Positions 1 through 64,000 are shown, counted from the stretch's first letter. The stretch: 64,000 nucleotides of DNA from Candidatus Saccharimonadota bacterium (GCA_017437945.1 JAFRWP010000012.1:1-64000), one strand, 5' to 3'. Translations and numbers: made by a program. The notes: generated from the letters alone by a model not told the origin.

Positions 1-572
1 ATGATCTAGACAAACCATTCCTTATGCCTATTGAGGACGTGTTCTCAATCAAAGGTCGTGGTACTGTAGCTACTGGCCGTATTGAGCAGGGTATCGTAAA
101 ACTAAACGATGAAGTTGAAATCGTTGGTCTAAAAGACACACAAAAGTCTGTAGTGACCGGTATTGAGGCCTTCCACAAGACCCTCAAAGAAGGTATGGCC
201 GGCGATAACGCTGGTCTCCTCCTCCGCGGTATTGAGCGCGATCAGGTTGAGCGTGGTCAGGTAATTGCTGCCCCTGGCTCCATTACTCCACACACCGAGT
301 TCGAAGGTCAGGTTTACATCCTTAAGAAAGAGGAAGGCGGTCGCCATACTCCATTCCACAAGGGTTACAAACCACAGTTCTACTTCCGCACCACCGATGT
401 TACTGGTGAGGTCGAACTTCCAGCTGACAAGGAAATCGTCATGCCTGGTGATACCGTAACCTTCAAGGTTGTCCTTCAGGCTCCGATCGCTATGAACGAT
501 AACGACCGCTTCGCTATCCGCGAAGGTGGTAAGACTGTCGGTTCTGGCGTCGTTACTAAGATCATCAAATAA
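1..572 (+). CDS. tuf: Elongation factor Tu, 5'-truncated by window edge
   Basis: GTPase that delivers aminoacyl-tRNA to the ribosome. Only the end of the G domain and the beta-barrel domains II and III are present. The frame is open from base 3 and reads [14 protein letters not shown], the usual domain I/II junction, so the ATG at 24 is internal and not the start. The segment [12 protein letters not shown] and the ending [10 protein letters not shown] are typical of the family. Upstream in most bacteria lie rpsL, rpsG and fusA, and rpsJ normally follows. Here a sugar nucleotidyltransferase gene sits between tuf and rpsJ. Codon use is the housekeeping type (proline mostly CCA). Confidence 0.97.
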
Positions 573-590
573 TCTCTAGTAATTCCACGA

Positions 591-623
591 AATCTCCCCT
601 TACTAATTAGGGGAGATTTTTTG
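591..623 (+). terminator. Rho-independent terminator after tuf
   Basis: AATCTCCCCT and AGGGGAGATT form a 10-base stem around TACTAATT, followed by a run of T. It closes the tuf transcript before the next gene. Confidence 0.9.
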
Positions 624-629
624 TTGCAC

Positions 630-658
630 TTGCATTTTTAGCCAAAGTATGATATAAT
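630..658 (+). promoter_or_regulatory. Promoter for the ManC-like gene
   Basis: A -35 like TTGCAT (630-635) and a -10 TATAAT (653-658) are spaced by 17 bases. Transcription would start near 665, giving a leader of about 70 bases. Confidence 0.7.
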
Positions 659-666
659 AGAAGTAT

Positions 667-703
667 TAGTCGTTAAAGCGGCATTTTTTGTGCCCCACGA
701 CTA
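667..703 (+). promoter_or_regulatory. Leader hairpin of the ManC-like gene
   Basis: TAGTCGT (667-673) pairs with ACGACTA (697-703), and inside it GGCA pairs with TGCC around a T-rich loop. It begins almost at the expected transcription start and ends about 20 bases before the SD (GGAGG, 723-727). Similar short hairpins stand early in the leaders of other accessory genes here. Confidence 0.6.
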
Positions 704-737
704 AAATATGTTCTTTTACATTGGAGGTTGATGCCAA

Positions 738-2009
738 ATGGAAAATTTTGCGCCCTATGCTGTTGTCTTAGCCGGCGGAAGGGGTTCTCGCCTGCCTATT
801 GCGGGGTCGATCCCGAAGCAGTTTGCACCAAAGTTTTATGACGACAAAGAAAAGACTAGTATCACTTTCGTCCAGGACATCGTTAAGATGATTACCAAAA
901 AAGCCATCAAACCGTCAAAGATTATCGTGGTGGTCACCAGCGAGGAACAGCGGCAGTTTGCCATCGAGCAGCTGACGCCCTACAAGGTTCCCAGCACGAA
1001 TGTGGTGATTTTTGATCCGCATTACGGTTACGTGGCCGTCATGGCTGCAGCGGCGGACTACATTTATCGGCACGACAAAAACGCCGTCATATTCTATACG
1101 CCCTCTGATTCGCATATTAAGGGCCAGGAATTGTTGACGGAGGCTATTGTGCAGGCCTGCAACGAAGCACATACCGGCCGCCCGGTTTTGATCGGGGCAA
1201 AGGTTGCAGACGCGAATATCGTGGGTGGTTGCGGAAACGCGAAGTATGATGCATCTCAGCCCGGACCTTTCTATGAGATCGAGAATTTTATCGAGAAGCC
1301 CGGCAGGCTCGGCGAAGATTACGTCAAAAGGATTCTGATGGACGACAACACAGTTGTAAACACTGGTCTTTATGCCATTAAGGCGAGTCAGTTCTGTAGG
1401 ATGTATCCGCAAAAGAAAATCGATGCATTACTGAAGAAGTACTACGACGATGGGGACATAAGGGCTGACCTGGGTCTTGATCCGACCGAAATGGTTTCCA
1501 AGCTCGGCATGAGGCTGATGATCGGCGGATTCGAATGGATGGATTGCGGCACGCTTGACGCTTACTATAAAATTCAGGTCAAGACGCCCAATCATCGCAA
1601 TGCCTCAATTGGCGAAGTAAAAAGGTTCAAATGCCTGGGCGGTCTGTTTGTGTCCGCCACTGAGGGTATGCCCATCATCGCATCAAAAATCCAGGGCGGA
1701 GTTGCGGTTCTTGCGCATATGCACGACGGAAAGCCGCGCATCGTCGTCTCTAGTATGCAGATGTCGCAGGAAGTCGGACGAATCATGGAGTTCTTCGAGA
1801 AAGGCAATTATGCCGTTCCGTATTCATTGAACAGTGAAAACTGCACGCTCGTTCCGAGTAATCTTTCCGACGAAACATTGATTGCGTTCCTGGGCGTCAA
1901 AAACATCAGCGTCACCGTGAATAGCATTGAAATCGATGACGGTAAGGTTATCGTACCTGTTCAGGTTAGTAATCCCAACGGCGATTGTATCTTCCGTGAA
2001 AAAAAGTAA
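738..2009 (+). CDS. ManC-like sugar-1-phosphate nucleotidyltransferase
   Basis: Probable mannose-1-phosphate guanylyltransferase or a relative, making a nucleotide sugar from a sugar phosphate and NTP in the cytoplasm. The N-terminus has the nucleotidyltransferase signature AGGRGSRL followed by PKQF, which is typical of the GMP-pyrophosphorylase branch. TPSDSHI corresponds to the family's PADH metal-site segment, ENFIEKPG to the EKP motif and MDCGTLDAYY to the (D)xGSW region. The roughly 130 residues beyond the catalytic domain resemble the beta-rich C-terminal part of ManC-type enzymes. GGAGG precedes the ATG by a normal distance. The gene uses CCG, CCC and CTG codons freely, unlike the flanking ribosomal genes. 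It separates tuf from rpsJ. The substrate sugar is not established. Confidence 0.75.
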   Translation: MENFAPYAVVLAGGRGSRLPIAGSIPKQFAPKFYDDKEKTSITFVQDIVKMITKKAIKPSKIIVVVTSEEQRQFAIEQLTPYKVPSTNVVIFDPHYGYVAVMAAAADYIYRHDKNAVIFYTPSDSHIKGQELLTEAIVQACNEAHTGRPVLIGAKVADANIVGGCGNAKYDASQPGPFYEIENFIEKPGRLGEDYVKRILMDDNTVVNTGLYAIKASQFCRMYPQKKIDALLKKYYDDGDIRADLGLDPTEMVSKLGMRLMIGGFEWMDCGTLDAYYKIQVKTPNHRNASIGEVKRFKCLGGLFVSATEGMPIIASKIQGGVAVLAHMHDGKPRIVVSSMQMSQEVGRIMEFFEKGNYAVPYSLNSENCTLVPSNLSDETLIAFLGVKNISVTVNSIEIDDGKVIVPVQVSNPNGDCIFREKK

Positions 2010-2027
2010 TCCTCCAATCAAAGACAG

Positions 2028-2056
2028 CTCCTCCGCAGCCAGCGGGGGAGTTTTTT
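2028..2056 (+). terminator. Terminator after the ManC-like gene
   Basis: CTCCTCCGC and GCGGGGGAG form a nine-position stem with one mismatch, followed by TTTTTT. Confidence 0.85.
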
Positions 2057-2057
2057 A

Positions 2058-2086
2058 TTGACAAATTCGCGTAAGCTTGGCATAAT
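2058..2086 (+). promoter_or_regulatory. Promoter of rpsJ
   Basis: TTGACA (2058-2063) and CATAAT (2081-2086) are 17 bases apart. rpsJ therefore has its own promoter instead of being read from tuf or leading into rplC. Confidence 0.8.
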
Positions 2087-2108
2087 AATAGAGCAAACTA
2101 AAAACATG

Positions 2109-2162
2109 TTTCGCAAAAACTCATGGACGGCGCGTCTAGACGCTATCTGAGGTTATGCGAAA
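2109..2162 (+). promoter_or_regulatory. Structured leader of rpsJ
   Basis: Three nested stems can be read: TTTCGCA (2109-2115) with TGCGAAA (2156-2162), CTCA (2120-2123) with TGAG (2148-2151), and the self-complementary GCGTCTAGACGC (2132-2143). Ribosomal-protein leaders often bind one of the encoded proteins, so autoregulation is possible but inferred. Confidence 0.6.
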
Positions 2163-2180
2163 AGTAGAAAGGTCAAAAAT

Positions 2181-2501
2181 ATGGCAGAAAAAGCCGAGGG
2201 TCTCAAGATCCGTATCCGCCTCAAGGCCTATGATCACCGTTTGATCGACCAGAGCGCGAAACAAATTGTCGACACCGCTATCCGTACCGGTGCTCAGGTA
2301 AGTGGTCCAGTTCCGCTTCCAACCAAGCGTTCAACCTTCACTGTAGTAAAGTCCCCACATGTCTACAAGACCGGTGGTGAAGCTTTCGAGATGAAGGTTC
2401 ACAAGCGCCTTATCGACGTTATCAATGCTACGCCAAAGACGATTGATGCTTTGCAGAATCTCTCTTTGCCGGCCGGCGTCGATGCCGAAATCAAGATGTA
2501 A
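2181..2501 (+). CDS. rpsJ: 30S ribosomal protein S10 (uS10)
   Basis: S10 of the 30S head, also the NusE partner in antitermination. The 106 residues match the normal length, and [17 protein letters not shown] and the central loop GPVPLPTK are diagnostic. The gene has its own promoter, structured leader and terminator, so it is monocistronic here. Elsewhere rpsJ opens the S10 operon directly before rplC; in this genome about 9.3 kb of other genes separate them. Confidence 0.98.
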
Positions 2502-2512
2502 TAATCGCAGAA

Positions 2513-2540
2513 AGAGCGCCACAAGAGGCGCTCTTTTTTT
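2513..2540 (+). terminator. Terminator after rpsJ
   Basis: GAGCGCC and GGCGCTC form a perfect stem around ACAAGA, followed by TTTTTTT. It uncouples rpsJ from everything downstream. Confidence 0.95.
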
Positions 2541-2577
2541 GTTATAATATAAATAGTGGGCCTCTATTAATAGAGGC
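2540..2577 (+). promoter_or_regulatory. Extended -10 promoter and palindrome before tmk
   Basis: TGTTATAAT (2540-2548) is an extended -10 directly on the rpsJ terminator tail; no good -35 is visible. The 18-base palindrome GCCTCTATTAATAGAGGC (2560-2577) lies at the start of the transcript, so it could act as an operator or as a leader hairpin. Confidence 0.6.
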
Positions 2578-2618
2578 TTGTTCTTTACCGCTGATTTTAC
2601 AAAATCCATACAAAGGGG

Positions 2619-3242
2619 GTGACGATTACGTATTACGTAATAGAGGGACAAGATTCAACGGGTAAGTCTACGCAGGCGGAACTGCTCGCCCAGTACTTGG
2701 GCGAAAAAGGAAAGGAAGTTGAGATCATCGAGGAGCCAGGCGGCAACCTCGAAGTAGCACGTATCATTCGCGAGTTGCTCAAGAACAAAGATTACGACCT
2801 CGACCCGTATACGAACGTGTTGCTGTTTACGGCCGCTAGGCGCGAACTCTGGACCAAACGCATCAAGCCACTCCTGAGTAGGGGTGGAGACGTCATATCG
2901 ACGCGCAACTGGTGGTCTACTCTGGCGTATCAGGGCTTTGGCCAAGGCATTGACCTCGACCTAATCCGCAGTATTGTCGAGCAAACAATGCCGGAAGAGT
3001 ATGTCCATCCCGAAAAGAGCGTAATCTTGGTTCTCCCCGAAGAAGAGCGCATTCGTCGCCAAAAAGGAAGAAATTACGCGTCTAGCAAAGATACCTACGA
3101 ATCTCAGCCAGAATCCTTCCAGATGAGGGTAAATAACGGTTATCTTAAAATTTCCGAAATGTTTCGGTCGCCAACATACGACGCATCGCCCAGCATCGAG
3201 AAAATTCAAGAGGACCTAAGAAAGCTCTTTGGAATCTTGTAG
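2619..3242 (+). CDS. tmk: Thymidylate kinase-like protein
   Basis: Phosphorylates dTMP to dTDP for DNA synthesis. The P-loop reads EGQDSTGKST, the EPGG motif follows, and NWWSTLAYQG matches the dTMP-kinase helix that normally starts DRY; here the Asp-Arg pair is replaced by Thr-Arg-Asn. RRQKGR fits the lid arginines. Length is normal. The GTG at 2619 is buried in the SD (AAGGGGGTGA matches the anti-SD across the GTG), so translation may really begin at ATT 2625, giving MTYYVIEG. The gene lies alone between hairpin terminators and may work with the ThyX-like gene of the next island (19367-20545). Confidence 0.8.
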   Translation: MTITYYVIEGQDSTGKSTQAELLAQYLGEKGKEVEIIEEPGGNLEVARIIRELLKNKDYDLDPYTNVLLFTAARRELWTKRIKPLLSRGGDVISTRNWWSTLAYQGFGQGIDLDLIRSIVEQTMPEEYVHPEKSVILVLPEEERIRRQKGRNYASSKDTYESQPESFQMRVNNGYLKISEMFRSPTYDASPSIEKIQEDLRKLFGIL

Positions 3243-3253
3243 TCAGCAAAAAC

Positions 3254-3279
3254 AAGGACGCTCAAACGGCGTCCTTTTT
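3254..3279 (+). terminator. Terminator after tmk
   Basis: AAGGACGC and GCGTCCTT pair perfectly and a short T run follows. Confidence 0.85.
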
Positions 3280-3302
3280 ACTTAGGTGTAATATACCGCC
3301 AC

Positions 3303-3331
3303 TTGACGAAGAATTTTACGGTGTCCATAAT
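3303..3331 (+). promoter_or_regulatory. Leaderless promoter of the 1537-residue gene
   Basis: TTGACG (3303-3308) and CATAAT (3326-3331) are spaced by 17 bases. Only six bases (TAAAGC) lie between the -10 and the ATG at 3338, so the mRNA should begin at or next to the start codon. Confidence 0.75.
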
Positions 3332-3337
3332 TAAAGC

Positions 3338-6300
3338 ATGAGAGGAAAGGGAGAAGCGGCGTATCCTGTCGACAATCCATTATTCGACGACGAAGAGCAG
3401 CAGAATATCCAGTATTCGATTCTGGCCGATATGCCAGATAATCCTTCCGAGCGCCCAGAATTAGACAAATCCGACCCAGACCGAATAGATCTTGAAGCCG
3501 TCAAGGCCCAGTATGAACAGTATCGGGCCGAAATCCGACAAAATCCAGAATATTCGCCGGAAAAAGAAAAGGATTTACTCTATCAACGGCTCGATGAAGA
3601 AATTCTTAATATTATGCAAAGAAATAACCTGAGTCAGAATAATGAAATCGAAAATCTCGACCCAAGTCATCCGGTTAGCCGCGAAATACGTCAGGTCTTT
3701 GATTTGTATGGTTGGACTGTCATACAGATGGGGGATATAGCACAAATTGCTGACCTAGAAGAACGCTGGGATACTATTCCGCTCACCGATGACGGGTTGA
3801 CTCTTCGTGACATAAAAGAATTCAATAGTGCCATCAAAGAAGCGACGAGGGTGGATCAACAAGCGGGCCAGGATTGGGATAGGCACCCTCATAATTATGA
3901 GGAAGGCTACAAAATCGCCGATGCGCAGACCTACATGGCTATGAAAAAGCAGGCCGTAGCGAACGGCGAAGATGTGGATACGCAAAAAATCCTAGATGCG
4001 ACTTATCTACAGAAGCGTATTCGCGAAGTAGAGCAAGATCCGGGCACCCCAGTTGAAGATACGGAAATTAGCTATGTTGCGCGGAACTGTGACGCTCGTC
4101 GAACCGCCGATAGTGAAACATACTGCGGTAAATTGATGGAGTATCTGGGCACCGAAATTGCACGCGGAGCTCAAACCGAAATTACACTTGATGAGAAATC
4201 AATTCTAACCAGCGATATCTATCAAGCACTGCTTCATAATCCTGAAATGGTCGGCAAAATGGATTATCGGCCGGACGATTTGGATGCCTTTTCAAGGCGT
4301 GTTATTTACCGCACGCGCCCTCCGGAGCCAGAACGCGAAGCGATGTATATCGAATATATCAAAACTCTCGAATCGTTGGGCTACGATATTCATACCGAAG
4401 CATCGGCCAGACTACTAGCGGTCGGCAATCAGAGAATAAGTGAAATCCTGCAAAAGAATGGCATAATCAACGAACGAGACGTCGATCGCATGTATGACTA
4501 CACGCTAGCCCACGTCGACAGTATTCTTCCTTTCAACTTGTCAGCAGAGCTGACGCCATCAAAAGATAATGGAAGAGCGCAATATTGGCTCAAATACGGC
4601 AAAGCCATAAGTGCTGCCCTAGGGCGCAGACCAGAAAAACGCCTGGTTGAGCCGCAAACCGGAGGATTCCCTGGTCTCGTCGAGGTAGAAACGAAACGAT
4701 CAGATTATCTCGACAAAAATGGTATGCCGACGACCGACATTTTTCCACTATTATACGACGAAAAATCAGGTGAAATCTCGCGTTCATGCCTAGAATTCAT
4801 GTGCGACAACTATGATTTATTCAAAGACAACATCGCACTTACGCATCCCTCCGACGCTACGATGAAAATGGCAGCAGAAAACCTTCCAATAGAGATAATC
4901 TCAAAACTTCCGGCCTCATTTTATGACAAAATGTCATCCAACCTTCATTATCTGGACTTAGTGAAGTCCCTCCTGGGTCGATTTACGCCTGAGCAACAAG
5001 AAGACATACCGATACCAGAAAAAATAAAAGCCGCCGTTAGTATCAGTGAGATCGGCACCGAAAACGCAGAAACATTAGTGAACTTTCTCGGTAGTTACGT
5101 GCCATTCTATCGCAAAAAGAATCTTGAGCAAAACCAAACTAACAATCAGCCGAAAACAGAAACTGGCAATGATCCCTGGGAAAAGAATAAGACTACAGGT
5201 AGAAGAAGCCGCACTAGGAATATGGATTTACTCGACGCCGAAACGATTCGCGACCCAATGAAGCTCGGTGCGGTATACCTTGAGAGTAAATTCGCCGACT
5301 TCCTAGCCTCTGATAAGCCATCAGCGCTCAAAGCAATTGAGGAGTTTTATGGCAATTTGAGCGAAGAAGAACGCTCCAAGATTGGGTGCTCAGACAAAAT
5401 AAAAGCTCTAGCAGAACTTGGGGTAACATTCGATGGCAAACTTGATGCTCCTATAATAGACTACCTCATGAAGCCGATAGATAGCCAAGATGATGGCCCA
5501 GAAATCCACCGCATCGACAAGATTACTGCAGAGGAACTCGGCGATAAATCCGGCATAATTAAAGCTCTTATTGAGCAAGAATACCCGAGAAGCGACAAGT
5601 CACAATTATTTACAATCTTTAGAAATATCAGTATGGAGACTATAGAGTCTCTCGACCTTGACGAAAAATTGCGCGCACTGGCTACGATCGCGCACGAAAA
5701 TCCGCAACAGGTAAGCCTAATCAAAGATTTTATCTTCGAGACCGTTCAAGACCCAGATAACCCTAAATCAAAAGTCAAACGGTATGATATTTATAGTGCA
5801 GCACAAATTCACGAAGTTGGCCACGTTTTAGAGCGGCTTAATAAATCGCGCTCTATGGAAGTCATGCATTTAGTTAGTCCGATTGCCGAACGCATACTTC
5901 AGAGCGACGCAGATTCCGAGAGTATTATCGATCGCGTCGAATATGCTTTTCTACGCAAAGATATCCCAGAGTTCGTGAAGCTATACAACTGTTCCAATCT
6001 CCTTTACGAAGGTACGATCGACGACGAGACGGATATCAGTCCAGTTCTCATGGAAAGTTCGGACCGTCGCCAATTATTAATGGCAGACTTACTGAAAAAC
6101 GCCCTACGTTCCGGCAACGCCTCGCTCCGAGAGTACCTAGAAAGAATGGTTGCCTTTAAGACTCAGGAAGAAGAAGCCATCGAAAACGACGATATTCTTC
6201 CGGGAATGGATAAAAGCATGGAGAAATTCCGTGTTAAGTTCCTGGGGTACGCACGCACACTCGGCTACGAATCCGAAAGAGAAATTCTGGCAGATATGGA

Positions 6301-7951
6301 CCGATATCGCGAAGAACGCTCGCGCAAAAATACGGAAAGCATATCGCAGGGAGAAGATGGCAAATATTATCTCAAGAACCCAATCGCTGCGGGCGACTTA
6401 ATTAAAGGCATCGACGTAGAGCACATCGATACAGTTTTGCGAAACGGCTTCAATTGCCCAGAAATGATCGGCTCTGTAGCCACTCAAGATGCGACGCACT
6501 GGGATGCAGACTTTGGTATCTGCCGTCAAGGAGATGACGCCAGCATATCTCAGGCAATCGATGGGTCCATAGCAAAAGCTTACGGCAGAGGCTTTTGGGT
6601 TTGCGTCCGCAACGATGAGCGTTTTTATGCTACAGTCAAAGATAATTCTAATGGCTACGATAATTATCAGCAGTATGAAATGTTCCAAAAAGATGGCGAA
6701 CAGGCCAGTTTCCGCGGCATCCGCACTGGCTTAGGCTCTTTCGATGTCGACTTTTACGTCACGGATAGACCAAACGGAACAGATTGCGCGCGCCTACGCT
6801 ACGAAATCGCGAAATCCGGTTGTTATGTACCGATTGTCGACAAATCTAACGGCGAAGTAGTCTTTACGCCCGCCCAATTCGATGAACTTCGCCAGAGAGC
6901 CTCGGGTATACCTAAGTATGGCATCGTGCGCTACAACGAAGATGGGGAGCGTGAAACCGATATGGATGCATACCGTTTCGCGTCCGACCTATCGCTACCG
7001 AAACAATTCTTCTCCGAGATCGGTTTCAATCCAGACGAAATCACTGCCGGTTATGAAGAAAAAGCCGACGAGACTGCCGCCGAACAGCGTATCGCCATGG
7101 AGCAGATTGTTGCCCGCATAGAAGAAAGCAACCTGCCGGAAGAAGTTAAACAAATTTTTCGCAACATCAATCCACCAAACCTCACCAACCGGGGTACCAT
7201 GCTTCATGCCAGTACGGGCTCAACTGGGCGCTTTACTAATATGCCCGGTGATGGCGATTATGACTTCTTGTGGCGAATCGACGGCGACATACTCGATGAG
7301 TATGGCGATGATATTATGTCGTTACTAGACGGCGGCGACAATCCATTAATTGTTTACGACAAAACCGACCCCGACTCGACGCGTCGAGACCTCGATATTC
7401 GCAAGGGCTTAATGCGCGTAGGCGACCACCAAATAGAGATAGACATTACCCCACGCCAACTTACCAATCAAATTGAAACATCATCCGATGCCATCCTCTC
7501 TGAGCGGCTCGCTATTATGGAAGAACAAGACCCACAAAGGCATCGTCAAGTTGTTACGAATATTCTCGCCGCCAAAGCGATGCTCAAAAATGCAATGTGC
7601 TACAAAAAGCACAGCGGCGCCGCCCATTCGCAGGGTGGATTAGGTGGAATTGGCATCGAATACTGGATACTACAACATGGCGGCTCATTAATCGAGGCGG
7701 CCAGGGCATTTGTTGAAGCGGCCGAAAAGGGAAGCGACGTCCCGGGACAGCCGGTTGATTTCAAGAGGTTCCAATCCCAATATCAAGTTTGGGACTACGG
7801 CGAAAACTATATGGCCAAAGATGGCGACGATAGCGACTCTTACCCTTACGACGAATTCGTTTACCGCAACATGGACCCAGGCGGCTATGCGCGCATGTAT
7901 CAAGCCTGCAAAGATCTCCTAGTCGCCAATGACCGAGAATCCGAAGCATAG
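3338..7951 (+). CDS. Giant protein with C-terminal CCA-enzyme-like nucleotidyltransferase domain
   Basis: 1537 residues, no signal peptide or membrane segment, so cytoplasmic. The first thousand residues are acidic, helical and not recognised. At 825-829 stands HEVGH, an HExxH-type string that may be chance. Residues about 1030-1200 have a pattern loosely like ADP-ribosyltransferase-type domains (very uncertain). From about 1288 a polymerase-beta-type nucleotidyltransferase is recognisable: GSTGRF at 1294-1299, D1307 and D1309 as the DxD pair, D1369 as a possible third acid, and GGIGIEYWILQHGGS from 1436. The last resembles the G-x-x-x-E-x-L helix of archaeal class I CCA-adding and 2-5A-synthetase-like enzymes. 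CCA-type codon use and a leaderless start mark it as native style, although it sits between rpsJ and rplC. Substrate unknown. Confidence 0.6.
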   Translation: MRGKGEAAYPVDNPLFDDEEQQNIQYSILADMPDNPSERPELDKSDPDRIDLEAVKAQYEQYRAEIRQNPEYSPEKEKDLLYQRLDEEILNIMQRNNLSQNNEIENLDPSHPVSREIRQVFDLYGWTVIQMGDIAQIADLEERWDTIPLTDDGLTLRDIKEFNSAIKEATRVDQQAGQDWDRHPHNYEEGYKIADAQTYMAMKKQAVANGEDVDTQKILDATYLQKRIREVEQDPGTPVEDTEISYVARNCDARRTADSETYCGKLMEYLGTEIARGAQTEITLDEKSILTSDIYQALLHNPEMVGKMDYRPDDLDAFSRRVIYRTRPPEPEREAMYIEYIKTLESLGYDIHTEASARLLAVGNQRISEILQKNGIINERDVDRMYDYTLAHVDSILPFNLSAELTPSKDNGRAQYWLKYGKAISAALGRRPEKRLVEPQTGGFPGLVEVETKRSDYLDKNGMPTTDIFPLLYDEKSGEISRSCLEFMCDNYDLFKDNIALTHPSDATMKMAAENLPIEIISKLPASFYDKMSSNLHYLDLVKSLLGRFTPEQQEDIPIPEKIKAAVSISEIGTENAETLVNFLGSYVPFYRKKNLEQNQTNNQPKTETGNDPWEKNKTTGRRSRTRNMDLLDAETIRDPMKLGAVYLESKFADFLASDKPSALKAIEEFYGNLSEEERSKIGCSDKIKALAELGVTFDGKLDAPIIDYLMKPIDSQDDGPEIHRIDKITAEELGDKSGIIKALIEQEYPRSDKSQLFTIFRNISMETIESLDLDEKLRALATIAHENPQQVSLIKDFIFETVQDPDNPKSKVKRYDIYSAAQIHEVGHVLERLNKSRSMEVMHLVSPIAERILQSDADSESIIDRVEYAFLRKDIPEFVKLYNCSNLLYEGTIDDETDISPVLMESSDRRQLLMADLLKNALRSGNASLREYLERMVAFKTQEEEAIENDDILPGMDKSMEKFRVKFLGYARTLGYESEREILADMDRYREERSRKNTESISQGEDGKYYLKNPIAAGDLIKGIDVEHIDTVLRNGFNCPEMIGSVATQDATHWDADFGICRQGDDASISQAIDGSIAKAYGRGFWVCVRNDERFYATVKDNSNGYDNYQQYEMFQKDGEQASFRGIRTGLGSFDVDFYVTDRPNGTDCARLRYEIAKSGCYVPIVDKSNGEVVFTPAQFDELRQRASGIPKYGIVRYNEDGERETDMDAYRFASDLSLPKQFFSEIGFNPDEITAGYEEKADETAAEQRIAMEQIVARIEESNLPEEVKQIFRNINPPNLTNRGTMLHASTGSTGRFTNMPGDGDYDFLWRIDGDILDEYGDDIMSLLDGGDNPLIVYDKTDPDSTRRDLDIRKGLMRVGDHQIEIDITPRQLTNQIETSSDAILSERLAIMEEQDPQRHRQVVTNILAAKAMLKNAMCYKKHSGAAHSQGGLGGIGIEYWILQHGGSLIEAARAFVEAAEKGSDVPGQPVDFKRFQSQYQVWDYGENYMAKDGDDSDSYPYDEFVYRNMDPGGYARMYQACKDLLVANDRESEA

Positions 7952-7977
7952 ACAAAATATAGAAAATATTGTAAAAT
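7949..7977 (+). promoter_or_regulatory. Promoter of the 8005-8493 gene
   Basis: TAGACA (7949-7954), which includes the stop codon of the preceding gene, and TAAAAT (7972-7977) are spaced by 17 bases. Confidence 0.5.
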
Positions 7978-8004
7978 ATTAATATTCTAGAGGGGGTGGT
8001 CGGA

Positions 8005-8493
8005 ATGAACATTAAACCGTATGGCTATGCTGAGCAGAAAAAACTAGCAAAATATCCGGATCGGATTGCGCATATTCAAGAGTGCCAGGAGGCCATACCA
8101 AACATCCAAGATTTGAATCTCGACGAAACGCAAGACTTACAGGATAGACTCAAACGTTACCATAAGGAACTACGTACTTATGAGATGTCGTTAAATGCCA
8201 TAGTCGGCTTCTATCGGGCCATCATTGAAGAGGCAGCAACCGACTGCGCGGCAATTCAGGTATTGATTGATAATGCGCCGGCAGACGTCAAAAAGGAGCG
8301 CCTACTGTCACTCAAAACCAGCAAAGTACAAACAGAGCAGCAAATGGTCTTCGTCAAGCAACAATGCAAATCATTATCTGCTCATATCGAAAGCGTGAAG
8401 CACGCCAAAAGGGCAGTAGTGGCCGCATTGAAGCAAAATCGGCTAGTCAACCTGAGCGAACTCTTAAAAGCGCTCGATAAGCCGTCATGCTGA
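8005..8493 (+). CDS. Small helical (coiled-coil) protein of unknown function
   Basis: 162 residues, charged, almost wholly helical by composition, with no membrane segment. It was not recognised as a known family. The ATG at 8005 is preferred over the in-frame GTG at 7996 because that GTG lies inside the SD (AGAGGGGGTGG). It stands between the giant nucleotidyltransferase gene and the membrane/vWA pair. Two cysteines occur in the middle (near DCAAI and QQCKS) and one at the C-terminus. It may be a scaffold or adaptor, but nothing in the sequence proves it. Confidence 0.6.
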   Translation: MNIKPYGYAEQKKLAKYPDRIAHIQECQEAIPNIQDLNLDETQDLQDRLKRYHKELRTYEMSLNAIVGFYRAIIEEAATDCAAIQVLIDNAPADVKKERLLSLKTSKVQTEQQMVFVKQQCKSLSAHIESVKHAKRAVVAALKQNRLVNLSELLKALDKPSC

Positions 8494-8509
8494 GATTCAC
8501 CAAAATGAT

Positions 8510-8529
8510 AGGAGGCTGCACGGCCTCCT
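8510..8529 (+). terminator. Hairpin after the 8005-8493 gene
   Basis: AGGAGGC and GCCTCCT pair around a short loop. No T run follows directly, and the next promoter begins at once, so terminator activity is uncertain. Confidence 0.45.
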
Positions 8530-8530
8530 A

Positions 8531-8590
8531 TTGACTTTTGTAGCTAAATATTATAAAAATAAATACTGTAGCCCAATTAGGTGGGCTTTT
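8531..8590 (+). promoter_or_regulatory. Promoter and attenuator-like leader of the 8627 operon
   Basis: TTGACT (8531-8536) and a -10 near 8554-8559 are about 17 bases apart. The early leader holds AGCCCA (8570-8575) and TGGGCT (8582-8587) followed by TTTT, a hairpin shaped like a weak terminator ahead of the SD AAGGAGGTG. Confidence 0.5.
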
Positions 8591-8626
8591 GCATCTTTAA
8601 AATATGTTTACGAAGGAGGTGGGTCC

Positions 8627-9352
8627 ATGAAAAAGGCGATTCGTAGTCTTCCGTTCACGGCTGGCGCGACAATTCTCAGCGCAATTCTCTACATCTATAC
8701 GGTCGCGAATAAGGAAGGCATCGTGATCAGACGCCATTATTCAGGCTGGCGTTCCATGACAACCATCGGAACGGTCTCCCTGATAGTGACGGGCATCGCG
8801 CTCGTACTCAACTTGGCGTATATCGCCTATAAATCGATCAAGCATAGGCGCAGCTTACTCTCCCAGGAGAAGCAAGCAAAACAGCACGAAATGGAAATCA
8901 GCGAAGCCAGGAAACTTCGCAATCCCGAAGATGTGCGAAAATTCTTCATCCGAATCTGCGGCGAAAGGCCGCATTGTCAAGTCGCAAGAGACATCAAAAA
9001 ACAGCTGGACGAAATGAATGAGTACCAGCAGAAATTTGCGAATTTGCTCGAAGTCAACGATATCTCGATGTCAAAGAATATTGAGATGCTACTTCAGGAA
9101 ATCGAAGATGGTATCTGTGCGAATTGCAAAATTGCGATCAATAAATACATTGTTGGCGATGATATCGGATTCGAAGAGATGGCCAAAAGAGTCTATGAAA
9201 AAAACAAGGATACCCTGGAAAAAGTAAGATCTTTCCTTGGGAGCCTGACCGACTTTGCGGGCGGCAATCAGACTGAAAAGGATGACGCCATCCGTAACCT
9301 TGCGATTTACGAAGAAAAAATCCGTGAATCTATCAATGAGGAGGTTTATTGA
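8627..9352 (+). CDS. Two-TM membrane protein with cytoplasmic helical domain
   Basis: 241 residues. Two hydrophobic segments lie at about 7-27 and 44-70, then a basic stretch and a long helical domain with an ICANCK pair of cysteines. The ATG at 8627 follows a strong SD (AAGGAGGTG), so longer upstream readings are not used. The stop is one base before the ATG of the next gene, whose SD lies in the end of this one, so they are coupled. The layout recalls XpaC-type proteins found beside vWA and TelA genes in Firmicutes, but residue-level similarity was not confirmed. It may anchor or regulate the lipoprotein partner. Confidence 0.6.
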   Translation: MKKAIRSLPFTAGATILSAILYIYTVANKEGIVIRRHYSGWRSMTTIGTVSLIVTGIALVLNLAYIAYKSIKHRRSLLSQEKQAKQHEMEISEARKLRNPEDVRKFFIRICGERPHCQVARDIKKQLDEMNEYQQKFANLLEVNDISMSKNIEMLLQEIEDGICANCKIAINKYIVGDDIGFEEMAKRVYEKNKDTLEKVRSFLGSLTDFAGGNQTEKDDAIRNLAIYEEKIRESINEEVY

Positions 9353-9353
9353 T

Positions 9354-11036
9354 ATGAAAAAGTTCACCGCACTGGCCCTGATGCTCACTATGCTCGTTAT
9401 TCTGCTTGCTGGATGCTCCAGCGATGTTAGTATGACGGACAATAATACGACCGACGCCCTCAGCTATGATGACGCCATCAAAGAGCTGGAGACGTTCTAT
9501 GCCGACATTAAGCCCAGGAATGTGAATGCCCCGCTTGACGTCAATATTACTGATGCGGCGGCAGCTTCCGGCCTGGCAAGCATCGATACGTTCCCTGTCA
9601 CTGTACAGGGTAGAGGCGAAATCAATTTCGAAATCGCTGCTGCTACGGAATTGTCTGCTTCTGCGCCGGATGATTGGCTCAATGTTGTAGCCGACCATTT
9701 CAATCGCAGCAATCAGACCCTCAATGGTAAGAGCGTATCCGTTACTGTCCGCAAAATCACCTCTGGCGAAGTTTTGACCTATATGGTTGAAGGTGGCTAC
9801 CGCCCCGAATGCTATATTCCGTCTAACGACGCCTGGGGGCAGATGCTTGACGCGAGCGGATTTAAGACCATCACGGTCGAAAAACGCATCGCCGGCAACA
9901 CTGCTGGTGTACTGATGAGGGAGAGTACCTATAACGAATTCGTGCAAAAGCACAAAGACGTAAATATGGCGAACATCCTTCAGGCCGCAATTGACGGTGA
10001 GCTCGTGTTTGCCTACACGAATCCCTATACGTCTTCTACTGGATTGAATATTCTGTCGAGCATGCTTTATGCATTTGACAACAACAATCCGCTGTCTGAT
10101 ACCGCTGTCAATAAACTGATAGAATATCAGCGCAATGCGCCTACGGCAGCCTACACAACTGCCGTACTGAAAAATTCTGCCGCTAAAGGCATCATCGATG
10201 CGATGGTTATGGAGGAGCAAGCCTATATTAATACTGGCGAACTCCGTGGCTACGTATTTACCCCGGCAGGCATTCGACATGATCACCCGGTCTATACCTT
10301 CGATTATGTCGATGCCGAAAAGCAGGATGCGATTCGCCTGTTCGCACAGTATTGCCTGAACGACGAAAATCAAAAACTCGCTTCCGACAAAGGCTTCAAT
10401 CGTCATGATGACTATATCGCTCAACCGAACGGCATGGATGGCAACGGTTATTTGGCTGCACAGCGTGTCTGGAAGAAGAACAAGAATGGCGGACGGCCTG
10501 TAATCGCAGTCTTTGTCGCAGATATTTCTGGTTCGATGGGCGGCAACCCGATTAACGCGCTCATTGAATCACTAAAGAACACTATGCGCTACATCGACAG
10601 CGATAACTATATCGGCCTGGTTAGCTACGACGATAACGTCAACATTAACCTGCCGATCGGTCGTTTCGACAATAGACAACGCGCATATTTCAGCGGCGCC
10701 GTGAAGAATCTGCAAGTTGGCGGAAAGACGGCCACTTACAATGCAACCCTCGTCGGATTGAAGATGCTGATGGATGCCTGCAAAGAGGTTCCGGACGCTA
10801 AGCCCATGCTCTTTGTCTTGACGGATGGAGTAACCAACGTCGGATATCGGCTCGACCGTATCGCGCCAATTGTAGCCGGGCTGCGAGTGCCGATATACAC
10901 TATCGGCTACGAGCTCGATGACCAGTATAAGGGCGATCTACAGAAGTTGTCGACCATTAACGAAGCCAGTTGCATCGACGCGGATGTCGAAGGCATTGTC
11001 AATGTCCTCAGAAATCTCTTCAACGTAAACATGTAA
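9354..11036 (+). CDS. Lipoprotein with substrate-binding and von Willebrand A domains
   Basis: 560 residues, exported and lipid-anchored: the signal peptide ends in the lipobox LLAGC with Cys21. Residues about 60-340 resemble a type II extracellular solute-binding protein (for example the segment around WLNVVADHF and the NPYTSSTGLN loop). Residues about 380-555 are a vWA domain with an intact MIDAS: DISGSMGG gives D390, S392 and S394, and FVLTDGVT supplies the later acid. Such binding-protein/vWA fusions are known in Firmicutes. It is coupled to the membrane protein upstream. Codon use is CCG/CCC/CTG-rich, unlike the ribosomal genes on both sides. Ligand unknown. Confidence 0.8.
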   Translation: MKKFTALALMLTMLVILLAGCSSDVSMTDNNTTDALSYDDAIKELETFYADIKPRNVNAPLDVNITDAAAASGLASIDTFPVTVQGRGEINFEIAAATELSASAPDDWLNVVADHFNRSNQTLNGKSVSVTVRKITSGEVLTYMVEGGYRPECYIPSNDAWGQMLDASGFKTITVEKRIAGNTAGVLMRESTYNEFVQKHKDVNMANILQAAIDGELVFAYTNPYTSSTGLNILSSMLYAFDNNNPLSDTAVNKLIEYQRNAPTAAYTTAVLKNSAAKGIIDAMVMEEQAYINTGELRGYVFTPAGIRHDHPVYTFDYVDAEKQDAIRLFAQYCLNDENQKLASDKGFNRHDDYIAQPNGMDGNGYLAAQRVWKKNKNGGRPVIAVFVADISGSMGGNPINALIESLKNTMRYIDSDNYIGLVSYDDNVNINLPIGRFDNRQRAYFSGAVKNLQVGGKTATYNATLVGLKMLMDACKEVPDAKPMLFVLTDGVTNVGYRLDRIAPIVAGLRVPIYTIGYELDDQYKGDLQKLSTINEASCIDADVEGIVNVLRNLFNVNM

Positions 11037-11041
11037 AAACT

Positions 11042-11072
11042 CAAGGGACGTCAGCAATGGCGCCCCTTTTTC
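11042..11072 (+). terminator. Terminator after the vWA lipoprotein gene
   Basis: AAGGGACG and CGCCCCTT pair with one mismatch and TTTT follows. Confidence 0.75.
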
Positions 11073-11078
11073 TATCTA

Positions 11079-11132
11079 TTGACAAATTAAAGTACTTGTG
11101 CTATAATGAGGATATATTGTCGTAATAACGAC
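11079..11132 (+). promoter_or_regulatory. Full-consensus promoter and leader hairpin
   Basis: TTGACA (11079-11084) and TATAAT (11102-11107) are exactly 17 bases apart, with TG one base ahead of the -10. The transcript begins almost at once with the hairpin GTCGTAATAACGAC (11119-11132). Confidence 0.85.
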
Positions 11133-11156
11133 CGCACATTGAGAGGAGTGGCACCT

Positions 11157-11582
11157 ATGAGCATCAAGGACACGAACAGTATAAGGTTGGCGAGAACGCA
11201 TTTCAGTATCGCCCTGGAGAGTATCGGAATATTCAAAGAAATCGTCGACTCCGACGCAAACATCCTGGTAAAATATGGCATTTTGTTTTCATGCATTAAC
11301 CATTTACGGGAAGGCTTGAGCCAAGTCGACTCGTTCCTCGATGAAAACAAATACACAGAACTGGACCAGACAATCAAGGCAAATCTCCGGACGTCATCTG
11401 GAGCGATCAAGGGTTACATGGGATGGATGATGGAAGAGTTTCTCCCCGGGATCGCGAACGATGAGGCCTGGGAGAGGCAAACAGGCAGGAGTCTGGACGC
11501 TTTCGATGATGGGAAAAAGAATGTTCCCAATGTCGAACCGGCTCTGCTCACTATTGATGATATCATTTCAGCTTTAGCATAA
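11157..11582 (+). CDS. Small soluble protein of unknown function
   Basis: 141 residues with ATG 11157 after the SD GAGAGGAG. The composition is helical, with no signal peptide and no cysteine-metal motif; I do not recognise the family. The perfect promoter suggests high expression. It has its own terminator and sits just upstream of the rplC leader, so it is the last gene of the accessory block that splits the S10 operon. Confidence 0.6.
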   Translation: MSIKDTNSIRLARTHFSIALESIGIFKEIVDSDANILVKYGILFSCINHLREGLSQVDSFLDENKYTELDQTIKANLRTSSGAIKGYMGWMMEEFLPGIANDEAWERQTGRSLDAFDDGKKNVPNVEPALLTIDDIISALA

Positions 11583-11594
11583 AAATCTCACTCC

Positions 11595-11619
11595 GCGCCC
11601 CAAATCGGGGCGCATTTTT
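11595..11619 (+). terminator. Terminator before the rplC operon
   Basis: GCGCCCC and GGGGCGC form a perfect stem around AAATC, then ATTTTTT. It isolates the accessory block from the ribosomal operon. Confidence 0.92.
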
Positions 11620-11656
11620 TATGCTGTCCAAAATTGAGAAAACCCCAAGAACCTTC

Positions 11657-11686
11657 TTGACTAAACCTAGCCAAATGTGGTAAAAT
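11657..11686 (+). promoter_or_regulatory. Promoter of the rplC-rpsH operon
   Basis: TTGACT (11657-11662) and TAAAAT (11681-11686) are 18 bases apart. Confidence 0.65.
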
Positions 11687-11711
11687 ACCGAGGTATATTA
11701 TCAAATAACGT

Positions 11712-11771
11712 CATTTTGGCGCAAGAGGTACGGTCCAGTTGAGAGTCTGGATACCACTCATAAGCCAAATG
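11712..11771 (+). promoter_or_regulatory. Structured rplC leader
   Basis: CATTTTGGC (11712-11720) pairs with GCCAAATG (11764-11771) with one bulged base. Inside, GGTA pairs with TACC and TCCAG with CTGGA around TTGAGAGT. It lies in the 5' UTR of the operon and may be the autoregulatory leader of the S10-type operon, where L4 is the usual regulator. That role is inferred. Confidence 0.6.
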
Positions 11772-11795
11772 ATTTTAATGGGAAAGGACCCAGAG

Positions 11796-12416
11796 ATGAA
11801 AATCATCCTCGGCACCAAGATTGGTATGACCCAGATCATCGGTGAAGATGGTGTTGTAACCCCTGTTACAATCCTCCAAGCCGGCCCATGCACGGTGACT
11901 CAGACTAAGTCCGTCGAAAAAGATGGCTATAGCGCTGTGCAATTGGCATTTGGTCAGGGTAAGAATCTGAGCAAGGCCGTGTCCGGACACGTGAAAAAAT
12001 CCGGAACAGATATCAACCCAAAGTACATTCGTGAATTCCGCGTCGACGAAATTCCTGCCGAAGTTACTCTCGGTAGCGAACTTACCGTCAACGAGTTTGC
12101 GTTAGGCGACAAGGTTCAAGTCACTGGCACTTCTAAGGGTAAAGGCTTCGCCGGTACCGTTAAGCGCCACAACTTCCAAGAGTCTCGCAACACGCACGGC
12201 TTTAAGGGCGACATCCGCAAGGTTGGTTCCATCGGTTCTATGTACCCACAGAAGGTCTTCAAAGGTAAAAGAATGGCCGGACGCATGGGACATGATCGTG
12301 TAACCGTCAAAAACCTTGTTGTCTCCTACATTGACGTAGAGCACAACTTGATTGGTCTTAAAGGCGCTGTGCCTGGTCCAAACAAGGGGCTCGTAATGGT
12401 GGAGGGAAAGGACTAA
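11796..12416 (+). CDS. rplC: 50S ribosomal protein L3 (uL3)
   Basis: Early-assembly protein of the 50S subunit. MKIILGTKIGMTQI is the classic L3 start; the ATG at 11796 with the SD AAAGGA is chosen over in-frame starts upstream that fall in the structured leader. GSIGSMYPQKVFKGKRMAG is the conserved segment near the peptidyl-transferase centre. 206 residues, normal size. It is the first gene of a tight run to rpsH, here with its own promoter because rpsJ lies 9.3 kb upstream. Confidence 0.97.
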   Translation: MKIILGTKIGMTQIIGEDGVVTPVTILQAGPCTVTQTKSVEKDGYSAVQLAFGQGKNLSKAVSGHVKKSGTDINPKYIREFRVDEIPAEVTLGSELTVNEFALGDKVQVTGTSKGKGFAGTVKRHNFQESRNTHGFKGDIRKVGSIGSMYPQKVFKGKRMAGRMGHDRVTVKNLVVSYIDVEHNLIGLKGAVPGPNKGLVMVEGKD

Positions 12417-12417
12417 T

Positions 12418-13029
12418 ATGGCAGACGCAAAATTGAATAAAGACGTATTTGGTCTTTCCGTAGACAATCACGAATTAGTAAAGTTAGCTTACGATGCATA
12501 TCTTGCAAACTCCCGCAGCTCTCACGCCAAAACTCTCAAACGTGGTGAAGTTCGCGGCGGTGGTAAGAAGCCTTGGAAGCAAAAAGGTACTGGTCGCGCC
12601 CGCTTCGGTAGCACCCGTAACCCTATCTGGCGCCACGGTGGCGTAGCCTTCGGTCGTACTGGCGAAGAAAACTTCACCAAGAAGATCAGTAAGAACGCTA
12701 AACTTCAAGCCGTTCGCCAAGCACTCTCTATGCAGAATGCTGATAAAAACATTGTCGTAATCGACACCTTTGCTTGCCCACAGGGTAAAGTTAAGGAAAC
12801 TATCGCTATGCTTGAAAAGAACAAGATCGATGCAAAGCAGAACATCTTGCTCGTAGTTAGCGAAAAAGACGAACTCGTCCTTCGCGCAACCAACAACGTT
12901 GCCAACCTCAAGGTCGTTCGTCCAACCTATCTCAACGTATTCGATATTCTCAATGCCGACAAAGTCGTCATCACCGAGAAATCACTTCCAGTTATTGAAA
13001 ACTGGTTGCTTGGAAAGGAGAACGCATAA
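12418..13029 (+). CDS. rplD: 50S ribosomal protein L4 (uL4)
   Basis: 50S protein lining the exit tunnel and, in other bacteria, the repressor of the S10 operon. The tunnel loop GGGKKPWKQKGTGRAR is intact. It starts one base after the rplC stop and its stop overlaps the rplW start by one base (TAATG), so the three are translationally coupled. 203 residues. Confidence 0.97.
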   Translation: MADAKLNKDVFGLSVDNHELVKLAYDAYLANSRSSHAKTLKRGEVRGGGKKPWKQKGTGRARFGSTRNPIWRHGGVAFGRTGEENFTKKISKNAKLQAVRQALSMQNADKNIVVIDTFACPQGKVKETIAMLEKNKIDAKQNILLVVSEKDELVLRATNNVANLKVVRPTYLNVFDILNADKVVITEKSLPVIENWLLGKENA

Positions 13030-13367
13030 TGTTAGTCCGTCCAATCCAATCAGAAAAAGCTTACAGCGCACAAGCTAAACGCAATTATATGTTCATCGTT
13101 CCAGCTGGCGCCAGCAAGCAGGCTGTTATTAAACAGATTTCTGAACAATACAATGTAACCGTAACTTCCGTACGCATCGCAATCCGCAAAGGCAAAGCTA
13201 CCAAGTTCAGCCGCGGTCGCCATGCTTACCCTGGTACCACCTATCGCCAAGACAAGAGAATCGCCTATGTCACCTTGAAGGATGGCGACAAAATCAAAGT
13301 CTTTGACGAAGAACCAGTCGAAGAAGAAAAAGCTGATAAAAAGGCCGACAAGAAAGGAGATAAATAA
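13029..13367 (+). CDS. rplW: 50S ribosomal protein L23 (uL23) with charged tail
   Basis: Exit-site protein that docks SRP and trigger factor. MLVRPIQSEKAYSAQA is the normal N-terminus. The core ends near residue 95 and is followed by an acidic/lysine-rich tail with repeated ADKK units, a feature shared by several ribosomal proteins in this window. It overlaps its neighbours by one base on each side. Confidence 0.95.
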   Translation: MLVRPIQSEKAYSAQAKRNYMFIVPAGASKQAVIKQISEQYNVTVTSVRIAIRKGKATKFSRGRHAYPGTTYRQDKRIAYVTLKDGDKIKVFDEEPVEEEKADKKADKKGDK

Positions 13368-14203
13368 TGGCTATTAAAGCTTATCGTCCAACCACGCCGG
13401 CTCAGCGTCAGAAAACTACCCAGGACTTCGATCAGATTACTACCCGTAAGCCATTGAAGAGCTTGGTAAAGAGCAAAAAGCAGGTTGCTGGTAAGAATAA
13501 CTCTGGCCGCATCACCGTTCGCCATCGTGGCGGCGGCGTCAAACGCCATTACCGCATCCTCACCCACAACCTTCCAACGGGTCTTACCCTTAAGGTTATG
13601 GAAATCGAGTACGATCCAAACCGCAGCGCACGTATCGCTCGCGTTCAGGATCAAAAAGGTGAATATTATTACATCCTAGCTGACACTAATATGGAAAAAG
13701 GCGCCACCATCAAGACCGGCGCCGAAGCTCCAGTCGAGAACTCTAATCGTCTTCCACTCGAGCAAATCCCAGTTGGTACTCAGGTTTATGCAGTTGAATT
13801 AACTCCAGGCAGAGGCGCCCAGATGGTTCGCGCTGCTGGTGCTACCGCTCAGCTCATGGCTAAGGAAGACGGCTATGCCACCCTCCGTATGCCATCTGGT
13901 GAAATGCGCAAAGTACTAGTTGCTTGCGAAGCTAACATCGGTGTCGTCGGCAACGTCCAGCACCAGAACGTTAAAATCGGTTCTGCTGGTCGCAAACGCC
14001 GCAAAGGCATCCGCCCAACCGTACGTGGTGTTGTAATGAACGCTACGGATCACCCACACGGTGGTGGTGACGGTGGTCGTCACGGTTCCGGTAAGGCTCC
14101 ACGCACTCCATGGGGTCAGCTCACCTTGGGTTACCGCACTCGTCATAATAAGAAAACTAACAAGATGATTGTTCGCAGTCGTCATGAAGGGAAGAGGAAA
14201 TAG
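13367..14203 (+). CDS. rplB: 50S ribosomal protein L2 (uL2)
   Basis: Needed for subunit joining and peptidyl transfer. 278 residues. The conserved DHPHGGGDGG segment is present with H229 at the same number as the functionally important histidine in E. coli. Proline is almost always CCA, a useful reference for the native codon style. Confidence 0.98.
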   Translation: MAIKAYRPTTPAQRQKTTQDFDQITTRKPLKSLVKSKKQVAGKNNSGRITVRHRGGGVKRHYRILTHNLPTGLTLKVMEIEYDPNRSARIARVQDQKGEYYYILADTNMEKGATIKTGAEAPVENSNRLPLEQIPVGTQVYAVELTPGRGAQMVRAAGATAQLMAKEDGYATLRMPSGEMRKVLVACEANIGVVGNVQHQNVKIGSAGRKRRKGIRPTVRGVVMNATDHPHGGGDGGRHGSGKAPRTPWGQLTLGYRTRHNKKTNKMIVRSRHEGKRK

Positions 14204-14206
14204 TCT

Positions 14207-14500
14207 ATGTCTAGATCTCTTAAGAAAGGCCTTTATGTGGACGCCAAGCTTCAGAAGAAGATTGAAGCTCTTTCCGCAGAAGACCGCACTATCGTCAAGA
14301 CCTGGGCACGTGAATCCACTATTAGCCCAGAAATGGTTAGCCGCACAATCGCCGTTCATAACGGCCGCGTCCATGTTCCAGTATTCGTAACTGAAAACAT
14401 GGTTGGCCACAAGCTCGGTGAATTTGCTCCAACTCGTAAGTTTAAGCGCCACGGTGGCAAGAAAGCCGCTGAGGCCGAAGCAGCAAAGAAGGGAGCATAA
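14207..14500 (+). CDS. rpsS: 30S ribosomal protein S19 (uS19)
   Basis: 30S head protein. [18 protein letters not shown] and the [17 protein letters not shown] segment are diagnostic. After the core comes an Ala/Lys/Glu tail ([13 protein letters not shown]). It starts three bases after the rplB stop in the usual S10-operon order. Confidence 0.97.
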
Positions 14501-14503
14501 CGT

Positions 14504-14902
14504 ATGGCTACTAAATCTGCACACGCATATATCAAAGGCGTTGACAGCCAGCCACGCAAAGTTAGCATCGTTGCTAGCCTCGTCCGTGATCGTTATGTCG
14601 CTGACGCAATCGTAATCCTTGAGAATACGCCACGTCGCGCCGCTAAGGCTGTTCGTAAAGCTATCGAATCCGCCAATGCAAACTTGCTTAACAATAACAG
14701 CAACATCGATACCAAGACGATTGCGATTAATCGCATCACCGTCACTGCTGGTACCCGCATGCGCCGCTATGTTCCAGCAAGCCGCGGTCGTGCTTTACCT
14801 TATGAAAAGATTTCATCCAATATCTTCGTTGAGGTCGTAGGCGAAGAGAAAGCTAAGAAGACTGCCGAAAAAGCAGATAAAGCAGAAAAGGAGAAGAAGT
14901 AA
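14504..14902 (+). CDS. rplV: 50S ribosomal protein L22 (uL22)
   Basis: Exit-tunnel protein with the long beta-hairpin (GTRMRRYVPASRGRA). 132 residues, the last 20 forming a Lys/Ala/Glu/Asp low-complexity tail (AEKADKAEKEKK). Its TAATG stop overlaps the rpsC start. Confidence 0.96.
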   Translation: MATKSAHAYIKGVDSQPRKVSIVASLVRDRYVADAIVILENTPRRAAKAVRKAIESANANLLNNNSNIDTKTIAINRITVTAGTRMRRYVPASRGRALPYEKISSNIFVEVVGEEKAKKTAEKADKAEKEKK

Positions 14903-15528
14903 TGGGTCAGAAAGTTAACCCAGTCAGCTATCGTCTCCAGGTTAATAAGAACTGGAGCAGCAAGTGGTTCTCCCGCAAGGCAGACTTCAAGAATTGGCTC
15001 ATCGAAGACGTCAAGATTCGCGAAGTTATCGAGGATCGCTTTAAGAGCCGCCCAACCATTGATCGTGTTACGATTGAGCGCAGCCCTAACCTTACTACGA
15101 TTACTATCCGCACCGCTAAGGCTGGTGCCGTAATCGGCAAGCAAGGTGCCGGCATCAACGAACTCAAGAAAGAACTTGAGAAAGTTACGAGCGCCCCACT
15201 TCGCATCAATGTTGAAGAAGTTAAAAAACCAGAACTCAGCGCAAAGCTCGTTGCCGAAAATATCGGCTTCCAGCTCGGCAAGCGTATGAACTTCCGCCGC
15301 GCCGTCAAGATGGCATGTGCCTCTACGATGAACGCAGGCGCCAAGGGTATCCGCGTCGAGGTTGCTGGTCGTTTGAACGGTGCTGAAATGTCCCGCCGTG
15401 AAAAGTTTATCGAAGGCTCCGTCCCTCTACATACTCTTCGCGCCGACATCGACTTCTATGTCGAGCACGCTCAGACCATCGCTGGTATCGTAGGTGTTAA
15501 GGTTTGGATCTATAAGGGGGAGAAATAA
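14902..15528 (+). CDS. rpsC: 30S ribosomal protein S3 (uS3)
   Basis: 30S head protein at the mRNA entry. It has the N-terminal MGQKVNPVSYRL, the KH motif VIGKQGAGI and the C-terminal domain segment EMSRREKFIEGSVPLHTLRA. 208 residues, normal. Confidence 0.97.
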   Translation: MGQKVNPVSYRLQVNKNWSSKWFSRKADFKNWLIEDVKIREVIEDRFKSRPTIDRVTIERSPNLTTITIRTAKAGAVIGKQGAGINELKKELEKVTSAPLRINVEEVKKPELSAKLVAENIGFQLGKRMNFRRAVKMACASTMNAGAKGIRVEVAGRLNGAEMSRREKFIEGSVPLHTLRADIDFYVEHAQTIAGIVGVKVWIYKGEK

Positions 15529-15531
15529 ATT

Positions 15532-15951
15532 ATGGCACTTACTCAACCACGTAAAGAAGCGCACCGCAAGGTCCGCAAAGGCAAAAATGAAGGTACCGCA
15601 TCCCGCTGCAACACTGTTGCTTTCGGCGATTACGGACTTATGAGCCTTGATAATGAACGCGTCAACGGCCGCCAAATCGAGGCCGCCCGCCAGGCTATTA
15701 CCCGCTTTGTTAAGCGTGGTGGTAAAATCTGGATTCGCATCTTCCCACATACCCCAGTCACCAAGAAACCTCTTGATGTCAAGATGGGTAGCGGTAAAGG
15801 CGAACCACAGTTCCACGTTGCTAAGGTAAAAGCTGGCACCATCATGTTCGAAATTGCAGACGTCACCGACGAGCAGGCAAAAGAAGCCCTTCGCTTGGCT
15901 TCCCACAAGCTCCCAGTCCGCTGCAAGATCGTAAAGAAGGAGGAACTCTAA
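15532..15951 (+). CDS. rplP: 50S ribosomal protein L16 (uL16)
   Basis: 50S protein near the A-site tRNA elbow. IWIRIFPHTPVTKKP and the GSGKGEPQFHVAKVKAGTIM segment are diagnostic. 139 residues, normal. It starts three bases after the rpsC stop, with the SD GGGGAGAAA in the end of rpsC. Confidence 0.97.
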   Translation: MALTQPRKEAHRKVRKGKNEGTASRCNTVAFGDYGLMSLDNERVNGRQIEAARQAITRFVKRGGKIWIRIFPHTPVTKKPLDVKMGSGKGEPQFHVAKVKAGTIMFEIADVTDEQAKEALRLASHKLPVRCKIVKKEEL

Positions 15952-15952
15952 T

Positions 15953-16165
15953 ATGGCACTCAAGAAAGCTGATAAAGCTACTAAAGAAGCCAAGGTTGTT
16001 AGCAAGCCTCCTCTCGATGAACAGCTCGAAGCTAAGCGCGAAGAGCTCCTCATCGCTCAGCAAGGTCTTGGTTCGACACTTCAGAATCCACATCACATCA
16101 AGGCTTTGAAGAAAGATATTGCACGCATTTTAACGCAAATTAATGCCACGAAAGGAGATAAATAA
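15953..16165 (+). CDS. rpmC: 50S ribosomal protein L29 (uL29)
   Basis: Small two-helix 50S protein at the exit site. 70 residues. The helix ending [14 protein letters not shown] corresponds to the family's IARVLTI segment. The assignment rests mainly on its place between rplP and rpsQ. The N-terminus is slightly longer and lysine-rich. Confidence 0.9.
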
Positions 16166-16467
16166 TGGCACGCACACTTACAGGAGTAGTGTCCTCCGAC
16201 AAGCGTGACAAGACGATTACCGTCATGATCACCTCTCGTGAGACACACCCGCTTTATAAGAAGCAATATACAATTACGCGTAAGTACACCGCTCATGACG
16301 AAAAGAATGAAGCCCATGAAGGCGATACCGTCATGATCGCTGAAACCCGCCCAATCAGCAAGACCAAAACCTGGACTCTCGTCAAGATCGTTGAGAAGAG
16401 CCGCGGTAAAGTCGAGCTTAAAGAAGGAGTCACTGAGGTCGAAAGTGACGAGAAGAAGGAGAAATAA
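16165..16467 (+). CDS. rpsQ: 30S ribosomal protein S17 (uS17)
   Basis: OB-fold 30S protein. [18 protein letters not shown] and [20 protein letters not shown] are typical. The C-terminus continues into an acidic/lysine tail. Its start overlaps the rpmC stop by one base (TAATG). Confidence 0.96.
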
Positions 16468-16470
16468 CAA

Positions 16471-16839
16471 ATGATTCAACAAGAAACACGTTTGAAGGTC
16501 GCCGACAACAGTGGCGCTAAGGAACTTGGCGTTATTCGTGTCCTCGGTGGCACTCGCGCTCGCTACGCACATGTAGGCGATGTTGTGACTTGCTCGGTTA
16601 AGGATGCATCCCCAACCGGTAACGTCAAGAAAAAAGCCGTGGTTCGTGCCGTAATCGTTCGCACTCGCCAGGCTATCCGCCGTCCAGATGGTTCTACTAT
16701 CCGCTTCGACGACAACGCAGCCGTTCTCGTCAACGACGATAAGACCCCACGCGATACCCGCGTATTCGGTCCAGTTCCACGCGAACTTCGTGACCTCGGT
16801 TACACCAAAATCATCAGCTTAGCTCCGGAGGTACTATAA
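16471..16839 (+). CDS. rplN: 50S ribosomal protein L14 (uL14)
   Basis: Beta-barrel 50S protein at the subunit interface. [19 protein letters not shown] and [24 protein letters not shown] are diagnostic. 122 residues, the canonical length. Confidence 0.98.
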
Positions 16840-16840
16840 T

Positions 16841-17161
16841 ATGGGTACTCGTATCAAAACTGGTGATATCGTAAAGATCATTTCTGGCGCAAATAAAGGC
16901 ACAACTGGCAAGGTTACCAAAGTTCTTCCAGCTGAAAACAAAGTTTTCGTTGAAGGTGTAGGTAATCGTACTCGTCATATGCGCCGCAGCATGTATCGCC
17001 AAAGTGGCAAAAAAGATATTCAAGTCGGCATCGATGCAAGTAAAGTTGCTCTAGTTATCGACGAAAAAGCTGGCAAAACCAGCCGCGTCGGTTTCACTAA
17101 AAACAACGACGGTAAGACCGTTCGCATCGCCCGCCAAGCTAACAATCGGGAGATTAAGTAA
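16841..17161 (+). CDS. rplX: 50S ribosomal protein L24 (uL24)
   Basis: Assembly initiator of the 50S. The KOW motif TGDIVKIISGANKGTTGKV is at the N-terminus. 106 residues. Its stop overlaps the rplE start by one base. Confidence 0.96.
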   Translation: MGTRIKTGDIVKIISGANKGTTGKVTKVLPAENKVFVEGVGNRTRHMRRSMYRQSGKKDIQVGIDASKVALVIDEKAGKTSRVGFTKNNDGKTVRIARQANNREIK

Positions 17162-17733
17162 TGGCCGAAACTAAATATGAAGCACGCCTCAAGACTCTTT
17201 ATAACAAAGAGATCGCTAAGGCTTTGCAGAAAGAGCTCAAGCTCGACAACATCAACCAGGTACCAAAACTCGAAAAGATCATGGTTTCCTCTGGTGTTGG
17301 TAAAAAACGTGAAGACAAGCGTTACACTGAAACCGTAGAACTTACCCTTACCAAGATTACTGGTCAAGCCGTAGTCGGTCGCAAGGCTAAGAAATCTATC
17401 GCTCAGTTCAAGATTCGCAAAGGCATGGGCGCCCCAGTTGGCTACATGACCACTCTTCGCAATGACAAAATGTATGAATTCGTCGATCGTTTAATCAACA
17501 TTGCGTTGCCACACGTTCGCGACTTCCATGGTGTATCTCGCAAGGCTTTTGATGCCCAAGGCAACTATAGCCTCGGCCTCAAAGAGCAGACCGTCTTCCC
17601 AGAAATTTCCTTCGAAGATGCCGCTGTACTCCATGGTGTAGAAATCACCTTTGTTATTAAGAATGGTTCACCTGAAGGGAGCTTAAAATTGTTAGAAAAA
17701 TTCGGCATGCCGTTTGAGAAGGAGGGTAAATAA
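17161..17733 (+). CDS. rplE: 50S ribosomal protein L5 (uL5)
   Basis: 5S rRNA-binding protein of the central protuberance. [10 protein letters not shown], the [15 protein letters not shown] segment and the [15 protein letters not shown] motif are all present. 190 residues, normal. Confidence 0.97.
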
Positions 17734-17735
17734 TT

Positions 17736-18005
17736 ATGGCTAAAACTAGCGCTATCCTCCGCGATGAAAAACGTCGCAAGATGTACGAAAAATACGCTGC
17801 CAAGCGTGCAGAACTTAAGGCTGCTGGTGACCTCGAAGGTCTTCAGAAGTTGCCACGCAACTCTAGTCCAACTCGCCTCAAGAACCGCGATATGCTTGAT
17901 GGCCGTCCACGTGGCTATATGCGCCGCTTCGGTCTCAGCCGTATTAATTTCCGTGAAAAAGCAAGCAAGGGTGAAATCCCTGGCGTAACAAAGAGTAGTT
18001 GGTAG
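17736..18005 (+). CDS. rpsN: 30S ribosomal protein S14, zinc-free form (uS14)
   Basis: 30S head protein. 89 residues with no cysteine, so it is the C-minus form. [20 protein letters not shown] is diagnostic. It starts two bases after rplE; the next SD (AAAGGAGAAG) directly follows its stop. Confidence 0.97.
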
Positions 18006-18018
18006 GAAAGGAGAAGAT

Positions 18019-18420
18019 ATGTCTATTCAAACAACTGATCCTGTAGCTGACTTACTTACCCGCATTCGCAACGCGATTGCAATCGGCAAGAACGAAGTAC
18101 GCGTCCCTACTAGCAAGCTCAAATTCGCTGTTGCTGACAAGCTACAGAAGACGAACTATCTCGAAAAGGTAGAGGTTGAAGATGCAAAACCACGCGGCAT
18201 TCTCCATATCGTTATCAATAACGAAGGTGAAAATGCTCGCATCAATGAAATTACTAAGGTTTCAACTCCAGGTCGCCGCATTTATGCAGGCGTCAATGAG
18301 ATTCCAAAGGTAAAATCTGGCCGTGGTACCGTCCTCGTTTCGACGAGCAAAGGCATCATGACCGGACAAGAAGCCCTCAAGAACAAACTTGGCGGCGAAG
18401 TTCTTGTCAAGGTTTGGTAA
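18019..18420 (+). CDS. rpsH: 30S ribosomal protein S8 (uS8)
   Basis: 30S platform protein and, in E. coli, repressor of the spc operon. DPVADLLTRIRNA and the C-terminal VLVSTSKGIMTGQEAL are typical. 133 residues. In most bacteria rplF follows directly. Here transcription ends 5 bases downstream in a strong hairpin, and 8.6 kb of other genes intervene. Confidence 0.97.
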   Translation: MSIQTTDPVADLLTRIRNAIAIGKNEVRVPTSKLKFAVADKLQKTNYLEKVEVEDAKPRGILHIVINNEGENARINEITKVSTPGRRIYAGVNEIPKVKSGRGTVLVSTSKGIMTGQEALKNKLGGEVLVKVW

Positions 18421-18424
18421 TCGA

Positions 18425-18466
18425 CCAATAAAAAATATCCTCCGCAAGGGGGATATTTTTTATTGG
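18425..18466. terminator. Perfect bidirectional terminator after rpsH
   Basis: A 16-base perfect inverted repeat (CCAATAAAAAATATCC and its complement) surrounds TCCGCAAGGG. Runs of T flank the stem on both strands, so it can end rpsH and the convergent membrane-protein gene. Confidence 0.92.
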
Positions 18467-18467
18467 A

Positions 18468-19313
18468 TTAATAATCCGCTAATCTAATATTTGTATCCCT
18501 GATTAGCTTCATGGCTTTAGTATGGTTCTCGCACCCCGGCATGACAATTCTTCTGACTTCGCCGTAATCGAATACGTAATTCATCGGAATATCAGCATAC
18601 ATAATTGTAATCGTTCCATCACTCTTATTATTCAGACGAATCTTTTCGTCGAGATACATAAATCCGAACTGTTCAGTCTTCGCATCATAAATTAGTGCTC
18701 TCATATTTGTGACGGCAAAATACCAAACTCGAACATTACGGACAATCATTCGCACGATGAATATGATTATACATAGAGCCAAAGCGCCATACAGCATCCG
18801 ATTTAGGCTATGCAAAGTCGTCTCATTATAACCCAAATTGCCGCCAGCGTTAGCGAGGAGTATTAGATTAGTGATTAAGATGATTAAAAGTGCCAAAACT
18901 GTAAAAGACGTCGCATGATAAAACTCATAATCATCGGTCGGATTAGGCGCTTCTTCGTTTTTTGTCGGAGAATAAAACAAATACCTAAAATCACCAATCG
19001 AAAACCGCCGCATTAAGTAGCCAATCTTAGTTGGCGAAATAGCCAATAAACAAATAACAATGCAGATTCCCATGGCCGTCATGCATGGAAACATCCATTC
19101 AATATGATCAATGCTAGGTTTATTATTTAGAGAATTAGAGATAATCAAATACAGTAACTCGATAGCGTAAATGCAGAACATCAAGAAAACCGTGCCGTTT
19201 TTGAGCGGATTCTCATTCCGATATTTCAGGTCAGTCTTAAAAACTCCTAAGATATGCTCGTCTTTATCGAGGCATCTTTCGAATATTTTATGTGGACTGT
19301 TATCCTTAAGCAT
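18468..19313 (-). CDS. Multi-pass membrane protein with PH-like C-terminal domain
   Basis: 281 residues starting at MLKDNSPHK (ATG 19311-19313); a longer upstream reading would run through the promoter and the thyX terminator. Two hydrophobic segments flank residues about 40-95, and two more lie near 140-200. The C-terminal part, beginning WYFAVTNMRALIYD, looks like the bacterial PH-type domain found in YdbS-like proteins, where an inherited W-x-x-T-x-x-R pattern is common. This is a guess from pattern. It is leaderless by position and lies convergent to rpsH. No function is assigned. Confidence 0.6.
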   Translation of the reverse strand: MLKDNSPHKIFERCLDKDEHILGVFKTDLKYRNENPLKNGTVFLMFCIYAIELLYLIISNSLNNKPSIDHIEWMFPCMTAMGICIVICLLAISPTKIGYLMRRFSIGDFRYLFYSPTKNEEAPNPTDDYEFYHATSFTVLALLIILITNLILLANAGGNLGYNETTLHSLNRMLYGALALCIIIFIVRMIVRNVRVWYFAVTNMRALIYDAKTEQFGFMYLDEKIRLNNKSDGTITIMYADIPMNYVFDYGEVRRIVMPGCENHTKAMKLIRDTNIRLADY

Positions 19314-19320
19314 TATATAT

Positions 19321-19326
19321 ATTATA
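19321..19326 (-). promoter_or_regulatory. Leaderless -10 of the 18468-19313 gene
   Basis: On the minus strand TATAAT is followed by seven bases and then the ATG, leaving no room for an SD. Confidence 0.6.
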
Positions 19327-19332
19327 TAACAC

Positions 19333-19360
19333 AAAAAATCCCCCGTCCGCAGACGGAGGA
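19333..19360 (-). terminator. Terminator of the ThyX-like gene
   Basis: On the minus strand TCCGTCT-GCGG-ACGGGGGA is a stem followed by TTTTTTG, just after the stop codon. Confidence 0.8.
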
Positions 19361-19366
19361 TCATCG

Positions 19367-20545
19367 TTAGACGAGACGGTCTTCGTAACCGCCACAGCCC
19401 CAATAGCAGGGGTGCTGACAAGTGAAGAGGCCGGTAGCGCCTTTCGGCACTTTGTAGTACTTATCGAGTTCGAGCATTACTTCAGGATAAAGCACAACGT
19501 CGAGGCTATTATGGTATTCTTTCCAGAGATTCTGATAAGCTCTCTGGGTCTCCAGCAGCACAGAGCCACACTCGGCCCGTTCCAGCAGTGACCACATTAC
19601 ACTCTTGTAGTTACCGGTGGCGGACAGTGTCATCAGCGAAGCGCCAGGAATCATGCCCAAGTCGGAAAGTTTATCCATATCCCTGACATACTCTGCGTAC
19701 AACTCGGGATTCTTCCGTAGGATAGGCGCGGCATAGTAATCTCTCCGTTTCTCATCGAAATATACCCAGTAGCGCATGTCTTTGCGATGGCGCACGATGT
19801 GTGCGGCGCAGTCGAAGGAGATATCTTTAAAGTTATGCGTGAAGCTCCGCCCATAGCTCGCAGCCGGAATCGTATTAATGAATAAATCAAGGCTACCGCC
19901 CTTATTATCCTTAATTACGTCAGCCAGCGGGCACATTTCTTTCAGCTGTAGCGCCAAGTCGGATACTTGCGCACGCGCAAGGCTCATAAACAGAGAATCG
20001 CCGCTATCGGTGGACGCAAAATCATTCAGCCAATTGATCAGGTAACAAAGATTCCGCGTGTCGACATAGTAGTCGAAAGAGTAACTCGGCGAAAACAAGT
20101 TGACAAAGCCGCGCGAATTCTGGTTGGCATCAGTCTCCAAAGTGCGGTCCGGAATGTCTCCATATTCTGCCCTGATCAAATCGGAGAAAATCACACGCCA
20201 TTTGTCGCAGTAGTCATAGTCTATGCCAGAGTAACCGGGCGCGCCGGGTTCACGAAAGCGCAAAGAGCGCGCCATCGCATTGTACGGGATGTCGACCGTG
20301 GTCATCAGAATCAGAATGAACTTGCTGGCATCTTCAACGAAGAAATGGAATCTCGTGAACTCCAACGGGCTGTGATGACCATCGGCATTGAGCCGTGCAG
20401 CCTGATCCAACAGTGCCTGCTTCTGCTCCTCGGATACGGCAGCGCTACGTAGTCCTGTCGATTTTTGATAGCAAGTCTTAGCTTCTTGGCTGTACTTGAC
20501 CAAAATCTCCTCGGAACTGGGTACTTCAATTGGAATGATTTTCAT
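19367..20545 (-). CDS. Long, divergent ThyX-like (flavin-dependent thymidylate synthase family) protein
   Basis: 392 residues; ordinary ThyX has about 220. The N-terminal half has GHHSPLEFTRFHFFVE (compare GH-x-S-x-x-E-H-x-x-F-x-F of ThyX) followed by MARSLRF. The C-terminal half has HIVRHRK at about 248-254, IPGASLMTLSATGNYKS, and LETQRAYQNLW, matching the ThyX segments RHR, the IPPE-ARxxLP region and AQxEIR. The serines of the signature RHRxxSxxxxSxRY are absent. It may therefore be a two-domain ThyX that methylates dUMP, or a relative acting on another pyrimidine. The start at 20545 follows the SD AGAGGTG. A tmk-like gene lies in the other island. Its leader carries a hairpin. Confidence 0.65.
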   Translation of the reverse strand: MKIIPIEVPSSEEILVKYSQEAKTCYQKSTGLRSAAVSEEQKQALLDQAARLNADGHHSPLEFTRFHFFVEDASKFILILMTTVDIPYNAMARSLRFREPGAPGYSGIDYDYCDKWRVIFSDLIRAEYGDIPDRTLETDANQNSRGFVNLFSPSYSFDYYVDTRNLCYLINWLNDFASTDSGDSLFMSLARAQVSDLALQLKEMCPLADVIKDNKGGSLDLFINTIPAASYGRSFTHNFKDISFDCAAHIVRHRKDMRYWVYFDEKRRDYYAAPILRKNPELYAEYVRDMDKLSDLGMIPGASLMTLSATGNYKSVMWSLLERAECGSVLLETQRAYQNLWKEYHNSLDVVLYPEVMLELDKYYKVPKGATGLFTCQHPCYWGCGGYEDRLV

Positions 20546-20579
20546 AGTAACACCTCTTCCATTAGTCAAAGTAAAGTAC

Positions 20580-20636
20580 GCGAGCAAACAGAAGTCTCGC
20601 TGCCAATATTATGCAGGTAATTAAAGATAAGGGCAA
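20580..20636 (-). promoter_or_regulatory. Promoter and leader hairpin of the ThyX-like gene
   Basis: On the minus strand TTGCCC (20636-20631) and CATAAT (20613-20608) are 17 bases apart. The early leader has GCGAG and CTCGC (20600-20580) as a short stem. Confidence 0.6.
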
Positions 20637-20654
20637 GCATGAGCGGCTAGTATA

Positions 20655-20683
20655 TGGACAAAATAGACAAAATATGCTATAAT
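20655..20683 (+). promoter_or_regulatory. Promoter of the 20752 nucleotidyltransferase
   Basis: TGGACA (20655-20660) and TATAAT (20678-20683) are spaced by 17 bases, with TG ahead of the -10. The leader is about 60 bases and carries a T run before the SD AGGAGGT. Confidence 0.75.
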
Positions 20684-20751
20684 ATAGGTATATACTAGTC
20701 TCTTTGGCGGGGAAGCACGTTCACATTCTGATTTTTTAGGAGGTATAACAT

Positions 20752-21948
20752 ATGTATCTACGAAGACCCTTTATTGAGGTAATGCATGAGGCGCCAGAAG
20801 AATACTATCTCGAAATACCAACCTGGGAACTCAAGAAAACGCTGGATCATCAGAAGCTGGCCAATAGTATCTGCGAACACGTAGCTAATCGTAATAATCC
20901 GCAGGTCTGCTATGAGGCCATCGCCAAAATCATGCACCACTATCCCCGAATCTCTCTCTATATCCCATTCTGGATCCTGAAAGACGCTCCGGAACACTTC
21001 CGTGACGACTATCTTACGGCATGGCAGAAATGCTGGGCTTATCAAGACGTGGCGGAAGCGTTCAATATCGGTGACATCCTCGAAAAGAATTGTCGCATTG
21101 CCGAACCGAGGCGCGTGGTCAAGGCCATGCACCTCATCCCCTGGCTGGTCGAATATGGCTACATCTCTGCGCAGGACATTTTGCAGATAATGCGTTGCCT
21201 GCGCGATGACCGGGTCGTAACAGATAGTATCTTCGATGCTGTGACTTACATGCGCCAAAACGAAACAATTGACAACCAAATGTTCAGCGAATTCGATAAG
21301 TACAAGCACGCGCCACATTTTCCGTATGCGTCCCTGAGCCAGCTCTACGATACCGAATCGCGCAAGCAGTGGCTGAACGAAAAAGCGCATAACTACTTCG
21401 TACAGCCCGGCTTCAAACTTCAGAATCCGGCCGGCCCGTTCAGTGCAAATATTACCGAGCACGACCTGGACGGAAAAATTGCGCTCGAGGAGGGTAAATA
21501 CTACCTGATTGGCGGCTCTCTCCTTAAGGGGTATGATCGGGATCGATCCGATCTCGATATCTATGTCTACGATGAACTCAGTGGTACTATCAACGGCTTT
21601 GAACCCTATGCTGGCCGCCCGAGCTTCATTGCCCATCTATTGTTCAATAAAATGTGGGTAGGCCGAGACGAGAAATCAACTACCTTAGCGCAGAACAAGG
21701 CTGTTTTCGACTGTCTGCGTAAGCTAGATGAGTTCAGTCGCCAAGAATGCCTGATTCGCATGGAAATGGACTTGCTCCAGTTCCGACTGATGCACAAGGG
21801 CATCATCTGCGCATATCCTGAACTATTTAAGGATGACCCCGAGTTGTCGCCGATCGATATCAAAAGTGCATTTTATAAAGATACCTATCGCGATATTGCC
21901 ATCCAGATCTACGCCAAGTACATCCATCTTCCTGAAGAACTGAAATAA
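20752..21948 (+). CDS. Predicted nucleotidyltransferase with helical N-terminal domain
   Basis: 398 residues, soluble. Residues 1-230 are helical and unrecognised. At 254-270 the sequence GGSLLKGYDRDRSDLDI is a polymerase-beta-type nucleotidyltransferase motif: Gly-Gly-Ser followed by D267 and D269 as the metal-binding DxD. A third acid may be in EMDLLQF near residue 342. Such enzymes add nucleotides to proteins, antibiotics or RNA; the target is unknown. A strong SD (AGGAGGT) precedes the ATG. It points toward the four-gene minus-strand operon and shares its terminator. Codon use is the accessory type. Confidence 0.7.
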   Translation: MYLRRPFIEVMHEAPEEYYLEIPTWELKKTLDHQKLANSICEHVANRNNPQVCYEAIAKIMHHYPRISLYIPFWILKDAPEHFRDDYLTAWQKCWAYQDVAEAFNIGDILEKNCRIAEPRRVVKAMHLIPWLVEYGYISAQDILQIMRCLRDDRVVTDSIFDAVTYMRQNETIDNQMFSEFDKYKHAPHFPYASLSQLYDTESRKQWLNEKAHNYFVQPGFKLQNPAGPFSANITEHDLDGKIALEEGKYYLIGGSLLKGYDRDRSDLDIYVYDELSGTINGFEPYAGRPSFIAHLLFNKMWVGRDEKSTTLAQNKAVFDCLRKLDEFSRQECLIRMEMDLLQFRLMHKGIICAYPELFKDDPELSPIDIKSAFYKDTYRDIAIQIYAKYIHLPEELK

Positions 21949-21950
21949 AA

Positions 21951-21979
21951 AAGAGGACCCCCGAAAGGGTCCCTTTTTG
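21951..21979. terminator. Shared convergent terminator
   Basis: AGGGACCC and its complement pair around a short GA-rich loop with A/T runs on both sides. It serves the plus-strand nucleotidyltransferase and the minus-strand operon. Confidence 0.88.
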
Positions 21980-21996
21980 ATGATTACTTGAAAAGA

Positions 21997-23250
21997 TTAC
22001 AGCGCGTTGTGACCGCCGATATTCTTGACGCCACCGACGGCGCCGCCGACGAGCTTCTCCCATTGAATCTGCCGACCCAGCTGCCACAGGGCGCTCAGGT
22101 AGGAAATCTCATTTTCAGGGCTTTCATCGCTGAACTTGATAGCAGCCAGTACGAAGCGAACCAGGTTCTGTTCCATACGGACATAATCAGCAGTAATGCC
22201 GATACCCAGCTTCTTCAGCATCTGCTCGCGATTAGCCACGCCAATCATAGCAGGCAGAGAGCGATCGTTCAGTGACTTTACGATTTCCATCGCATCATAT
22301 GCCATAGCGGCCGCAATCGGAGCGACAGTACCGCGGAAGGTATGATTGATAGCATTCTTGAGTGCATCGGAAGCATCACGCATAACGTCAGTCGGAGGCA
22401 TGCTTGCAGCGGTGAGACTCGTCCGGGCGCCACTCAGGGCACCAGCCAAAGAGCTCATCATAAATGCAGGATTGCCCGCGGCAGAAACGACACCATCATT
22501 CCAGGCATCCAAATCCTTATAGAAGGACCAGATGGCCGGGCAGAGTTCTTTGTCGATACGCTGCATAAACATTTCGCGCCGACTCTTGGTAACGTAATCT
22601 CCTTCCAAACCAGGAATAGCAGAGAAAATTTCACCGTAATCGCGACGGGTAATCTGCTTCCTCAGGGCAAAATACCGATCGTTGACCATCTCATCACTTT
22701 GATTTGCGAATTCATCCATGGCATTGGCGATCTTTTCGGTGACCGAATACAGACCGAAACGATTCGCAACGAATACGCGCAGGGCGGAATCCCAGATAGA
22801 TTCCTCAACCTTCAGAACTCCGCCGATCTTCAGAGAGTTCAGCAGAGCTTCATCAGACTGCGCAGCCGGCAGGATACTGAAATCCGCGGAGTACATCGGA
22901 ACAGCCACGGGTGCAGCTGCAACCGGCATTTCGGCGGCGGTCTTGGTAGCCTTCACTTCAGACAGCAGTTTGCGTGCCTTCACCAGCTTCAGGCCGGCAG
23001 TGACCAGATCATCTTCTTCCAGTTCGGCCAGGTCATCGACAGATTCGACGCCGAGATCGGCCAGGTACTTCAGGGTGTCATCATCGCCTCCGTACTTCTC
23101 GACCATCTCGGTCAGAGCATCCATGGCAGGCGCCTCAACAGTGACGGCGGGAGTGGATTCGACGACAGCTTCTTCGGCAGCAGGTACTTCAACGGTGGTT
23201 GCTTTGGTCTTAGTTTCCTTGGACAGATCAACTTTCTTAGCGGTAGCCAT
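21997..23250 (-). CDS. Helical protein with N-terminal SAM/HhH-like segment, last gene of the operon
   Basis: 417 residues, ATG at 23250 after GGAGGTATAAAATT, an SD that lies in the end of the preceding gene. Residues 1-50 are Ala/Val/Glu/Thr-rich and probably unstructured. Residues about 58-95 (LADLGVESVDDLAELEEDDL and following) look like a SAM-type or helix-hairpin domain that binds proteins or nucleic acid. The rest is helical, with an Ala/Ser-rich stretch near 275-325, and was not recognised. It is the fourth gene of a tight operon with the PurA-like, vWA and kinase-like proteins, so a joint function is likely. No signal peptide. Confidence 0.6.
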   Translation of the reverse strand: MATAKKVDLSKETKTKATTVEVPAAEEAVVESTPAVTVEAPAMDALTEMVEKYGGDDDTLKYLADLGVESVDDLAELEEDDLVTAGLKLVKARKLLSEVKATKTAAEMPVAAAPVAVPMYSADFSILPAAQSDEALLNSLKIGGVLKVEESIWDSALRVFVANRFGLYSVTEKIANAMDEFANQSDEMVNDRYFALRKQITRRDYGEIFSAIPGLEGDYVTKSRREMFMQRIDKELCPAIWSFYKDLDAWNDGVVSAAGNPAFMMSSLAGALSGARTSLTAASMPPTDVMRDASDALKNAINHTFRGTVAPIAAAMAYDAMEIVKSLNDRSLPAMIGVANREQMLKKLGIGITADYVRMEQNLVRFVLAAIKFSDESPENEISYLSALWQLGRQIQWEKLVGGAVGGVKNIGGHNAL

Positions 23251-23254
23251 AATT

Positions 23255-24574
23255 TTATACCTCCATATATTCTTTATCTTCTTTGCACGGACCAAATGAA
23301 ATCATCCGTACAGGTAAACCAGTATATGTTTCAAAAACCTGACGGCAAAGTTTAGTCTGCTCATCGCGGTTTGTAGGAATAGAGAAACTTTTCAGCGGAG
23401 TCTTCACAGACTTCAAAAGATCGATGTTTCTCAGTTTATAGGGAAGAAAAACTTTATCGCCAAGGACGTAGTTAGTGCAACAGTTCCAAGTGCCGTTCTT
23501 AACAATCTGGTCAAACCAGGTAACACAAATACCATCGAACTCGGTAAACAACTTACAAGCATGAAGCGCGTAGTTAATTAACACGAAATCCAACGGTCCG
23601 ACACGAACTTGGCCTTGCCAACGATTATCGTCCTTACAACTCCCGGGAAGCAGTTGCTCACGCAACTTTGGATCCGCGGTAGGCAATGGCCCTGCGCCAT
23701 GACGCACAGAATACGCACGATGAACGCCGTAATGGATTATCTCGCCTTCATATCCATGAGTGCGTAGGGATAAATCCGTAAAATGCGGCAATGTGCGTAG
23801 TGAGCTAACGTGCGGTTTGAGTCCCGTCTCGGAATCCGTTAAGACGCCGTGGGATCTCTCCACGACCATGTTTCCAGGCAAAGACACAACCTTCTGCATG
23901 TCCTCCAATCTCACTTTTGCTCCTGCTTCAAGAATCAATCTTAGGATATCCTCTAAGGCAAAATCGTTTTCCAGCGCAGCTTTGCAACTCGCTAAAATCT
24001 CACGGTCCTCCGGAAGCACATCGTCATCCGAAAGAGAACCGTATTTATCCGAAACGAATTCTCTTTGCTTTTTGAGAACAGCTGCGACTTTTGCCCCATC
24101 GGTCAACATATCTGCATAAATCGTCATGTCCGGGTTGGTTTTTGACATCTGAAATGCCTTACCTACACCCGTACCAACCGTCCCGTGAGGATGATCCTTT
24201 AGGGCGATTTCATACAAATGCGACCACACTTCATGGTAGGGGGTCGCGCAAATGCAGAATGGTGAAACCGACAGCAGGTCGAAAGCATGCGCCACGCCAA
24301 CCTTCAGTAATGCGGCCGCCTCTCGGAGTAAACCAATCGGCGATACTACAAAGCGACTCGTGAGATAGCTCGGAGTGCCTTGAAAGGTAGCGCAGCCCCA
24401 CTGCGAGAAATTGAACTTTCTACCATCAGACAGCACTACACCATGTGAACCCTGCGCACCACCTTCTTTCAGGATAACGCGGGCATTCACTTTGTTGGCA
24501 ATCGACTCAACGACGCCGCCTTTACCGCCATCACCAGGACCTAAGTCGGTTATGACGTAAGCTTTCTCAGCCAT
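23255..24574 (-). CDS. Divergent adenylosuccinate synthetase-like (PurA family) protein
   Basis: 439 residues. PurA joins IMP and aspartate using GTP. The P-loop reads GPGDGGKGG, so the catalytic Asp (D15) and Lys (K18) are kept but the usual Glu after Asp is Gly. GGAQGSHGVV keeps the catalytic-acid His (H44) of GGxNAGHTVV. GTVGTGVGKAF and RHGAGPLPTAD match the IMP-loop and the R-x-G-x-G-P-x-P-T segment. Phage PurZ proteins change the Asp to Ser, so this is not a plain PurZ. Overall divergence and the operon with vWA and kinase-like genes suggest a specialised reaction, not housekeeping purine synthesis. The ATG follows the SD GAGGTGA that overlaps the vWA stop. Confidence 0.75.
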   Translation of the reverse strand: MAEKAYVITDLGPGDGGKGGVVESIANKVNARVILKEGGAQGSHGVVLSDGRKFNFSQWGCATFQGTPSYLTSRFVVSPIGLLREAAALLKVGVAHAFDLLSVSPFCICATPYHEVWSHLYEIALKDHPHGTVGTGVGKAFQMSKTNPDMTIYADMLTDGAKVAAVLKKQREFVSDKYGSLSDDDVLPEDREILASCKAALENDFALEDILRLILEAGAKVRLEDMQKVVSLPGNMVVERSHGVLTDSETGLKPHVSSLRTLPHFTDLSLRTHGYEGEIIHYGVHRAYSVRHGAGPLPTADPKLREQLLPGSCKDDNRWQGQVRVGPLDFVLINYALHACKLFTEFDGICVTWFDQIVKNGTWNCCTNYVLGDKVFLPYKLRNIDLLKSVKTPLKSFSIPTNRDEQTKLCRQVFETYTGLPVRMISFGPCKEDKEYMEV

Positions 24575-24583
24575 AAAATCACC

Positions 24584-25744
24584 TCAAATCCATGTAGATT
24601 TCTTGGGTTTATCGGGTTCCTTTGGTGCTTTCAGCACGGGAACATCGGGCAGAGCACTTGCATCTACCGGCTGCTTATCCGTCTTTTTGGCAAAAATGTC
24701 GCCTTTCTTCGGAATCACAATCTTGGCGGCCTGCTCCAGCTTGCGCTGCGCAGACAATTCAACCTGGCTCAAACCCGGCATAGCACGATCAATATTAGCG
24801 TTGGATACCTGATGATCTTTCAGGAATTTTCTCAGGTCCATCGGCTGCAGCGTTCCTTCAGTCAGACCAATGACAGCGGCTTCAATTGCCGGCAGGCAGC
24901 GCGTATCGTGAATATTGATACGATGCCGAACGTCATAATAAGTACTAAAGTAGGAAGTTGCGCCTCCGAGGCCAATCACGAAAGCGTGGGCCCGTTTATG
25001 AAGCGCCTTGAACATATCGTCGATGTCCGGAAGATTCGTACGCGTAATATCGGAGTGACCGTTATCCGCGAGGTTTTTCCAGACATCTTCGCCATAGACG
25101 CGTTCAATCAGGTCGGGATCCAATCTATACCTATGCATCGGAGCATCAGTAATCATGAAATGGTAACCCTTCAGGCCGATTCGATTAGTAAAAGTGTCGG
25201 TCAGATAGGCCGCGCCGAAGATCGCATACTGCGGGTCCTCATGGATATCGCCACCATTACTTTCCGGTACCAGCTTCGTCACATAATCAACGATTTTCTC
25301 AGCCGTCATCTCGAACTGCGGACGGTTAACAATGAATCTATCCACCATGTCGCCGAAGATTCCCAGCGCGAGCTGTAAATCATAGCCAGGCAGAACTTCA
25401 GAGATAACACCGTACGTTTCGGGCAGGACTTCGATCATCGTCTGAACATTGTCGCCCATCGAACCGGTCGTGTCGCATGTGCTCTCCATGTCCATCGGGC
25501 AGCCGATAGTCAGTTCAAACCGACCATCCGGCATTTCCTCGAACCGGGGCAGCGAACGCCGAATCACCATCACCGCCGGGTCAACCGCCGGTTCCAGTTT
25601 TCCAGAACGTTTTGAACGCTGCTCAGCCTCATGCGTTACACTGCACGTAGCACGGCGGGTGCCGTCTTCGCGGGTTTCGAAACTGATACCTCTTGAAGCA
25701 GTAGCAGTACTGAAGCTATAGTAAGTAAATTCGTCGCGACCCAT
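24584..25744 (-). CDS. Cytoplasmic von Willebrand A domain protein
   Basis: 386 residues without a signal peptide. The MIDAS signature DTTGSMGDN gives D91, T93 and S95, and ITDAPMH contributes the later acid, so divalent metal binding is expected. A beta-rich segment precedes the vWA domain, and a Lys/Pro-rich tail follows it (KKGDIFAKKTDKQP onward). The start at 25744 follows AAAAGGAGGG. Its stop overlaps the SD of the PurA-like gene (TGAGGTGA). Soluble vWA proteins in small operons often act as assembly or signalling scaffolds, for example TerY-type proteins in Ter modules; here that is analogy only. Confidence 0.75.
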   Translation of the reverse strand: MGRDEFTYYSFSTATASRGISFETREDGTRRATCSVTHEAEQRSKRSGKLEPAVDPAVMVIRRSLPRFEEMPDGRFELTIGCPMDMESTCDTTGSMGDNVQTMIEVLPETYGVISEVLPGYDLQLALGIFGDMVDRFIVNRPQFEMTAEKIVDYVTKLVPESNGGDIHEDPQYAIFGAAYLTDTFTNRIGLKGYHFMITDAPMHRYRLDPDLIERVYGEDVWKNLADNGHSDITRTNLPDIDDMFKALHKRAHAFVIGLGGATSYFSTYYDVRHRINIHDTRCLPAIEAAVIGLTEGTLQPMDLRKFLKDHQVSNANIDRAMPGLSQVELSAQRKLEQAAKIVIPKKGDIFAKKTDKQPVDASALPDVPVLKAPKEPDKPKKSTWI

Positions 25745-25758
25745 ATAAATCCCTCCTT

Positions 25759-26601
25759 TTATAATTTGGGAGCATCGGTGATAGTGTGCCAGGTACCGGT
25801 ATCACGTTCCATATAAGTAAACGGATAGTACGCATGACCCCACCATTCATCCAGTTTGTCGTAGAATTCGTGATGCGCTTCCACACCAGTCATCTTGCGA
25901 CTGTTGTCCTTGGAACAAGTCCAATCCAGCAGTTTCCGGAAGTCTTCCTCATGTTCTGTGCCGTTAAATTCGACCCAGTCATTGATGGCAGCAGTTGCAT
26001 TACGCAGGCTATCATTCCAACGCATCAGCTCGCCGGAGCGAGGCATGCCGAGATAAACCAATCGATGCATCCGTGGTTCCAGGATGACTCCATCCACGTC
26101 GAAATTGTACAGACCGCCACACATCTCCAGGAAAGACTGTAACTTGTACAGTCTACCAAGAATCCAGGCAGCGGTTTTTGCATCCACCTTGTACTTTTCT
26201 ATCAGCTTAGCCATCGGCACAAAGTCCTCAACCTTACCGTCTACGATAGATAGCAGATTAATCTGACGATGTCCTTGGTCTTCACCAGTAAGAAAAGTGG
26301 CGGCCAGCTTTGGGATCAGCCAGTCGTAGTGGACGCGGGCTTTGGAGTTTTTCTTCTCTTTGGCGTACTCAGCCTCGATGTTTTCCGAACAGGCATCCAG
26401 ATGAATCAGCATTTCAGCTTCCATGTTGATTTCGCCGTTGAAATACGCATCAGTCGGGACCCGCATCAGATAACTCTGCTTGCCGTCCAGGCTTTTCGCG
26501 AAATACAGGCGGAACCAATCGGTTACAGAGAGCAGACCAGATTCCGGATCAAGTTCGCACATTTCGACGCCATTAGTGTCCAGGAGAATCAAAACAATCA
26601 C
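25759..26601 (-). CDS. Kinase-like remnant (putative pseudokinase), first gene of the operon
   Basis: About 280 residues. The segment at 125-186 (LIEKYKVDAKTAAWILGRLY, then LEMCGGLYNFDVDGVILEP and HRLVYLGM) follows the pattern of the C-lobe of bacterial serine/threonine kinase-like proteins, where the matching piece reads AAWM-RLL---H--GVVHGA--P-HVL. Here the His/Asp/Asn catalytic residues are replaced, so it would be inactive. The call is tentative. GTG 26601 overlaps the SD (AAAGAGGTGA), so TTG at 26592 is the likelier start. It has a full-consensus promoter and an attenuator-like leader, and heads the operon with vWA, PurA-like and helical genes. Confidence 0.5.
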   Translation of the reverse strand: MIVLILLDTNGVEMCELDPESGLLSVTDWFRLYFAKSLDGKQSYLMRVPTDAYFNGEINMEAEMLIHLDACSENIEAEYAKEKKNSKARVHYDWLIPKLAATFLTGEDQGHRQINLLSIVDGKVEDFVPMAKLIEKYKVDAKTAAWILGRLYKLQSFLEMCGGLYNFDVDGVILEPRMHRLVYLGMPRSGELMRWNDSLRNATAAINDWVEFNGTEHEEDFRKLLDWTCSKDNSRKMTGVEAHHEFYDKLDEWWGHAYYPFTYMERDTGTWHTITDAPKL

Positions 26602-26633
26602 CTCTTTTCATATATATGTAATCTGTTAAAACA

Positions 26634-26663
26634 GCGAAAAAGCCATAGCGTGAAACGCTAGGC
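26634..26663 (-). promoter_or_regulatory. Attenuator-like hairpin in the operon leader
   Basis: On the minus strand GCCTAGCG-TTTCA-CGCTATGGC is followed by TTTTT. It sits between the promoter and the first gene and has the form of a terminator, so read-through may be controlled. Confidence 0.6.
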
Positions 26664-26677
26664 AATATTCATCAATC

Positions 26678-26706
26678 ATTATAGCACAAAATGTCAAAAT
26701 TGTCAA
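26678..26706 (-). promoter_or_regulatory. Full-consensus promoter of the four-gene operon
   Basis: On the minus strand TTGACA (26706-26701), 17 bases, and TATAAT (26683-26678), with TG one base upstream of the -10. It is identical in design to the promoter at 11079-11107. Confidence 0.88.
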
Positions 26707-26742
26707 TGTAAAAGCATGACCAGATAACACCCCGTATCTCCT

Positions 26743-26940
26743 GTGGGAGTTAAATATCCGATCTGGGCCCAGTACTGGTATGATGGCGACTTCGCGCACT
26801 GGAACGGTGGCGGAACATTTGCCAAAATCGTGCTGGATATCGAGCCGCAACGCGTGGTTCTGAGCGACTTTGACGACTGGAATTGTATTATGAACGGCGG
26901 ACCGGTTGTGACCGACGAAGACGAACATGATGGAGCCTGA
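26743..26940 (+). CDS. Possible small protein of 65 residues
   Basis: An open frame from GTG 26743 (open from 26728) encodes a Trp/Asp/Gly-rich peptide (WAQYWYDGDFAHWNGGG near the start) with accessory-type codons. No clear SD precedes it, and no family is recognised. It could be a genuine small protein or a fragment of a lost gene. AGCC/GGCT followed by TTTTT just downstream (about 26935-26956) may end it. Confidence 0.4.
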   Translation: MGVKYPIWAQYWYDGDFAHWNGGGTFAKIVLDIEPQRVVLSDFDDWNCIMNGGPVVTDEDEHDGA

Positions 26941-26959
26941 GTAATCCGGCTTTTTCCTG

Positions 26960-26988
26960 TTGCAAATTTTCCCCAGTTATGATAAAAT
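26960..26988 (+). promoter_or_regulatory. Promoter of rplF
   Basis: TTGCAA (26960-26965) and TAAAAT (26983-26988) are 17 bases apart. rplF therefore begins a transcription unit of its own. Confidence 0.75.
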
Positions 26989-27019
26989 AGCCGAGATAAT
27001 ATTAACAAAGAGGAACGCA

Positions 27020-27556
27020 ATGAGTCGTATCGGAAAACTACCTGTAGACATTCCTGCGGGCGTGACAATTACGGTCGGCGACAAAGAAATTACCGTCGCT
27101 GGTCCAAAAGGCACGCTTAAGGTCCCTGTCCAGGAAAATACCACGACGAAAGTCGAGGGTAACCAAATTATTGTGACCCGCAAGGATGACGAGCCAAAGT
27201 CCAAAGCTTGGCACGGTCTCCAGCGCGCACTACTTAATAACGCCGTTATTGGCGTCACCAAAGGCTTTGAGAAGAAACTCGAAATCAATGGTGTCGGCTA
27301 TCGCTTAAGCGGTGGTCCAAAAGAAATCGAGATGGCACTTGGTTTTTCCCATCCAGTTAAGTACAAAGCTCCAGAAGGCATTGAGCTTAAGACTGACAAG
27401 ATGGTAATCACCGTGTCGGGTATCGATAAGCAATTGGTTGGCGAAGTCGCCGCCGAAATCCGCGCACTCAAGAAGCCAGAACCATACAAGGGTAAAGGCA
27501 TCAAGTACGTAGATGAATATATCATTCGTAAAGCCGGTAAGGCAGGGAAGAAATAA
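27020..27556 (+). CDS. rplF: 50S ribosomal protein L6 (uL6)
   Basis: 50S protein near the factor-binding site. MSRIGKLPVDIPAG is the normal start, chosen over a longer in-frame reading that would cover the promoter; AGAGGAA is the SD. The C-terminal PEPYKGKGIKYVDE segment is diagnostic. 178 residues. It resumes the spc gene order interrupted after rpsH. Confidence 0.97.
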   Translation: MSRIGKLPVDIPAGVTITVGDKEITVAGPKGTLKVPVQENTTTKVEGNQIIVTRKDDEPKSKAWHGLQRALLNNAVIGVTKGFEKKLEINGVGYRLSGGPKEIEMALGFSHPVKYKAPEGIELKTDKMVITVSGIDKQLVGEVAAEIRALKKPEPYKGKGIKYVDEYIIRKAGKAGKK

Positions 27557-27559
27557 TCC

Positions 27560-27889
27560 ATGAAAGCAGAATTTAGATCAAATCGCACTCGTGCGAAGAT
27601 CCACGGCACTGCTGATCGCCCACGCCTTAGCGTAAATATCAGCAACATGCACGTTACCGCTCAGATTATTGATGACGATAAAGGTGCCACCCTTGCTTAC
27701 GCCACTACCGTTGGTACCAAGCAAAAAGGTAGCAAGACCGAACTCGCCGCATTTGTCGGTAGCGAAATCGCGAAGAAAGCAAAGAAAGCCAAAATCGAGA
27801 AGGTTGTTTTCGATCGTGGCGCACGCCTTTATGCAGGCCGCATGAAAGCTCTCGCTGAAGCCGCCCGCAAGGAAGGATTGGAGTTCTAA
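27560..27889 (+). CDS. rplR: 50S ribosomal protein L18 (uL18)
   Basis: 5S rRNA-binding protein. It has the basic N-terminus, RPRLSVNISNMHVTAQIIDD, and VVFDRGARLYAGRMKALAEA near the end. 109 residues, slightly short but complete. Confidence 0.96.
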   Translation: MKAEFRSNRTRAKIHGTADRPRLSVNISNMHVTAQIIDDDKGATLAYATTVGTKQKGSKTELAAFVGSEIAKKAKKAKIEKVVFDRGARLYAGRMKALAEAARKEGLEF

Positions 27890-27890
27890 T

Positions 27891-28535
27891 ATGGAAAACA
27901 AGCAACCGAAAGTAATCAACAAAGCTGGTACCACCAAGCTTACTGACGAAGCAGCTGCTGCAAAAGAAGCAAAGGCTGAGCGCGAATTCCGTGGTCGCCG
28001 CCGCGACAATCGCCGCAACCGCCGCGCTGCCGAAGAAGGCAAGAAAGAATTTGATTCCGTAAATATCAGCATCAACCGTGTTTCCCGCACCGTCAAAGGC
28101 GGTCGCCGCATGCGTTTCCAGGCTCTCGTAGCTGTCGGTAACCACAAGAACAAGGTTGGTGTCGGCATGGCAAAAGGTGCTGACGTTACTAGCGCTGTTC
28201 AAAAAGCTGAACGCCGCGCAAAGAAAAATATGATCACCATCAACATGAATGGCGAAACGATTTGCCACGAAGTTGAAACCAAGATTACTGGCGCTCATGT
28301 CCTTATGAAGCCAGCCGCTCCTGGTACCGGTATTATCGCCGGCGGTGTCGTACGCTCTATCATCGGTCTTACTGGCATCAAGAACCTCATCAGCAAATCC
28401 CTTGGCTCTACTAACAAAGCCAACATTGCTTACGCCGTAATGGATGGCCTCAAGGCTCAGGTACCAAAATCCGAATGGAACGGTGCCAAGAAAGCCGACA
28501 AGGCTGAAAAATCCGCCAAAAAGGAGGATAAATAA
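27891..28535 (+). CDS. rpsE: 30S ribosomal protein S5 (uS5) with long charged ends
   Basis: 30S protein for decoding accuracy. The core has GGRRMRFQALVAVG and KAAPGTGIIAGG-type segments. An Arg/Ala/Glu-rich N-terminal extension of about 45 residues and a lysine-rich tail (KKADKAEKSAKKEDK) bring it to 214 residues. rplO follows with no gap; the rpmD (L30) gene usual at this place is absent, as in CPR bacteria. Confidence 0.96.
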   Translation: MENKQPKVINKAGTTKLTDEAAAAKEAKAEREFRGRRRDNRRNRRAAEEGKKEFDSVNISINRVSRTVKGGRRMRFQALVAVGNHKNKVGVGMAKGADVTSAVQKAERRAKKNMITINMNGETICHEVETKITGAHVLMKPAAPGTGIIAGGVVRSIIGLTGIKNLISKSLGSTNKANIAYAVMDGLKAQVPKSEWNGAKKADKAEKSAKKEDK

Positions 28536-29003
28536 ATGAAATATAACGAATTAGTCGTGAGCGGCAATGATAGCCGCAAGCGCATCGGTCGCGGCATCTC
28601 CGCCGGTCAAGGTAAAACTGCCGGTCGTGGTACCAAAGGTCAGAAGGCTCGTACCGGTCACCACAAGCTTCCAGTAGGATTCATGGGTGGTCAGCGCGCA
28701 ATCATGCAGGCTGTTCCAAAACTCAAAGGTTTCAAGAGCATCCATGCAAAGGCGCAGGTTGTCTATACAGATGCTTTGAACGCAGTTAAGGGCAAAGTTG
28801 ATAACTTTACTCTCGCCGAGGCAAACCTCATCGCTGATCCATTTGCAAGCGTCAAGGTAATCACCCGCGGTGAAATTACGAGCAAAGTCGAACTCGAAAC
28901 TCAATTCGCAAGCAAAACCGCCATTGCCGCTATCAAGAAGGCCGGTGGAAGCTTCAAGAAAGTTGCCGTTCCTGCTCGCAAAAAGCAAGAAGAAACTAAA
29001 TAA
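28536..29003 (+). CDS. rplO: 50S ribosomal protein L15 (uL15)
   Basis: Late-assembly 50S protein. The Gly/Arg-rich KRIGRGISAGQGKTAGRGTKGQ segment region is diagnostic. 155 residues. Its end is followed by a terminator, so secY has a separate promoter. Confidence 0.96.
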   Translation: MKYNELVVSGNDSRKRIGRGISAGQGKTAGRGTKGQKARTGHHKLPVGFMGGQRAIMQAVPKLKGFKSIHAKAQVVYTDALNAVKGKVDNFTLAEANLIADPFASVKVITRGEITSKVELETQFASKTAIAAIKKAGGSFKKVAVPARKKQEETK

Positions 29004-29021
29004 TATATATTATTTGCAATT

Positions 29022-29046
29022 AGAGCGTCCAAAAGGGCGCTCTTTT
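29022..29046 (+). terminator. Terminator after rplO
   Basis: GAGCGTCC and GGGCGCTC pair (one wobble) around AAAA, then TTTTT. Confidence 0.85.
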
Positions 29047-29101
29047 TGTGGCGCCAAGAGAAAAACTATGATAATATAGATAAAGTAAAACAAGAGGTAT
29101 C

Positions 29102-30505
29102 ATGAATTTTAAGACGATTTTTAAGTCTTTGAAGAACAAAGACATGCGCAAGCGCATCCTGGCCGTCATCGGAATCCTAGTGGCATACCGTATTTTGGCG
29201 CACATCCCAGTACCGCTCGGCGACACAGCAACATTTAAGTCCGCTATCGACAACTTGATTAATAGCACCGATTTCGGCGGATTCGTAAACTTGATTTCTG
29301 GTGGTGGTTTGACCAACTTTTCGATTATTCTTGTCGGCCTTTCACCATACATTACCGCATCTATCGTCATGCAGCTTCTTACGAAAGCTATTCCGAAGCT
29401 CGAAGAGCTTAACAAGGATGGCGAAGCTGGTCGTCGCAAGATTTCCCAGTGGACCCGCATACTTACGGTACCTCTAGCTATTCTTCAATCTATCGCTTAT
29501 ATCTTCATTCTTAACCACGAAGTCATCGCAGCCAACACCGCCGCTGCGGCCGATCCAACCGCTGGTCAGTGGGCATTATCCATCACTGCAATGGTGGCTG
29601 GCTCCATTCTCCTGATGTGGCTCGGCGAGCTGATTACAGAGAAAGGTATCGGCAACGGTACATCCATGATTATCTTCTGTAGTATCGTCTCCTCATTCCC
29701 GCAAACGCTTGCGAATATGGGGCAGGCATTATTCGATACCACCAACGGCTCCCTCAACCTCTTTGGTTGGCTAGAGTTACCAGTAAATCCAGGCATGTTC
29801 TATACAATTCTCGCCCTCGGTATTGGTATGATCGTCGTACTATATCTACTTGTTAAGATTAACGAAGCTCAGCGCATAATTACGATTAATTACGCAAAGC
29901 GTATCCATGGTAACAGCGCCTACGGCGGCATCAAATCCATCATGCCAATCAAGCTGATTGCAGCCGGCGTCGTTCCAGTCATTTTCGCCGTAGCATTTCT
30001 ATCCGTGCCAGCCTTCATCGGCCAAATTATTATGCGTAACGATCCAAACAGTGAAATCGCTAATAACTTAGTCAAATGGTTCTCCGCGCCAACTGCCAGT
30101 AACTTTACCGGCTTAACGTGGGAAAGCTATATTTATCCAGCGCTCTACTTCATACTCGTAGTAATGTTTACCTACTTCTATACCAGCATCGTCTTCAATT
30201 CACAAGAGATTGCCGAGAATCTTCAAAAACAAGGTGGCTTCATCGAGGGCGTTCGCCCAGGCAAGCAAACGGAGATATTCTTCAATAAGACCGTAAATCG
30301 TCTCAATCTCTTCGGTGCATTCTCACTTGGCCTCATCGCCATGTTGCCGTACATCGTAGATTACATCTTTATTGTCACCGTTGGTTATCCAATCGGTCTC
30401 TCAATCTCGGGTACCGGACTTCTTATCGTTGTCACGGTCGCAATTGAAAACCTCCGTCAGCTCAACTCTCGTGCGTTAATGGTAACATACGACGATTATC
30501 AATAA
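29102..30505 (+). CDS. secY: Protein translocase subunit SecY
   Basis: Channel-forming subunit of the Sec translocon in the inner membrane. 467 residues with ten hydrophobic segments. RILAHIPVPLGD, LISGGGLTNFSIILVGLSPY, GEAGRRKISQWTR and QGGFIEGVRPGKQT are conserved SecY landmarks. A -10 (GATAAT) lies about 25 bases upstream with SD AGAGGT. Its stop overlaps the next ATG (TAATGG). Confidence 0.97.
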   Translation: MNFKTIFKSLKNKDMRKRILAVIGILVAYRILAHIPVPLGDTATFKSAIDNLINSTDFGGFVNLISGGGLTNFSIILVGLSPYITASIVMQLLTKAIPKLEELNKDGEAGRRKISQWTRILTVPLAILQSIAYIFILNHEVIAANTAAAADPTAGQWALSITAMVAGSILLMWLGELITEKGIGNGTSMIIFCSIVSSFPQTLANMGQALFDTTNGSLNLFGWLELPVNPGMFYTILALGIGMIVVLYLLVKINEAQRIITINYAKRIHGNSAYGGIKSIMPIKLIAAGVVPVIFAVAFLSVPAFIGQIIMRNDPNSEIANNLVKWFSAPTASNFTGLTWESYIYPALYFILVVMFTYFYTSIVFNSQEIAENLQKQGGFIEGVRPGKQTEIFFNKTVNRLNLFGAFSLGLIAMLPYIVDYIFIVTVGYPIGLSISGTGLLIVVTVAIENLRQLNSRALMVTYDDYQ

Positions 30506-31185
30506 TGGCACTTAAAATTAATCGCAATCTCCAAATAATACTAAAAATCATAGGGTGGGCCCTACTGATTGCATTAATTGCCTGCATGATAAAAATTCTC
30601 GTGTGGGAACGCCAATACTACGGCACCAAGAGCTCAGAGACTCGGGCCAAAGCCGATGTGGTAATTACTGGCATCGAACCAGCCGAATTCCCATCCGAAG
30701 ATGAAATTTCTGAAGCGGATCTCAATGCCTATCAGGTCGAGGCTAAAAAGCCGCGCTACCTAGATATTGAGCGACTAAATCTCCATATTCGCATCAAAGA
30801 GTCAATCGTCAATAGCGAAAGACTACCAGTGCCAGCTAATATCCATGATGCGATGTGGTATGCTGGTTCGGGTCGTCCGGGCGAAAACAGTACAATCTTA
30901 ATCAGCGGCCTCAGTAAAGGCGCCACCAAGAAAGGTGCCTTCGCCAACCTTGATAGTCTCGAAAAAGGCGACGTTGTCAGCATCGAAATCGGCCAAGGTG
31001 ACAAGTACGAATACGAGATCCAGGAAATCTTAATTATTGAAGCCACTGAAGCCGTCAGCAAGCTTCCATCCGTCCAGCGCCGCATCGACGACAAAGAGAC
31101 ATTATCGTTAATTACGGTAGTCAAAACCGTGACCGAAAGAGACTCTTACAGCTCCATCGTAATCGTGCGTGCAACCAAAAAATAA
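30505..31185 (+). CDS. Sortase-fold protein lacking catalytic His and Cys
   Basis: 226 residues: one N-terminal membrane anchor (about 10-33), then a sortase-like beta domain. The pattern matches class E/F sortases: LDIERLNLHIRIK, VPANIHDAMWYAGSGRPGE, AFANLDSLEKGDVVSIE, LSLITVVK and IVIVRATKK. The catalytic His of the xAGH motif is Leu (TILISGLSKG) and the TLxTC cysteine is Val (LSLITVV), while the late Arg is kept. It should not be an active transpeptidase, perhaps a binding or structural relative. It sits one base overlapped with secY, in the place where adk and map usually stand before infA. Confidence 0.7.
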   Translation: MALKINRNLQIILKIIGWALLIALIACMIKILVWERQYYGTKSSETRAKADVVITGIEPAEFPSEDEISEADLNAYQVEAKKPRYLDIERLNLHIRIKESIVNSERLPVPANIHDAMWYAGSGRPGENSTILISGLSKGATKKGAFANLDSLEKGDVVSIEIGQGDKYEYEIQEILIIEATEAVSKLPSVQRRIDDKETLSLITVVKTVTERDSYSSIVIVRATKK

Positions 31186-31187
31186 TA

Positions 31188-31216
31188 TTTACTTTTTCTC
31201 TGGGTTTTGCTATAAT
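31188..31216 (+). promoter_or_regulatory. Promoter of infA
   Basis: TTTACT (31188-31193) and TATAAT (31211-31216) are 17 bases apart, with TG before the -10. Only 13 bases lie between the -10 and the ATG, so the leader is very short. Confidence 0.8.
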
Positions 31217-31229
31217 ACCTAGGTAATTT

Positions 31230-31514
31230 ATGGCTAGTCACAAGAAAACGACCAAAGTCGCCAAGAGAGACGCTGATATTTCAGCTGGCGCAAAAAATAA
31301 GAAGGAAGTTATTAAACTCACCGGTAAGGTGACAGAGGCACTTCCTGGTACAAAATTCCGTGTCGAACTTGAAAACGGTCATATTATTGTTGCTCACATG
31401 TCGGGTAAAATGCGAAAGAATTATATCCGTCTCGTGCCGGGCGACAAGGTGGATGTTGAGTTGACCCCATACGATCTCACAAAGGGTCGCATCAGCTATC
31501 GCCAAAAAGATTAA
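31230..31514 (+). CDS. infA: Translation initiation factor IF-1
   Basis: OB-fold factor that occupies the ribosomal A site during initiation. [20 protein letters not shown] and [18 protein letters not shown] are typical. At 94 residues it is about 20 longer than usual, the extra being a Lys-rich N-terminus before the core. It has its own promoter with almost no leader. Confidence 0.95.
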
Positions 31515-31522
31515 ATTTAAGC

Positions 31523-31581
31523 GAAAGCGATAGTTTTCGAAGTCTCGGACATCGTCCGGGAATTTTGGAACTGATGCTTTC
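31523..31581 (+). promoter_or_regulatory. Structured infA-rpmJ intergenic RNA
   Basis: GAAAGC (31523-31528) can pair with GCTTTC (31576-31581), enclosing the hairpin CGGAC-ATC-GTCCG (31546-31558) and a weaker CGAAA/TTTTCG pair. It lies just before rpmJ-rpsM-rpsK-rpsD, the place of the S4-controlled alpha-operon leader in other bacteria. Confidence 0.5.
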
Positions 31582-31601
31582 AGAAAGGTAATTTTCAATA
31601 C

Positions 31602-31718
31602 ATGAAAGTTCGTGCTAGTGTAAAGAAAATCAGCCCTGATGATATCATCGTACGCCGCAAAGGTGTGCTACGTATCATTAACAAGAAGAAACCTAAGAAT
31701 AAACAAAGGCAGGGTTAA
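31602..31718 (+). CDS. rpmJ: 50S ribosomal protein L36, zinc-free form (bL36)
   Basis: 38 residues beginning [11 protein letters not shown] and ending [12 protein letters not shown]. The usual CxxC and later Cys/His zinc ligands are missing ([12 protein letters not shown] replaces them). SD AGAAAGG lies 14 bases ahead. It is in the normal place between infA and rpsM. Confidence 0.93.
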
Positions 31719-31720
31719 GC

Positions 31721-32107
31721 ATGGCAAGAATCGCCGGTGTTACCATTCCTAGTGAAAAGCAAGTGTGGATTGCACTTACTTACGTCTACGGTATTGGCCG
31801 CACTACTAGCAAAGCCATCCTTGCGGCGGCTAAAATCGAGCCGACCACTCGGGTGAAAGATCTCACCGAGGCTCAAGAACAAAAACTCAACGATATTATT
31901 TCTAGCAAATATTCCGTTGAAGGTGACCTCAAGCGCCTCGTGACCAACAATATCAAACGTATCAAGGATATCAATTCCTACAAGGGCCTTCGCCATAAGG
32001 CAGGTTTACCAGTCAACGGTCAGCGCACCCGCACGAATGCGCGCACTCGCAAAGGTAAAGCCATCGCAGTCGGCGGTGCCCAACCAAAAGCAGCAAGTAA
32101 GACTTAG
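31721..32107 (+). CDS. rpsM: 30S ribosomal protein S13 (uS13)
   Basis: 30S head protein touching the P-site t[18 protein letters not shown] and [24 protein letters not shown]-type ending are diagnostic. 128 residues. Starts two bases after rpmJ. Confidence 0.97.
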
Positions 32108-32122
32108 TCGAAAGGAGTTAAT

Positions 32123-32554
32123 ATGGCAGAAGATACATCAGTCAAAGCAGCTCCTGAGATGGAGCCGAAAGCAACAAAAGCAAAAGGCAAAAAAGGCAAA
32201 CGCATTGTTCAAGCTGGCGAAGCTCATATTCAAGCCACCTTCAACAATACTATCGTAAGCGTTACCGACAAGAAGGGTGAGATTCTCGCCGCTTCTTCCG
32301 CTGGCGCCAACGGTTTCCGCGGTTCTAAGAAGGGTACTGCATATGCAGCCCAGATCGCCGCAGAGAAAGTTGCCGAAATTGCCAAACGCGATCATGGCAT
32401 GAACAGTATTGACGTCTACGTCAAAGGTATCGGCCTCGGTCGTGATAGCGCTATTCGTGCATTTAGCACAATGGGCATCAGCATCAATAGCATTACGGAC
32501 AAGACCCCAATTCCACACGGTGGTTGCCGTCCTAAAGGAGAGAGGAAACCATAA
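32123..32554 (+). CDS. rpsK: 30S ribosomal protein S11 (uS11)
   Basis: 30S platform protein. A 30-residue Lys/Ala N-terminal extension precedes the core, which has AHIQATFNNTIVSVTD and DKTPIPHGGCRPKGERKP. SD AAAGGAG. Its stop overlaps the rpsD start by one base. Confidence 0.97.
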   Translation: MAEDTSVKAAPEMEPKATKAKGKKGKRIVQAGEAHIQATFNNTIVSVTDKKGEILAASSAGANGFRGSKKGTAYAAQIAAEKVAEIAKRDHGMNSIDVYVKGIGLGRDSAIRAFSTMGISINSITDKTPIPHGGCRPKGERKP

Positions 32555-33171
32555 TGGCACGCGATTTACAACCAATTGGTAAACAGTCACGCCGTGAAGG
32601 TTATGCGCTAGCTCCAAAAGCCAGCAAAATCATGGCAAAGAAGACCGGTATTCCTGGTCAGCACGCCGATATGCGTGTTCGCGGTGGTAGCCTTTATTTG
32701 ACTCAGCTCCGCGAGAAACAGAAAGTTCGCCGCATCTACGGCGTACTCGAGAAGCAATTCGCAAAACTCATGCATGAAGCACAGCGTGCCGAAGGCATGA
32801 CCGGCGAAATCCTTCTTCAATATCTCGAACGTCGTGCAGATAACGTAGTTTATCGTGCAGGTTTTGCGGCTACTCGCCGCGCTGCTCGTCAGCTCGTCTC
32901 TCACGGTCATTTCACTTTGAATGGTAACCGCGTCGACATCCCATCGATTCGCTTGAATCCAGGCGATGTCCTCGAAGTCCGTCCAAAATCAAAGAAAAAC
33001 AGCTACTTTACAAATCTTGCAAACGTCGCCGGTGCTGCTAGCCAGGCACCTCTATCTTGGATGAAGGCTGACGTCAAGAAAATGAAAATTGAAATTACGG
33101 GAACGCCAAAGCGCGAAGAAGCTGAGGTGGGCATCAACGAACAATTAATCGTCGAGTATTACTCACGCTAA
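32554..33171 (+). CDS. rpsD: 30S ribosomal protein S4, zinc-free form (uS4)
   Basis: Primary rRNA-binding protein of the 30S body and usual alpha-operon regulator. 205 residues. No CxxC cluster is found at the N-terminus. The S4 domain reads RRADNVVYRAGFAATRRAAR and VSHGHFTLNGNRVDIPS. Confidence 0.97.
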   Translation: MARDLQPIGKQSRREGYALAPKASKIMAKKTGIPGQHADMRVRGGSLYLTQLREKQKVRRIYGVLEKQFAKLMHEAQRAEGMTGEILLQYLERRADNVVYRAGFAATRRAARQLVSHGHFTLNGNRVDIPSIRLNPGDVLEVRPKSKKNSYFTNLANVAGAASQAPLSWMKADVKKMKIEITGTPKREEAEVGINEQLIVEYYSR

Positions 33172-33180
33172 AGGAGAAGT

Positions 33181-34104
33181 ATGACAAAAGTAATTCACGA
33201 AGCAGAACTAGCAGAGATCAAGGACCTTGGTGAGAACAGTTCAAGCTTTGTTATCAAGCCACTTTACTATGGCTACGGTAACACTCTTGGTAATTCACTA
33301 CGTCGTGTACTTCTCTCGAGCATCAAAGGTGCCGCTATCACTGCTTTCCGCATCGAAGGCACCAACCATGAGTATTCCGCGATTCCAGGTATCGTCGAAG
33401 ATACTGTCGATATCATGTTGAACCTCAAGAATATTCACGTTAAGTCCCATTCCGACGCACCAGTCGAACTTCACCTTGAAAAGAAGGGCACTGGCGCTGT
33501 CAAAGCCGGCGACATCAAACTTCCGGCTGAAGTTGAAATCGCTAACCCACAGCAAATTATCTGCAACATTGATGATCCAAAATTCGTTTTGAAGATGGAC
33601 ATGGTCGTAGATACTGGCCGTGGTTACCTCAGCATCGAACAATCTAGTGAAGATCGTATTCACGGCGACATGATCGCTCTTGATGCAGTCTTTACTCCAG
33701 TTCTACGCGTACGCTACAATGCTGAGAATACCCGTGTTGGTCAAGATACCAACTTACAGCAATTAACTCTTACGATTGACACCGATGGTACTATTACGCC
33801 ACGTGAAGCTTTCGAAGAAGCTGCAGCTATCTTGGTTAACCAATACAAAGCCCTTGCCGGTAGCACTGTGGTTGAATCCGCACCAGCACCGACAACCAGC
33901 AAAGCCGAAGACGAATCTGGCCTCATGCTTCCAATTGAAGACCTTGGCCTTTCGGCTCGTACCGCAAACGCATTGATCAACAATGAAATTCGCACCGTAC
34001 GTGATCTCGTCGTATTATCAGAAAGCGACCTCAAGGAGCTCAAAGGCTTCGGCGCAAAAGCTCTCGATGAAGTCCGCGAAAAACTAACGGAGTTAAAAAT
34101 CTAA
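33181..34104 (+). CDS. rpoA: RNA polymerase alpha subunit
   Basis: Scaffold subunit of RNA polymerase. 307 residues. The N-terminal domain has YGYGNTLGNSLRRVLLSS; the C-terminal domain (LPIEDLGLSARTANALINN, LKELKGFGAKALDEV) can bind UP-elements and activators. SD AAAGGAG. Confidence 0.97.
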   Translation: MTKVIHEAELAEIKDLGENSSSFVIKPLYYGYGNTLGNSLRRVLLSSIKGAAITAFRIEGTNHEYSAIPGIVEDTVDIMLNLKNIHVKSHSDAPVELHLEKKGTGAVKAGDIKLPAEVEIANPQQIICNIDDPKFVLKMDMVVDTGRGYLSIEQSSEDRIHGDMIALDAVFTPVLRVRYNAENTRVGQDTNLQQLTLTIDTDGTITPREAFEEAAAILVNQYKALAGSTVVESAPAPTTSKAEDESGLMLPIEDLGLSARTANALINNEIRTVRDLVVLSESDLKELKGFGAKALDEVREKLTELKI

Positions 34105-34530
34105 ATGCATCGCCATGGATATAAAGGGCGCAAGTTCGGTCGCGAAAACGACCAACGCACTGCACTAACACGTGGTCTAATGCGCTCCTTGATTAAGTAC
34201 AAGTCAATCAATACTACTCTAGCTAAGGCCAAAGAGATTCGCCGCCCAGTAGAGAAGTTGGTTACCCTCGCGAAGAAAGGCGATTTGGCTTCCCGCCGTC
34301 TCGTTATCGCTCGCTTGAACGATCAGCTTCTAGGCAACGACCTCGTTGACAACATTGCGCCACAGATTAAGCGCAATAGCGGCTTCCTTCGCATTGAGCA
34401 CGCCGGTTTCCGCCGTGGTGACAATGCCGAAATGGCAACCATCGCCTTTGTCGACGAAATCAAAGACAAGGAAGAGCCAAAAGAAGAAAAGAAAGCCCCA
34501 GCTAAAGCAGCTGAGAAAGAGGAGAAGTAA
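34105..34530 (+). CDS. rplQ: 50S ribosomal protein L17 (bL17) with charged tail
   Basis: Exit-side 50S protein. MHRHGYKGRKFGRENDQRTA is the standard N-terminus. Starts directly after the rpoA stop. After residue 115 the sequence becomes a Lys/Glu/Ala tail (EEPKEEKKAPAKAAEKEEK). Confidence 0.96.
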   Translation: MHRHGYKGRKFGRENDQRTALTRGLMRSLIKYKSINTTLAKAKEIRRPVEKLVTLAKKGDLASRRLVIARLNDQLLGNDLVDNIAPQIKRNSGFLRIEHAGFRRGDNAEMATIAFVDEIKDKEEPKEEKKAPAKAAEKEEK

Positions 34531-34532
34531 CT

Positions 34533-34958
34533 ATGAAAACTTATAGCCAGAAATCCTCTGAAATCAATCGCGAATGGTGGATTATCGATGCTGGTTCTAT
34601 GCCACTCGGTAAGCTCGCAGTCGTTATCGCCGACAAGTTGCTCGGCAAATCTAAAGTTACTTTCACGCCACATACCGACAATGGTGACTACGTAGTAGTC
34701 GTCAATGCCAAGAACATTAAGGTTACTGGCGAAAAGATGACCGATAAGCACTACTATCGCCACTCCAGCTTCCCAGGCGGTTTGACTGATCTTACACTCG
34801 CTGAAGTTATCGAGAAAGATCCAAGCCTCGCCATCAAGCAAGCTGTGGCTGGTATGCTTCCAAAGAACAAACTTCAAGCCGATCGCTTAGCTCGCCTCCG
34901 CGTCTTCAACGGCGCAGAGCATGCTCACACGGCACAAACGCCAAAGGAGATTAAGTAA
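34533..34958 (+). CDS. rplM: 50S ribosomal protein L13 (uL13)
   Basis: Early-assembly 50S protein. WWIIDAGSMPLGKLA and the AVAGMLPKNKLQADRLARL segment are diagnostic. 141 residues. Stop overlaps rpsI start by one base. Confidence 0.97.
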   Translation: MKTYSQKSSEINREWWIIDAGSMPLGKLAVVIADKLLGKSKVTFTPHTDNGDYVVVVNAKNIKVTGEKMTDKHYYRHSSFPGGLTDLTLAEVIEKDPSLAIKQAVAGMLPKNKLQADRLARLRVFNGAEHAHTAQTPKEIK

Positions 34959-35362
34959 TGCCAGCTAAGAACGCTAAGTACACCTACGGAGACGGTAGCC
35001 GCAAAGCCGCTACTGCATCCGCCCGTCTTTACAAGGGCAAAGGCGAAATCACCATCAATGGCAAGCCAGCATTGGAATACCTCAGCGGCAACAAGACTTT
35101 GATGGCTGAAATCACCGACCCTCTTGCAATGACCCAGAAGCAAAAAGAATACGATATTACCGTTGTCGTTAAAGGCGGCGGTATTGCCGGACAAGTCGAT
35201 GCTATCAAGCTTGCCATCTCCCGCGCACTCGTGACTGAATTCCCAGAATTCCGCCCAGTGCTCAAGAAGGCTGGTCTCATGAAGCGCGACCCACGCGAAA
35301 AAGAACGCAAACACTACGGTCTCCGCAGTGCTCGCAAACGCGAACAGTTCTCCAAGCGTTAA
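34958..35362 (+). CDS. rpsI: 30S ribosomal protein S9 (uS9)
   Basis: 30S head protein whose C-terminal tail (ending REQFSKR) reaches the P-site tRNA. GDGSRKAATASARLYKGKGEITINGK and the GIAGQVDAIKLAISRAL segments are typical. 134 residues, last gene of the ribosomal run. Confidence 0.97.
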   Translation: MPAKNAKYTYGDGSRKAATASARLYKGKGEITINGKPALEYLSGNKTLMAEITDPLAMTQKQKEYDITVVVKGGGIAGQVDAIKLAISRALVTEFPEFRPVLKKAGLMKRDPREKERKHYGLRSARKREQFSKR

Positions 35363-35377
35363 TCTATCGCTTCAAAC

Positions 35378-35416
35378 AAAAATATCCTCTACTGCAAAGT
35401 GGGGGATATTTTTTAT
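35378..35416. terminator. Terminator after rpsI
   Basis: AAAAATATCC (35378-35387) pairs with GGATATTTTT (35404-35413). T runs on both strands suggest it also serves the convergent surface-protein gene. Confidence 0.9.
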
Positions 35417-35432
35417 AAACTCCGGTCGAACC

Positions 35433-38400
35433 TTAAGGGCGACGCCTATGAACTACCCGTAGGACCCCAAAGATTCCCAGCATAAATGCGGCGCAAGATG
35501 CAGTAATCGCAACGAAATCAACGTCGGATGTAGCCGGAGGTACAGGGACCACCACCTTATTCCACTGCGCATACAAGACAAGGTTCTCGGCCGTCAAAAT
35601 ATATTCATCATCTTTAGCGAAGCTTACCCCCGAACCATCAGCCTCGGTATTCCATCCTGCAAAAACATACCCATCGCGCTCGAAGGCATTATCCTCAATC
35701 ACCACAGTCTCGTCTACAAAGCCATCGGTATTAGCCATAGAACCAGTTGCGCCGTTAGCATTATATACAACCCTAGAAGGATTCGCCTGCCACTGAGCGT
35801 AAAGTTCAAGAGAATCAACAGTCAATACATAGTCAGCGCCTTCGGCATAGCTAGTTCCGGAGCCATCGGCTTCAGTGTTCCATCCCGCAAAGGTGTAACC
35901 ATTACGTTCAAAGCCGTTATCCGATACGGTCACTGATTCATCTACTAGGCCCTCAGTATCGGCCACAGCGCCATTGCCGCCATTTGCATCATACATAATC
36001 TTAGAAGGATTCGCCTGCCACTGAGCGTAAATGATAGTCGGAGTAGCGAGTAGGGTATAATTGTCACCCCCAGCGTAGCTCGTACCAGTACCGTCAGCCT
36101 TAGTGTTCCAGCCAGCAAAGGTATACCAGTTTCGCGTAAACTCATTACTACTGACCGTAACAGTCTCATCTACAACACCCTCAGTGTCACTCATCGTACC
36201 ACTACCACCGTTTGCATTATATACAATCTTCGAAGCATTGGCAGTCCATTGGGCATAAAGATTAAGTGCGTCAACAGTCAATACATAGTCAGCGCCTTCG
36301 GCATAGCTAGTTCCGGAGCCATTAGCGGCAGTATTCCATCCCGTAAAGGTGTAGCCGTTACGCTCAAAGCCATTATTAGCTATAATAACCAATTCATCCA
36401 CAACGCCTTCAGTGTCAGCCATTGAGCCCGTTCCGCCGTTAGCGACATAAACGACCTTTGAAGGATTAGCGGACCATTGCGCATATAGTAGAAGATATTC
36501 CACGCCAAGAGTATAATTATCGTTCGCATCATAGCTAGTTCCGGTACCATCGGCGGCAGTATTCCAACCAACGAATGAATATCCAGTACGATTAAAGCCA
36601 TTATCTGCCACGGAAACAGTTTGATCTACGACGCCCTCGGTATTATCCATAGTGCCAGAACCACCATTGGCCTCATAGATGATTTTCGATGGATTAGCGG
36701 ACCATTGCGCATATAGCACAAGATATTCCACGCCAAGAGTATAATTACTGTTCGCATTATAGCTAGTTCCAGTACCATCGGCGGCGGTATTCCAGCCAAT
36801 GAAACTATATCCAGACCGAGTAAAGCTATTATCCGAAATTGCCACCTCTTCATCAAATACGCCTTCGGTGTCCGACATTGTCCCTTCGCCACCGTTGGAA
36901 TTGTAAATTACTTTTGATGGATTTGGCACCCACTGAGCGTATAGCGTCCATCCGTCCGAACCATCGTACTCATCGCCGGCATGGAGACTAGTACCAGAAC
37001 CATCAGGCTTCGTATTCCAGCCAGTAAAGGTATAGCCCTCGCGAGTCGGAATATCATTATCGACAATATAAGTGTTTCCGTATTTGACCGTAATCGGTAA
37101 AGCGTCAGTATCGCCGCCATTGCCATCATAGTCGCCATTAGAAATGCCAGCCGCTTTTAGATAAAACGCAACCTGTCCGTCATTATCTACATAGTCGTTA
37201 AATACGGTCGGATTATCCGTATCTTTAAAACGATCCCCCTCGTTATCATGATACCAACCGTCGATTCCTCGAATACCAGAAATACTAATGTTATCTAATG
37301 TAATTGTATTACCAGACTGGTTTTCGGAATTATTTTCTCTAACATAAGAGAAGTCATCGCCCATAGTACCGGCATGATTATCATATATTTTCGACGCATC
37401 ATCTATCGTCACCGAAGAAAACACATTCTCCGAATCGGCAACCGCAATACCACCACCCGTCGTTGCAGCAGTATTATCTTTTATGACAGTATTCTCTAGA
37501 GTCAAACTCGGATTATACCCCTCATAATACCCGCGTACGAAAATGCCGCCGCCACGAACGTCACTTTGATTGCCACTAATTTCAGAATTCCTTACAGTAA
37601 CATCCCCATCGATAATATAGATACCAGCGCCAGAACTAGAACCCTTATTATCGACAATCCTAGAATCTTCCAAGATTACACTGCCGCCATTATTATATAT
37701 GCCTTGACCATTACTACCTACGTTATCGTGTGCGTATAAGTTTTTGATTACATAATAACCACCCTGGTTGTACAATACGCCACCGGAGCCTACATTATTT
37801 TCTGATATCTCTATATTCTCCAACAGATAATGCGATTCAGCACTAGAAGAATAATCAGAAATTGCCGCCCCTGTACGTGAAGTATTGTTTCTAAAAATTA
37901 GGTCTCTGTATACTGCAGGGTCATCCGCAGTGTTTGGCCAGGTCTGCTGCCAAATTGTCCCCATACTTTGACCGGTAACTGCAAACCCTATATTATTTTC
38001 GAAAACACAATTAGAAATGAGCAGCTTCTTGCCCGCAACGGTCGAATAAAGATTAAGTGCCGAGCCATCATTGCCAACCATATTATGATCAAATAATGAA
38101 CCAGTAATCTCAATATTGGAGCGTAATACATAGGCCACACCTCCGTTATTTTGTGCGTAGTTATCTCTAAATTCGGAATCTTTAATTATTAAGCTACCAT
38201 TTGTAATATAAATAAAGCCACCCTGCATCGAATTCATGTGGCCAGCACCAGAAACGTTACCCTCTATAATACTATTTTCGACAGTCGTTAATCCTCCGGA
38301 CACATATGCCGCGCCACCATTGTTATAGCTCGCATTATGTCTAATAGTCGAATCTATGATCGTGTTATTTCCTTTCCCGGAAATAGCGGCACCATACACG

Positions 38401-38948
38401 TTAGCATTCTTAGTATTCTTCTGGGCAAGACGTGCATTTTGTATAGTTACATTTTTTAAGGAAAGGTCACCCGCATTGGCTATCAACGACGCTTTCGCTA
38501 TTGTATCTCCATCTCCGTTGACCGTTGGAACGCGGATATATCCAGTATTATCTTCAGGTTTAGTATATGCTCGGTTCTCATAATCCATCCACCATCCACT
38601 TGCGCCGCCATCTATAACGATATTCTCGAGGCTTAAATCTGCGCCCGCTTTAATATCAAACAAACCATCAACATAATCTGCAGCCCTCGTCAATTGCTGA
38701 CCGCTACCAGTTATCGAAACATCAGCTCCAATCGTTAGCAATGAGGAATATTCCAAGTCCTGCACAATAACTATGTCGGTCTCGCCGCCCGCAATTGCAT
38801 TTGATAATTCCTCAAAAGTAGAAACATCAATTGCTATCGTATCTGGGCCAAGCAAAAAACAGGCAAAAACAGACAAAGCGACAATCAGAAAGCTTAAAGT
38901 TCTACATTTTTTGCCAATTCTCGGCAGCGCCCCAAATAGCATATGCAT
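35433..38948 (-). CDS. Large secreted surface protein: parallel beta-helix plus seven InlB-type B-repeats
   Basis: 1171 residues. The start MHMLFGALPRIGKKCRTLSF leads into a signal peptide. Residues about 45-580 are short repeated strands of the polymorphic/beta-helix kind (NNGGAAYVSGG, RGGGIFVRG and similar), typical of adhesins. Residues about 620-1125 are seven copies of a 76-residue Listeria-Bacteroides repeat with GWNT and LYAQW landmarks. The C-terminus is PPATSD, a hydrophobic helix and RRRP, shaped like an LPxTG-type sorting signal with a non-standard motif. Probable host or prey adhesin anchored in the envelope. An active sortase would have to be encoded elsewhere, because the one at 30505 lacks its catalytic residues. 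Confidence 0.85.
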   Translation of the reverse strand: MHMLFGALPRIGKKCRTLSFLIVALSVFACFLLGPDTIAIDVSTFEELSNAIAGGETDIVIVQDLEYSSLLTIGADVSITGSGQQLTRAADYVDGLFDIKAGADLSLENIVIDGGASGWWMDYENRAYTKPEDNTGYIRVPTVNGDGDTIAKASLIANAGDLSLKNVTIQNARLAQKNTKNANVYGAAISGKGNNTIIDSTIRHNASYNNGGAAYVSGGLTTVENSIIEGNVSGAGHMNSMQGGFIYITNGSLIIKDSEFRDNYAQNNGGVAYVLRSNIEITGSLFDHNMVGNDGSALNLYSTVAGKKLLISNCVFENNIGFAVTGQSMGTIWQQTWPNTADDPAVYRDLIFRNNTSRTGAAISDYSSSAESHYLLENIEISENNVGSGGVLYNQGGYYVIKNLYAHDNVGSNGQGIYNNGGSVILEDSRIVDNKGSSSGAGIYIIDGDVTVRNSEISGNQSDVRGGGIFVRGYYEGYNPSLTLENTVIKDNTAATTGGGIAVADSENVFSSVTIDDASKIYDNHAGTMGDDFSYVRENNSENQSGNTITLDNISISGIRGIDGWYHDNEGDRFKDTDNPTVFNDYVDNDGQVAFYLKAAGISNGDYDGNGGDTDALPITVKYGNTYIVDNDIPTREGYTFTGWNTKPDGSGTSLHAGDEYDGSDGWTLYAQWVPNPSKVIYNSNGGEGTMSDTEGVFDEEVAISDNSFTRSGYSFIGWNTAADGTGTSYNANSNYTLGVEYLVLYAQWSANPSKIIYEANGGSGTMDNTEGVVDQTVSVADNGFNRTGYSFVGWNTAADGTGTSYDANDNYTLGVEYLLLYAQWSANPSKVVYVANGGTGSMADTEGVVDELVIIANNGFERNGYTFTGWNTAANGSGTSYAEGADYVLTVDALNLYAQWTANASKIVYNANGGSGTMSDTEGVVDETVTVSSNEFTRNWYTFAGWNTKADGTGTSYAGGDNYTLLATPTIIYAQWQANPSKIMYDANGGNGAVADTEGLVDESVTVSDNGFERNGYTFAGWNTEADGSGTSYAEGADYVLTVDSLELYAQWQANPSRVVYNANGATGSMANTDGFVDETVVIEDNAFERDGYVFAGWNTEADGSGVSFAKDDEYILTAENLVLYAQWNKVVVPVPPATSDVDFVAITASCAAFMLGIFGVLRVVHRRRP
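35560..37105 (-). repeat. Seven tandem B-repeats of 228 bp
   Basis: The coding units end in YAQW and repeat every 76 codons; two neighbouring copies at 36471 and 36699 share GGACCATTGC exactly 228 bp apart. Copies differ by substitution, so the array is not recent in all parts, though the two middle copies are close. Confidence 0.88.
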
Positions 38949-39082
38949 AATCCCTCTCTTTGACCATAACCATTAATATAATAATAAAACATAATCGCGA
39001 TAAATGTACATAGCATTTTAAAAAAATGCAGACGTATTATGATTAAACCGTCCATGTACACTGATCAAAAATATATAAATAA

Positions 39083-39106
39083 TAAAAAAATCGCCTTTCG
39101 GCGACT
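39083..39106 (-). terminator. Terminator of tRNA-Ala
   Basis: On the minus strand GTCGCC-GAAA-GGCGAT is followed by TTTTTTTATT. Confidence 0.8.
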
Positions 39107-39151
39107 GACGACAGAGATAATATTTCTCACAAGTTTGAATAAAACAAAAAA

Positions 39152-39227
39152 TGGTGGAGCACAGGAGATTCGAACTCCTCACCTCTTCCATGCCATGGAA
39201 GCGCTCTACCAAATGAGCTAGTGCCCC
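39152..39227 (-). tRNA. tRNA-Ala (anticodon GGC)
   Basis: 76 bases including an encoded CCA. The acceptor GGGGCAC pairs with GTGCTCC (one G-T). The anticodon arm is CTTCC-ATGGCAT-GGAAG, so the anticodon is GGC. The T-loop TTCGAAT is standard. Confidence 0.93.
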
Positions 39228-39237
39228 AACAGAACTA

Positions 39238-39262
39238 ATTATAACACGAATGGTGATATAAT
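39238..39262. promoter_or_regulatory. Divergent promoters: tRNA-Ala (minus) and gtrA (plus)
   Basis: On the minus strand TATAAT lies at 39243-39238, 10 bases before the tRNA. On the plus strand TATAAT lies at 39257-39262, exactly six bases before the gtrA ATG. Confidence 0.75.
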
Positions 39263-39268
39263 TAAAGC

Positions 39269-39709
39269 ATGAAGGCAAAACTCCTCAAACTCTACAAGGA
39301 GCATCGCGAGATAGCAAACTATCTAATCGTTGGTGGACTTACAACTCTAATATCGCTAGTCGTCAAATATTTGCTCCTATTTACAATTCTGGATGCAAAG
39401 AATGATCTTCAGCTTCAAATCGCCGTAATTATCTCATGGATAATCTCCGTCGCCTTTGCCTATTGGGCAAACCGCAAATATGTATTCGAAAGTAAGAGCA
39501 AAGATTACGCCAAGGAAATCGGCCTTTTCGTCTCGTCGCGCATCTCGACGCTATTACTCGACATGTTTATCATGTGGTTCTTCGTATCATTCCTCAAACT
39601 AAATTCAAACATCTGGGTCATTGTTTGGACTATCGTCTCGCAAATCATCGTAATTGTGGCTAATTACATTTTAAGTAAATTTATAGTATTCCGTAAAAAC
39701 AAAAAATAG
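39269..39709 (+). CDS. GtrA-family membrane protein
   Basis: 146 residues with four hydrophobic segments. YLIVGGLTTLISLVV, the FAYWANRKYVF segment and NYILSKFIVFRK are the GtrA/DPMS landmarks. Such proteins help move lipid-linked sugars across the membrane for surface glycosylation. Leaderless by position: six bases between -10 and ATG. Confidence 0.9.
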   Translation: MKAKLLKLYKEHREIANYLIVGGLTTLISLVVKYLLLFTILDAKNDLQLQIAVIISWIISVAFAYWANRKYVFESKSKDYAKEIGLFVSSRISTLLLDMFIMWFFVSFLKLNSNIWVIVWTIVSQIIVIVANYILSKFIVFRKNKK

Positions 39710-39730
39710 TGCTAAAATGAAACCATAAGC

Positions 39731-40327
39731 ATGAATAAGCAGAATAAAAAAGGTTTCACGATTATTGAGGTGGTGCTTGTATTAGCAATCGCGGGCCTGA
39801 TTTTCTTAATGGTATTTATTGCGCTACCAGCCCTGCAGCGTTCACAAAGAAACACCGAGCGTAGGCGCGATTTAGCTACTATTAAAGCTGGTTTCGAAGA
39901 GTGGCGCAAACATAATAATATTGCGATCACCGACGCTTGGTCTTCGCGCAAAAATAAGACTAACGGTTTTTGCACTTTCTATAGAAAATACCTTGTTGAT
40001 TTAAAAGACCCTAGCACTGGGGAAGCATATAACGTTGCACTTTGGGGATCACAAAACGTAATCAACTGCGTCACGATGCAAGAAACAGCACGTGAAGGCT
40101 GGGACGAAGAAGTCCACGGCTCCATCGGCGGAGACACGGATAAATGGGCCACTATGGAAGTCGGTGACATTCAATTTGACGACACGGCATTCTGCAGTGA
40201 AGATGGCGGTTTCGATGATGCTGTAGAGAAGAGAATTGGCGTGCACCGCAACTCTGGCACAAGACTATATGCTATCCGTATGAGACTAGAAGGTGGCGAA
40301 TCCATCTGCGTCGACGGCACATACTAA
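39731..40327 (+). CDS. Type IV prepilin-like protein
   Basis: 198 residues. NKKGFTIIEVVLVLAIAGLIF is a class III signal: cleavage between G8 and F9 and the Glu at mature position 5 (E13) are intact. The mature part has four cysteines, the last two near the C-terminus (ESICVDGTY), possibly forming the D-region disulfide. It is a major or minor pilin. A -10 (TAAAAT) lies 12 bases before the ATG, so the leader is minimal. Confidence 0.88.
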   Translation: MNKQNKKGFTIIEVVLVLAIAGLIFLMVFIALPALQRSQRNTERRRDLATIKAGFEEWRKHNNIAITDAWSSRKNKTNGFCTFYRKYLVDLKDPSTGEAYNVALWGSQNVINCVTMQETAREGWDEEVHGSIGGDTDKWATMEVGDIQFDDTAFCSEDGGFDDAVEKRIGVHRNSGTRLYAIRMRLEGGESICVDGTY

Positions 40328-40333
40328 TAATGT

Positions 40334-40339
40334 TATAAT
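40334..40339 (+). promoter_or_regulatory. Leaderless -10 of trpS
   Basis: TATAAT followed by six bases (ATTATT) and the ATG at 40346. Confidence 0.7.
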
Positions 40340-40345
40340 ATTATT

Positions 40346-41371
40346 ATGCAAACGATTTTAACTGGCGTCCGCGTTAACGAGGAGCCAACTTTAGGAAATT
40401 TTCTCGGCGCCTACACGCCAATGATTAACCTTGCCCACGAACATGCGAATGATAGTAACATTAACATGTTCATTCCGGATTTGCATTCTTTTACGACACC
40501 AATCGATCATTCCAAACTATATGATCAGATTATTAAAGGCGTTAAATATTACATTGCCGCTGGGCTCGACGTAGAGAGTCCAAACATTCATATCTACCGC
40601 CAAAGCCACGTTCCGGCTCACGCCGAGTTAGCATGGATTTTGGATTGCTTCACGCCATATGGCGAAGCAAGCCGCATGACCCAGTTCAAAGAAAAAGGCG
40701 CCGAGCACCCAGACGCTGTTACGGTCGGCTTATTCAACTATCCAATTCTAATGGCTGCCGACATTCTACTATACGACGCAAAGTATATTCCACTCGGCGA
40801 AGACCAATTCCAGCACCTTGAGCTAACTCGCAACATTGCAATTCGCATGAATAATAAATTCGATGCGCCAATCTTTACTATTCCAGCCAGTGAAGCCGAG
40901 CAGGTCAAGTTTATGCACCTCGAAAAAGGCCTCCGCATCCGCTCGCTTACCGAACCGCAGAAAAAGATGAGCAAATCGAGCGAAAACGAACGTAGCAAAA
41001 TCAGTCTCAGCGACGAACCAAAACACGCAGCTAAGAAGATTATGTCCGCCACTACCGACTCAGAAGGTGTAATCCGTTTTGATATGGTTAATCAACCAGG
41101 TATCAGTAATTTGCTCCAAATCGAATCTTTACTTAGCCACCGCGAACTCCAAGATGTTATTTCTGACTGGGCGGGGCAGACTAGCTATGGCGATCTCAAG
41201 CGCAAAGTCGCCGAAAGCGTTGAACATTTCCTCGCCGATTTTCAAGAAAAAGTCTCTAAGATTTCCGATAAACAAGTTGAGCAAGTCCTGACCAAAGGCG
41301 AGCTCTATGCAAACGAAGTTGCAAACCAAAAACTTTACGAAGTTCAACGCTACGTCGGTGTCCGTAAATAG
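40346..41371 (+). CDS. trpS: Tryptophanyl-tRNA synthetase
   Basis: Charges tRNA-Trp. 341 residues. Class I motifs: the HIGH-type segment is PTLGNFLGAY and the KMSKS loop is intact (KKMSKSSEN, about 208). GEDQFQHLELTRNIA is a further TrpRS landmark. The leaderless promoter overlaps the pilin tail. The next gene follows after five bases, probably as an operon. Confidence 0.96.
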   Translation: MQTILTGVRVNEEPTLGNFLGAYTPMINLAHEHANDSNINMFIPDLHSFTTPIDHSKLYDQIIKGVKYYIAAGLDVESPNIHIYRQSHVPAHAELAWILDCFTPYGEASRMTQFKEKGAEHPDAVTVGLFNYPILMAADILLYDAKYIPLGEDQFQHLELTRNIAIRMNNKFDAPIFTIPASEAEQVKFMHLEKGLRIRSLTEPQKKMSKSSENERSKISLSDEPKHAAKKIMSATTDSEGVIRFDMVNQPGISNLLQIESLLSHRELQDVISDWAGQTSYGDLKRKVAESVEHFLADFQEKVSKISDKQVEQVLTKGELYANEVANQKLYEVQRYVGVRK

Positions 41372-41376
41372 ATAAA

Positions 41377-41880
41377 ATGACCAGACAACAAAAACGAGCA
41401 CGTATCGAGCAGATTGTTGACCGCTGTGGTGCGGACATTCTTGATTCAGAAGAATATCGTCAAACCGATAAATATATTCAGCACGGTAGCACCACCACGC
41501 GTGAGCATATGATTAGTGCGGCCTGCGTCAGCGTAAAAATCGCTCGAATTTTCAAGGCTAAGTGCGACCAACAAAGTTTAGTACGTGGTGCACTTCTGCA
41601 CGATTATTTCCTATATGACTGGCACTCGCCAAAGAATACTCATCCCGAAAAACACCCGACGCGCCATAGTAGTTATGCGCTCAAAAATGCCAGCGAGGAT
41701 TTCGCGATCAACCCGCTTGAAGCCGAAATTATCCGCGAACATATGTTCCCATGCACGCTAAAAATCCCTCGCCATAAAGAATCTTGGATACTAATCACGG
41801 CAGACAAAATCTGTTCCGTAAAAGAAACCTTCTCTAAGCCATTCTATGCCGACCTCGTACAGGAGCTGAAGCATGAATAA
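41377..41880 (+). CDS. HD-domain hydrolase
   Basis: 167 residues. REHMISAACVSVKIA gives H44, and ALLHDYFLYDW gives H75 and D76, the metal-binding HD pair; more His (83, 93, 97) follow. HD proteins of this size are phosphohydrolases of nucleotides or phosphonates; the substrate is open. It overlaps the next gene by 8 bases. In Firmicutes a comparable HD protein is often adjacent to a CmpB-family membrane protein, as here. Confidence 0.8.
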   Translation: MTRQQKRARIEQIVDRCGADILDSEEYRQTDKYIQHGSTTTREHMISAACVSVKIARIFKAKCDQQSLVRGALLHDYFLYDWHSPKNTHPEKHPTRHSSYALKNASEDFAINPLEAEIIREHMFPCTLKIPRHKESWILITADKICSVKETFSKPFYADLVQELKHE

Positions 41881-42655
41881 CCTTATCATCGACGGGAATA
41901 TTTGGGTTATTATACTCTGGTTCGCGAGCTATAGTTTTCTTGGTTGGGTTTGGGAATCAATTTACCGCAGCATCGTAAATCGCAGATTTATCAACTCCGG
42001 TTTTCTCGCCGGACCATTTATCCCAATTTACGGATTCGGCGCGCTGCTATACATCTTATTGATGCATGTTAGTATTAATCCATTTTTCCTATTTTTCGTC
42101 GGGGGGATTCTCGCTTGCATGCTCGAATACATTACATCCTGGCTCCTAGAAAAGATCTTTCATGCCCGCTGGTGGGATTATTCAAAAGAAAAACTAAATA
42201 TCAATGGCCGCGTCTGCCTCATTGGGTTCTTGGCTTTTGCCTTTTTCGCGGCGATACTCCCATATATTCAGCTCGGCGTCGGACAATTAATTAACATCCT
42301 AACCGAAGGATGGCGCATTGCTATCGCAATAATATTCATTCTGACTATCTTGATTGACTTATTCCATACTTCGCGCGGGCTCATCAAACTAAACAAAACC
42401 CTCGCGCATTACCAGGCCGAGCTCGAACGTCACGCGGCACCATTTATCGACATTGCACGCAAAGGCAAAGAACACACGCTTGAACTATTAATTAATCAAC
42501 ACCATCGAATTATGGATACATTTCCGGCATTTAAATCTATTAAATATCCGGAAACTTTCAAGAAAGTCCGCAAGCTCTATAAAGAAACCCGCTATCAGCC
42601 AGAAGGCATAAAAAAGCCGGCGCCACGAAAGCGCCGGGCAAAACACTCGCACTAG
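41873..42655 (+). CDS. CmpB-family multi-pass membrane protein (putative ABC transporter permease)
   Basis: 260 residues with about five hydrophobic segments. SFLGWVWESIYRSIVNRRFI and NSGFLAGPFIPIYGFGA are the landmarks of the CmpB family, and ARWWDYSKEKLNINGRVCL follows. The biochemical role of the family is not clear despite the permease label. It is translated from within the end of the HD gene. Confidence 0.8.
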   Translation: MNNLIIDGNIWVIILWFASYSFLGWVWESIYRSIVNRRFINSGFLAGPFIPIYGFGALLYILLMHVSINPFFLFFVGGILACMLEYITSWLLEKIFHARWWDYSKEKLNINGRVCLIGFLAFAFFAAILPYIQLGVGQLINILTEGWRIAIAIIFILTILIDLFHTSRGLIKLNKTLAHYQAELERHAAPFIDIARKGKEHTLELLINQHHRIMDTFPAFKSIKYPETFKKVRKLYKETRYQPEGIKKPAPRKRRAKHSH

Positions 42656-43956
42656 ACTTCTTTGCGCTCATAATAACCATGGATCGGCTTCAGAGGGATC
42701 TGTTTGTATGCAGCGATCGTTTCATAGGTCATGCGCAAAATATAAATCATAAATTCCAAAATAGATGAAAACTCTCCCGAACTCATACAGCCATATTCGA
42801 GTGCCGGAATCAGATAAGTGTCCGTCTCAATAATTAAAGCGGCCATCTGCTCGTCCGAGATTGAATCTCCACCTTTTACTTGACCATAGCAAATTTCATA
42901 CCAGCGAAACAATGCCTTTGCGAGCAAAGCTTCTTTGCAAATTGACAGCTCCGAATAATACCGCGAAGTCGTCATCGTTGCATCTTCGCCCTCAAGTGGC
43001 ACCATTTCGAGCCGCCGTAAAGCGTGCTGGACTTCAGGCCCGCATAACGACGAATCAACATTTTGAAGGTCACCAAGCAGGATTGTAGCGATGGCAACAT
43101 CATCCGTAATACCAAAATCGATTGCGAAAGCCGCCATCAACATTGCGCGTAGCGCGCGCAGGTCGCCATTCTGGTAACATTCCGTATGTTTACTGGCAAC
43201 CGCCAGCGCTTTATCGGAATGATCCCAAATAAAGTTACCTTTTGAATCTTTTATCTCCAGCCGCCCCTTCAGACGAGAAAGGGTAGGGAGCAATTCGGGC
43301 TTTTTCCGCTCGACGCTATCAACGCCAAACAGTAAAGCCAGCGGTTCGTTCATCGAACGCAGAACTTGTTTCAGGACGAACAAAACATCACGCTTTGACC
43401 TAAACTCCAGCCCGATATTATCGCGCCCGCGGTTAACCGCCGGAATCAGTTTCTCAACCGTCTCGAGGATATTCTTAACGATCGATTCCTGGCTCAAAGC
43501 ATTTACCATCGAAGCGAGGTTCGTCAAACGATCAAGCAATTTCACGATCAAAGCATCGCAGTTCTCATCCATCCGGCCATAATACCGAACTTTGGTGTCA
43601 ATCTTGGATTCATCAGGCTTAATCTTCATGATCGTCAAAGCTTTTACACCAGCCTGAACGCGCGGACCACCCGGCAAAGCAGAGAAGTCCGTATGTGCAT
43701 CTTCAGGAACATCGTGCAGTAAAGCAATGGCGACAATTTCAGGCTCAAGCCGCAGCAGAGTGCAGAGATAAGCGATCAAGATTGGATGACAGACATATTT
43801 CAAGTTACTAGCCTTACGCCTGGCGTCGCCGTGCTTTTTCTTGGCGAACTCAAGCGCATCCAGGCCATCGCCGTAACCTTTCGCCCTGAAGAACCCCTGA
43901 ATAGAGTACTCCATTTTGTCGTAGTCAAACATCTGTAGTAAACGATTTTCTGACAT
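42652..43956 (-). CDS. RelA/SpoT-type HD hydrolase without synthetase domain
   Basis: 434 residues. The first half is an RSH hydrolase HD domain: H42, R47, H57, the HD pair H81-D82, E85-D86 and KLLDRLTNL (D142, N146) are all kept, so removal of pyrophosphate from (p)ppGpp or a related nucleotide is plausible. The second half (about 265-320, ALAVASKHTE and IATILLGDLQ) looks like a decayed copy of the same fold with the HD pair lost. No nucleotide synthetase or TGS/ACT domain is present. Start ATG 43956 with SD GGAGGAGAGG, after a leader of about 55 bases; the gene has the accessory expression style. Confidence 0.75.
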   Translation of the reverse strand: MSENRLLQMFDYDKMEYSIQGFFRAKGYGDGLDALEFAKKKHGDARRKASNLKYVCHPILIAYLCTLLRLEPEIVAIALLHDVPEDAHTDFSALPGGPRVQAGVKALTIMKIKPDESKIDTKVRYYGRMDENCDALIVKLLDRLTNLASMVNALSQESIVKNILETVEKLIPAVNRGRDNIGLEFRSKRDVLFVLKQVLRSMNEPLALLFGVDSVERKKPELLPTLSRLKGRLEIKDSKGNFIWDHSDKALAVASKHTECYQNGDLRALRAMLMAAFAIDFGITDDVAIATILLGDLQNVDSSLCGPEVQHALRRLEMVPLEGEDATMTTSRYYSELSICKEALLAKALFRWYEICYGQVKGGDSISDEQMAALIIETDTYLIPALEYGCMSSGEFSSILEFMIYILRMTYETIAAYKQIPLKPIHGYYERKEV

Positions 43957-44014
43957 GGTCCTCTCCTCCAATCAAAAAGTCGTAGTGCGTTTTTAAAAGT
44001 GCAAGTGTTCCGTA

Positions 44015-44066
44015 TATTAAAACACAGAGCCATGCAATTGTCAATCTCACGATAATCTGTTAAAAT
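44015..44066. promoter_or_regulatory. Divergent promoters with overlapping -35 boxes
   Basis: Minus strand: TTGACA (44044-44039), 18 bases, TTAATA (44020-44015) for the RSH-type gene. Plus strand: TTGTCA (44038-44043), 17 bases, TAAAAT (44061-44066), then six bases to the ATG at 44073. The two -35 boxes share five bases, so the polymerases should exclude each other. Confidence 0.72.
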
Positions 44067-44072
44067 GTAGAT

Positions 44073-44960
44073 ATGGCAAAGAAATTCAGTAAACCAGAAT
44101 TATCACGTATGATCAACGGCGACATTCCGTTTGATACTGTCATTTCTGACACTGATGAAAACTTGTCCCGCCTAGACGTCGAGGTACTCAATCAAAACCC
44201 ACGTTATAGCCGCGCTACGATTCAAAAATTCATCAAAGCCGGCTACGTCGCAGTCGACGGGAATGTTATCCTCAAGCCGAATTTCTTAATCTCTGACGAA
44301 TCGGAAATCATTCTTACCGTACCAGCTTCGGAACAGGCCGAAAAACCACCGGTAATTTATGAAGACGACAACGTCATCGTATTTAATAAACCAGCCGGCA
44401 TGCTATCCATCAAGAAGGGCGACTTTAGCACTGAACCAGCCATCGAAGATTTCGGCCATATCGTGCACCGCCTCGATCGCGATACGTCTGGCGTTATTAT
44501 TGTTGCTAAAAATCTCAGCACCAAAGGTTTTCTCCAGAAGCAATTCCAAGAGCGCAAATCACACAAAACCTACTACGCCGTAGTATGTGGCTCTCCGGCT
44601 CAGGCGCATGCGATTATAAATATCCCGCTCGCCCGCAATCTCAAAAAACCAACTACCTTCATGCCGGACAAAAACGGCCGTGAAGCGATTACGGAATACC
44701 AGACTCTTGAATCGGGCGAAAAATTCTCGCTCGTCGAACTTAAACCGCGTACTGGCCGCACCCACCAACTTCGCATTCATATGAACTTCATCCATTGTCC
44801 AATTCTTGGTGACCCGGTCTACAATCCAAAGGGTCCAAAAGCCGACCGCATGTATCTACACGCCGCCGTATTAGAAATTACAATACCAGGTAAAGACGGC
44901 GGACAACGCCTCACGTTTACGGCCGAATTGCCAGAAGAATTCAAAAATGCAATTAAATAA
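44073..44960 (+). CDS. RluA-family 23S rRNA pseudouridine synthase
   Basis: 295 residues. An S4 RNA-binding domain covers about 42-85. The catalytic motif HRLDRDTSG puts the nucleophile at D135; LVELKPRTGRTHQLRIHM is the second landmark. Leaderless by position. It overlaps the next gene by 14 bases. Which uridine it modifies (RluC or RluD type) cannot be told from sequence alone. Confidence 0.92.
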   Translation: MAKKFSKPELSRMINGDIPFDTVISDTDENLSRLDVEVLNQNPRYSRATIQKFIKAGYVAVDGNVILKPNFLISDESEIILTVPASEQAEKPPVIYEDDNVIVFNKPAGMLSIKKGDFSTEPAIEDFGHIVHRLDRDTSGVIIVAKNLSTKGFLQKQFQERKSHKTYYAVVCGSPAQAHAIINIPLARNLKKPTTFMPDKNGREAITEYQTLESGEKFSLVELKPRTGRTHQLRIHMNFIHCPILGDPVYNPKGPKADRMYLHAAVLEITIPGKDGGQRLTFTAELPEEFKNAIK

Positions 44961-45612
44961 CCCTGAAAGCATCCCAACCGTTGCCAGCAAAGCTGGATTT
45001 GCAATTTTTGAGATACCGGAAGGCGATTTTGCCGACATTTTACCAAAGGCCTATCACGCCAAACCAAACAGCAAAGGCTATTACGCTAAAGAAGATATCG
45101 ACGAACTAAGTAAGCTCGTCCAGAGCAAGCAGCAAAGCGACCTAATTATTGTTCTTGAAGACGCGGAAACTATGAACGAGAATGCCGCCAATACTTTCCT
45201 AAAGACTTTAGAAGAACCAGGCGACCACATACACTTTGTATTCCTCGTTCGAAACGATGCCGAGATCCTTCCAACCATCAAATCGCGCGCGCATAATTAT
45301 TATTTTCCAAAGCACAGTAAAATTGCCGACAAACCAGACATTGACGCCGAGACACTCAAGCTCGCCAAAGAGCTCATTTCGGCTACACCGCAGCAATTAC
45401 CGAAGCTCGCTGACATAATTGCCAAAAGTAAACCAGACGCACGCAGCAAAGCACTCAAAATCATCGATGCCGCTATTCAGTTGCTATACAAATCATATTT
45501 TGTTACTGGCAATAATGCGTACTTGACCAAACTAGATAAACTTCTGGCCGTATCTGAAGCCATCTCGGCTAACGGCCATATCAAATTACAGCTCGTAGCT
45601 GGTATGCTATAA
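44947..45612 (+). CDS. HolB-like DNA polymerase III delta' family protein, no Walker A
   Basis: 221 residues. LIIVLEDAETMNENAANTFL and TLEEPGDHIHFVFLV, then ILPTIKSRA, are the delta'/clamp-loader landmarks including sensor 1 (SRA). The usual N-terminal ATP-binding P-loop and zinc module are missing, so it is a reduced, non-ATPase subunit. The C-terminal part is helical. The promoter of the next gene overlaps its stop codon. Confidence 0.8.
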   Translation: MQLNNPESIPTVASKAGFAIFEIPEGDFADILPKAYHAKPNSKGYYAKEDIDELSKLVQSKQQSDLIIVLEDAETMNENAANTFLKTLEEPGDHIHFVFLVRNDAEILPTIKSRAHNYYFPKHSKIADKPDIDAETLKLAKELISATPQQLPKLADIIAKSKPDARSKALKIIDAAIQLLYKSYFVTGNNAYLTKLDKLLAVSEAISANGHIKLQLVAGML

Positions 45613-45613
45613 T
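45608..45613 (+). promoter_or_regulatory. Leaderless extended -10 of the TPR gene
   Basis: TGCTATAAT includes the TAA stop of the preceding gene; six bases separate it from the ATG at 45620. Confidence 0.72.
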
Positions 45614-45619
45614 ATCTTT

Positions 45620-46426
45620 ATGCTTGCAGCAGTCATTATTTTAGTATTTGCAATTTTCACGATATTTTTCGTTCCTGCTGTTCGCCCAGAGCCAGAACCG
45701 GCTAATGAGGACGCTATCAAGAAAGACCCTCAACTCAAAAAGCTCTGGAATCTTGCCCAGTCCGCCATGCGCGAGCGCAAGCCATTAAAGGCCGAGAAGG
45801 CACTATTGACCATCTTGAAGTTCGACGAAAAGAACGCTGCCGCCTATAACCGCCTCGGCATCCTTTATGCCAAAGAAAAACATTATAAAGAAGCCATCGA
45901 ATGCTTTGAAATTGCTCAGTCGCTCGATAATAATGCTTCGAGCTTGCACAACGTCGGCTTAATCTATTACGAAACCGGCAAATACGAAAAAGCCGCTATG
46001 GCATTCTCTCAGGCGATCGCCCTCGAAGGCGACCAGCCAGCCCGCTATATTGCCTACGCTAAAGCTCTTGAAAAACTAGGCGAGCGCAGCAAAGCCGTCG
46101 AGGCCCTTGAAACGGCCTATAGTCTAAATCCAAATACCGTCGTTCTACGTCATCTCCTTGAGCTTTACGAAAACGCCGAAGATAATGAGAATATCGAGAT
46201 TACCAAGCGCCGCATCGAGGATCTTCAAATCAAGAAAGCCGAACTCGAAGCAAAAGAAGCCGCACGCAACCGCCGCAATATCCTATCGCGCAATAACACC
46301 AAGAAAAAAGCCGCCGCGCCAAAGTCTATTGAAGGCAAAACCGCTACCGAGAAACCAACAACGAAACCAGCAGCCAAGCCCGCAAAAGGCGTCAAAAAAC
46401 TTGTCAAAAAGCGCAAAATCATCTAA
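45620..46426 (+). CDS. Membrane-anchored TPR protein
   Basis: 268 residues: an N-terminal membrane segment (2-20), a helical linker, and about three tetratricopeptide units from 60 to 190 (AAAYNRLGILYAKEKHYKEA, HNVGLIYYETGKYEKAAMAF). The last 50 residues are Lys/Ala/Pro-rich. A scaffold for a membrane complex is likely; the partner is unknown. Confidence 0.85.
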   Translation: MLAAVIILVFAIFTIFFVPAVRPEPEPANEDAIKKDPQLKKLWNLAQSAMRERKPLKAEKALLTILKFDEKNAAAYNRLGILYAKEKHYKEAIECFEIAQSLDNNASSLHNVGLIYYETGKYEKAAMAFSQAIALEGDQPARYIAYAKALEKLGERSKAVEALETAYSLNPNTVVLRHLLELYENAEDNENIEITKRRIEDLQIKKAELEAKEAARNRRNILSRNNTKKKAAAPKSIEGKTATEKPTTKPAAKPAKGVKKLVKKRKII

Positions 46427-46445
46427 AATCAACCTATCGCAAGAT

Positions 46446-46521
46446 GCCGCAATAGCTCAGTTGGTAGAGCAGCCGCCTTGTAAGCGGCAGGTCATCGGTT
46501 CAAGTCCGATTTGCGGCTCCA
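46446..46521 (+). tRNA. tRNA-Thr (anticodon TGT)
   Basis: 76 bases including encoded CCA. GCCGCAA pairs with TTGCGGC. The anticodon arm is GCCGC-CTTGTAA-GCGGC, giving TGT. The T-loop TTCAAGT fits. Confidence 0.93.
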
Positions 46522-46580
46522 CACGAGAGAAAAGCAAGCAAAAAGAGCTTGCTCTTTTTATTGCTTTTCCGAGTGTGGTG
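46520..46580 (+). terminator. Long hairpin terminator after tRNA-Thr
   Basis: AAAAAGAG and CTCTTTTT pair at the core, and outside them AAAAGCAA pairs with TTGCTTTT. The arm continues imperfectly to CACAC/GTGTG. Confidence 0.7.
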
Positions 46581-46737
46581 AGTAAATATCGAAGATATTT
46601 ACGGCTCCATAAATATTAAGATTTGTTTCGCTCATTTTTCCGACTATTTTTCCAAAAAATCACAAGCGTTATGTGCTACAATAAAAATAAGCATTAATGG
46701 GAGTGTGTAGCCGCTGACGAGTGGCGAATTATTAGAT

Positions 46738-47748
46738 ATGAATCCGGGTGAGCAAGATCAGAATCCGTTCCGTCGGCCAAATTCGGCGTCTTCTATAGGC
46801 ACTCAGAATGCCAGCCGTTATTTCGGAACACGCTCACGCTACAATGCTAATCGCACTCGCAATACCCAGCTAGCTAACGCTCAACCAGCCCAATCTTATT
46901 TTCCTCAGGCCGCACAGATGCAACCTGTACCGGCCTACGCAGCACCCGTCGCGCAACCGCAAAGGAGTGGCGGAAAGCGCAAATTCCTTCTCATCGCCGC
47001 TATTATCGCGGTTGTCGGTATAATTACTGCCATAATTGTTAGCATCGGTATTAACGGTGGAATTCGCATCAAAGGAATGAATCATAGTCTCGAAGATCTC
47101 CAGGCGCTTCTAAAAGATAATCGCGATACAGTGCTAGAGGCACTGGCGACAAATGAAATAGCGCAAGAAAACAAGCAAAAAATAGCCATATATCAGATAG
47201 AGGACGAAGAGCAATATAAATCATTAGTAAACACCTATAGGGATCAGCAGACCAAACTTAATCAGTTTAAAGATAGGCTTGAAGACTTTGGTAGCATCTC
47301 GGCTTACGACCCATATGACGAAACAATCGATATTAATGAGCTGATGAATACCCTGAAAGAAATAACAAATAAACTGGCAGCATTTTATGATAAATATGCT
47401 GAAATGCATATCATAATTGCAGATATTAGCAGGAGTAATGGCGATAATACTCAAATCAATAAACTAGAATCATTCTCCGATAATGAAAACAGCAAAGCAT
47501 TAGCCAATAATTATAAAGACTACTATCAGAAACTGGCAAATTATAACAAGATTAATACCACAAATGATTGTGAACGCAATCGAAAAAACACGGAGTGCAG
47601 AAATATTTCTACCGAATTAAGTAACGCAAAAGAAAAAATTGAAGATGGTAGCTATAGCAAATATCTTAATTCTATAGCCGTAGAACTTCCGGAAAACAGC
47701 AGCCCACTAATAATTATGAATACAATCATCACGATGAGGGCTAAATAA
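46738..47748 (+). CDS. MNPGEQ-type single-TM protein, copy 1
   Basis: 336 residues. The N-terminus MNPGEQ is shared with the protein at 51638. About 75 polar residues (Asn/Gln/Ala/Pro) precede one membrane helix (around 80-105), then a helical extracytoplasmic domain with two cysteines (NDCERNRKNTECRN). It ends one base before the giant membrane gene and probably works with it. The upstream region shares AATAAGCATTAA with copy 2 but has about 30 extra bases between SD and ATG. Family not recognised. Confidence 0.7.
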   Translation: MNPGEQDQNPFRRPNSASSIGTQNASRYFGTRSRYNANRTRNTQLANAQPAQSYFPQAAQMQPVPAYAAPVAQPQRSGGKRKFLLIAAIIAVVGIITAIIVSIGINGGIRIKGMNHSLEDLQALLKDNRDTVLEALATNEIAQENKQKIAIYQIEDEEQYKSLVNTYRDQQTKLNQFKDRLEDFGSISAYDPYDETIDINELMNTLKEITNKLAAFYDKYAEMHIIIADISRSNGDNTQINKLESFSDNENSKALANNYKDYYQKLANYNKINTTNDCERNRKNTECRNISTELSNAKEKIEDGSYSKYLNSIAVELPENSSPLIIMNTIITMRAK

Positions 47749-50700
47749 ATGAAAGATTCAAAGAGAATATTGACTTTAGGCTTCTGCGGAATAGTTGCGG
47801 TATCTATTTTGGTGAATATTTGTGCTCCTATAGCCGCATATACGCCTGTATGGGGAGAAGACGAGGAACAGGGCGCCGAGGGCCAATTCATCCTGGTCAA
47901 CGCAGCCCAAGATGACGTATTTACGAAACTAGAAGAAGCCGCAGAGTTAAATGCTATTGCGTCAAACATAATCTACTGCTTCGCCAAAGACGAATATGAC
48001 ATGAGAAGCGCAGAATGGAACGCGTCAACCCTTGAACAAGTCAGAAAAGGCGACATTACAAGAAGTGGCGGCACGTTAACCTTATTTGGAATTCTACCTA
48101 TTAAAGATTTTGGCCGGAAAACATCACCGCTCTGGCTCGAAAATATAATTAAAAGACAAGGAAGGGCCAGCGTAAAAGGTTGGTTTAAGTGCAGTGATGG
48201 TAGAGATATCAAAGACGAAGAATGGGCAAAATGGAGTGGCATTTTCCCGGTCTATATGGCCTACATCGGAAGACACAACGACTATGAGTCGTTATATAGC
48301 ATAAAAGATAAGATTGATCCGCATATGGATACACGGCCTGGATTAATAGCAAGATACATGGAGCACCCACGGGTTCCACAAAGATATATAGATTGGCAGG
48401 ATAGTGATAGATATAATTTTGATCCGAAAATAGAATTACAAGGTTTATCAGACGAAGACCCGGAGTTTTGGCAAAAATTACCACCACTTAGCGAACTTGA
48501 ATATTTTGCTAAAAAATGGGGATATTATGACGAAGACGAAGATGAGGATGACCCATATGATAGGTATGCAGCATATTTTTCCGCATTAACAGAGGGCGAC
48601 GTACAATATTATGCCAACTGGTTTACCGATCCATCTTGGTACTTTGTGCTAAGGGACTCATATAATATTTATGCCGAGAATAGCGAACAGCGCCAAGACT
48701 ACGGCGGTCTATTTGGTGGCAATCAATATATTATCGCCTGGAATCAGTTAGGTCACTACACGAACGTCGATGGCTATTTTAACTACATGAGAGACTTCAA
48801 CTTACGCTGTAGGGCGACTAAAAAACATGAGACCAATCCTAACCCCGAAGGTAGTAGTTACGATCCGAACGGAAGCGATAATGTCATACCAGAAGTCACG
48901 AACTACTCAAAATCCGCCGATGGATTAAGGATAACGGCGTTTACTCGCTGGTATGAGGTTCGAGATAATTCCAAATGGGAAGGGTCACTGGGTGAATATG
49001 AAACAAATTCATGCATTAAACTTCTCAAACGCATGGAGACGCTCAGAAATCATCCAAACGGCGAAGACTATATCTATAAAGATAATCCAGATTTCAATAC
49101 AATGATTGGAGACACTCGTAATTACGGTTACGAAGGCATAATTCTTTCGATTCTCCAAGACGCATGTGATCGCATGAAAGATCAAAAAACCGGTCGCAAT
49201 GCCTGGGATGTCGCATATGAAGAATTAACAAAATTCTTGGCCCGCACAGATATTGCCGAGGACGACCCGATGCGCATTACTGCCCAAAGTGACCTCGAAA
49301 AACTAATGAAGTATAGGGCGATGAATCCGCCCCACTATATGGAGGCAAGCGGTGAAGAACACGAAACGACTGGTAGGGTATATCAATGCCTACAGCTCGA
49401 GACAATGGATATTGATCTCGCTGCATATCATCCTGCAGGCGACATTATCCCAACCCCAGACGAAGATGAATGGCAGAAAGAGCCGAGTTGCTACAGTAAT
49501 GCTGGTCCTCTTGGATGGATTCTTTGTCCAATCATCGAAGCGATGCGCTCATTCATCCTAACAAATTATGCAAGATGGGTTGAGCCAGCACTGCAGATGG
49601 ACGCGACTCTATTCCAGGCTGGCGACGACAACCCAATTAACGGCACTTACCAAGCCTGGGCGGTATTCAGGGATATAGGCAACTTTGTCTTCATAGGTAT
49701 GTTTATCATAGTTATCTTCTCGCAAATTACCGGTGCCGGCATCGACAACTACGGTATCAAGAAAGCTTTGCCGAAATTAATCATCGCCGCCATTACCATC
49801 AACCTGTCATTCCTCATCTGCCAAATCTCCATCGATGTCTGCAATATTGCCGGTAGACAAGTCGGCGGATTCCTTCAGAGCGCCACAGACATCGTTGGCC
49901 GACCGACCGAACTCTACATTGAAGGCACTACTGTTCGCCAGAACGATCCAGACTCATGGAAAGATCCAGACACAACCTGGGGCGACAACTTTAATGAAAA
50001 CGGCCTATCTAACTCGATTCTCATCATCGTCGTTGCTGCAATCGCGATTGGCGCCGTACTCTCGAAAGGCCTCGCGATTATCATCCCAGTATTAATGACG
50101 CTACTCAGCGTGGTCATATCGGTTATCGGCTTAATCGTAATATTAGGCATCAGGCAAGCTGCTGCTGTACTTCTGGTCGTCGCATCACCGCTCGCCTTTG
50201 CATGCTATATGCTGCCAAACTCAAAATCACTCTTTGATAAATGGTTCAACGCCTTCAAGGGTCTACTAGTCGCATATCCAGTGTGCAGTCTAGTCGTATA
50301 TGGCTCGAATCTCGCTGCCGCAATCTTAATTAATTCCGCCAGTGGCCATACTTGGGTTGCGATTAGCGCCGCCGTCATCAGCATCATGCCAATCTTTGTT
50401 ATTCCTAAAGTAATCAAGGATTCTGTTGGCGCCATTTCAAATGGTATCGCTAAGTTCTCGAATCGTGCCGGGAAGTATGCCACCGGCAAAGCGAGACCGA
50501 GACTTGAAGCTAGTAAGATGGGCGACCGTGATCGCTACAGTAAATACATGCGCCAGCAAAAGATTAACGCCAAGGCAACCAAGTACAATGCTCGCCGTGG
50601 ACAAGCTCTCTTAAATAGCAAACGCTATAATCCGAAGAATAAAGTCTTAAGCCCAGCCAAGCGTCGCGTAGCGCACGCCGCCCAAGCAGCCGTGAACGCC

Positions 50701-51600
50701 CAGAACCGCACCATGGCTATGGCAACAGAAAGCGCATTTAGCGGAAAAACCGACGCACAAATCATTAACGAGCTCACGACGGCATCCAGCAAAGGCAAAC
50801 TCGACGCCAACACTCTTGCGTCCGGCATTAAATCATTGAAGAGCGAAAAAGAAGTCACGAATTTAATGAATAAATTCAAAGACGACAAAAACTTTAATGA
50901 TATGATCCGCAAAGACGCAAACGCCAGATCTAGCATCGGCGGAGCGCTCGCCGGCAGACGCGGTAGCGTCATCAACCAAGCTATGGGCAAACTCATCAAC
51001 CAGGGTAAGGGCGTAGATGATATGTGCGCCAATAACTCCAGCTTACTACGCGAGAAAGTCCAAGGTATCGGCATCGGCTCAATGGCCAACCAATCCAAGG
51101 AAACTTTCGAGACTGAAGGCGCAGCCGGACTCTTAAGCGATGATCAGATCATGGCCGCCGCAACTGCCGGATATTCCGGCGAAGTCGCGCAATCGTTCCA
51201 TGGCATGATGAGCGGCGTATCACAAGATCGCAAATATGGCATCATCAGCAAGATGGAAGCCGGACACATCGCCAAAGTCAATACGGCCGTCGGCGAAGAT
51301 GGCAAAGATTACGGCTCAATGTGTGCTCTTGGTGGCCCAGAAGCCTTCGCTCGCGCAAACAAGGGTGAGCTCAGAGTACTCGCATCTTCAGCTGGCGACG
51401 AATTACGTGCCGGCATGCAGGGTTCTGTTGTTAGCGCACTCAAGCTAGAAGAAATAGCCAAAGAAATGGCGGCCGCCAAATCAAAATCTCAGTCCATTAG
51501 CGGTGATATTGATTTGAATAATATGACTGAGGATGACTACAACTATATCGTCTGGCAACACGACAGGAATTCGGGGAATAAACCAGATTCCAACGCATAA
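47749..51600 (+). CDS. Giant TrbL/VirB6-like polytopic membrane protein, copy 1
   Basis: 1283 residues. After a signal-like helix (about 6-30) comes a large non-membrane domain of about 580 residues. Residues about 640-895 hold six or so membrane helices, starting NYARWVEPALQMDATLFQAG and FRDIGNFVFIGMFIIVIFSQ, with the topology of TrbL/VirB6 channel proteins of type IV secretion. The remainder is a basic, Ala-rich cytoplasmic helical tail. It is paralogous to the protein at 52519 through the whole membrane region and tail. A role in a conjugation- or secretion-type machine of the envelope is inferred. Confidence 0.75.
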   Translation: MKDSKRILTLGFCGIVAVSILVNICAPIAAYTPVWGEDEEQGAEGQFILVNAAQDDVFTKLEEAAELNAIASNIIYCFAKDEYDMRSAEWNASTLEQVRKGDITRSGGTLTLFGILPIKDFGRKTSPLWLENIIKRQGRASVKGWFKCSDGRDIKDEEWAKWSGIFPVYMAYIGRHNDYESLYSIKDKIDPHMDTRPGLIARYMEHPRVPQRYIDWQDSDRYNFDPKIELQGLSDEDPEFWQKLPPLSELEYFAKKWGYYDEDEDEDDPYDRYAAYFSALTEGDVQYYANWFTDPSWYFVLRDSYNIYAENSEQRQDYGGLFGGNQYIIAWNQLGHYTNVDGYFNYMRDFNLRCRATKKHETNPNPEGSSYDPNGSDNVIPEVTNYSKSADGLRITAFTRWYEVRDNSKWEGSLGEYETNSCIKLLKRMETLRNHPNGEDYIYKDNPDFNTMIGDTRNYGYEGIILSILQDACDRMKDQKTGRNAWDVAYEELTKFLARTDIAEDDPMRITAQSDLEKLMKYRAMNPPHYMEASGEEHETTGRVYQCLQLETMDIDLAAYHPAGDIIPTPDEDEWQKEPSCYSNAGPLGWILCPIIEAMRSFILTNYARWVEPALQMDATLFQAGDDNPINGTYQAWAVFRDIGNFVFIGMFIIVIFSQITGAGIDNYGIKKALPKLIIAAITINLSFLICQISIDVCNIAGRQVGGFLQSATDIVGRPTELYIEGTTVRQNDPDSWKDPDTTWGDNFNENGLSNSILIIVVAAIAIGAVLSKGLAIIIPVLMTLLSVVISVIGLIVILGIRQAAAVLLVVASPLAFACYMLPNSKSLFDKWFNAFKGLLVAYPVCSLVVYGSNLAAAILINSASGHTWVAISAAVISIMPIFVIPKVIKDSVGAISNGIAKFSNRAGKYATGKARPRLEASKMGDRDRYSKYMRQQKINAKATKYNARRGQALLNSKRYNPKNKVLSPAKRRVAHAAQAAVNAQNRTMAMATESAFSGKTDAQIINELTTASSKGKLDANTLASGIKSLKSEKEVTNLMNKFKDDKNFNDMIRKDANARSSIGGALAGRRGSVINQAMGKLINQGKGVDDMCANNSSLLREKVQGIGIGSMANQSKETFETEGAAGLLSDDQIMAAATAGYSGEVAQSFHGMMSGVSQDRKYGIISKMEAGHIAKVNTAVGEDGKDYGSMCALGGPEAFARANKGELRVLASSAGDELRAGMQGSVVSALKLEEIAKEMAAAKSKSQSISGDIDLNNMTEDDYNYIVWQHDRNSGNKPDSNA

Positions 51601-51637
51601 AATATGATAAAATAACAATAAGCATTAAGGGAGGTCT

Positions 51638-52522
51638 ATGAATCCGGGTGAGCAAAATGGAAACGGCTACGGCGGTTTTGCAGGTACCAGTAGCACTGGC
51701 ACCCCTGGATTTTTCAACCAAGCGCTTATCGAAAATAGCTATATTCCAGACGAAACACGCAAGCCGAGACTACCAATCAAGCTGTTTATCTTTGCCGCAA
51801 TCGTATTAATCATCATTGGTGTCATCGTATTCCTGATAACCTTCATACCAAAACAGGCTCTGCCAATTCATCTTGATGGCGCCAAGTACAATGCGCTCAG
51901 GAGTTACCTCTACTACGGCAACGATGCCGCTAAAAGCACGCAAGAAATCGAAGATCCAGTCAATATGTATGTCGCGACCATCCTCAAAGGTGTCGACTAT
52001 TTTGGCGAAGAAACCGTCGCCGAAAACCAAGTTTTCGCATACCACCTCAAGGAACTCTATAACGACCTCGCAATCGACACTAATGCGCATCCAGAATTCA
52101 AAGAATACGACGAAGCCATCCGCATGGTAGCGATTTATGTCGATCCAGTGTCCTACTATCGTAATCTCATGCAAGGGCTCAAATCACGAGACGATGAGCA
52201 GGCAATCTTGAACGCACTGGATGCCGACTTCAATGTTAGCAAAGACTACGTTATTTGGAATATCCTATCGACCAATTTGCGTAATTACCATGAATCGGCC
52301 GCAGATTTATATTCCTTCGTCTTGCAAAATGGCTGCGCTAGCAATAGCTACTATGATGTAGCCTGCATGCGCAATAAAGACGAATATACTATTGAGACTT
52401 TCAACCGCAAGCAAACGAAGTTGCAAATGTCTTCCAGCAATGCCTATTCCGATTCCGAAATACGCATGGTTTCTGAGCGCCTCTATGCCATGATTGAGGC
52501 TCTCAAGGAGTATGCGCAATGA
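51638..52522 (+). CDS. MNPGEQ-type single-TM protein, copy 2
   Basis: 294 residues. MNPGEQNGNGYGGFAGTSS resembles copy 1 at the very start only. One membrane helix lies at about 48-70; the extracytoplasmic part is helical with two cysteines (NGCASN, VACMRN). The SD GGGAGG precedes the ATG closely. Its end overlaps the start of the 1718-residue gene by 4 bases (ATGA). Confidence 0.7.
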   Translation: MNPGEQNGNGYGGFAGTSSTGTPGFFNQALIENSYIPDETRKPRLPIKLFIFAAIVLIIIGVIVFLITFIPKQALPIHLDGAKYNALRSYLYYGNDAAKSTQEIEDPVNMYVATILKGVDYFGEETVAENQVFAYHLKELYNDLAIDTNAHPEFKEYDEAIRMVAIYVDPVSYYRNLMQGLKSRDDEQAILNALDADFNVSKDYVIWNILSTNLRNYHESAADLYSFVLQNGCASNSYYDVACMRNKDEYTIETFNRKQTKLQMSSSNAYSDSEIRMVSERLYAMIEALKEYAQ

Positions 52523-55500
52523 GTAGAAAACGTGCCTTAATCGCCGTACTACTCTCAGTTCTAACGGTACTGACGCTGTCGGGTAGCACTTTTGCACTGA
52601 GGGGCAAGGAAGAAGACTTGATGAAAATCGCCCTTGCTCAGGGCATCCGCAAATGCTACAAAGCTGGTGACGACTATATCAAGAGCTCAGGCATCAAGAA
52701 ATCAGATTTTGAAAGTTCCACTGGTGGCATAAAAACCCTACTTGGCACTAACCAAGGCGGTCTGGTATTTATCCCGACCGAAGTTGGCAACACCATCACT
52801 AATTCAAGCGAATCCGGCGTAAGCTGTAGCGACGTTATTTCTGGCCGACACCAACTCGCCAGCAGCGACAGCATGAAGGGCTTCACGACCTATTACGGCG
52901 CACCATTCCTACTCGAAAAATACGGCTATGCGCCAGCAGATGGCTCAAGTGTTAATACCAAAAAAGAGCAAGTCCGCATCAAAATCGACGTCAAAGACGC
53001 AACCGGGCACAACACCACCGCAGTCAAAATCACCGAAAGCGCCAATGATGGTCTTTATTGTAAAGGTGACCGCTATTCCGAAACCAGCCTCGGCAAGACC
53101 AAATATATCTGGAAGAACTTTACTTGTGCCGGCAAAATTGACGTAAAGTACGAAAAAGACGGCAAAGATATTACTTACTTTATCGAATCGGACAACACAT
53201 ATATTTCAACCCGTATTACCGGCGAAATCAACCAAGTCCAAACCTACAAAACCGCCGATTTCCAGAGCCTATTCACAACACTCGAAGCCACAAACGCCAA
53301 CGACACCTTAAAGACTGCATTCGAAAAGACCAACTTTGCAAACATGGTGGAGGCTAACGCTCGCATCGCGTTCGGTTCAGTCTATGACGATCCAAAAGCC
53401 ACCGTCACGCTTGAATATAAACTCCTTAGCACCGAAAGCGAACCAGAATATAAATTCATCAGTAGTAACCGCGAAGAAACAGCATCGATTGCCGTTGCTG
53501 GCATCTCAAAGGGCGCCAAAGACGACTATTATACGGTCGAAAAGAAAACTATTAATGGCAACGAATACGAAGTGAGTACCGCTTCGTGGAGTGATCCATA
53601 TATTTATAATCTCTACTATCATTACCTCGGCTGGGCAATGAATAGTAGCTACAAAGTTAAGGTCACTAACTGTGGCGCGAGCAAGCCAGACGGCGCAAAT
53701 TACCTCTTCAAGAATAAAACTGATCAATGGTGCAAAGTCGAAATCCCATCCGGCGCCGAAGGCGTACTAGATGAGGCTAAATCCGTCGTTAAGAGTGGGG
53801 AATTAGCCAAAGGTAAGTTTAAAGATATCCTCGACTGGTTTAATAACCAAGAGAATTATAATAACCTTGCAGAAAACGACTTTGCCAAAGCACCAGTCGA
53901 CGAAAACGGCGAAATCACCAACACTGGTACGCAGGGACCACAAACTGGTACCGGCAATAAAAAATCTGAGCAGTGCTACGACTACGCCGGCGCGCTCGGT
54001 TGGGTGGTTTGTCCACTCATCCACGCTACCCAGAGCTTTATCGTCCGTCAGTATGGTCAATGGGTCGAACCAGCTCTTAAGATGGATACGGTTCTATTCC
54101 AGGCCGGAAATGCTCGCACTAACGGCACTTACCGCGCGTGGGATATTTTCCGCAACGTCGCCAACTTCTTCTTTATCGTACTATTTATATTCGTCATCTT
54201 CTCACAGGTTACCGGCATTGGTATCGACAATTATGGCGTAAAGAAAGCCATTCCGAAATTAATAATTGCTGGCATAATGATCAACCTTTCCTTCGTGATC
54301 TGCCAGGGCGCTATCGACGTCAGCAATATTACCGGCCAAGGTGTGGGCGGTATGTTCCAGTGGATCACGAGTGAAGTTGAATATCCTGAAGCCATTCAAA
54401 TCGATGGCGTAACAATTAATGCGACCGACGAAGGCAGCTGGCAAGACACCGCCACATGGGGCGACAGCTATCATCAGAATTGGCTCGGCAACTCGATATT
54501 AATTGCAATCGTTTGTGCGCTCGGCGCCGGTACACTTTATTTCAAAGGTCTTGCTTTCATAATCCCAATTCTAGCTTTGATGATTTCCGTCGCATTTGCG
54601 GTGCTTGGCTTAGTTGCCATTCTCGGTATCCGACAGGCTGCAGCTGTACTATTAGTCGCCGTCTCACCGCTCGCTTTCGTCTGCTACATCTTGCCGAACA
54701 CTAAAACCATGTTCGATAAATGGTTCAACGCTTTTAAGGGCCTACTCGTCGCATTTCCGGCCTGTAGCGCATTAGTCTATGGTGGCGATATGGCTGGTAC
54801 GATTCTTCTCAAGGCCGCCAACGGCAACATGTGGGTGGTAATTTCCGCCGCTGCTATCAGCATTGCGCCAGTATTCATTATTCCAAAAGTCATCAAGGGT
54901 TCGCTCGGTGCCATCTCTGGCGGCATCGCCAATCTATCCGGTAAACTCGGCGGATATGCCAAAGGCAAGGCTCGTTCACGCATGGACCAAAGCTTCCTGG
55001 CGCGCCGCAAGAATTATACCGACTTTATGCGCAACCAAAAACGCGCCGCTAAGACGAGTACATACAACGCGAAACGTGGTCAAAAGACTATATCCAGATA
55101 TGCCAAACGTCACAAAGATCCATCGAATATGAATGCCGTCCAGCGCCGCAAATACAACGTTGCGATGAGCGCCGTCAATGCTGCGAACCAGGATGCTACT
55201 AACGCCTTCGCGAGCAGCAATGTTGGTAAATCACCGCAGAAAATCGAAGAAGAACTTCTTAAGAGCGCAAACAGTAAGAATAAGATAACCGGCAAAACAA
55301 GCCTAGACGCCAACCAGCTCGTGGCTGGACTTAGCTCGATCGTTGATGAAGACGCCTTAACGAGCACGCTCACTAAACTCTCGCAGACCGATGGTTATCG
55401 ACAATTAATGAGCAGCGACCCAGCTCTCAATAGTCGCATCGCTGATGTCATGCGTGGCCGCAAGAACAGTATTATTAACCAGAGTATCGGCAAATTAATG

Positions 55501-57675
55501 GCGCAGGGCAAGAGCGTCGATGAAATTTTCGCCGATAACAAGAAACTCCTACGCGAGAAAGTTCAAGGCGCCGGCGCATCCGTGATGGCTTCACAGGATA
55601 AAGACGTATTCGGAACCGAAGGTGCCGCCGATCTCTTCAGCAACGATCAGATTCGTGCCGGTCTCACAGCTGGCTACACCGGTTCAACCGCGAAGAAGTT
55701 CTTCGACATGATGCAGAGCGCCAATATTCAAGGTCGCAAAGAAGAAATCGTCAAGGGCCTCACCGCTGAAGATATTACGAATATGAACATGACTACCATG
55801 GTCGTCAATCAAAAGAATCCCGACACGGACCAGATGGAGCAGGTCGAGAAAGAAGTTGGTGCATTTGCAGCCCTTGGTGGGGGTAGCATGGAGGCAGGTG
55901 CCGCCTATATTAGAGACACAAACCCAGAGGCTATCGATTCGCTTAACTCTGACGACGGCAAACCGTTGCGCTCTAGAATGAATAAAGACGTCAAGAAAGC
56001 CCTCCACGTCAAGAATGATGGCGGCAGTGAAGACGACGACAAGAATAAAAATCCTGGCGGCAGCGGTAGCATCAGTGGCGGCATTACCGTTTCAGATATG
56101 TCCGAGGATGATTTCCGCTATGTTCAGTGGCAACACGACCGTAACCCTGGCCCAGGCGCCGGCTCAAGCGATGGCGGCGGCGGTGGTGGCTCTCCGGCCC
56201 CATCCGGCGGTGGTAGTTCAGCCCAAGGCGGTTCACCAGCAGGCGGCGACGACCAAAGCCTCAACATCGACCATTCCAACCCAGCTCCAAACGCCCCAGA
56301 TCTCAACTCTATTAACGATAATGGCTCCGTCCGCGACAGCAACGGCAACTATGTCCGCACTCGCCAAGACGAAGGCAACCGCTTCGACTACCACCCAATC
56401 CTAAAGGGCGAAAGTGCCAAAGATTACAGTGACCGCACCAAGTATGAAAAAGCACTCGAAGCCTACGGCAATGCCAACCCGAAGCAGGCCGACGAAACCT
56501 CTAGCGATTACTACAAACGCATCAAAGCGCCAAGCTTCGACGAGTGGAAGAAGAGCGGCATGGGCGAAATTCTCACGCCAGCTGAGCGCGACAAAGCGGC
56601 CAAAGTTAATGATCCAACCAGGGAGCCAAAGCCATTAACGCCAGATGAGCCCGCACCAATTGAGATTCCGCACGATTCTAAACCAGAAACCAGCTCGGTT
56701 ATCGATTTGCCGGGTCCAAAACCAAATCCGGATGCACGTATTGACCTACTCGAACCGAAACCGAATCCGGACGCACATTTCGACACTCTAGAACCTAAGC
56801 CAAACCCAGATGCTCGCATTGATCTATTGGAGCCTAAACCGAACCCAGACGCTCGCATTGATTTACTCGAACCGAAACCGAATCCGGACGCACGTATTGA
56901 CACTCTAGAACCTAAACCTAATCCAGATGCACGCATCGATTTACCAGATTACATCGAGCATCTAAGCGCCAAGGTCGAATCAGCGCCAATCCCAGAGCCG
57001 GCGCACGAAAGCCCAATTGAGCTACCGAACGACAAACCAAGCCAGGATGCCCACATCGAGCTCCCAGGAGACAAACCAAATCCAGATACCCGCATTGAGC
57101 TCCCAGGAGAGAAACCAAATCCTGACGCGCGTATCGACTTACCGCAAAGCGTAACAGAGTCTATGCAGACAGAAAAAATGCAAAAAGACCTATTCAATAA
57201 TAGTTACGATCAACTAGGTTCGCTTCGCAAAGCTACTGAAGGGTCAAAATCTCTAACAGAATCAGTCGCCAACATCCACGAAACCATAAAAACGTTAAAT
57301 GATGCGCAAACGATGGATGCAGGCAAACGACAAGAGGCGCTCGCGGCGAGCAACAAAGCTATCGAAGAGCTAAATAAGAGAATCGTTTCAGCCGGTCTAC
57401 CCGGTCAGCTAAAGAGTCAATTATTAGAGCAAAGCAAGAGTCTATCCAAAACGATCAATGCTATCCCGAATGTTAAACCTAAACCAGCGAACCCAGGCGC
57501 CCATATCGATATCCCAGGGCCAAAACCGAATCCTAACGCACATTTTGATACCTTAGAGCCGAAGCCGGGTGACTTCAGCCGCTTCGATACCAGTGCGCCA
57601 AAATTCGACGCCAATCGCCACCTAGACGTCCCAGGCGGCAGCCATCCAAGCATCACTACCAATCACCACCATTAG
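52519..57675 (+). CDS. Giant TrbL/VirB6-like polytopic membrane protein, copy 2, with repeat tail
   Basis: 1718 residues. Signal peptide at 1-26 (ends STFALRG), then an exposed domain of about 450 residues unlike copy 1. QYGQWVEPALKMDTVLFQAG leads into the membrane region (about 545-800), closely similar to copy 1, followed by the shared basic helical tail (for example LLREKVQGAGASVMASQD). From about 1210 it adds a Gly/Ser linker and Pro-rich repeats of 13 residues (EPKPNPDARIDLL type), then a coiled segment and a second repeat patch, ending GGSHPSITTNHHH. Probably a channel component of a type IV secretion-like machine; the tail may reach partners. Confidence 0.75.
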   Translation: MSRKRALIAVLLSVLTVLTLSGSTFALRGKEEDLMKIALAQGIRKCYKAGDDYIKSSGIKKSDFESSTGGIKTLLGTNQGGLVFIPTEVGNTITNSSESGVSCSDVISGRHQLASSDSMKGFTTYYGAPFLLEKYGYAPADGSSVNTKKEQVRIKIDVKDATGHNTTAVKITESANDGLYCKGDRYSETSLGKTKYIWKNFTCAGKIDVKYEKDGKDITYFIESDNTYISTRITGEINQVQTYKTADFQSLFTTLEATNANDTLKTAFEKTNFANMVEANARIAFGSVYDDPKATVTLEYKLLSTESEPEYKFISSNREETASIAVAGISKGAKDDYYTVEKKTINGNEYEVSTASWSDPYIYNLYYHYLGWAMNSSYKVKVTNCGASKPDGANYLFKNKTDQWCKVEIPSGAEGVLDEAKSVVKSGELAKGKFKDILDWFNNQENYNNLAENDFAKAPVDENGEITNTGTQGPQTGTGNKKSEQCYDYAGALGWVVCPLIHATQSFIVRQYGQWVEPALKMDTVLFQAGNARTNGTYRAWDIFRNVANFFFIVLFIFVIFSQVTGIGIDNYGVKKAIPKLIIAGIMINLSFVICQGAIDVSNITGQGVGGMFQWITSEVEYPEAIQIDGVTINATDEGSWQDTATWGDSYHQNWLGNSILIAIVCALGAGTLYFKGLAFIIPILALMISVAFAVLGLVAILGIRQAAAVLLVAVSPLAFVCYILPNTKTMFDKWFNAFKGLLVAFPACSALVYGGDMAGTILLKAANGNMWVVISAAAISIAPVFIIPKVIKGSLGAISGGIANLSGKLGGYAKGKARSRMDQSFLARRKNYTDFMRNQKRAAKTSTYNAKRGQKTISRYAKRHKDPSNMNAVQRRKYNVAMSAVNAANQDATNAFASSNVGKSPQKIEEELLKSANSKNKITGKTSLDANQLVAGLSSIVDEDALTSTLTKLSQTDGYRQLMSSDPALNSRIADVMRGRKNSIINQSIGKLMAQGKSVDEIFADNKKLLREKVQGAGASVMASQDKDVFGTEGAADLFSNDQIRAGLTAGYTGSTAKKFFDMMQSANIQGRKEEIVKGLTAEDITNMNMTTMVVNQKNPDTDQMEQVEKEVGAFAALGGGSMEAGAAYIRDTNPEAIDSLNSDDGKPLRSRMNKDVKKALHVKNDGGSEDDDKNKNPGGSGSISGGITVSDMSEDDFRYVQWQHDRNPGPGAGSSDGGGGGGSPAPSGGGSSAQGGSPAGGDDQSLNIDHSNPAPNAPDLNSINDNGSVRDSNGNYVRTRQDEGNRFDYHPILKGESAKDYSDRTKYEKALEAYGNANPKQADETSSDYYKRIKAPSFDEWKKSGMGEILTPAERDKAAKVNDPTREPKPLTPDEPAPIEIPHDSKPETSSVIDLPGPKPNPDARIDLLEPKPNPDAHFDTLEPKPNPDARIDLLEPKPNPDARIDLLEPKPNPDARIDTLEPKPNPDARIDLPDYIEHLSAKVESAPIPEPAHESPIELPNDKPSQDAHIELPGDKPNPDTRIELPGEKPNPDARIDLPQSVTESMQTEKMQKDLFNNSYDQLGSLRKATEGSKSLTESVANIHETIKTLNDAQTMDAGKRQEALAASNKAIEELNKRIVSAGLPGQLKSQLLEQSKSLSKTINAIPNVKPKPANPGAHIDIPGPKPNPNAHFDTLEPKPGDFSRFDTSAPKFDANRHLDVPGGSHPSITTNHHH
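56704..57140 (+). repeat. 13-residue Pro-rich tandem repeats in the 1718-residue protein
   Basis: About seven consecutive 39-bp units encode PKPNPDA followed by RIDLL, HFDTL or RIDTL; after a spacer, three related units (DKPNPDTRIELPG type) follow. A further patch of similar units stands at about 57475-57570. Confidence 0.85.
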
Positions 57676-57772
57676 TTGATTTTTGCAAGCGTTATCAATT
57701 TACTTTACAGGGAAAATATGCTAAGATAAATCCCAGAAACAACAGTGTGGGTTTCATTTTGGAACAATCGCG

Positions 57773-58945
57773 ATGAAGAAAATTAAGGATTTTTTGAGTA
57801 AAAAATCTACTAGAGTCGTATTATTTATGATTCTAGATATTTTTTCGATCGCAATGGCTATTATTACCACACTGATTATCACTTACGGCATTGGCAAAAC
57901 CCCAGGCGATATGGTGCGAAATATCCTCGGTATAACCCCAGTAATTCTCTTGCTCACTTTAACAGTCAACGAATTACTCGGTCTACATACCTCAGTGTGG
58001 GAATATACCTCGCTGCCAGAATTCATCAACATTGTAATCGCAAACGTCAGCGTAAACCTTTTTGTCTTTTCAATTCAGGGCATTTGGGGCGTCAAATTAC
58101 CTAACAAATTCCTATATCTTCACTGCATCTTTATGATCCTCTTCACATTAGCTATACGCTATTCTTATCGCGTCTATCGCCGCATTATGAAGGGCGTAAA
58201 CTACATGAATAAACGCAAGCTCAAAGATGAAGAATATATCAAGGAATACTGCGATATAAACGGCAACATTACTAAACGCAAATTTAACAAGCAAATCAGA
58301 GTAAAATTATTCGCAGTCATCAAATATACATGCGACCGCCTATTCTCAATCATAGGATTGATTATTGCTTCTCCTATCATGATAATCATCGCCATAGCTA
58401 TCAAGCTCGACGATGGTGGACCAGTATACTTCAAGCAAGAACGAACCGGCAAAGGCGGCAGCACTTTTACTCTACGCAAATTTAGGTCCATGTCCGTAAA
58501 TAACGATGTTCACAACTTCAGCAAGGCCGATCAACACACGCGCGTCGGTAAATTCCTTCGCAAAACTTCTCTGGATGAACTTCCACAATTATTTGCTATC
58601 GCATCAGGAAAGATGAGTTTCATTGGCCCACGTCCATGGATTCCGGACTACTATATCAATATGAATAAGGTACAACGCCAAAGATATATTGTTCGCCCTG
58701 GACTAACTGGTCTTGCGCAAGCTAAAGGTCGTAATAACATTTCAATCTTTAAGAAAATCAATTATGATCTCATCTATATTCAAAACTATTCGCTAATTCA
58801 AGATATCCTAATTATATTCTGGACAATCCAATCTGTGCTCACCGGCAAAGGTGCAGACGCCGGTAAAAACACCATCAAGAAAGAGATAGACGATCTCAAA
58901 CATCAAGAACCACTAAAGAAACTAGCCAAAGAAGGGGCTTATTAA
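57773..58945 (+). CDS. Undecaprenyl-phosphate sugar-1-phosphate transferase (bacterial sugar transferase)
   Basis: 390 residues. Four N-terminal membrane helices are followed by a further helix near 180-205 and the PF02397-type catalytic domain: [39 protein letters not shown] and SFIGPRPW. It starts the lipid-linked assembly of a surface polysaccharide. It overlaps the next gene by one base. A -10 (TAAGAT) lies near 57721 with a leader containing CCCA/TGGG. Confidence 0.92.
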
Positions 58946-59841
58946 TGAGTAATAAAAAAATTCTAATGATTGCCCCTAAAACCAATACTTTCGTTGGATT
59001 TAGATGCGATTTAATGAAAGATATGATCAAAAAGGGATATTCTATAACAGCGATAATCCCAGAAGATGATTGCAAAGATTTTTTTAAAGAAAACCACATC
59101 AAAACAAGATTAATTAACCTAAATAAGAATACTACCTCTGTATTTGCCAATCTGGCTTATTATAAAAACTTAAAGAAAATAATCAAAGAAGAAAAGCCGG
59201 ACAAAGTATTCTCCTACACAATAAAACCCGTCATTTTTGGCTCAATTGCAGCACATAAGGCCGGAGTAAAAGATATCTACTCTCTAGTATGCGGCTTAGG
59301 ATATGTATATTCGGAAAATGATGCCAAACATAGGATTTTGCAAACAATTTGCGATAGGGCATACAAGTATGCCTTAAAATTCAATAAAAAAGTAATCTTT
59401 CAAAACCAAGACGATATTGACGAATTCTTAAAGAGAAAGAATGTCTCCAAAGAAAAATGCGAGTTAGTTGATGGCTCCGGCGTCAATCTGACGAAATTTA
59501 AAAGGAATAAATTGCCAAAGAATGTTTCGTTCTTAATGGTTTCAAGAATCATAAAGGGCAAAGGCGTTATGGAGTACTTCGAAGCTGCAAAAATTATTAA
59601 AGAAAAGCACCCAGAAGTATCATTCACATACGTAGGTCAATTTGATGAAGGCCAAAGCGCAATTAAGTTCGAAGATTTGCAGCCATATATAGATAACAAA
59701 ATCGTAGACTATGTACCATATACTACTCATGTGGAAGATTATTATGCTAAATGTAGTGTTTTTGTATTACCGTCATATTATAGAGAAGGTATAGATTTAA
59801 TAATAATATCCAAAAATTTCAGAACATCGTATGCGAATTAG
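58945..59841 (+). CDS. GT4-type glycosyltransferase, C-terminally truncated
   Basis: 298 residues. The N-terminal Rossmann half (ILMIAPKTNTFVGFRCDLMK) and most of the second half (VSFLMVSRIIKGKGVMEYFE, FVLPSYYREG) match family-4 glycosyltransferases. After SYYREG the conserved EAMAxG donor-site segment and final helices are missing; the last 19 residues (IDLIIISKNFRTSYAN) are unrelated read-out. The gene appears cut off by a rearrangement at about 59785-59830 and is probably inactive. Confidence 0.8.
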   Translation: MSNKKILMIAPKTNTFVGFRCDLMKDMIKKGYSITAIIPEDDCKDFFKENHIKTRLINLNKNTTSVFANLAYYKNLKKIIKEEKPDKVFSYTIKPVIFGSIAAHKAGVKDIYSLVCGLGYVYSENDAKHRILQTICDRAYKYALKFNKKVIFQNQDDIDEFLKRKNVSKEKCELVDGSGVNLTKFKRNKLPKNVSFLMVSRIIKGKGVMEYFEAAKIIKEKHPEVSFTYVGQFDEGQSAIKFEDLQPYIDNKIVDYVPYTTHVEDYYAKCSVFVLPSYYREGIDLIIISKNFRTSYAN

Positions 59842-60104
59842 TCAAGACTCCAAAGAACGGCGGAAAGGGGATAGCAATCAAAAATAATTTTCGCGAAGAA
59901 GACTATGAATATGCCATACGCCCATGGATTTTTGACTATATAAGAGCACGCTGGGACTTATTATGGCTCAGCATGAGAGACGCGCTATATATACTCTCCG
60001 AGCTAGACTATCAGAACCTACCAGAAAAACCCGGCAAACAGTTCGCGTATGTCTTCGATCAGTTATTTCCGGAGGATAAGATAAAATACGTAGACAATCA
60101 ATGA
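59784..60104 (+). pseudogene. Orphan C-terminal gene fragment
   Basis: A second frame, open from 59784, encodes an unrelated sequence with no start: FQNIVCELVKTPKNGGKG, then EYAIRPWIFDYIRARWDLLW and YVFDQLFPEDK, ending at TGA 60104. It is the tail of a different gene joined to the glycosyltransferase by deletion or recombination. Family not recognised. Confidence 0.6.
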
Positions 60105-60190
60105 TATAAAAAATGAGGCCTCGGCTCCGCTATCCAGCAGTGATGTACCTCATGGTTATATGATATATCGCGTAAATATAATTGTCAAAC
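60105..60190. other. Short non-coding stretch with an imperfect stem
   Basis: ATGAGG and CCTCAT (about 60113-60154) enclose some 29 bases between the two convergent gene remnants. I see no further feature. Confidence 0.3.
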
Positions 60191-60589
60191 CTATTTAACC
60201 TCAATTATTCTATCCCTATCAACAATTATCAATACGCTCTTAATTTTATTACCAGATAATGCGGCTTGTTTCCTAACTTCTTTTATGCACTTATCAACAT
60301 TGCCACGCTTACGAGCCAAATCAATAATAATATTCGATGATTGAGTTAAAGCTTTACGAATAGTATTCTCAATATTTCTGCTACTACTTCCAATAGGTGA
60401 CTTTATTTCCCAAAGCTTGCCCCTTCAATAAATGTCCGGCGTCGGTCTACTTGTTTCCTCAATAAAAGAAACTTGTTCGCCGTAATGATTAACAAGAATT
60501 CTAGCCACCGCTAGCTCATGCTCATAGACAAGTTTATGCTTTGGGATAAATATCAACGAATCATTCATCACTATAAAGTAGCCGCGCAT
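60191..60589 (-). pseudogene. CdiA-CT-like tRNA nuclease domain with in-frame TGA
   Basis: Read from ATG 60589 to TAG 60191 this encodes 132 residues with one TGA at codon 55. The pattern matches the CdiA C-terminal tRNase family: RPTPDIY, then the TGA, RGKLWEIKSPIGSSS, QSSNIIIDLARKRG and SVLIIVDRDRIIEVK. The K-x-E-I-K core is complete on the 3' side of the TGA. The nonsense mutation probably kills the toxin. No immunity gene or CdiB is seen nearby. Confidence 0.7.
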
Positions 60590-60620
60590 TATCAGTCAAG
60601 CAAGCAATAGCATCGTATCT

Positions 60621-60649
60621 TTGACAAAAAATGAATAATATTATATAGA
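60621..60649 (+). promoter_or_regulatory. Promoter of the broken nucleotidyltransferase gene
   Basis: TTGACA (60621-60626) and TATAGA (60644-60649) are 17 bases apart and nine bases before the ATG at 60659. Confidence 0.6.
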
Positions 60650-60658
60650 TATATGTAT

Positions 60659-61391
60659 ATGAAATGCATCATCCTTGCCGCCGGCTACGCCACTCGCCTT
60701 TATCCACTTACTAAGAACTTCCCAAAACCGCTCCTCGAAGTTGCCGGGAAGCCAATTCTTAATCGCTTAATTGAAGACGTCGACACTTGTGGCCTGATCG
60801 ACGAATATATCGTCATTTCTAACCATAAATTCATCCAGCATTTTACCGACTGGGCCGCCACCTTACCACAAAAGATTACCATTCTCGACGATGGCACTGA
60901 ATCCAATGAAACCCGTCTTGGCGCCGTCAAAGACATTCAGTTTGCCGTTCATGAATGTGGTATCCATGACGACTGCCTCATTATGGCTGGCGATAATCTA
61001 CTTAGCTTCAGCCTCACTAAATTCATCGACTACGCCCAAACCAAAAACACTTCCTGCGTCATGCGTTTCCATAACGACGACCTCGCCAAACTCCAAAAGA
61101 CCGGCGTGCTCGGAGCTTGATGGCGACCGCGTCATTGGTATGGAAGAGAAGCCCGAGCATCCAAAAACTCACTATTCCTGCCCACCATTTTATTTCTACA
61201 AAGCCGCCGATCTTGCTCGCATTGACGAAGCCCTCGCCGACGGCTGCGAATATGACGCTCCTGGCTCGCTCGTGTCCTGGCTCTGCACTCGCACCGAAAT
61301 TCACGCTTTCGAAATGCCTGGCCCACGTTACGATATCGGCAACCTCGAATCGTACCAAGAAGTCAAACGCATCTTCGAAGAAGCGAAATAA
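60659..61391 (+). pseudogene. Sugar-phosphate nucleotidyltransferase, frameshifted
   Basis: The first part (MKCIILAAGYATRLYPLTKN, PKPLLEVAGKPIL, MAGDNLLSF) and the second part in another frame (VIGMEEKPEHPKTH, DAPGSLVSWL, YDIGNLESYQEV) are one RmlA/GlmU-type enzyme of about 243 residues. One extra G in CTCGGAGCTT near 61110-61114 breaks it: removing it gives GVLELDGDRVIG. The product would make a nucleotide sugar for the adjacent polysaccharide genes. The break may be real decay or a sequencing error. Confidence 0.85.
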
Positions 61392-61426
61392 AATACTGAC
61401 TTCAAAAATATCATACTCGTGCTTTT

Positions 61427-61452
61427 AAAAATACCGCTACGCGGTATTTTTG
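61427..61452 (+). terminator. Terminator after the broken nucleotidyltransferase
   Basis: AAAAATACCGC and GCGGTATTTTT form an 11-base perfect stem with the loop TAC. Confidence 0.9.
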
Positions 61453-61473
61453 TAGTTCGGGCTTTGGTGACCC

Positions 61474-61626
61474 ATGAGTGTTCATATTGGAGACCAGCTC
61501 GCTGGGGCTTCAATGAACGGCGATTCTAGGTGGCTAGAAGTGCCCGGAGAAAGAACACATGAGCATCAGAGTTACGACTTGTGGTGTAATCGTGGAGTTG
61601 AGTATTCGGATACCGAAACTAAATAA
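61474..61626 (+). CDS. Possible 50-residue small protein or fragment
   Basis: ATG 61474 to TAA 61626 encodes MSVHIGDQLAGASMNGDSRW and a hydrophilic rest. No SD or promoter is evident and it is not recognised. It lies in the 380-base gap before ugd and may be a remnant. Confidence 0.25.
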   Translation: MSVHIGDQLAGASMNGDSRWLEVPGERTHEHQSYDLWCNRGVEYSDTETK

Positions 61627-61689
61627 TTAGTTCACCATTAAGGCGAACTAATTAACCAAAAACAGGGATTATTATTCCTAGAGTAATAA
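61624..61689. other. Two hairpins in the gap before ugd
   Basis: TAATTAGTTC and GAACTAATTA (61624-61654) form a perfect 10-base stem; ATTATT and AATAAT (about 61668-61689) form a weaker one. Neither has a clear T run. Confidence 0.5.
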
Positions 61690-61733
61690 TCTCTGTATGT
61701 ATTATACCAGCATTCCCACCACTCCGCCAATGC

Positions 61734-61762
61734 TTGACTAATCCGTAAAAATATCTTAAAAT
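61734..61762 (+). promoter_or_regulatory. Promoter of ugd
   Basis: TTGACT (61734-61739) and TAAAAT (61757-61762) are 17 bases apart; the ATG is only 10 bases farther. Confidence 0.75.
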
Positions 61763-61772
61763 ATCAACAATT

Positions 61773-62957
61773 ATGAAAATCACTGTAGCAGGTGGCGGAT
61801 ACGTCGGTCTATCTTTGGCTACGCTTCTCGCCCAGAAGAATGAAGTCGTGGTGCTTGAAATCCACGCAGATAAGGCCGAAAAAGTCAGCAATTATATTTC
61901 GCCAATTCAAGACGAATATATTGAGAAATATTTTGACGAAGCCAAGGCGGGGAAGCGGAAGCTCAACATCCGCGGCACTACCGATTGGAAAGCCGCTATC
62001 AAAGATAGTGAGTTTGTGATCATCGCTACGCCAACCAACTACAACGACGTCACCAATACTTTTGATACCAGCGCGGTCGAGGATATTATTGAGAAAACCC
62101 TCAAAATGAAGCAGCCAAAAACCACCATGGTCGTTAAATCCACCATTCCGGTCGGCTACATCAAATCCGTCCGCGAGAAATACGGCATCGACAACATCTT
62201 CTTTAGTCCAGAATTCCTCCGCGAAGGCAAAGCCCTCTACGACAACCTCTATCCATCCCGCATTATCGTCGGCGACGAAACTCCTGCTGCCAAGAAGTTT
62301 GCTAAGCTCCTCCAGAGCGCCAGCCTCAAGGAAGACGTTCCGGTTATCTTTATGCAGCCAACTGAGGCCGAGGCCGTGAAGCTCTTTGCTAATACCTATC
62401 TCGCTCTCCGCGTCAGCTTCTTCAACGAGCTCGATACTTACGCCCAGGTCAAAGGCCTCAATACTAAGGCCATCATTGACGGCGTCTGCCTCGATCCTCG
62501 CATTGGTGCGCACTACAATAACCCATCCTTCGGTTACGGCGGCTATTGCTTGCCAAAAGACACCAAGCAGCTCCTCGCTAATTACCACAACGTTCCTCAA
62601 GACCTCATTAAAGCCATCGTTTCCGCTAACCGCACCCGCAAGGAATTCATCGCCAAAGACGTGCTCAAGACCAATCCGCAAACCGTTGGCGTTTACCGCC
62701 TCACGATGAAATCTGGCTCTGATAACTTCCGCTCGTCCGCCATTCAGGACGTGATCAAATTCATCCGCGGCGAAGGTGCCGAAGTTATCATCTATGAACC
62801 AACCTTGAAAGAAAAGAAGTTCAACGGCTTCACCGTCGAGAACGATTTCGATAAATTCTGCGAGCGCAGCGACATTATTCTCGCTAACCGCCTCGAAAAC
62901 GAACTCCGCGACGTCGCCGGTAAAGTTTATACCCGCGACCTCTTCGCCCGCGACTAA
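61773..62957 (+). CDS. ugd: UDP-glucose 6-dehydrogenase
   Basis: Oxidises UDP-glucose to UDP-glucuronate with NAD. 394 residues. The Rossmann motif [11 protein letters not shown] is at 5-15, [20 protein letters not shown] is the substrate-binding segment, and [11 protein letters not shown] carries the catalytic Cys259. It is the intact member of a polysaccharide region whose neighbours are damaged. Confidence 0.94.
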
Positions 62958-62982
62958 TTATATAATCACAAGGCAAACAGAA

Positions 62983-63012
62983 ACCCCCTTCCGACGGAAG
63001 GGGGTATTTTTT
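62983..63012. terminator. Convergent terminator after ugd
   Basis: ACCCCCTTCC and GGAAGGGGGT pair perfectly around GAC, then ATTTTTT. Its position also suits the convergent phosphoesterase gene. Confidence 0.92.
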
Positions 63013-63026
63013 GAGAGGAGTCAAAT

Positions 63027-63974
63027 TCAGACTACCGGAAGCACCGTACCAGGTTTCACCCAGGTCGCAATCCAGCCACCAGGGAACATGAAGCCCATGG
63101 TAGACGGATATGCTTCCATCCGCTGGTCATTCGCGCCCAGGTGAATGTGCCCAAAGTACAGGCGCTTCACCTGCAGCGGCATCCGCAGCTTGCTCAGGAT
63201 TTCGCCCAGCGCTTCGATGCGCTGTGAGTCTGAACGGTTCGGATTCCAGAAGGTAAAGGCCTTACCAATCGGCGAAATCGTCGGTGGGTAGTGCACAATC
63301 ACCTTGTAGTGTTCCTTTTCCAGGATGTGCTGGTCCCGCAGAATCTGCATCGCATCAACTCTGGGCAGATCCAGCAGATTGGAGCTCAGTACCAGCACGC
63401 CACCCGGCAACACCGTCGCGTATTCCACGTACTCGATATTGTACTTCTTGAAGAAGCCATCCCGAGCCAGTCTCTGATAGAACCGATATTGCGGCGCAAC
63501 CGCATGCTCGACCGTGATGTCGTTCGTCAACAGATCGTCCGGCACGGTTTCGCCATTTCCAGGCGCGTAGTACACCTTTACGGATCTCGCCGTAGCTGCG
63601 GCCGAAATCTGCGTCAGCGTATCTTCGATTACCTGATTCAGTTCGTTATTCATGCAATGCCAAAATTCCGGATACCTGGTCGCCACCAACTTGCGGAACA
63701 TCCCGGCGTGAACAGAGTTGAAAATCCATTCGTCCGGAATCTCCGGATACTCGCCGACAATCGACGCGATTTCCTGCTTCAGGCGGGAAACATCGGATTC
63801 GCCGCGCCGTACCTCGTAAAAGATTTTTACGACGTTGTTCATAATCGGACCGCGCGCACCAGCTCCATCCCCGTTAATAATCAGGGAATCGCCGGCTTTC
63901 ATGTCGGAAATACTATACATAGTTTCCATCAACAGATTTGGGGCACCGTGGAGATCATTCACCACATAGATCAC
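63027..63974 (-). CDS. Calcineurin-like metallophosphoesterase
   Basis: 315 residues, GTG start at 63974 with SD GGGAGGAA. Motifs in order: NDLHG (D7, H9), INGDGAGARG, APGNGETVPDD, VHYPP and FGHIHLG. The third motif has Gly where the family's GNHE/D has His, which would remove the general acid. It belongs to the group of accessory-style genes with strong SD and CCG/CTG codons. Substrate unknown; nucleotides or phosphoproteins are typical. Confidence 0.8.
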   Translation of the reverse strand: MIYVVNDLHGAPNLLMETMYSISDMKAGDSLIINGDGAGARGPIMNNVVKIFYEVRRGESDVSRLKQEIASIVGEYPEIPDEWIFNSVHAGMFRKLVATRYPEFWHCMNNELNQVIEDTLTQISAAATARSVKVYYAPGNGETVPDDLLTNDITVEHAVAPQYRFYQRLARDGFFKKYNIEYVEYATVLPGGVLVLSSNLLDLPRVDAMQILRDQHILEKEHYKVIVHYPPTISPIGKAFTFWNPNRSDSQRIEALGEILSKLRMPLQVKRLYFGHIHLGANDQRMEAYPSTMGFMFPGGWIATWVKPGTVLPVV

Positions 63975-64000
63975 TTTTCATTCCTCCCTCGTAACGTTCC

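Follow-up and report, generated by a model that had tools for sequence, protein, structure and literature searches.

Bacteria, plasmids and phages carry adjacent genes for a kinase-fold protein (usually catalytically dead), a vWA protein of the MIDAS type and a PurA-like enzyme. This well-supported module is almost certainly a conserved unit, and a wider one than the four-gene operon named in a preliminary description of the window, i.e., of the whole 64,000-nucleotide stretch of Candidatus Saccharimonadota bacterium DNA that was analysed (GCA_017437945.1 JAFRWP010000012.1:1-64000). Judged by the literature searched, the module is undescribed. With regard to its function, we tentatively propose, with somewhat less than even confidence, that it is an NAD+/ADP-ribose-linked module that makes an unusual amine-conjugated purine nucleotide.

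In the window, the four genes of the operon lie on the minus strand and a fifth gene converges on them from the plus strand. The features are as follows.

26678..26706, minus strand: sigma-70 promoter TTGACA-17-TATAAT with a TG extended -10 (12/12 consensus)
26646..26660, minus strand: start-proximal leader hairpin, then a T-rich stretch (z -3.8 in the window)
25759..26601, minus strand: degenerate kinase-fold protein (pseudokinase) of about 277-280 aa, assigned by homology and conservation
24584..25744, minus strand: vWA-type protein with the MIDAS motif DTTGSM and further conserved acidic residues
23255..24574, minus strand: PurA-like nucleotide ligase of a divergent subfamily with RHGxG and WQG signatures (PF00709, 5e-32)
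21997..23250, minus strand: helical protein with an N-terminal SAM/HhH-like domain, found in the same 12/151 genomes as the module
21954..21973, both strands: bidirectional intrinsic terminator that separates the operon from the convergent gene
20752..21948, plus strand: nucleotidyltransferase-like fifth gene, convergent with the operon
20655..20683, plus strand: the nucleotidyltransferase-like gene's own promoter TGGACA-17-TATAAT (11/12 consensus, with TG)

All four open reading frames (ORFs) of the preliminary description were present on the minus strand. Its single full-consensus promoter was recovered as a 12/12 sigma-70 match with an extended -10 at 26706-26678, and its attenuator-like leader as a hairpin with a T-rich tail at 26660-26646, an arrangement that may be attenuator-like or mRNA-stabilising. 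The genes had been described as coupled stop to start; they are tightly packed, but gaps of 14, 9 and 4 nt separate them, and the coupling is not literal. The four genes form a conserved block, but the set was not complete because the convergent gene at 20752-21948 had been missed. Within the kinase-like ORF (25759-26601), a TTG at 26592 is the likelier start. For the SAM-type gene, an ATG at 23250 stands behind GGAGG, and the listed TTG at 23295 overlaps PurA.

The module is conserved among the Saccharibacteria, and Candidatus Saccharibacteria are also the nearest relatives of the window genome in public records. Profile and BLAST searches turned up 14 further loci in which the kinase-like, vWA and PurA-like genes occur together. 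The SAM-type and convergent nucleotidyltransferase-like genes were present in all of these except on a contig that ends within PurA, and in that genome the remaining pieces of the module were found on another contig. The vWA gene occurs in 11 of 151 genomes of the family, each of which has the PurA-like gene either adjacent or on a split contig. Strong matches to the nucleotidyltransferase-like and SAM families were found in exactly these 11 genomes and in G025, where divergent kinase, vWA and PurA-like genes are present too; it is the same 12 of the 151 genomes that hold all five families. The idea of a candidate new system had been made to depend on the co-occurrence of the four families elsewhere, and this was found everywhere it was sought. 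In one locus (L023), the nucleotidyltransferase-like gene shares the strand of the operon and lies immediately upstream of it, and this relocation argues for a functional rather than a positional linkage. Most relatives have similar promoters upstream of the kinase-like gene and hairpins at the same leader position, although the hairpin sequences differ. This recurring layout with a changed hairpin sequence is consistent with a regulated leader, though it does not prove one. The surroundings of the module in Saccharibacteria are housekeeping genes.

The core triad was also found in other Patescibacteria and well beyond them. In mycobacteriophages of the genus Bixzunavirus, a J-domain/kinase gene is followed by vWA and PurA-like genes, as in the window, with profile comparison putting the kinase-like and vWA proteins at 98% probability. 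The kinase-vWA-PurA order is likewise kept on actinobacterial and proteobacterial plasmids (Rhodococcus, Tsukamurella, Agrobacterium, Acetobacter and Variovorax), and a vWA-PurA pair occurs on further plasmids and in Vibrio and Rhizobium phages. The PurA-like and vWA genes each served as an independent bait in viral contigs. The loci found with PurA contained a vWA gene in 77 of 80 cases and a kinase gene in 58, and those found with vWA contained a PurA-like gene in 75 of 79 and a kinase gene in 43. In no viral pair did the vWA and PurA-like genes lie on opposite strands, and the median distance between them was 16-17 bp. Grouping at 70% identity left 105 distinct groups of viral loci, 104 with vWA and 69 with the kinase. 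The kinase-fold protein bears a DnaJ-type domain in several relatives; the branch of the window is without the J domain and adds the SAM/HhH helical protein and the nucleotidyltransferase-like protein.

The individual proteins were examined for their conserved residues. In the vWA protein, D68, T70, G71, S72, D109 and D179 are conserved across 18 diverse members, which corresponds to the MIDAS pattern of DxSxS/DxTxS plus further acidic residues. The window protein showed no Pfam match and no solved PDB structure by sequence, and its assignment as a vWA protein rests on the D-x-T-G-S MIDAS motif. Its phage relatives form phrog_2971, which is labelled as function unknown. The kinase-like gene is conserved in the 14 Saccharibacteria loci, and the window protein is homologous to the mycobacteriophage J-domain kinase, which itself matches PF00069. 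The HRD Asp, the Asn and the DFG Asp are lost in the window protein and are lost as a set in 69/69 viral members, and all three are kept in 3/13 other reference members (cellular and jumbo-phage). Since some members keep all three catalytic residues, an ancestral active kinase is the probable source of the dead forms. In the SAM-type protein, a SAM/NusA-AR2/HhH domain lies at about residues 57-124 (counted on the long ORF), and the helical body beyond this N-terminal domain found no match in PDB or viral models. These results bear out the preliminary reading of the three proteins as a vWA protein (by its conserved motif, though no Pfam model matches), a dead kinase (by PF00069 via the mycobacteriophage homologue and by the lost catalytic residues) and a SAM-like protein (by the N-terminal domain). 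The fifth protein combines a helical-repeat N-terminus with a conserved GGSxxKGYxxxxSDxD motif, which agrees with the Pol-beta-type pattern (hG[GS]...DxD). Fold searches with it returned no confident match, only common helical-repeat arrangements, and it is on the motif that we call the protein nucleotidyltransferase-like.

The neighbourhood of the module in relatives points to NAD+ and ADP-ribose. Genes of NAD metabolism flank the module in two Saccharibacteria genera (G043 and G139). In G043 these encode NAPRTase, an isochorismatase-family (nicotinamidase-type) protein, NUDIX-APH, ADP-ribosylglycohydrolase and NrtR. In G139, NAPRTase, isochorismatase-family and NUDIX genes are on the contig with the kinase and vWA genes, and ADP-ribosylglycohydrolase and NrtR are on the contig with the remainder of the module. 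To judge by its sequence, one gene of G025 may encode an NMN adenylyltransferase. The triad of the Patescibacterium G400 is surrounded by NrtR, cytidylyltransferase-like, isochorismatase-family, NAD-kinase-like and ADP-ribosylglycohydrolase genes. NrtR is also near the module in G448, Agrobacterium and Rhodovulum, as is a NUDIX gene in G190, Tsukamurella and Rhodococcus. The commonest neighbour families among the 105 phage groups were NadV (nicotinamide phosphoribosyltransferase; 13 groups), NadM/R-type adenylyltransferase (10) and NADAR (6), and several phage NadV genes lie at most 0.7 kb from PurA or overlap it. By a rough estimate that starts from the NadV frequency published for jumbo phages (33%), 2 to 4 NadV groups were expected by chance versus the 13 observed. 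Most of the 105 groups had no NAD+ gene within the fetched stretch. NAD+ genes are common in phages anyway. No NAD+/ADP-ribose genes were found near the operon in the window or near most loci of its genus, and the window genome (G000; 952 kb, 99% complete) gave no NrtR_WHD, NAPRTase-family or ADP_ribosyl_GH match; the NAD link is therefore carried by the relatives. We consider the link, which is moderately supported, to be probable. It could represent a regional association rather than a biochemical role.

The PurA-like enzyme retains the catalytic centre of PurA and differs from it in the loops that contact the substrates. PF00709 matched the window protein over its whole length (5e-32), in keeping with its initial identification, and when the family profile was compared by sequence with solved structures, those of PurA matched best. 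We aligned 135 module enzymes with PurA and PurZ and numbered the residues by mature E. coli PurA. The catalytic Asp13, the P-loop Lys and His41 are retained, with Asp13 and His41 invariant in 135/135 module enzymes. The valine of RVGAGP is replaced by His, giving RHGxG in 135/135; N38 is changed to Q in 131/135 and T301 to Gln in 128/135; the R303 position is missing from 135/135; WQG replaces TTGR in the aspartate-binding loop; and Q224 is H in the Saccharibacteria enzymes. In PurA, R303 touches aspartate and the IMP ribose (IMP O2'), and the base pocket of PurZ is lined by the equivalents of N38, T129, Q224 and V273 (PMC8342488). With its catalytic residues retained and its contact loops altered, the enzyme may still phosphorylate a 6-oxo group and transfer an amine, but on another substrate. 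As the ribose and aspartate pockets differ from those of PurA, we infer that the substrate, the amine donor or both are unlike IMP plus free aspartate. The module enzymes formed a clade that excludes PurA and PurZ (support 0.94), within which the saccharibacterial branch was monophyletic (support 1.0). The adenylosuccinate lyase superfamily (PF00206) had no match in the 11 module genomes searched, the window genome included, and the control for this search gave a match in 14/14 genomes. The usual route to AMP is thus closed in these genomes.

We propose the following mechanism. With GTP as phosphate donor, the PurA-like enzyme would phosphorylate a purine nucleotide at its 6-oxo group and join an amine to it. 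The chances for and against an amine-conjugated purine product seem to us about equal, and a succinylated or aspartylated nucleotide, as first suggested, is possible despite the altered amino-acid-binding loop. Because no adenylosuccinate lyase was found in the module genomes searched, the conjugate would probably be the end product and act as a signal or modifier. The vWA protein and the pseudokinase may together act as a scaffold that depends on Mg2+ and serves to gate the enzyme or to present its target, and the nucleotidyltransferase-like protein may act on or with the product. The NrtR neighbours in relatives suggest that the module may respond to NAD+/ADP-ribose status, serving cells under stress or in conflict, and the context of the relatives suggests that it may help phages together with NAD+ salvage genes. 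The fullest form of this proposal is an NAD+/ADP-ribose-coupled pathway in which a vWA/pseudokinase-gated, PurA-descended ligase makes a hitherto unknown amine-conjugated purine nucleotide that serves as a signal or modifier, the pathway being common to bacteria and their large phages in a contest over NAD+, and we regard that form as rather doubtful.

Several other explanations were weighed against this proposal. If the protein were just an auxiliary adenylosuccinate synthase of the ordinary kind, serving purine salvage beside genes unrelated to it, a PF00709 match over the whole length and the kept catalytic residues would be accounted for. However, the window protein scored 62.6 against a cut-off of 395.55 (TIGR00184) and 77.5 against 402 (NF002223) on the equivalog models, there is no lyase to finish AMP synthesis in 11/11 module genomes searched, the linkage to vWA is near-perfect and the clade is separate, all of which make this explanation highly improbable. 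On the linkage, the clade and the missing lyase, we rejected an ordinary PurA with chance neighbours. The concern raised in the preliminary description, that the protein might be the only, ordinary PurA of the genome, was correct in one half: it is the sole PF00709 protein of the window genome, yet it is not ordinary, having rebuilt loops and no lyase. A PurZ-type enzyme for 2-aminoadenine DNA is what the best PHROG for the window protein would imply, since the label of phrog_1211 names a 2-amino-type adenylosuccinate synthetase. But phrog_1211 matches both the module enzymes and true PurZ, so its label does not discriminate and the phage annotations that copy it are unreliable. Moreover, all three PurZ tested have Ser at position 13 versus Asp in 135/135 module enzymes, and they form a separate clade with support 1.0. 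Asp13 and the tree contradict PurZ and Z-DNA, and we attach next to no probability to this reading.

The rebuilt aspartate-binding loop, with R303 gone and WQG for TTGR, means that the amine need not be free aspartate. A purine nucleotide might be joined to an amine of a protein or nucleic acid that is presented by the vWA protein and a chaperone-like J-domain kinase, both of which belong to folds well known to handle peptides (PMC9503650). PurA active sites, however, are built for small molecules, and we think such macromolecule modification quite unlikely. A conflict module would serve as anti-phage or stress defence in cells and as counter-defence with NAD+ replenishment (of the kind described for the NARP pathways) in phages, and its nucleotide would be a signal or a decoy. 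The patchy distribution (11-12/151 genomes), the occurrence on plasmids and phages, the NrtR and ADP-ribosylglycohydrolase neighbours that resemble described ADP-ribose conflict systems and the NadV/NadM/NADAR neighbours in phages are in its favour, but PADLOC models do not match any of the five proteins, the module has no nuclease or membrane effector, and its surroundings in Saccharibacteria are of the housekeeping kind. It is on balance an unlikely explanation, if one worth keeping in view. A known anti-phage system was rejected on the negative PADLOC result, in which the nucleotidyltransferase-like protein had one weak, partial match (E 0.017). Ter modules combine vWA, kinase-fold and nucleotide-metabolite enzymes, and a Ter-like metal or stress response module with a nucleoside-like metabolite would have the same ingredients in outline. 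PRTase and HAD-annotated genes are found near the vWA-PurA pair in a Rhizobium phage. The early comparison with Ter thus holds for the vWA, kinase and nucleotide enzyme but not for the Ter genes themselves, as none of the seven window ORFs scanned had a TerB, TerC, TerD or TelA Pfam match; we judge a Ter-like module very unlikely. A PurA-like enzyme does not appear in the available descriptions of Ter-dependent/TerY-P type stress modules (cited in PMC7824862).

The module proposed here shares elements with described enzymes and systems but coincides with none of those compared. E. coli PurA is similar to the module enzymes in fold, P-loop, catalytic Asp13 and His41 and overall length. It differs in having RVGxG where they have RHGxG, TTGR for WQG, N38 for Q and R303 present, and the module is without PurB and is linked to a vWA protein and a pseudokinase. 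PurZ of Z-DNA phages (S-2L, phiVC8) is likewise a phage-borne PurA relative with a changed substrate specificity, but it has Ser for Asp13, lacks the loop and belongs to another clade. The ARG-centred ADP-ribose counter-systems, as presented in the accessible portion of PMC9503650, unite an NrtR-type Nudix regulator, an ADP-ribosylglycohydrolase and a vWA chaperone in one neighbourhood. NrtR, ADP-ribosylglycohydrolase and vWA are also together in the Saccharibacterium G043 and the Patescibacterium G400. In contrast, that portion of their description has no PurA-like enzyme or kinase-vWA-PurA core, and the window locus is without NrtR and ADP-ribosylglycohydrolase; ADP-ribosylglycohydrolase with a Nudix/WYL regulator was absent from G000 and present in G043, G400 and G139. 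NARP1 and NARP2 are phage NAD+ reconstitution pathways (PMC12774641), and phage NAD+ salvage genes adjoin part of the phage module loci, but Adps and Namat bear no relation to the enzymes of the module. No description of the kinase-vWA-PurA gene set was found in the literature searched, whose coverage was incomplete, and this agrees with the preliminary statement that no described system has exactly this set.

The vWA-PurA cassette is kept intact in about 100 distinct phage lineages, on plasmids and in very small host-dependent bacteria, mostly with a kinase-fold partner, and phage annotations treat its enzyme as PurA or PurZ. Should the product prove to be a new nucleotide, it would join the few nucleotide signals and modifications on record for phages and their hosts; the mycobacteriophage and M. 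smegmatis laboratory system offers a direct way of testing this. If true, our proposal would explain the presence of a PurA homologue in Saccharibacteria that are without a route from adenylosuccinate to AMP.

Ribosomal-protein operons are the insertion site of the module in the window and in three relatives' loci, L013, L026 and L014. In L013 the module lies between S8 and L6, as it does in the window, and in L014 it adjoins S12/S7. The S8-L6 interval of the window also holds a membrane protein gene and a Thy1/ThyX-like gene (PF02511 match, 4e-10), a distant relative of which occupies the same position in L013.

Window 18019-18420 and 27020-27556: S8 and L6, on either side of the module
Window 18468-19421: membrane protein gene
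Window 19367-20587: Thy1/ThyX-like gene
L026 5371-12882: module flanked by S10 and L3

In less derived Patescibacterial loci, a pyruvate-kinase-barrel-like gene (PF00224 in L085) lies in the vWA-PurA interval; related genes are also present in L083 and L088.

L084 6824-7777; L085 6403-7338; L268 5347-6288: pyruvate-kinase-barrel-like gene

The PurA-like genes of Mycobacterium, Vibrio and Rhizobium phages are annotated via phrog_1211 as 2-aminooxy adenylosuccinate synthetase. Since their products have the catalytic Asp13 and are placed outside the PurZ clade, this label is probably wrong. In mycobacteriophage Rabinovish, what looks like an intein splits the vWA gene, and two-piece hits point to a similar split in several other C1 phages. 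The vWA-PurA pair of Rhizobium phage RHph_TM30 has, at a distance of 3-6 kb on its upstream side, HAD hydrolase-annotated, PRTase_3 and NUDIX genes reminiscent of Ter-type metabolite enzymes.

L019 2418-4238: vWA gene with apparent intein, Rabinovish
L055 942-3269: HAD hydrolase-annotated, PRTase_3 and NUDIX genes, RHph_TM30

Partial second copies of the kinase-like and PurA-like genes suggest that module genes were duplicated and then decayed within Saccharibacteria.

L014 14836-15175: kinase-like gene, partial
Genome G089, contig C9 51101-51964: PurA-like gene, partial
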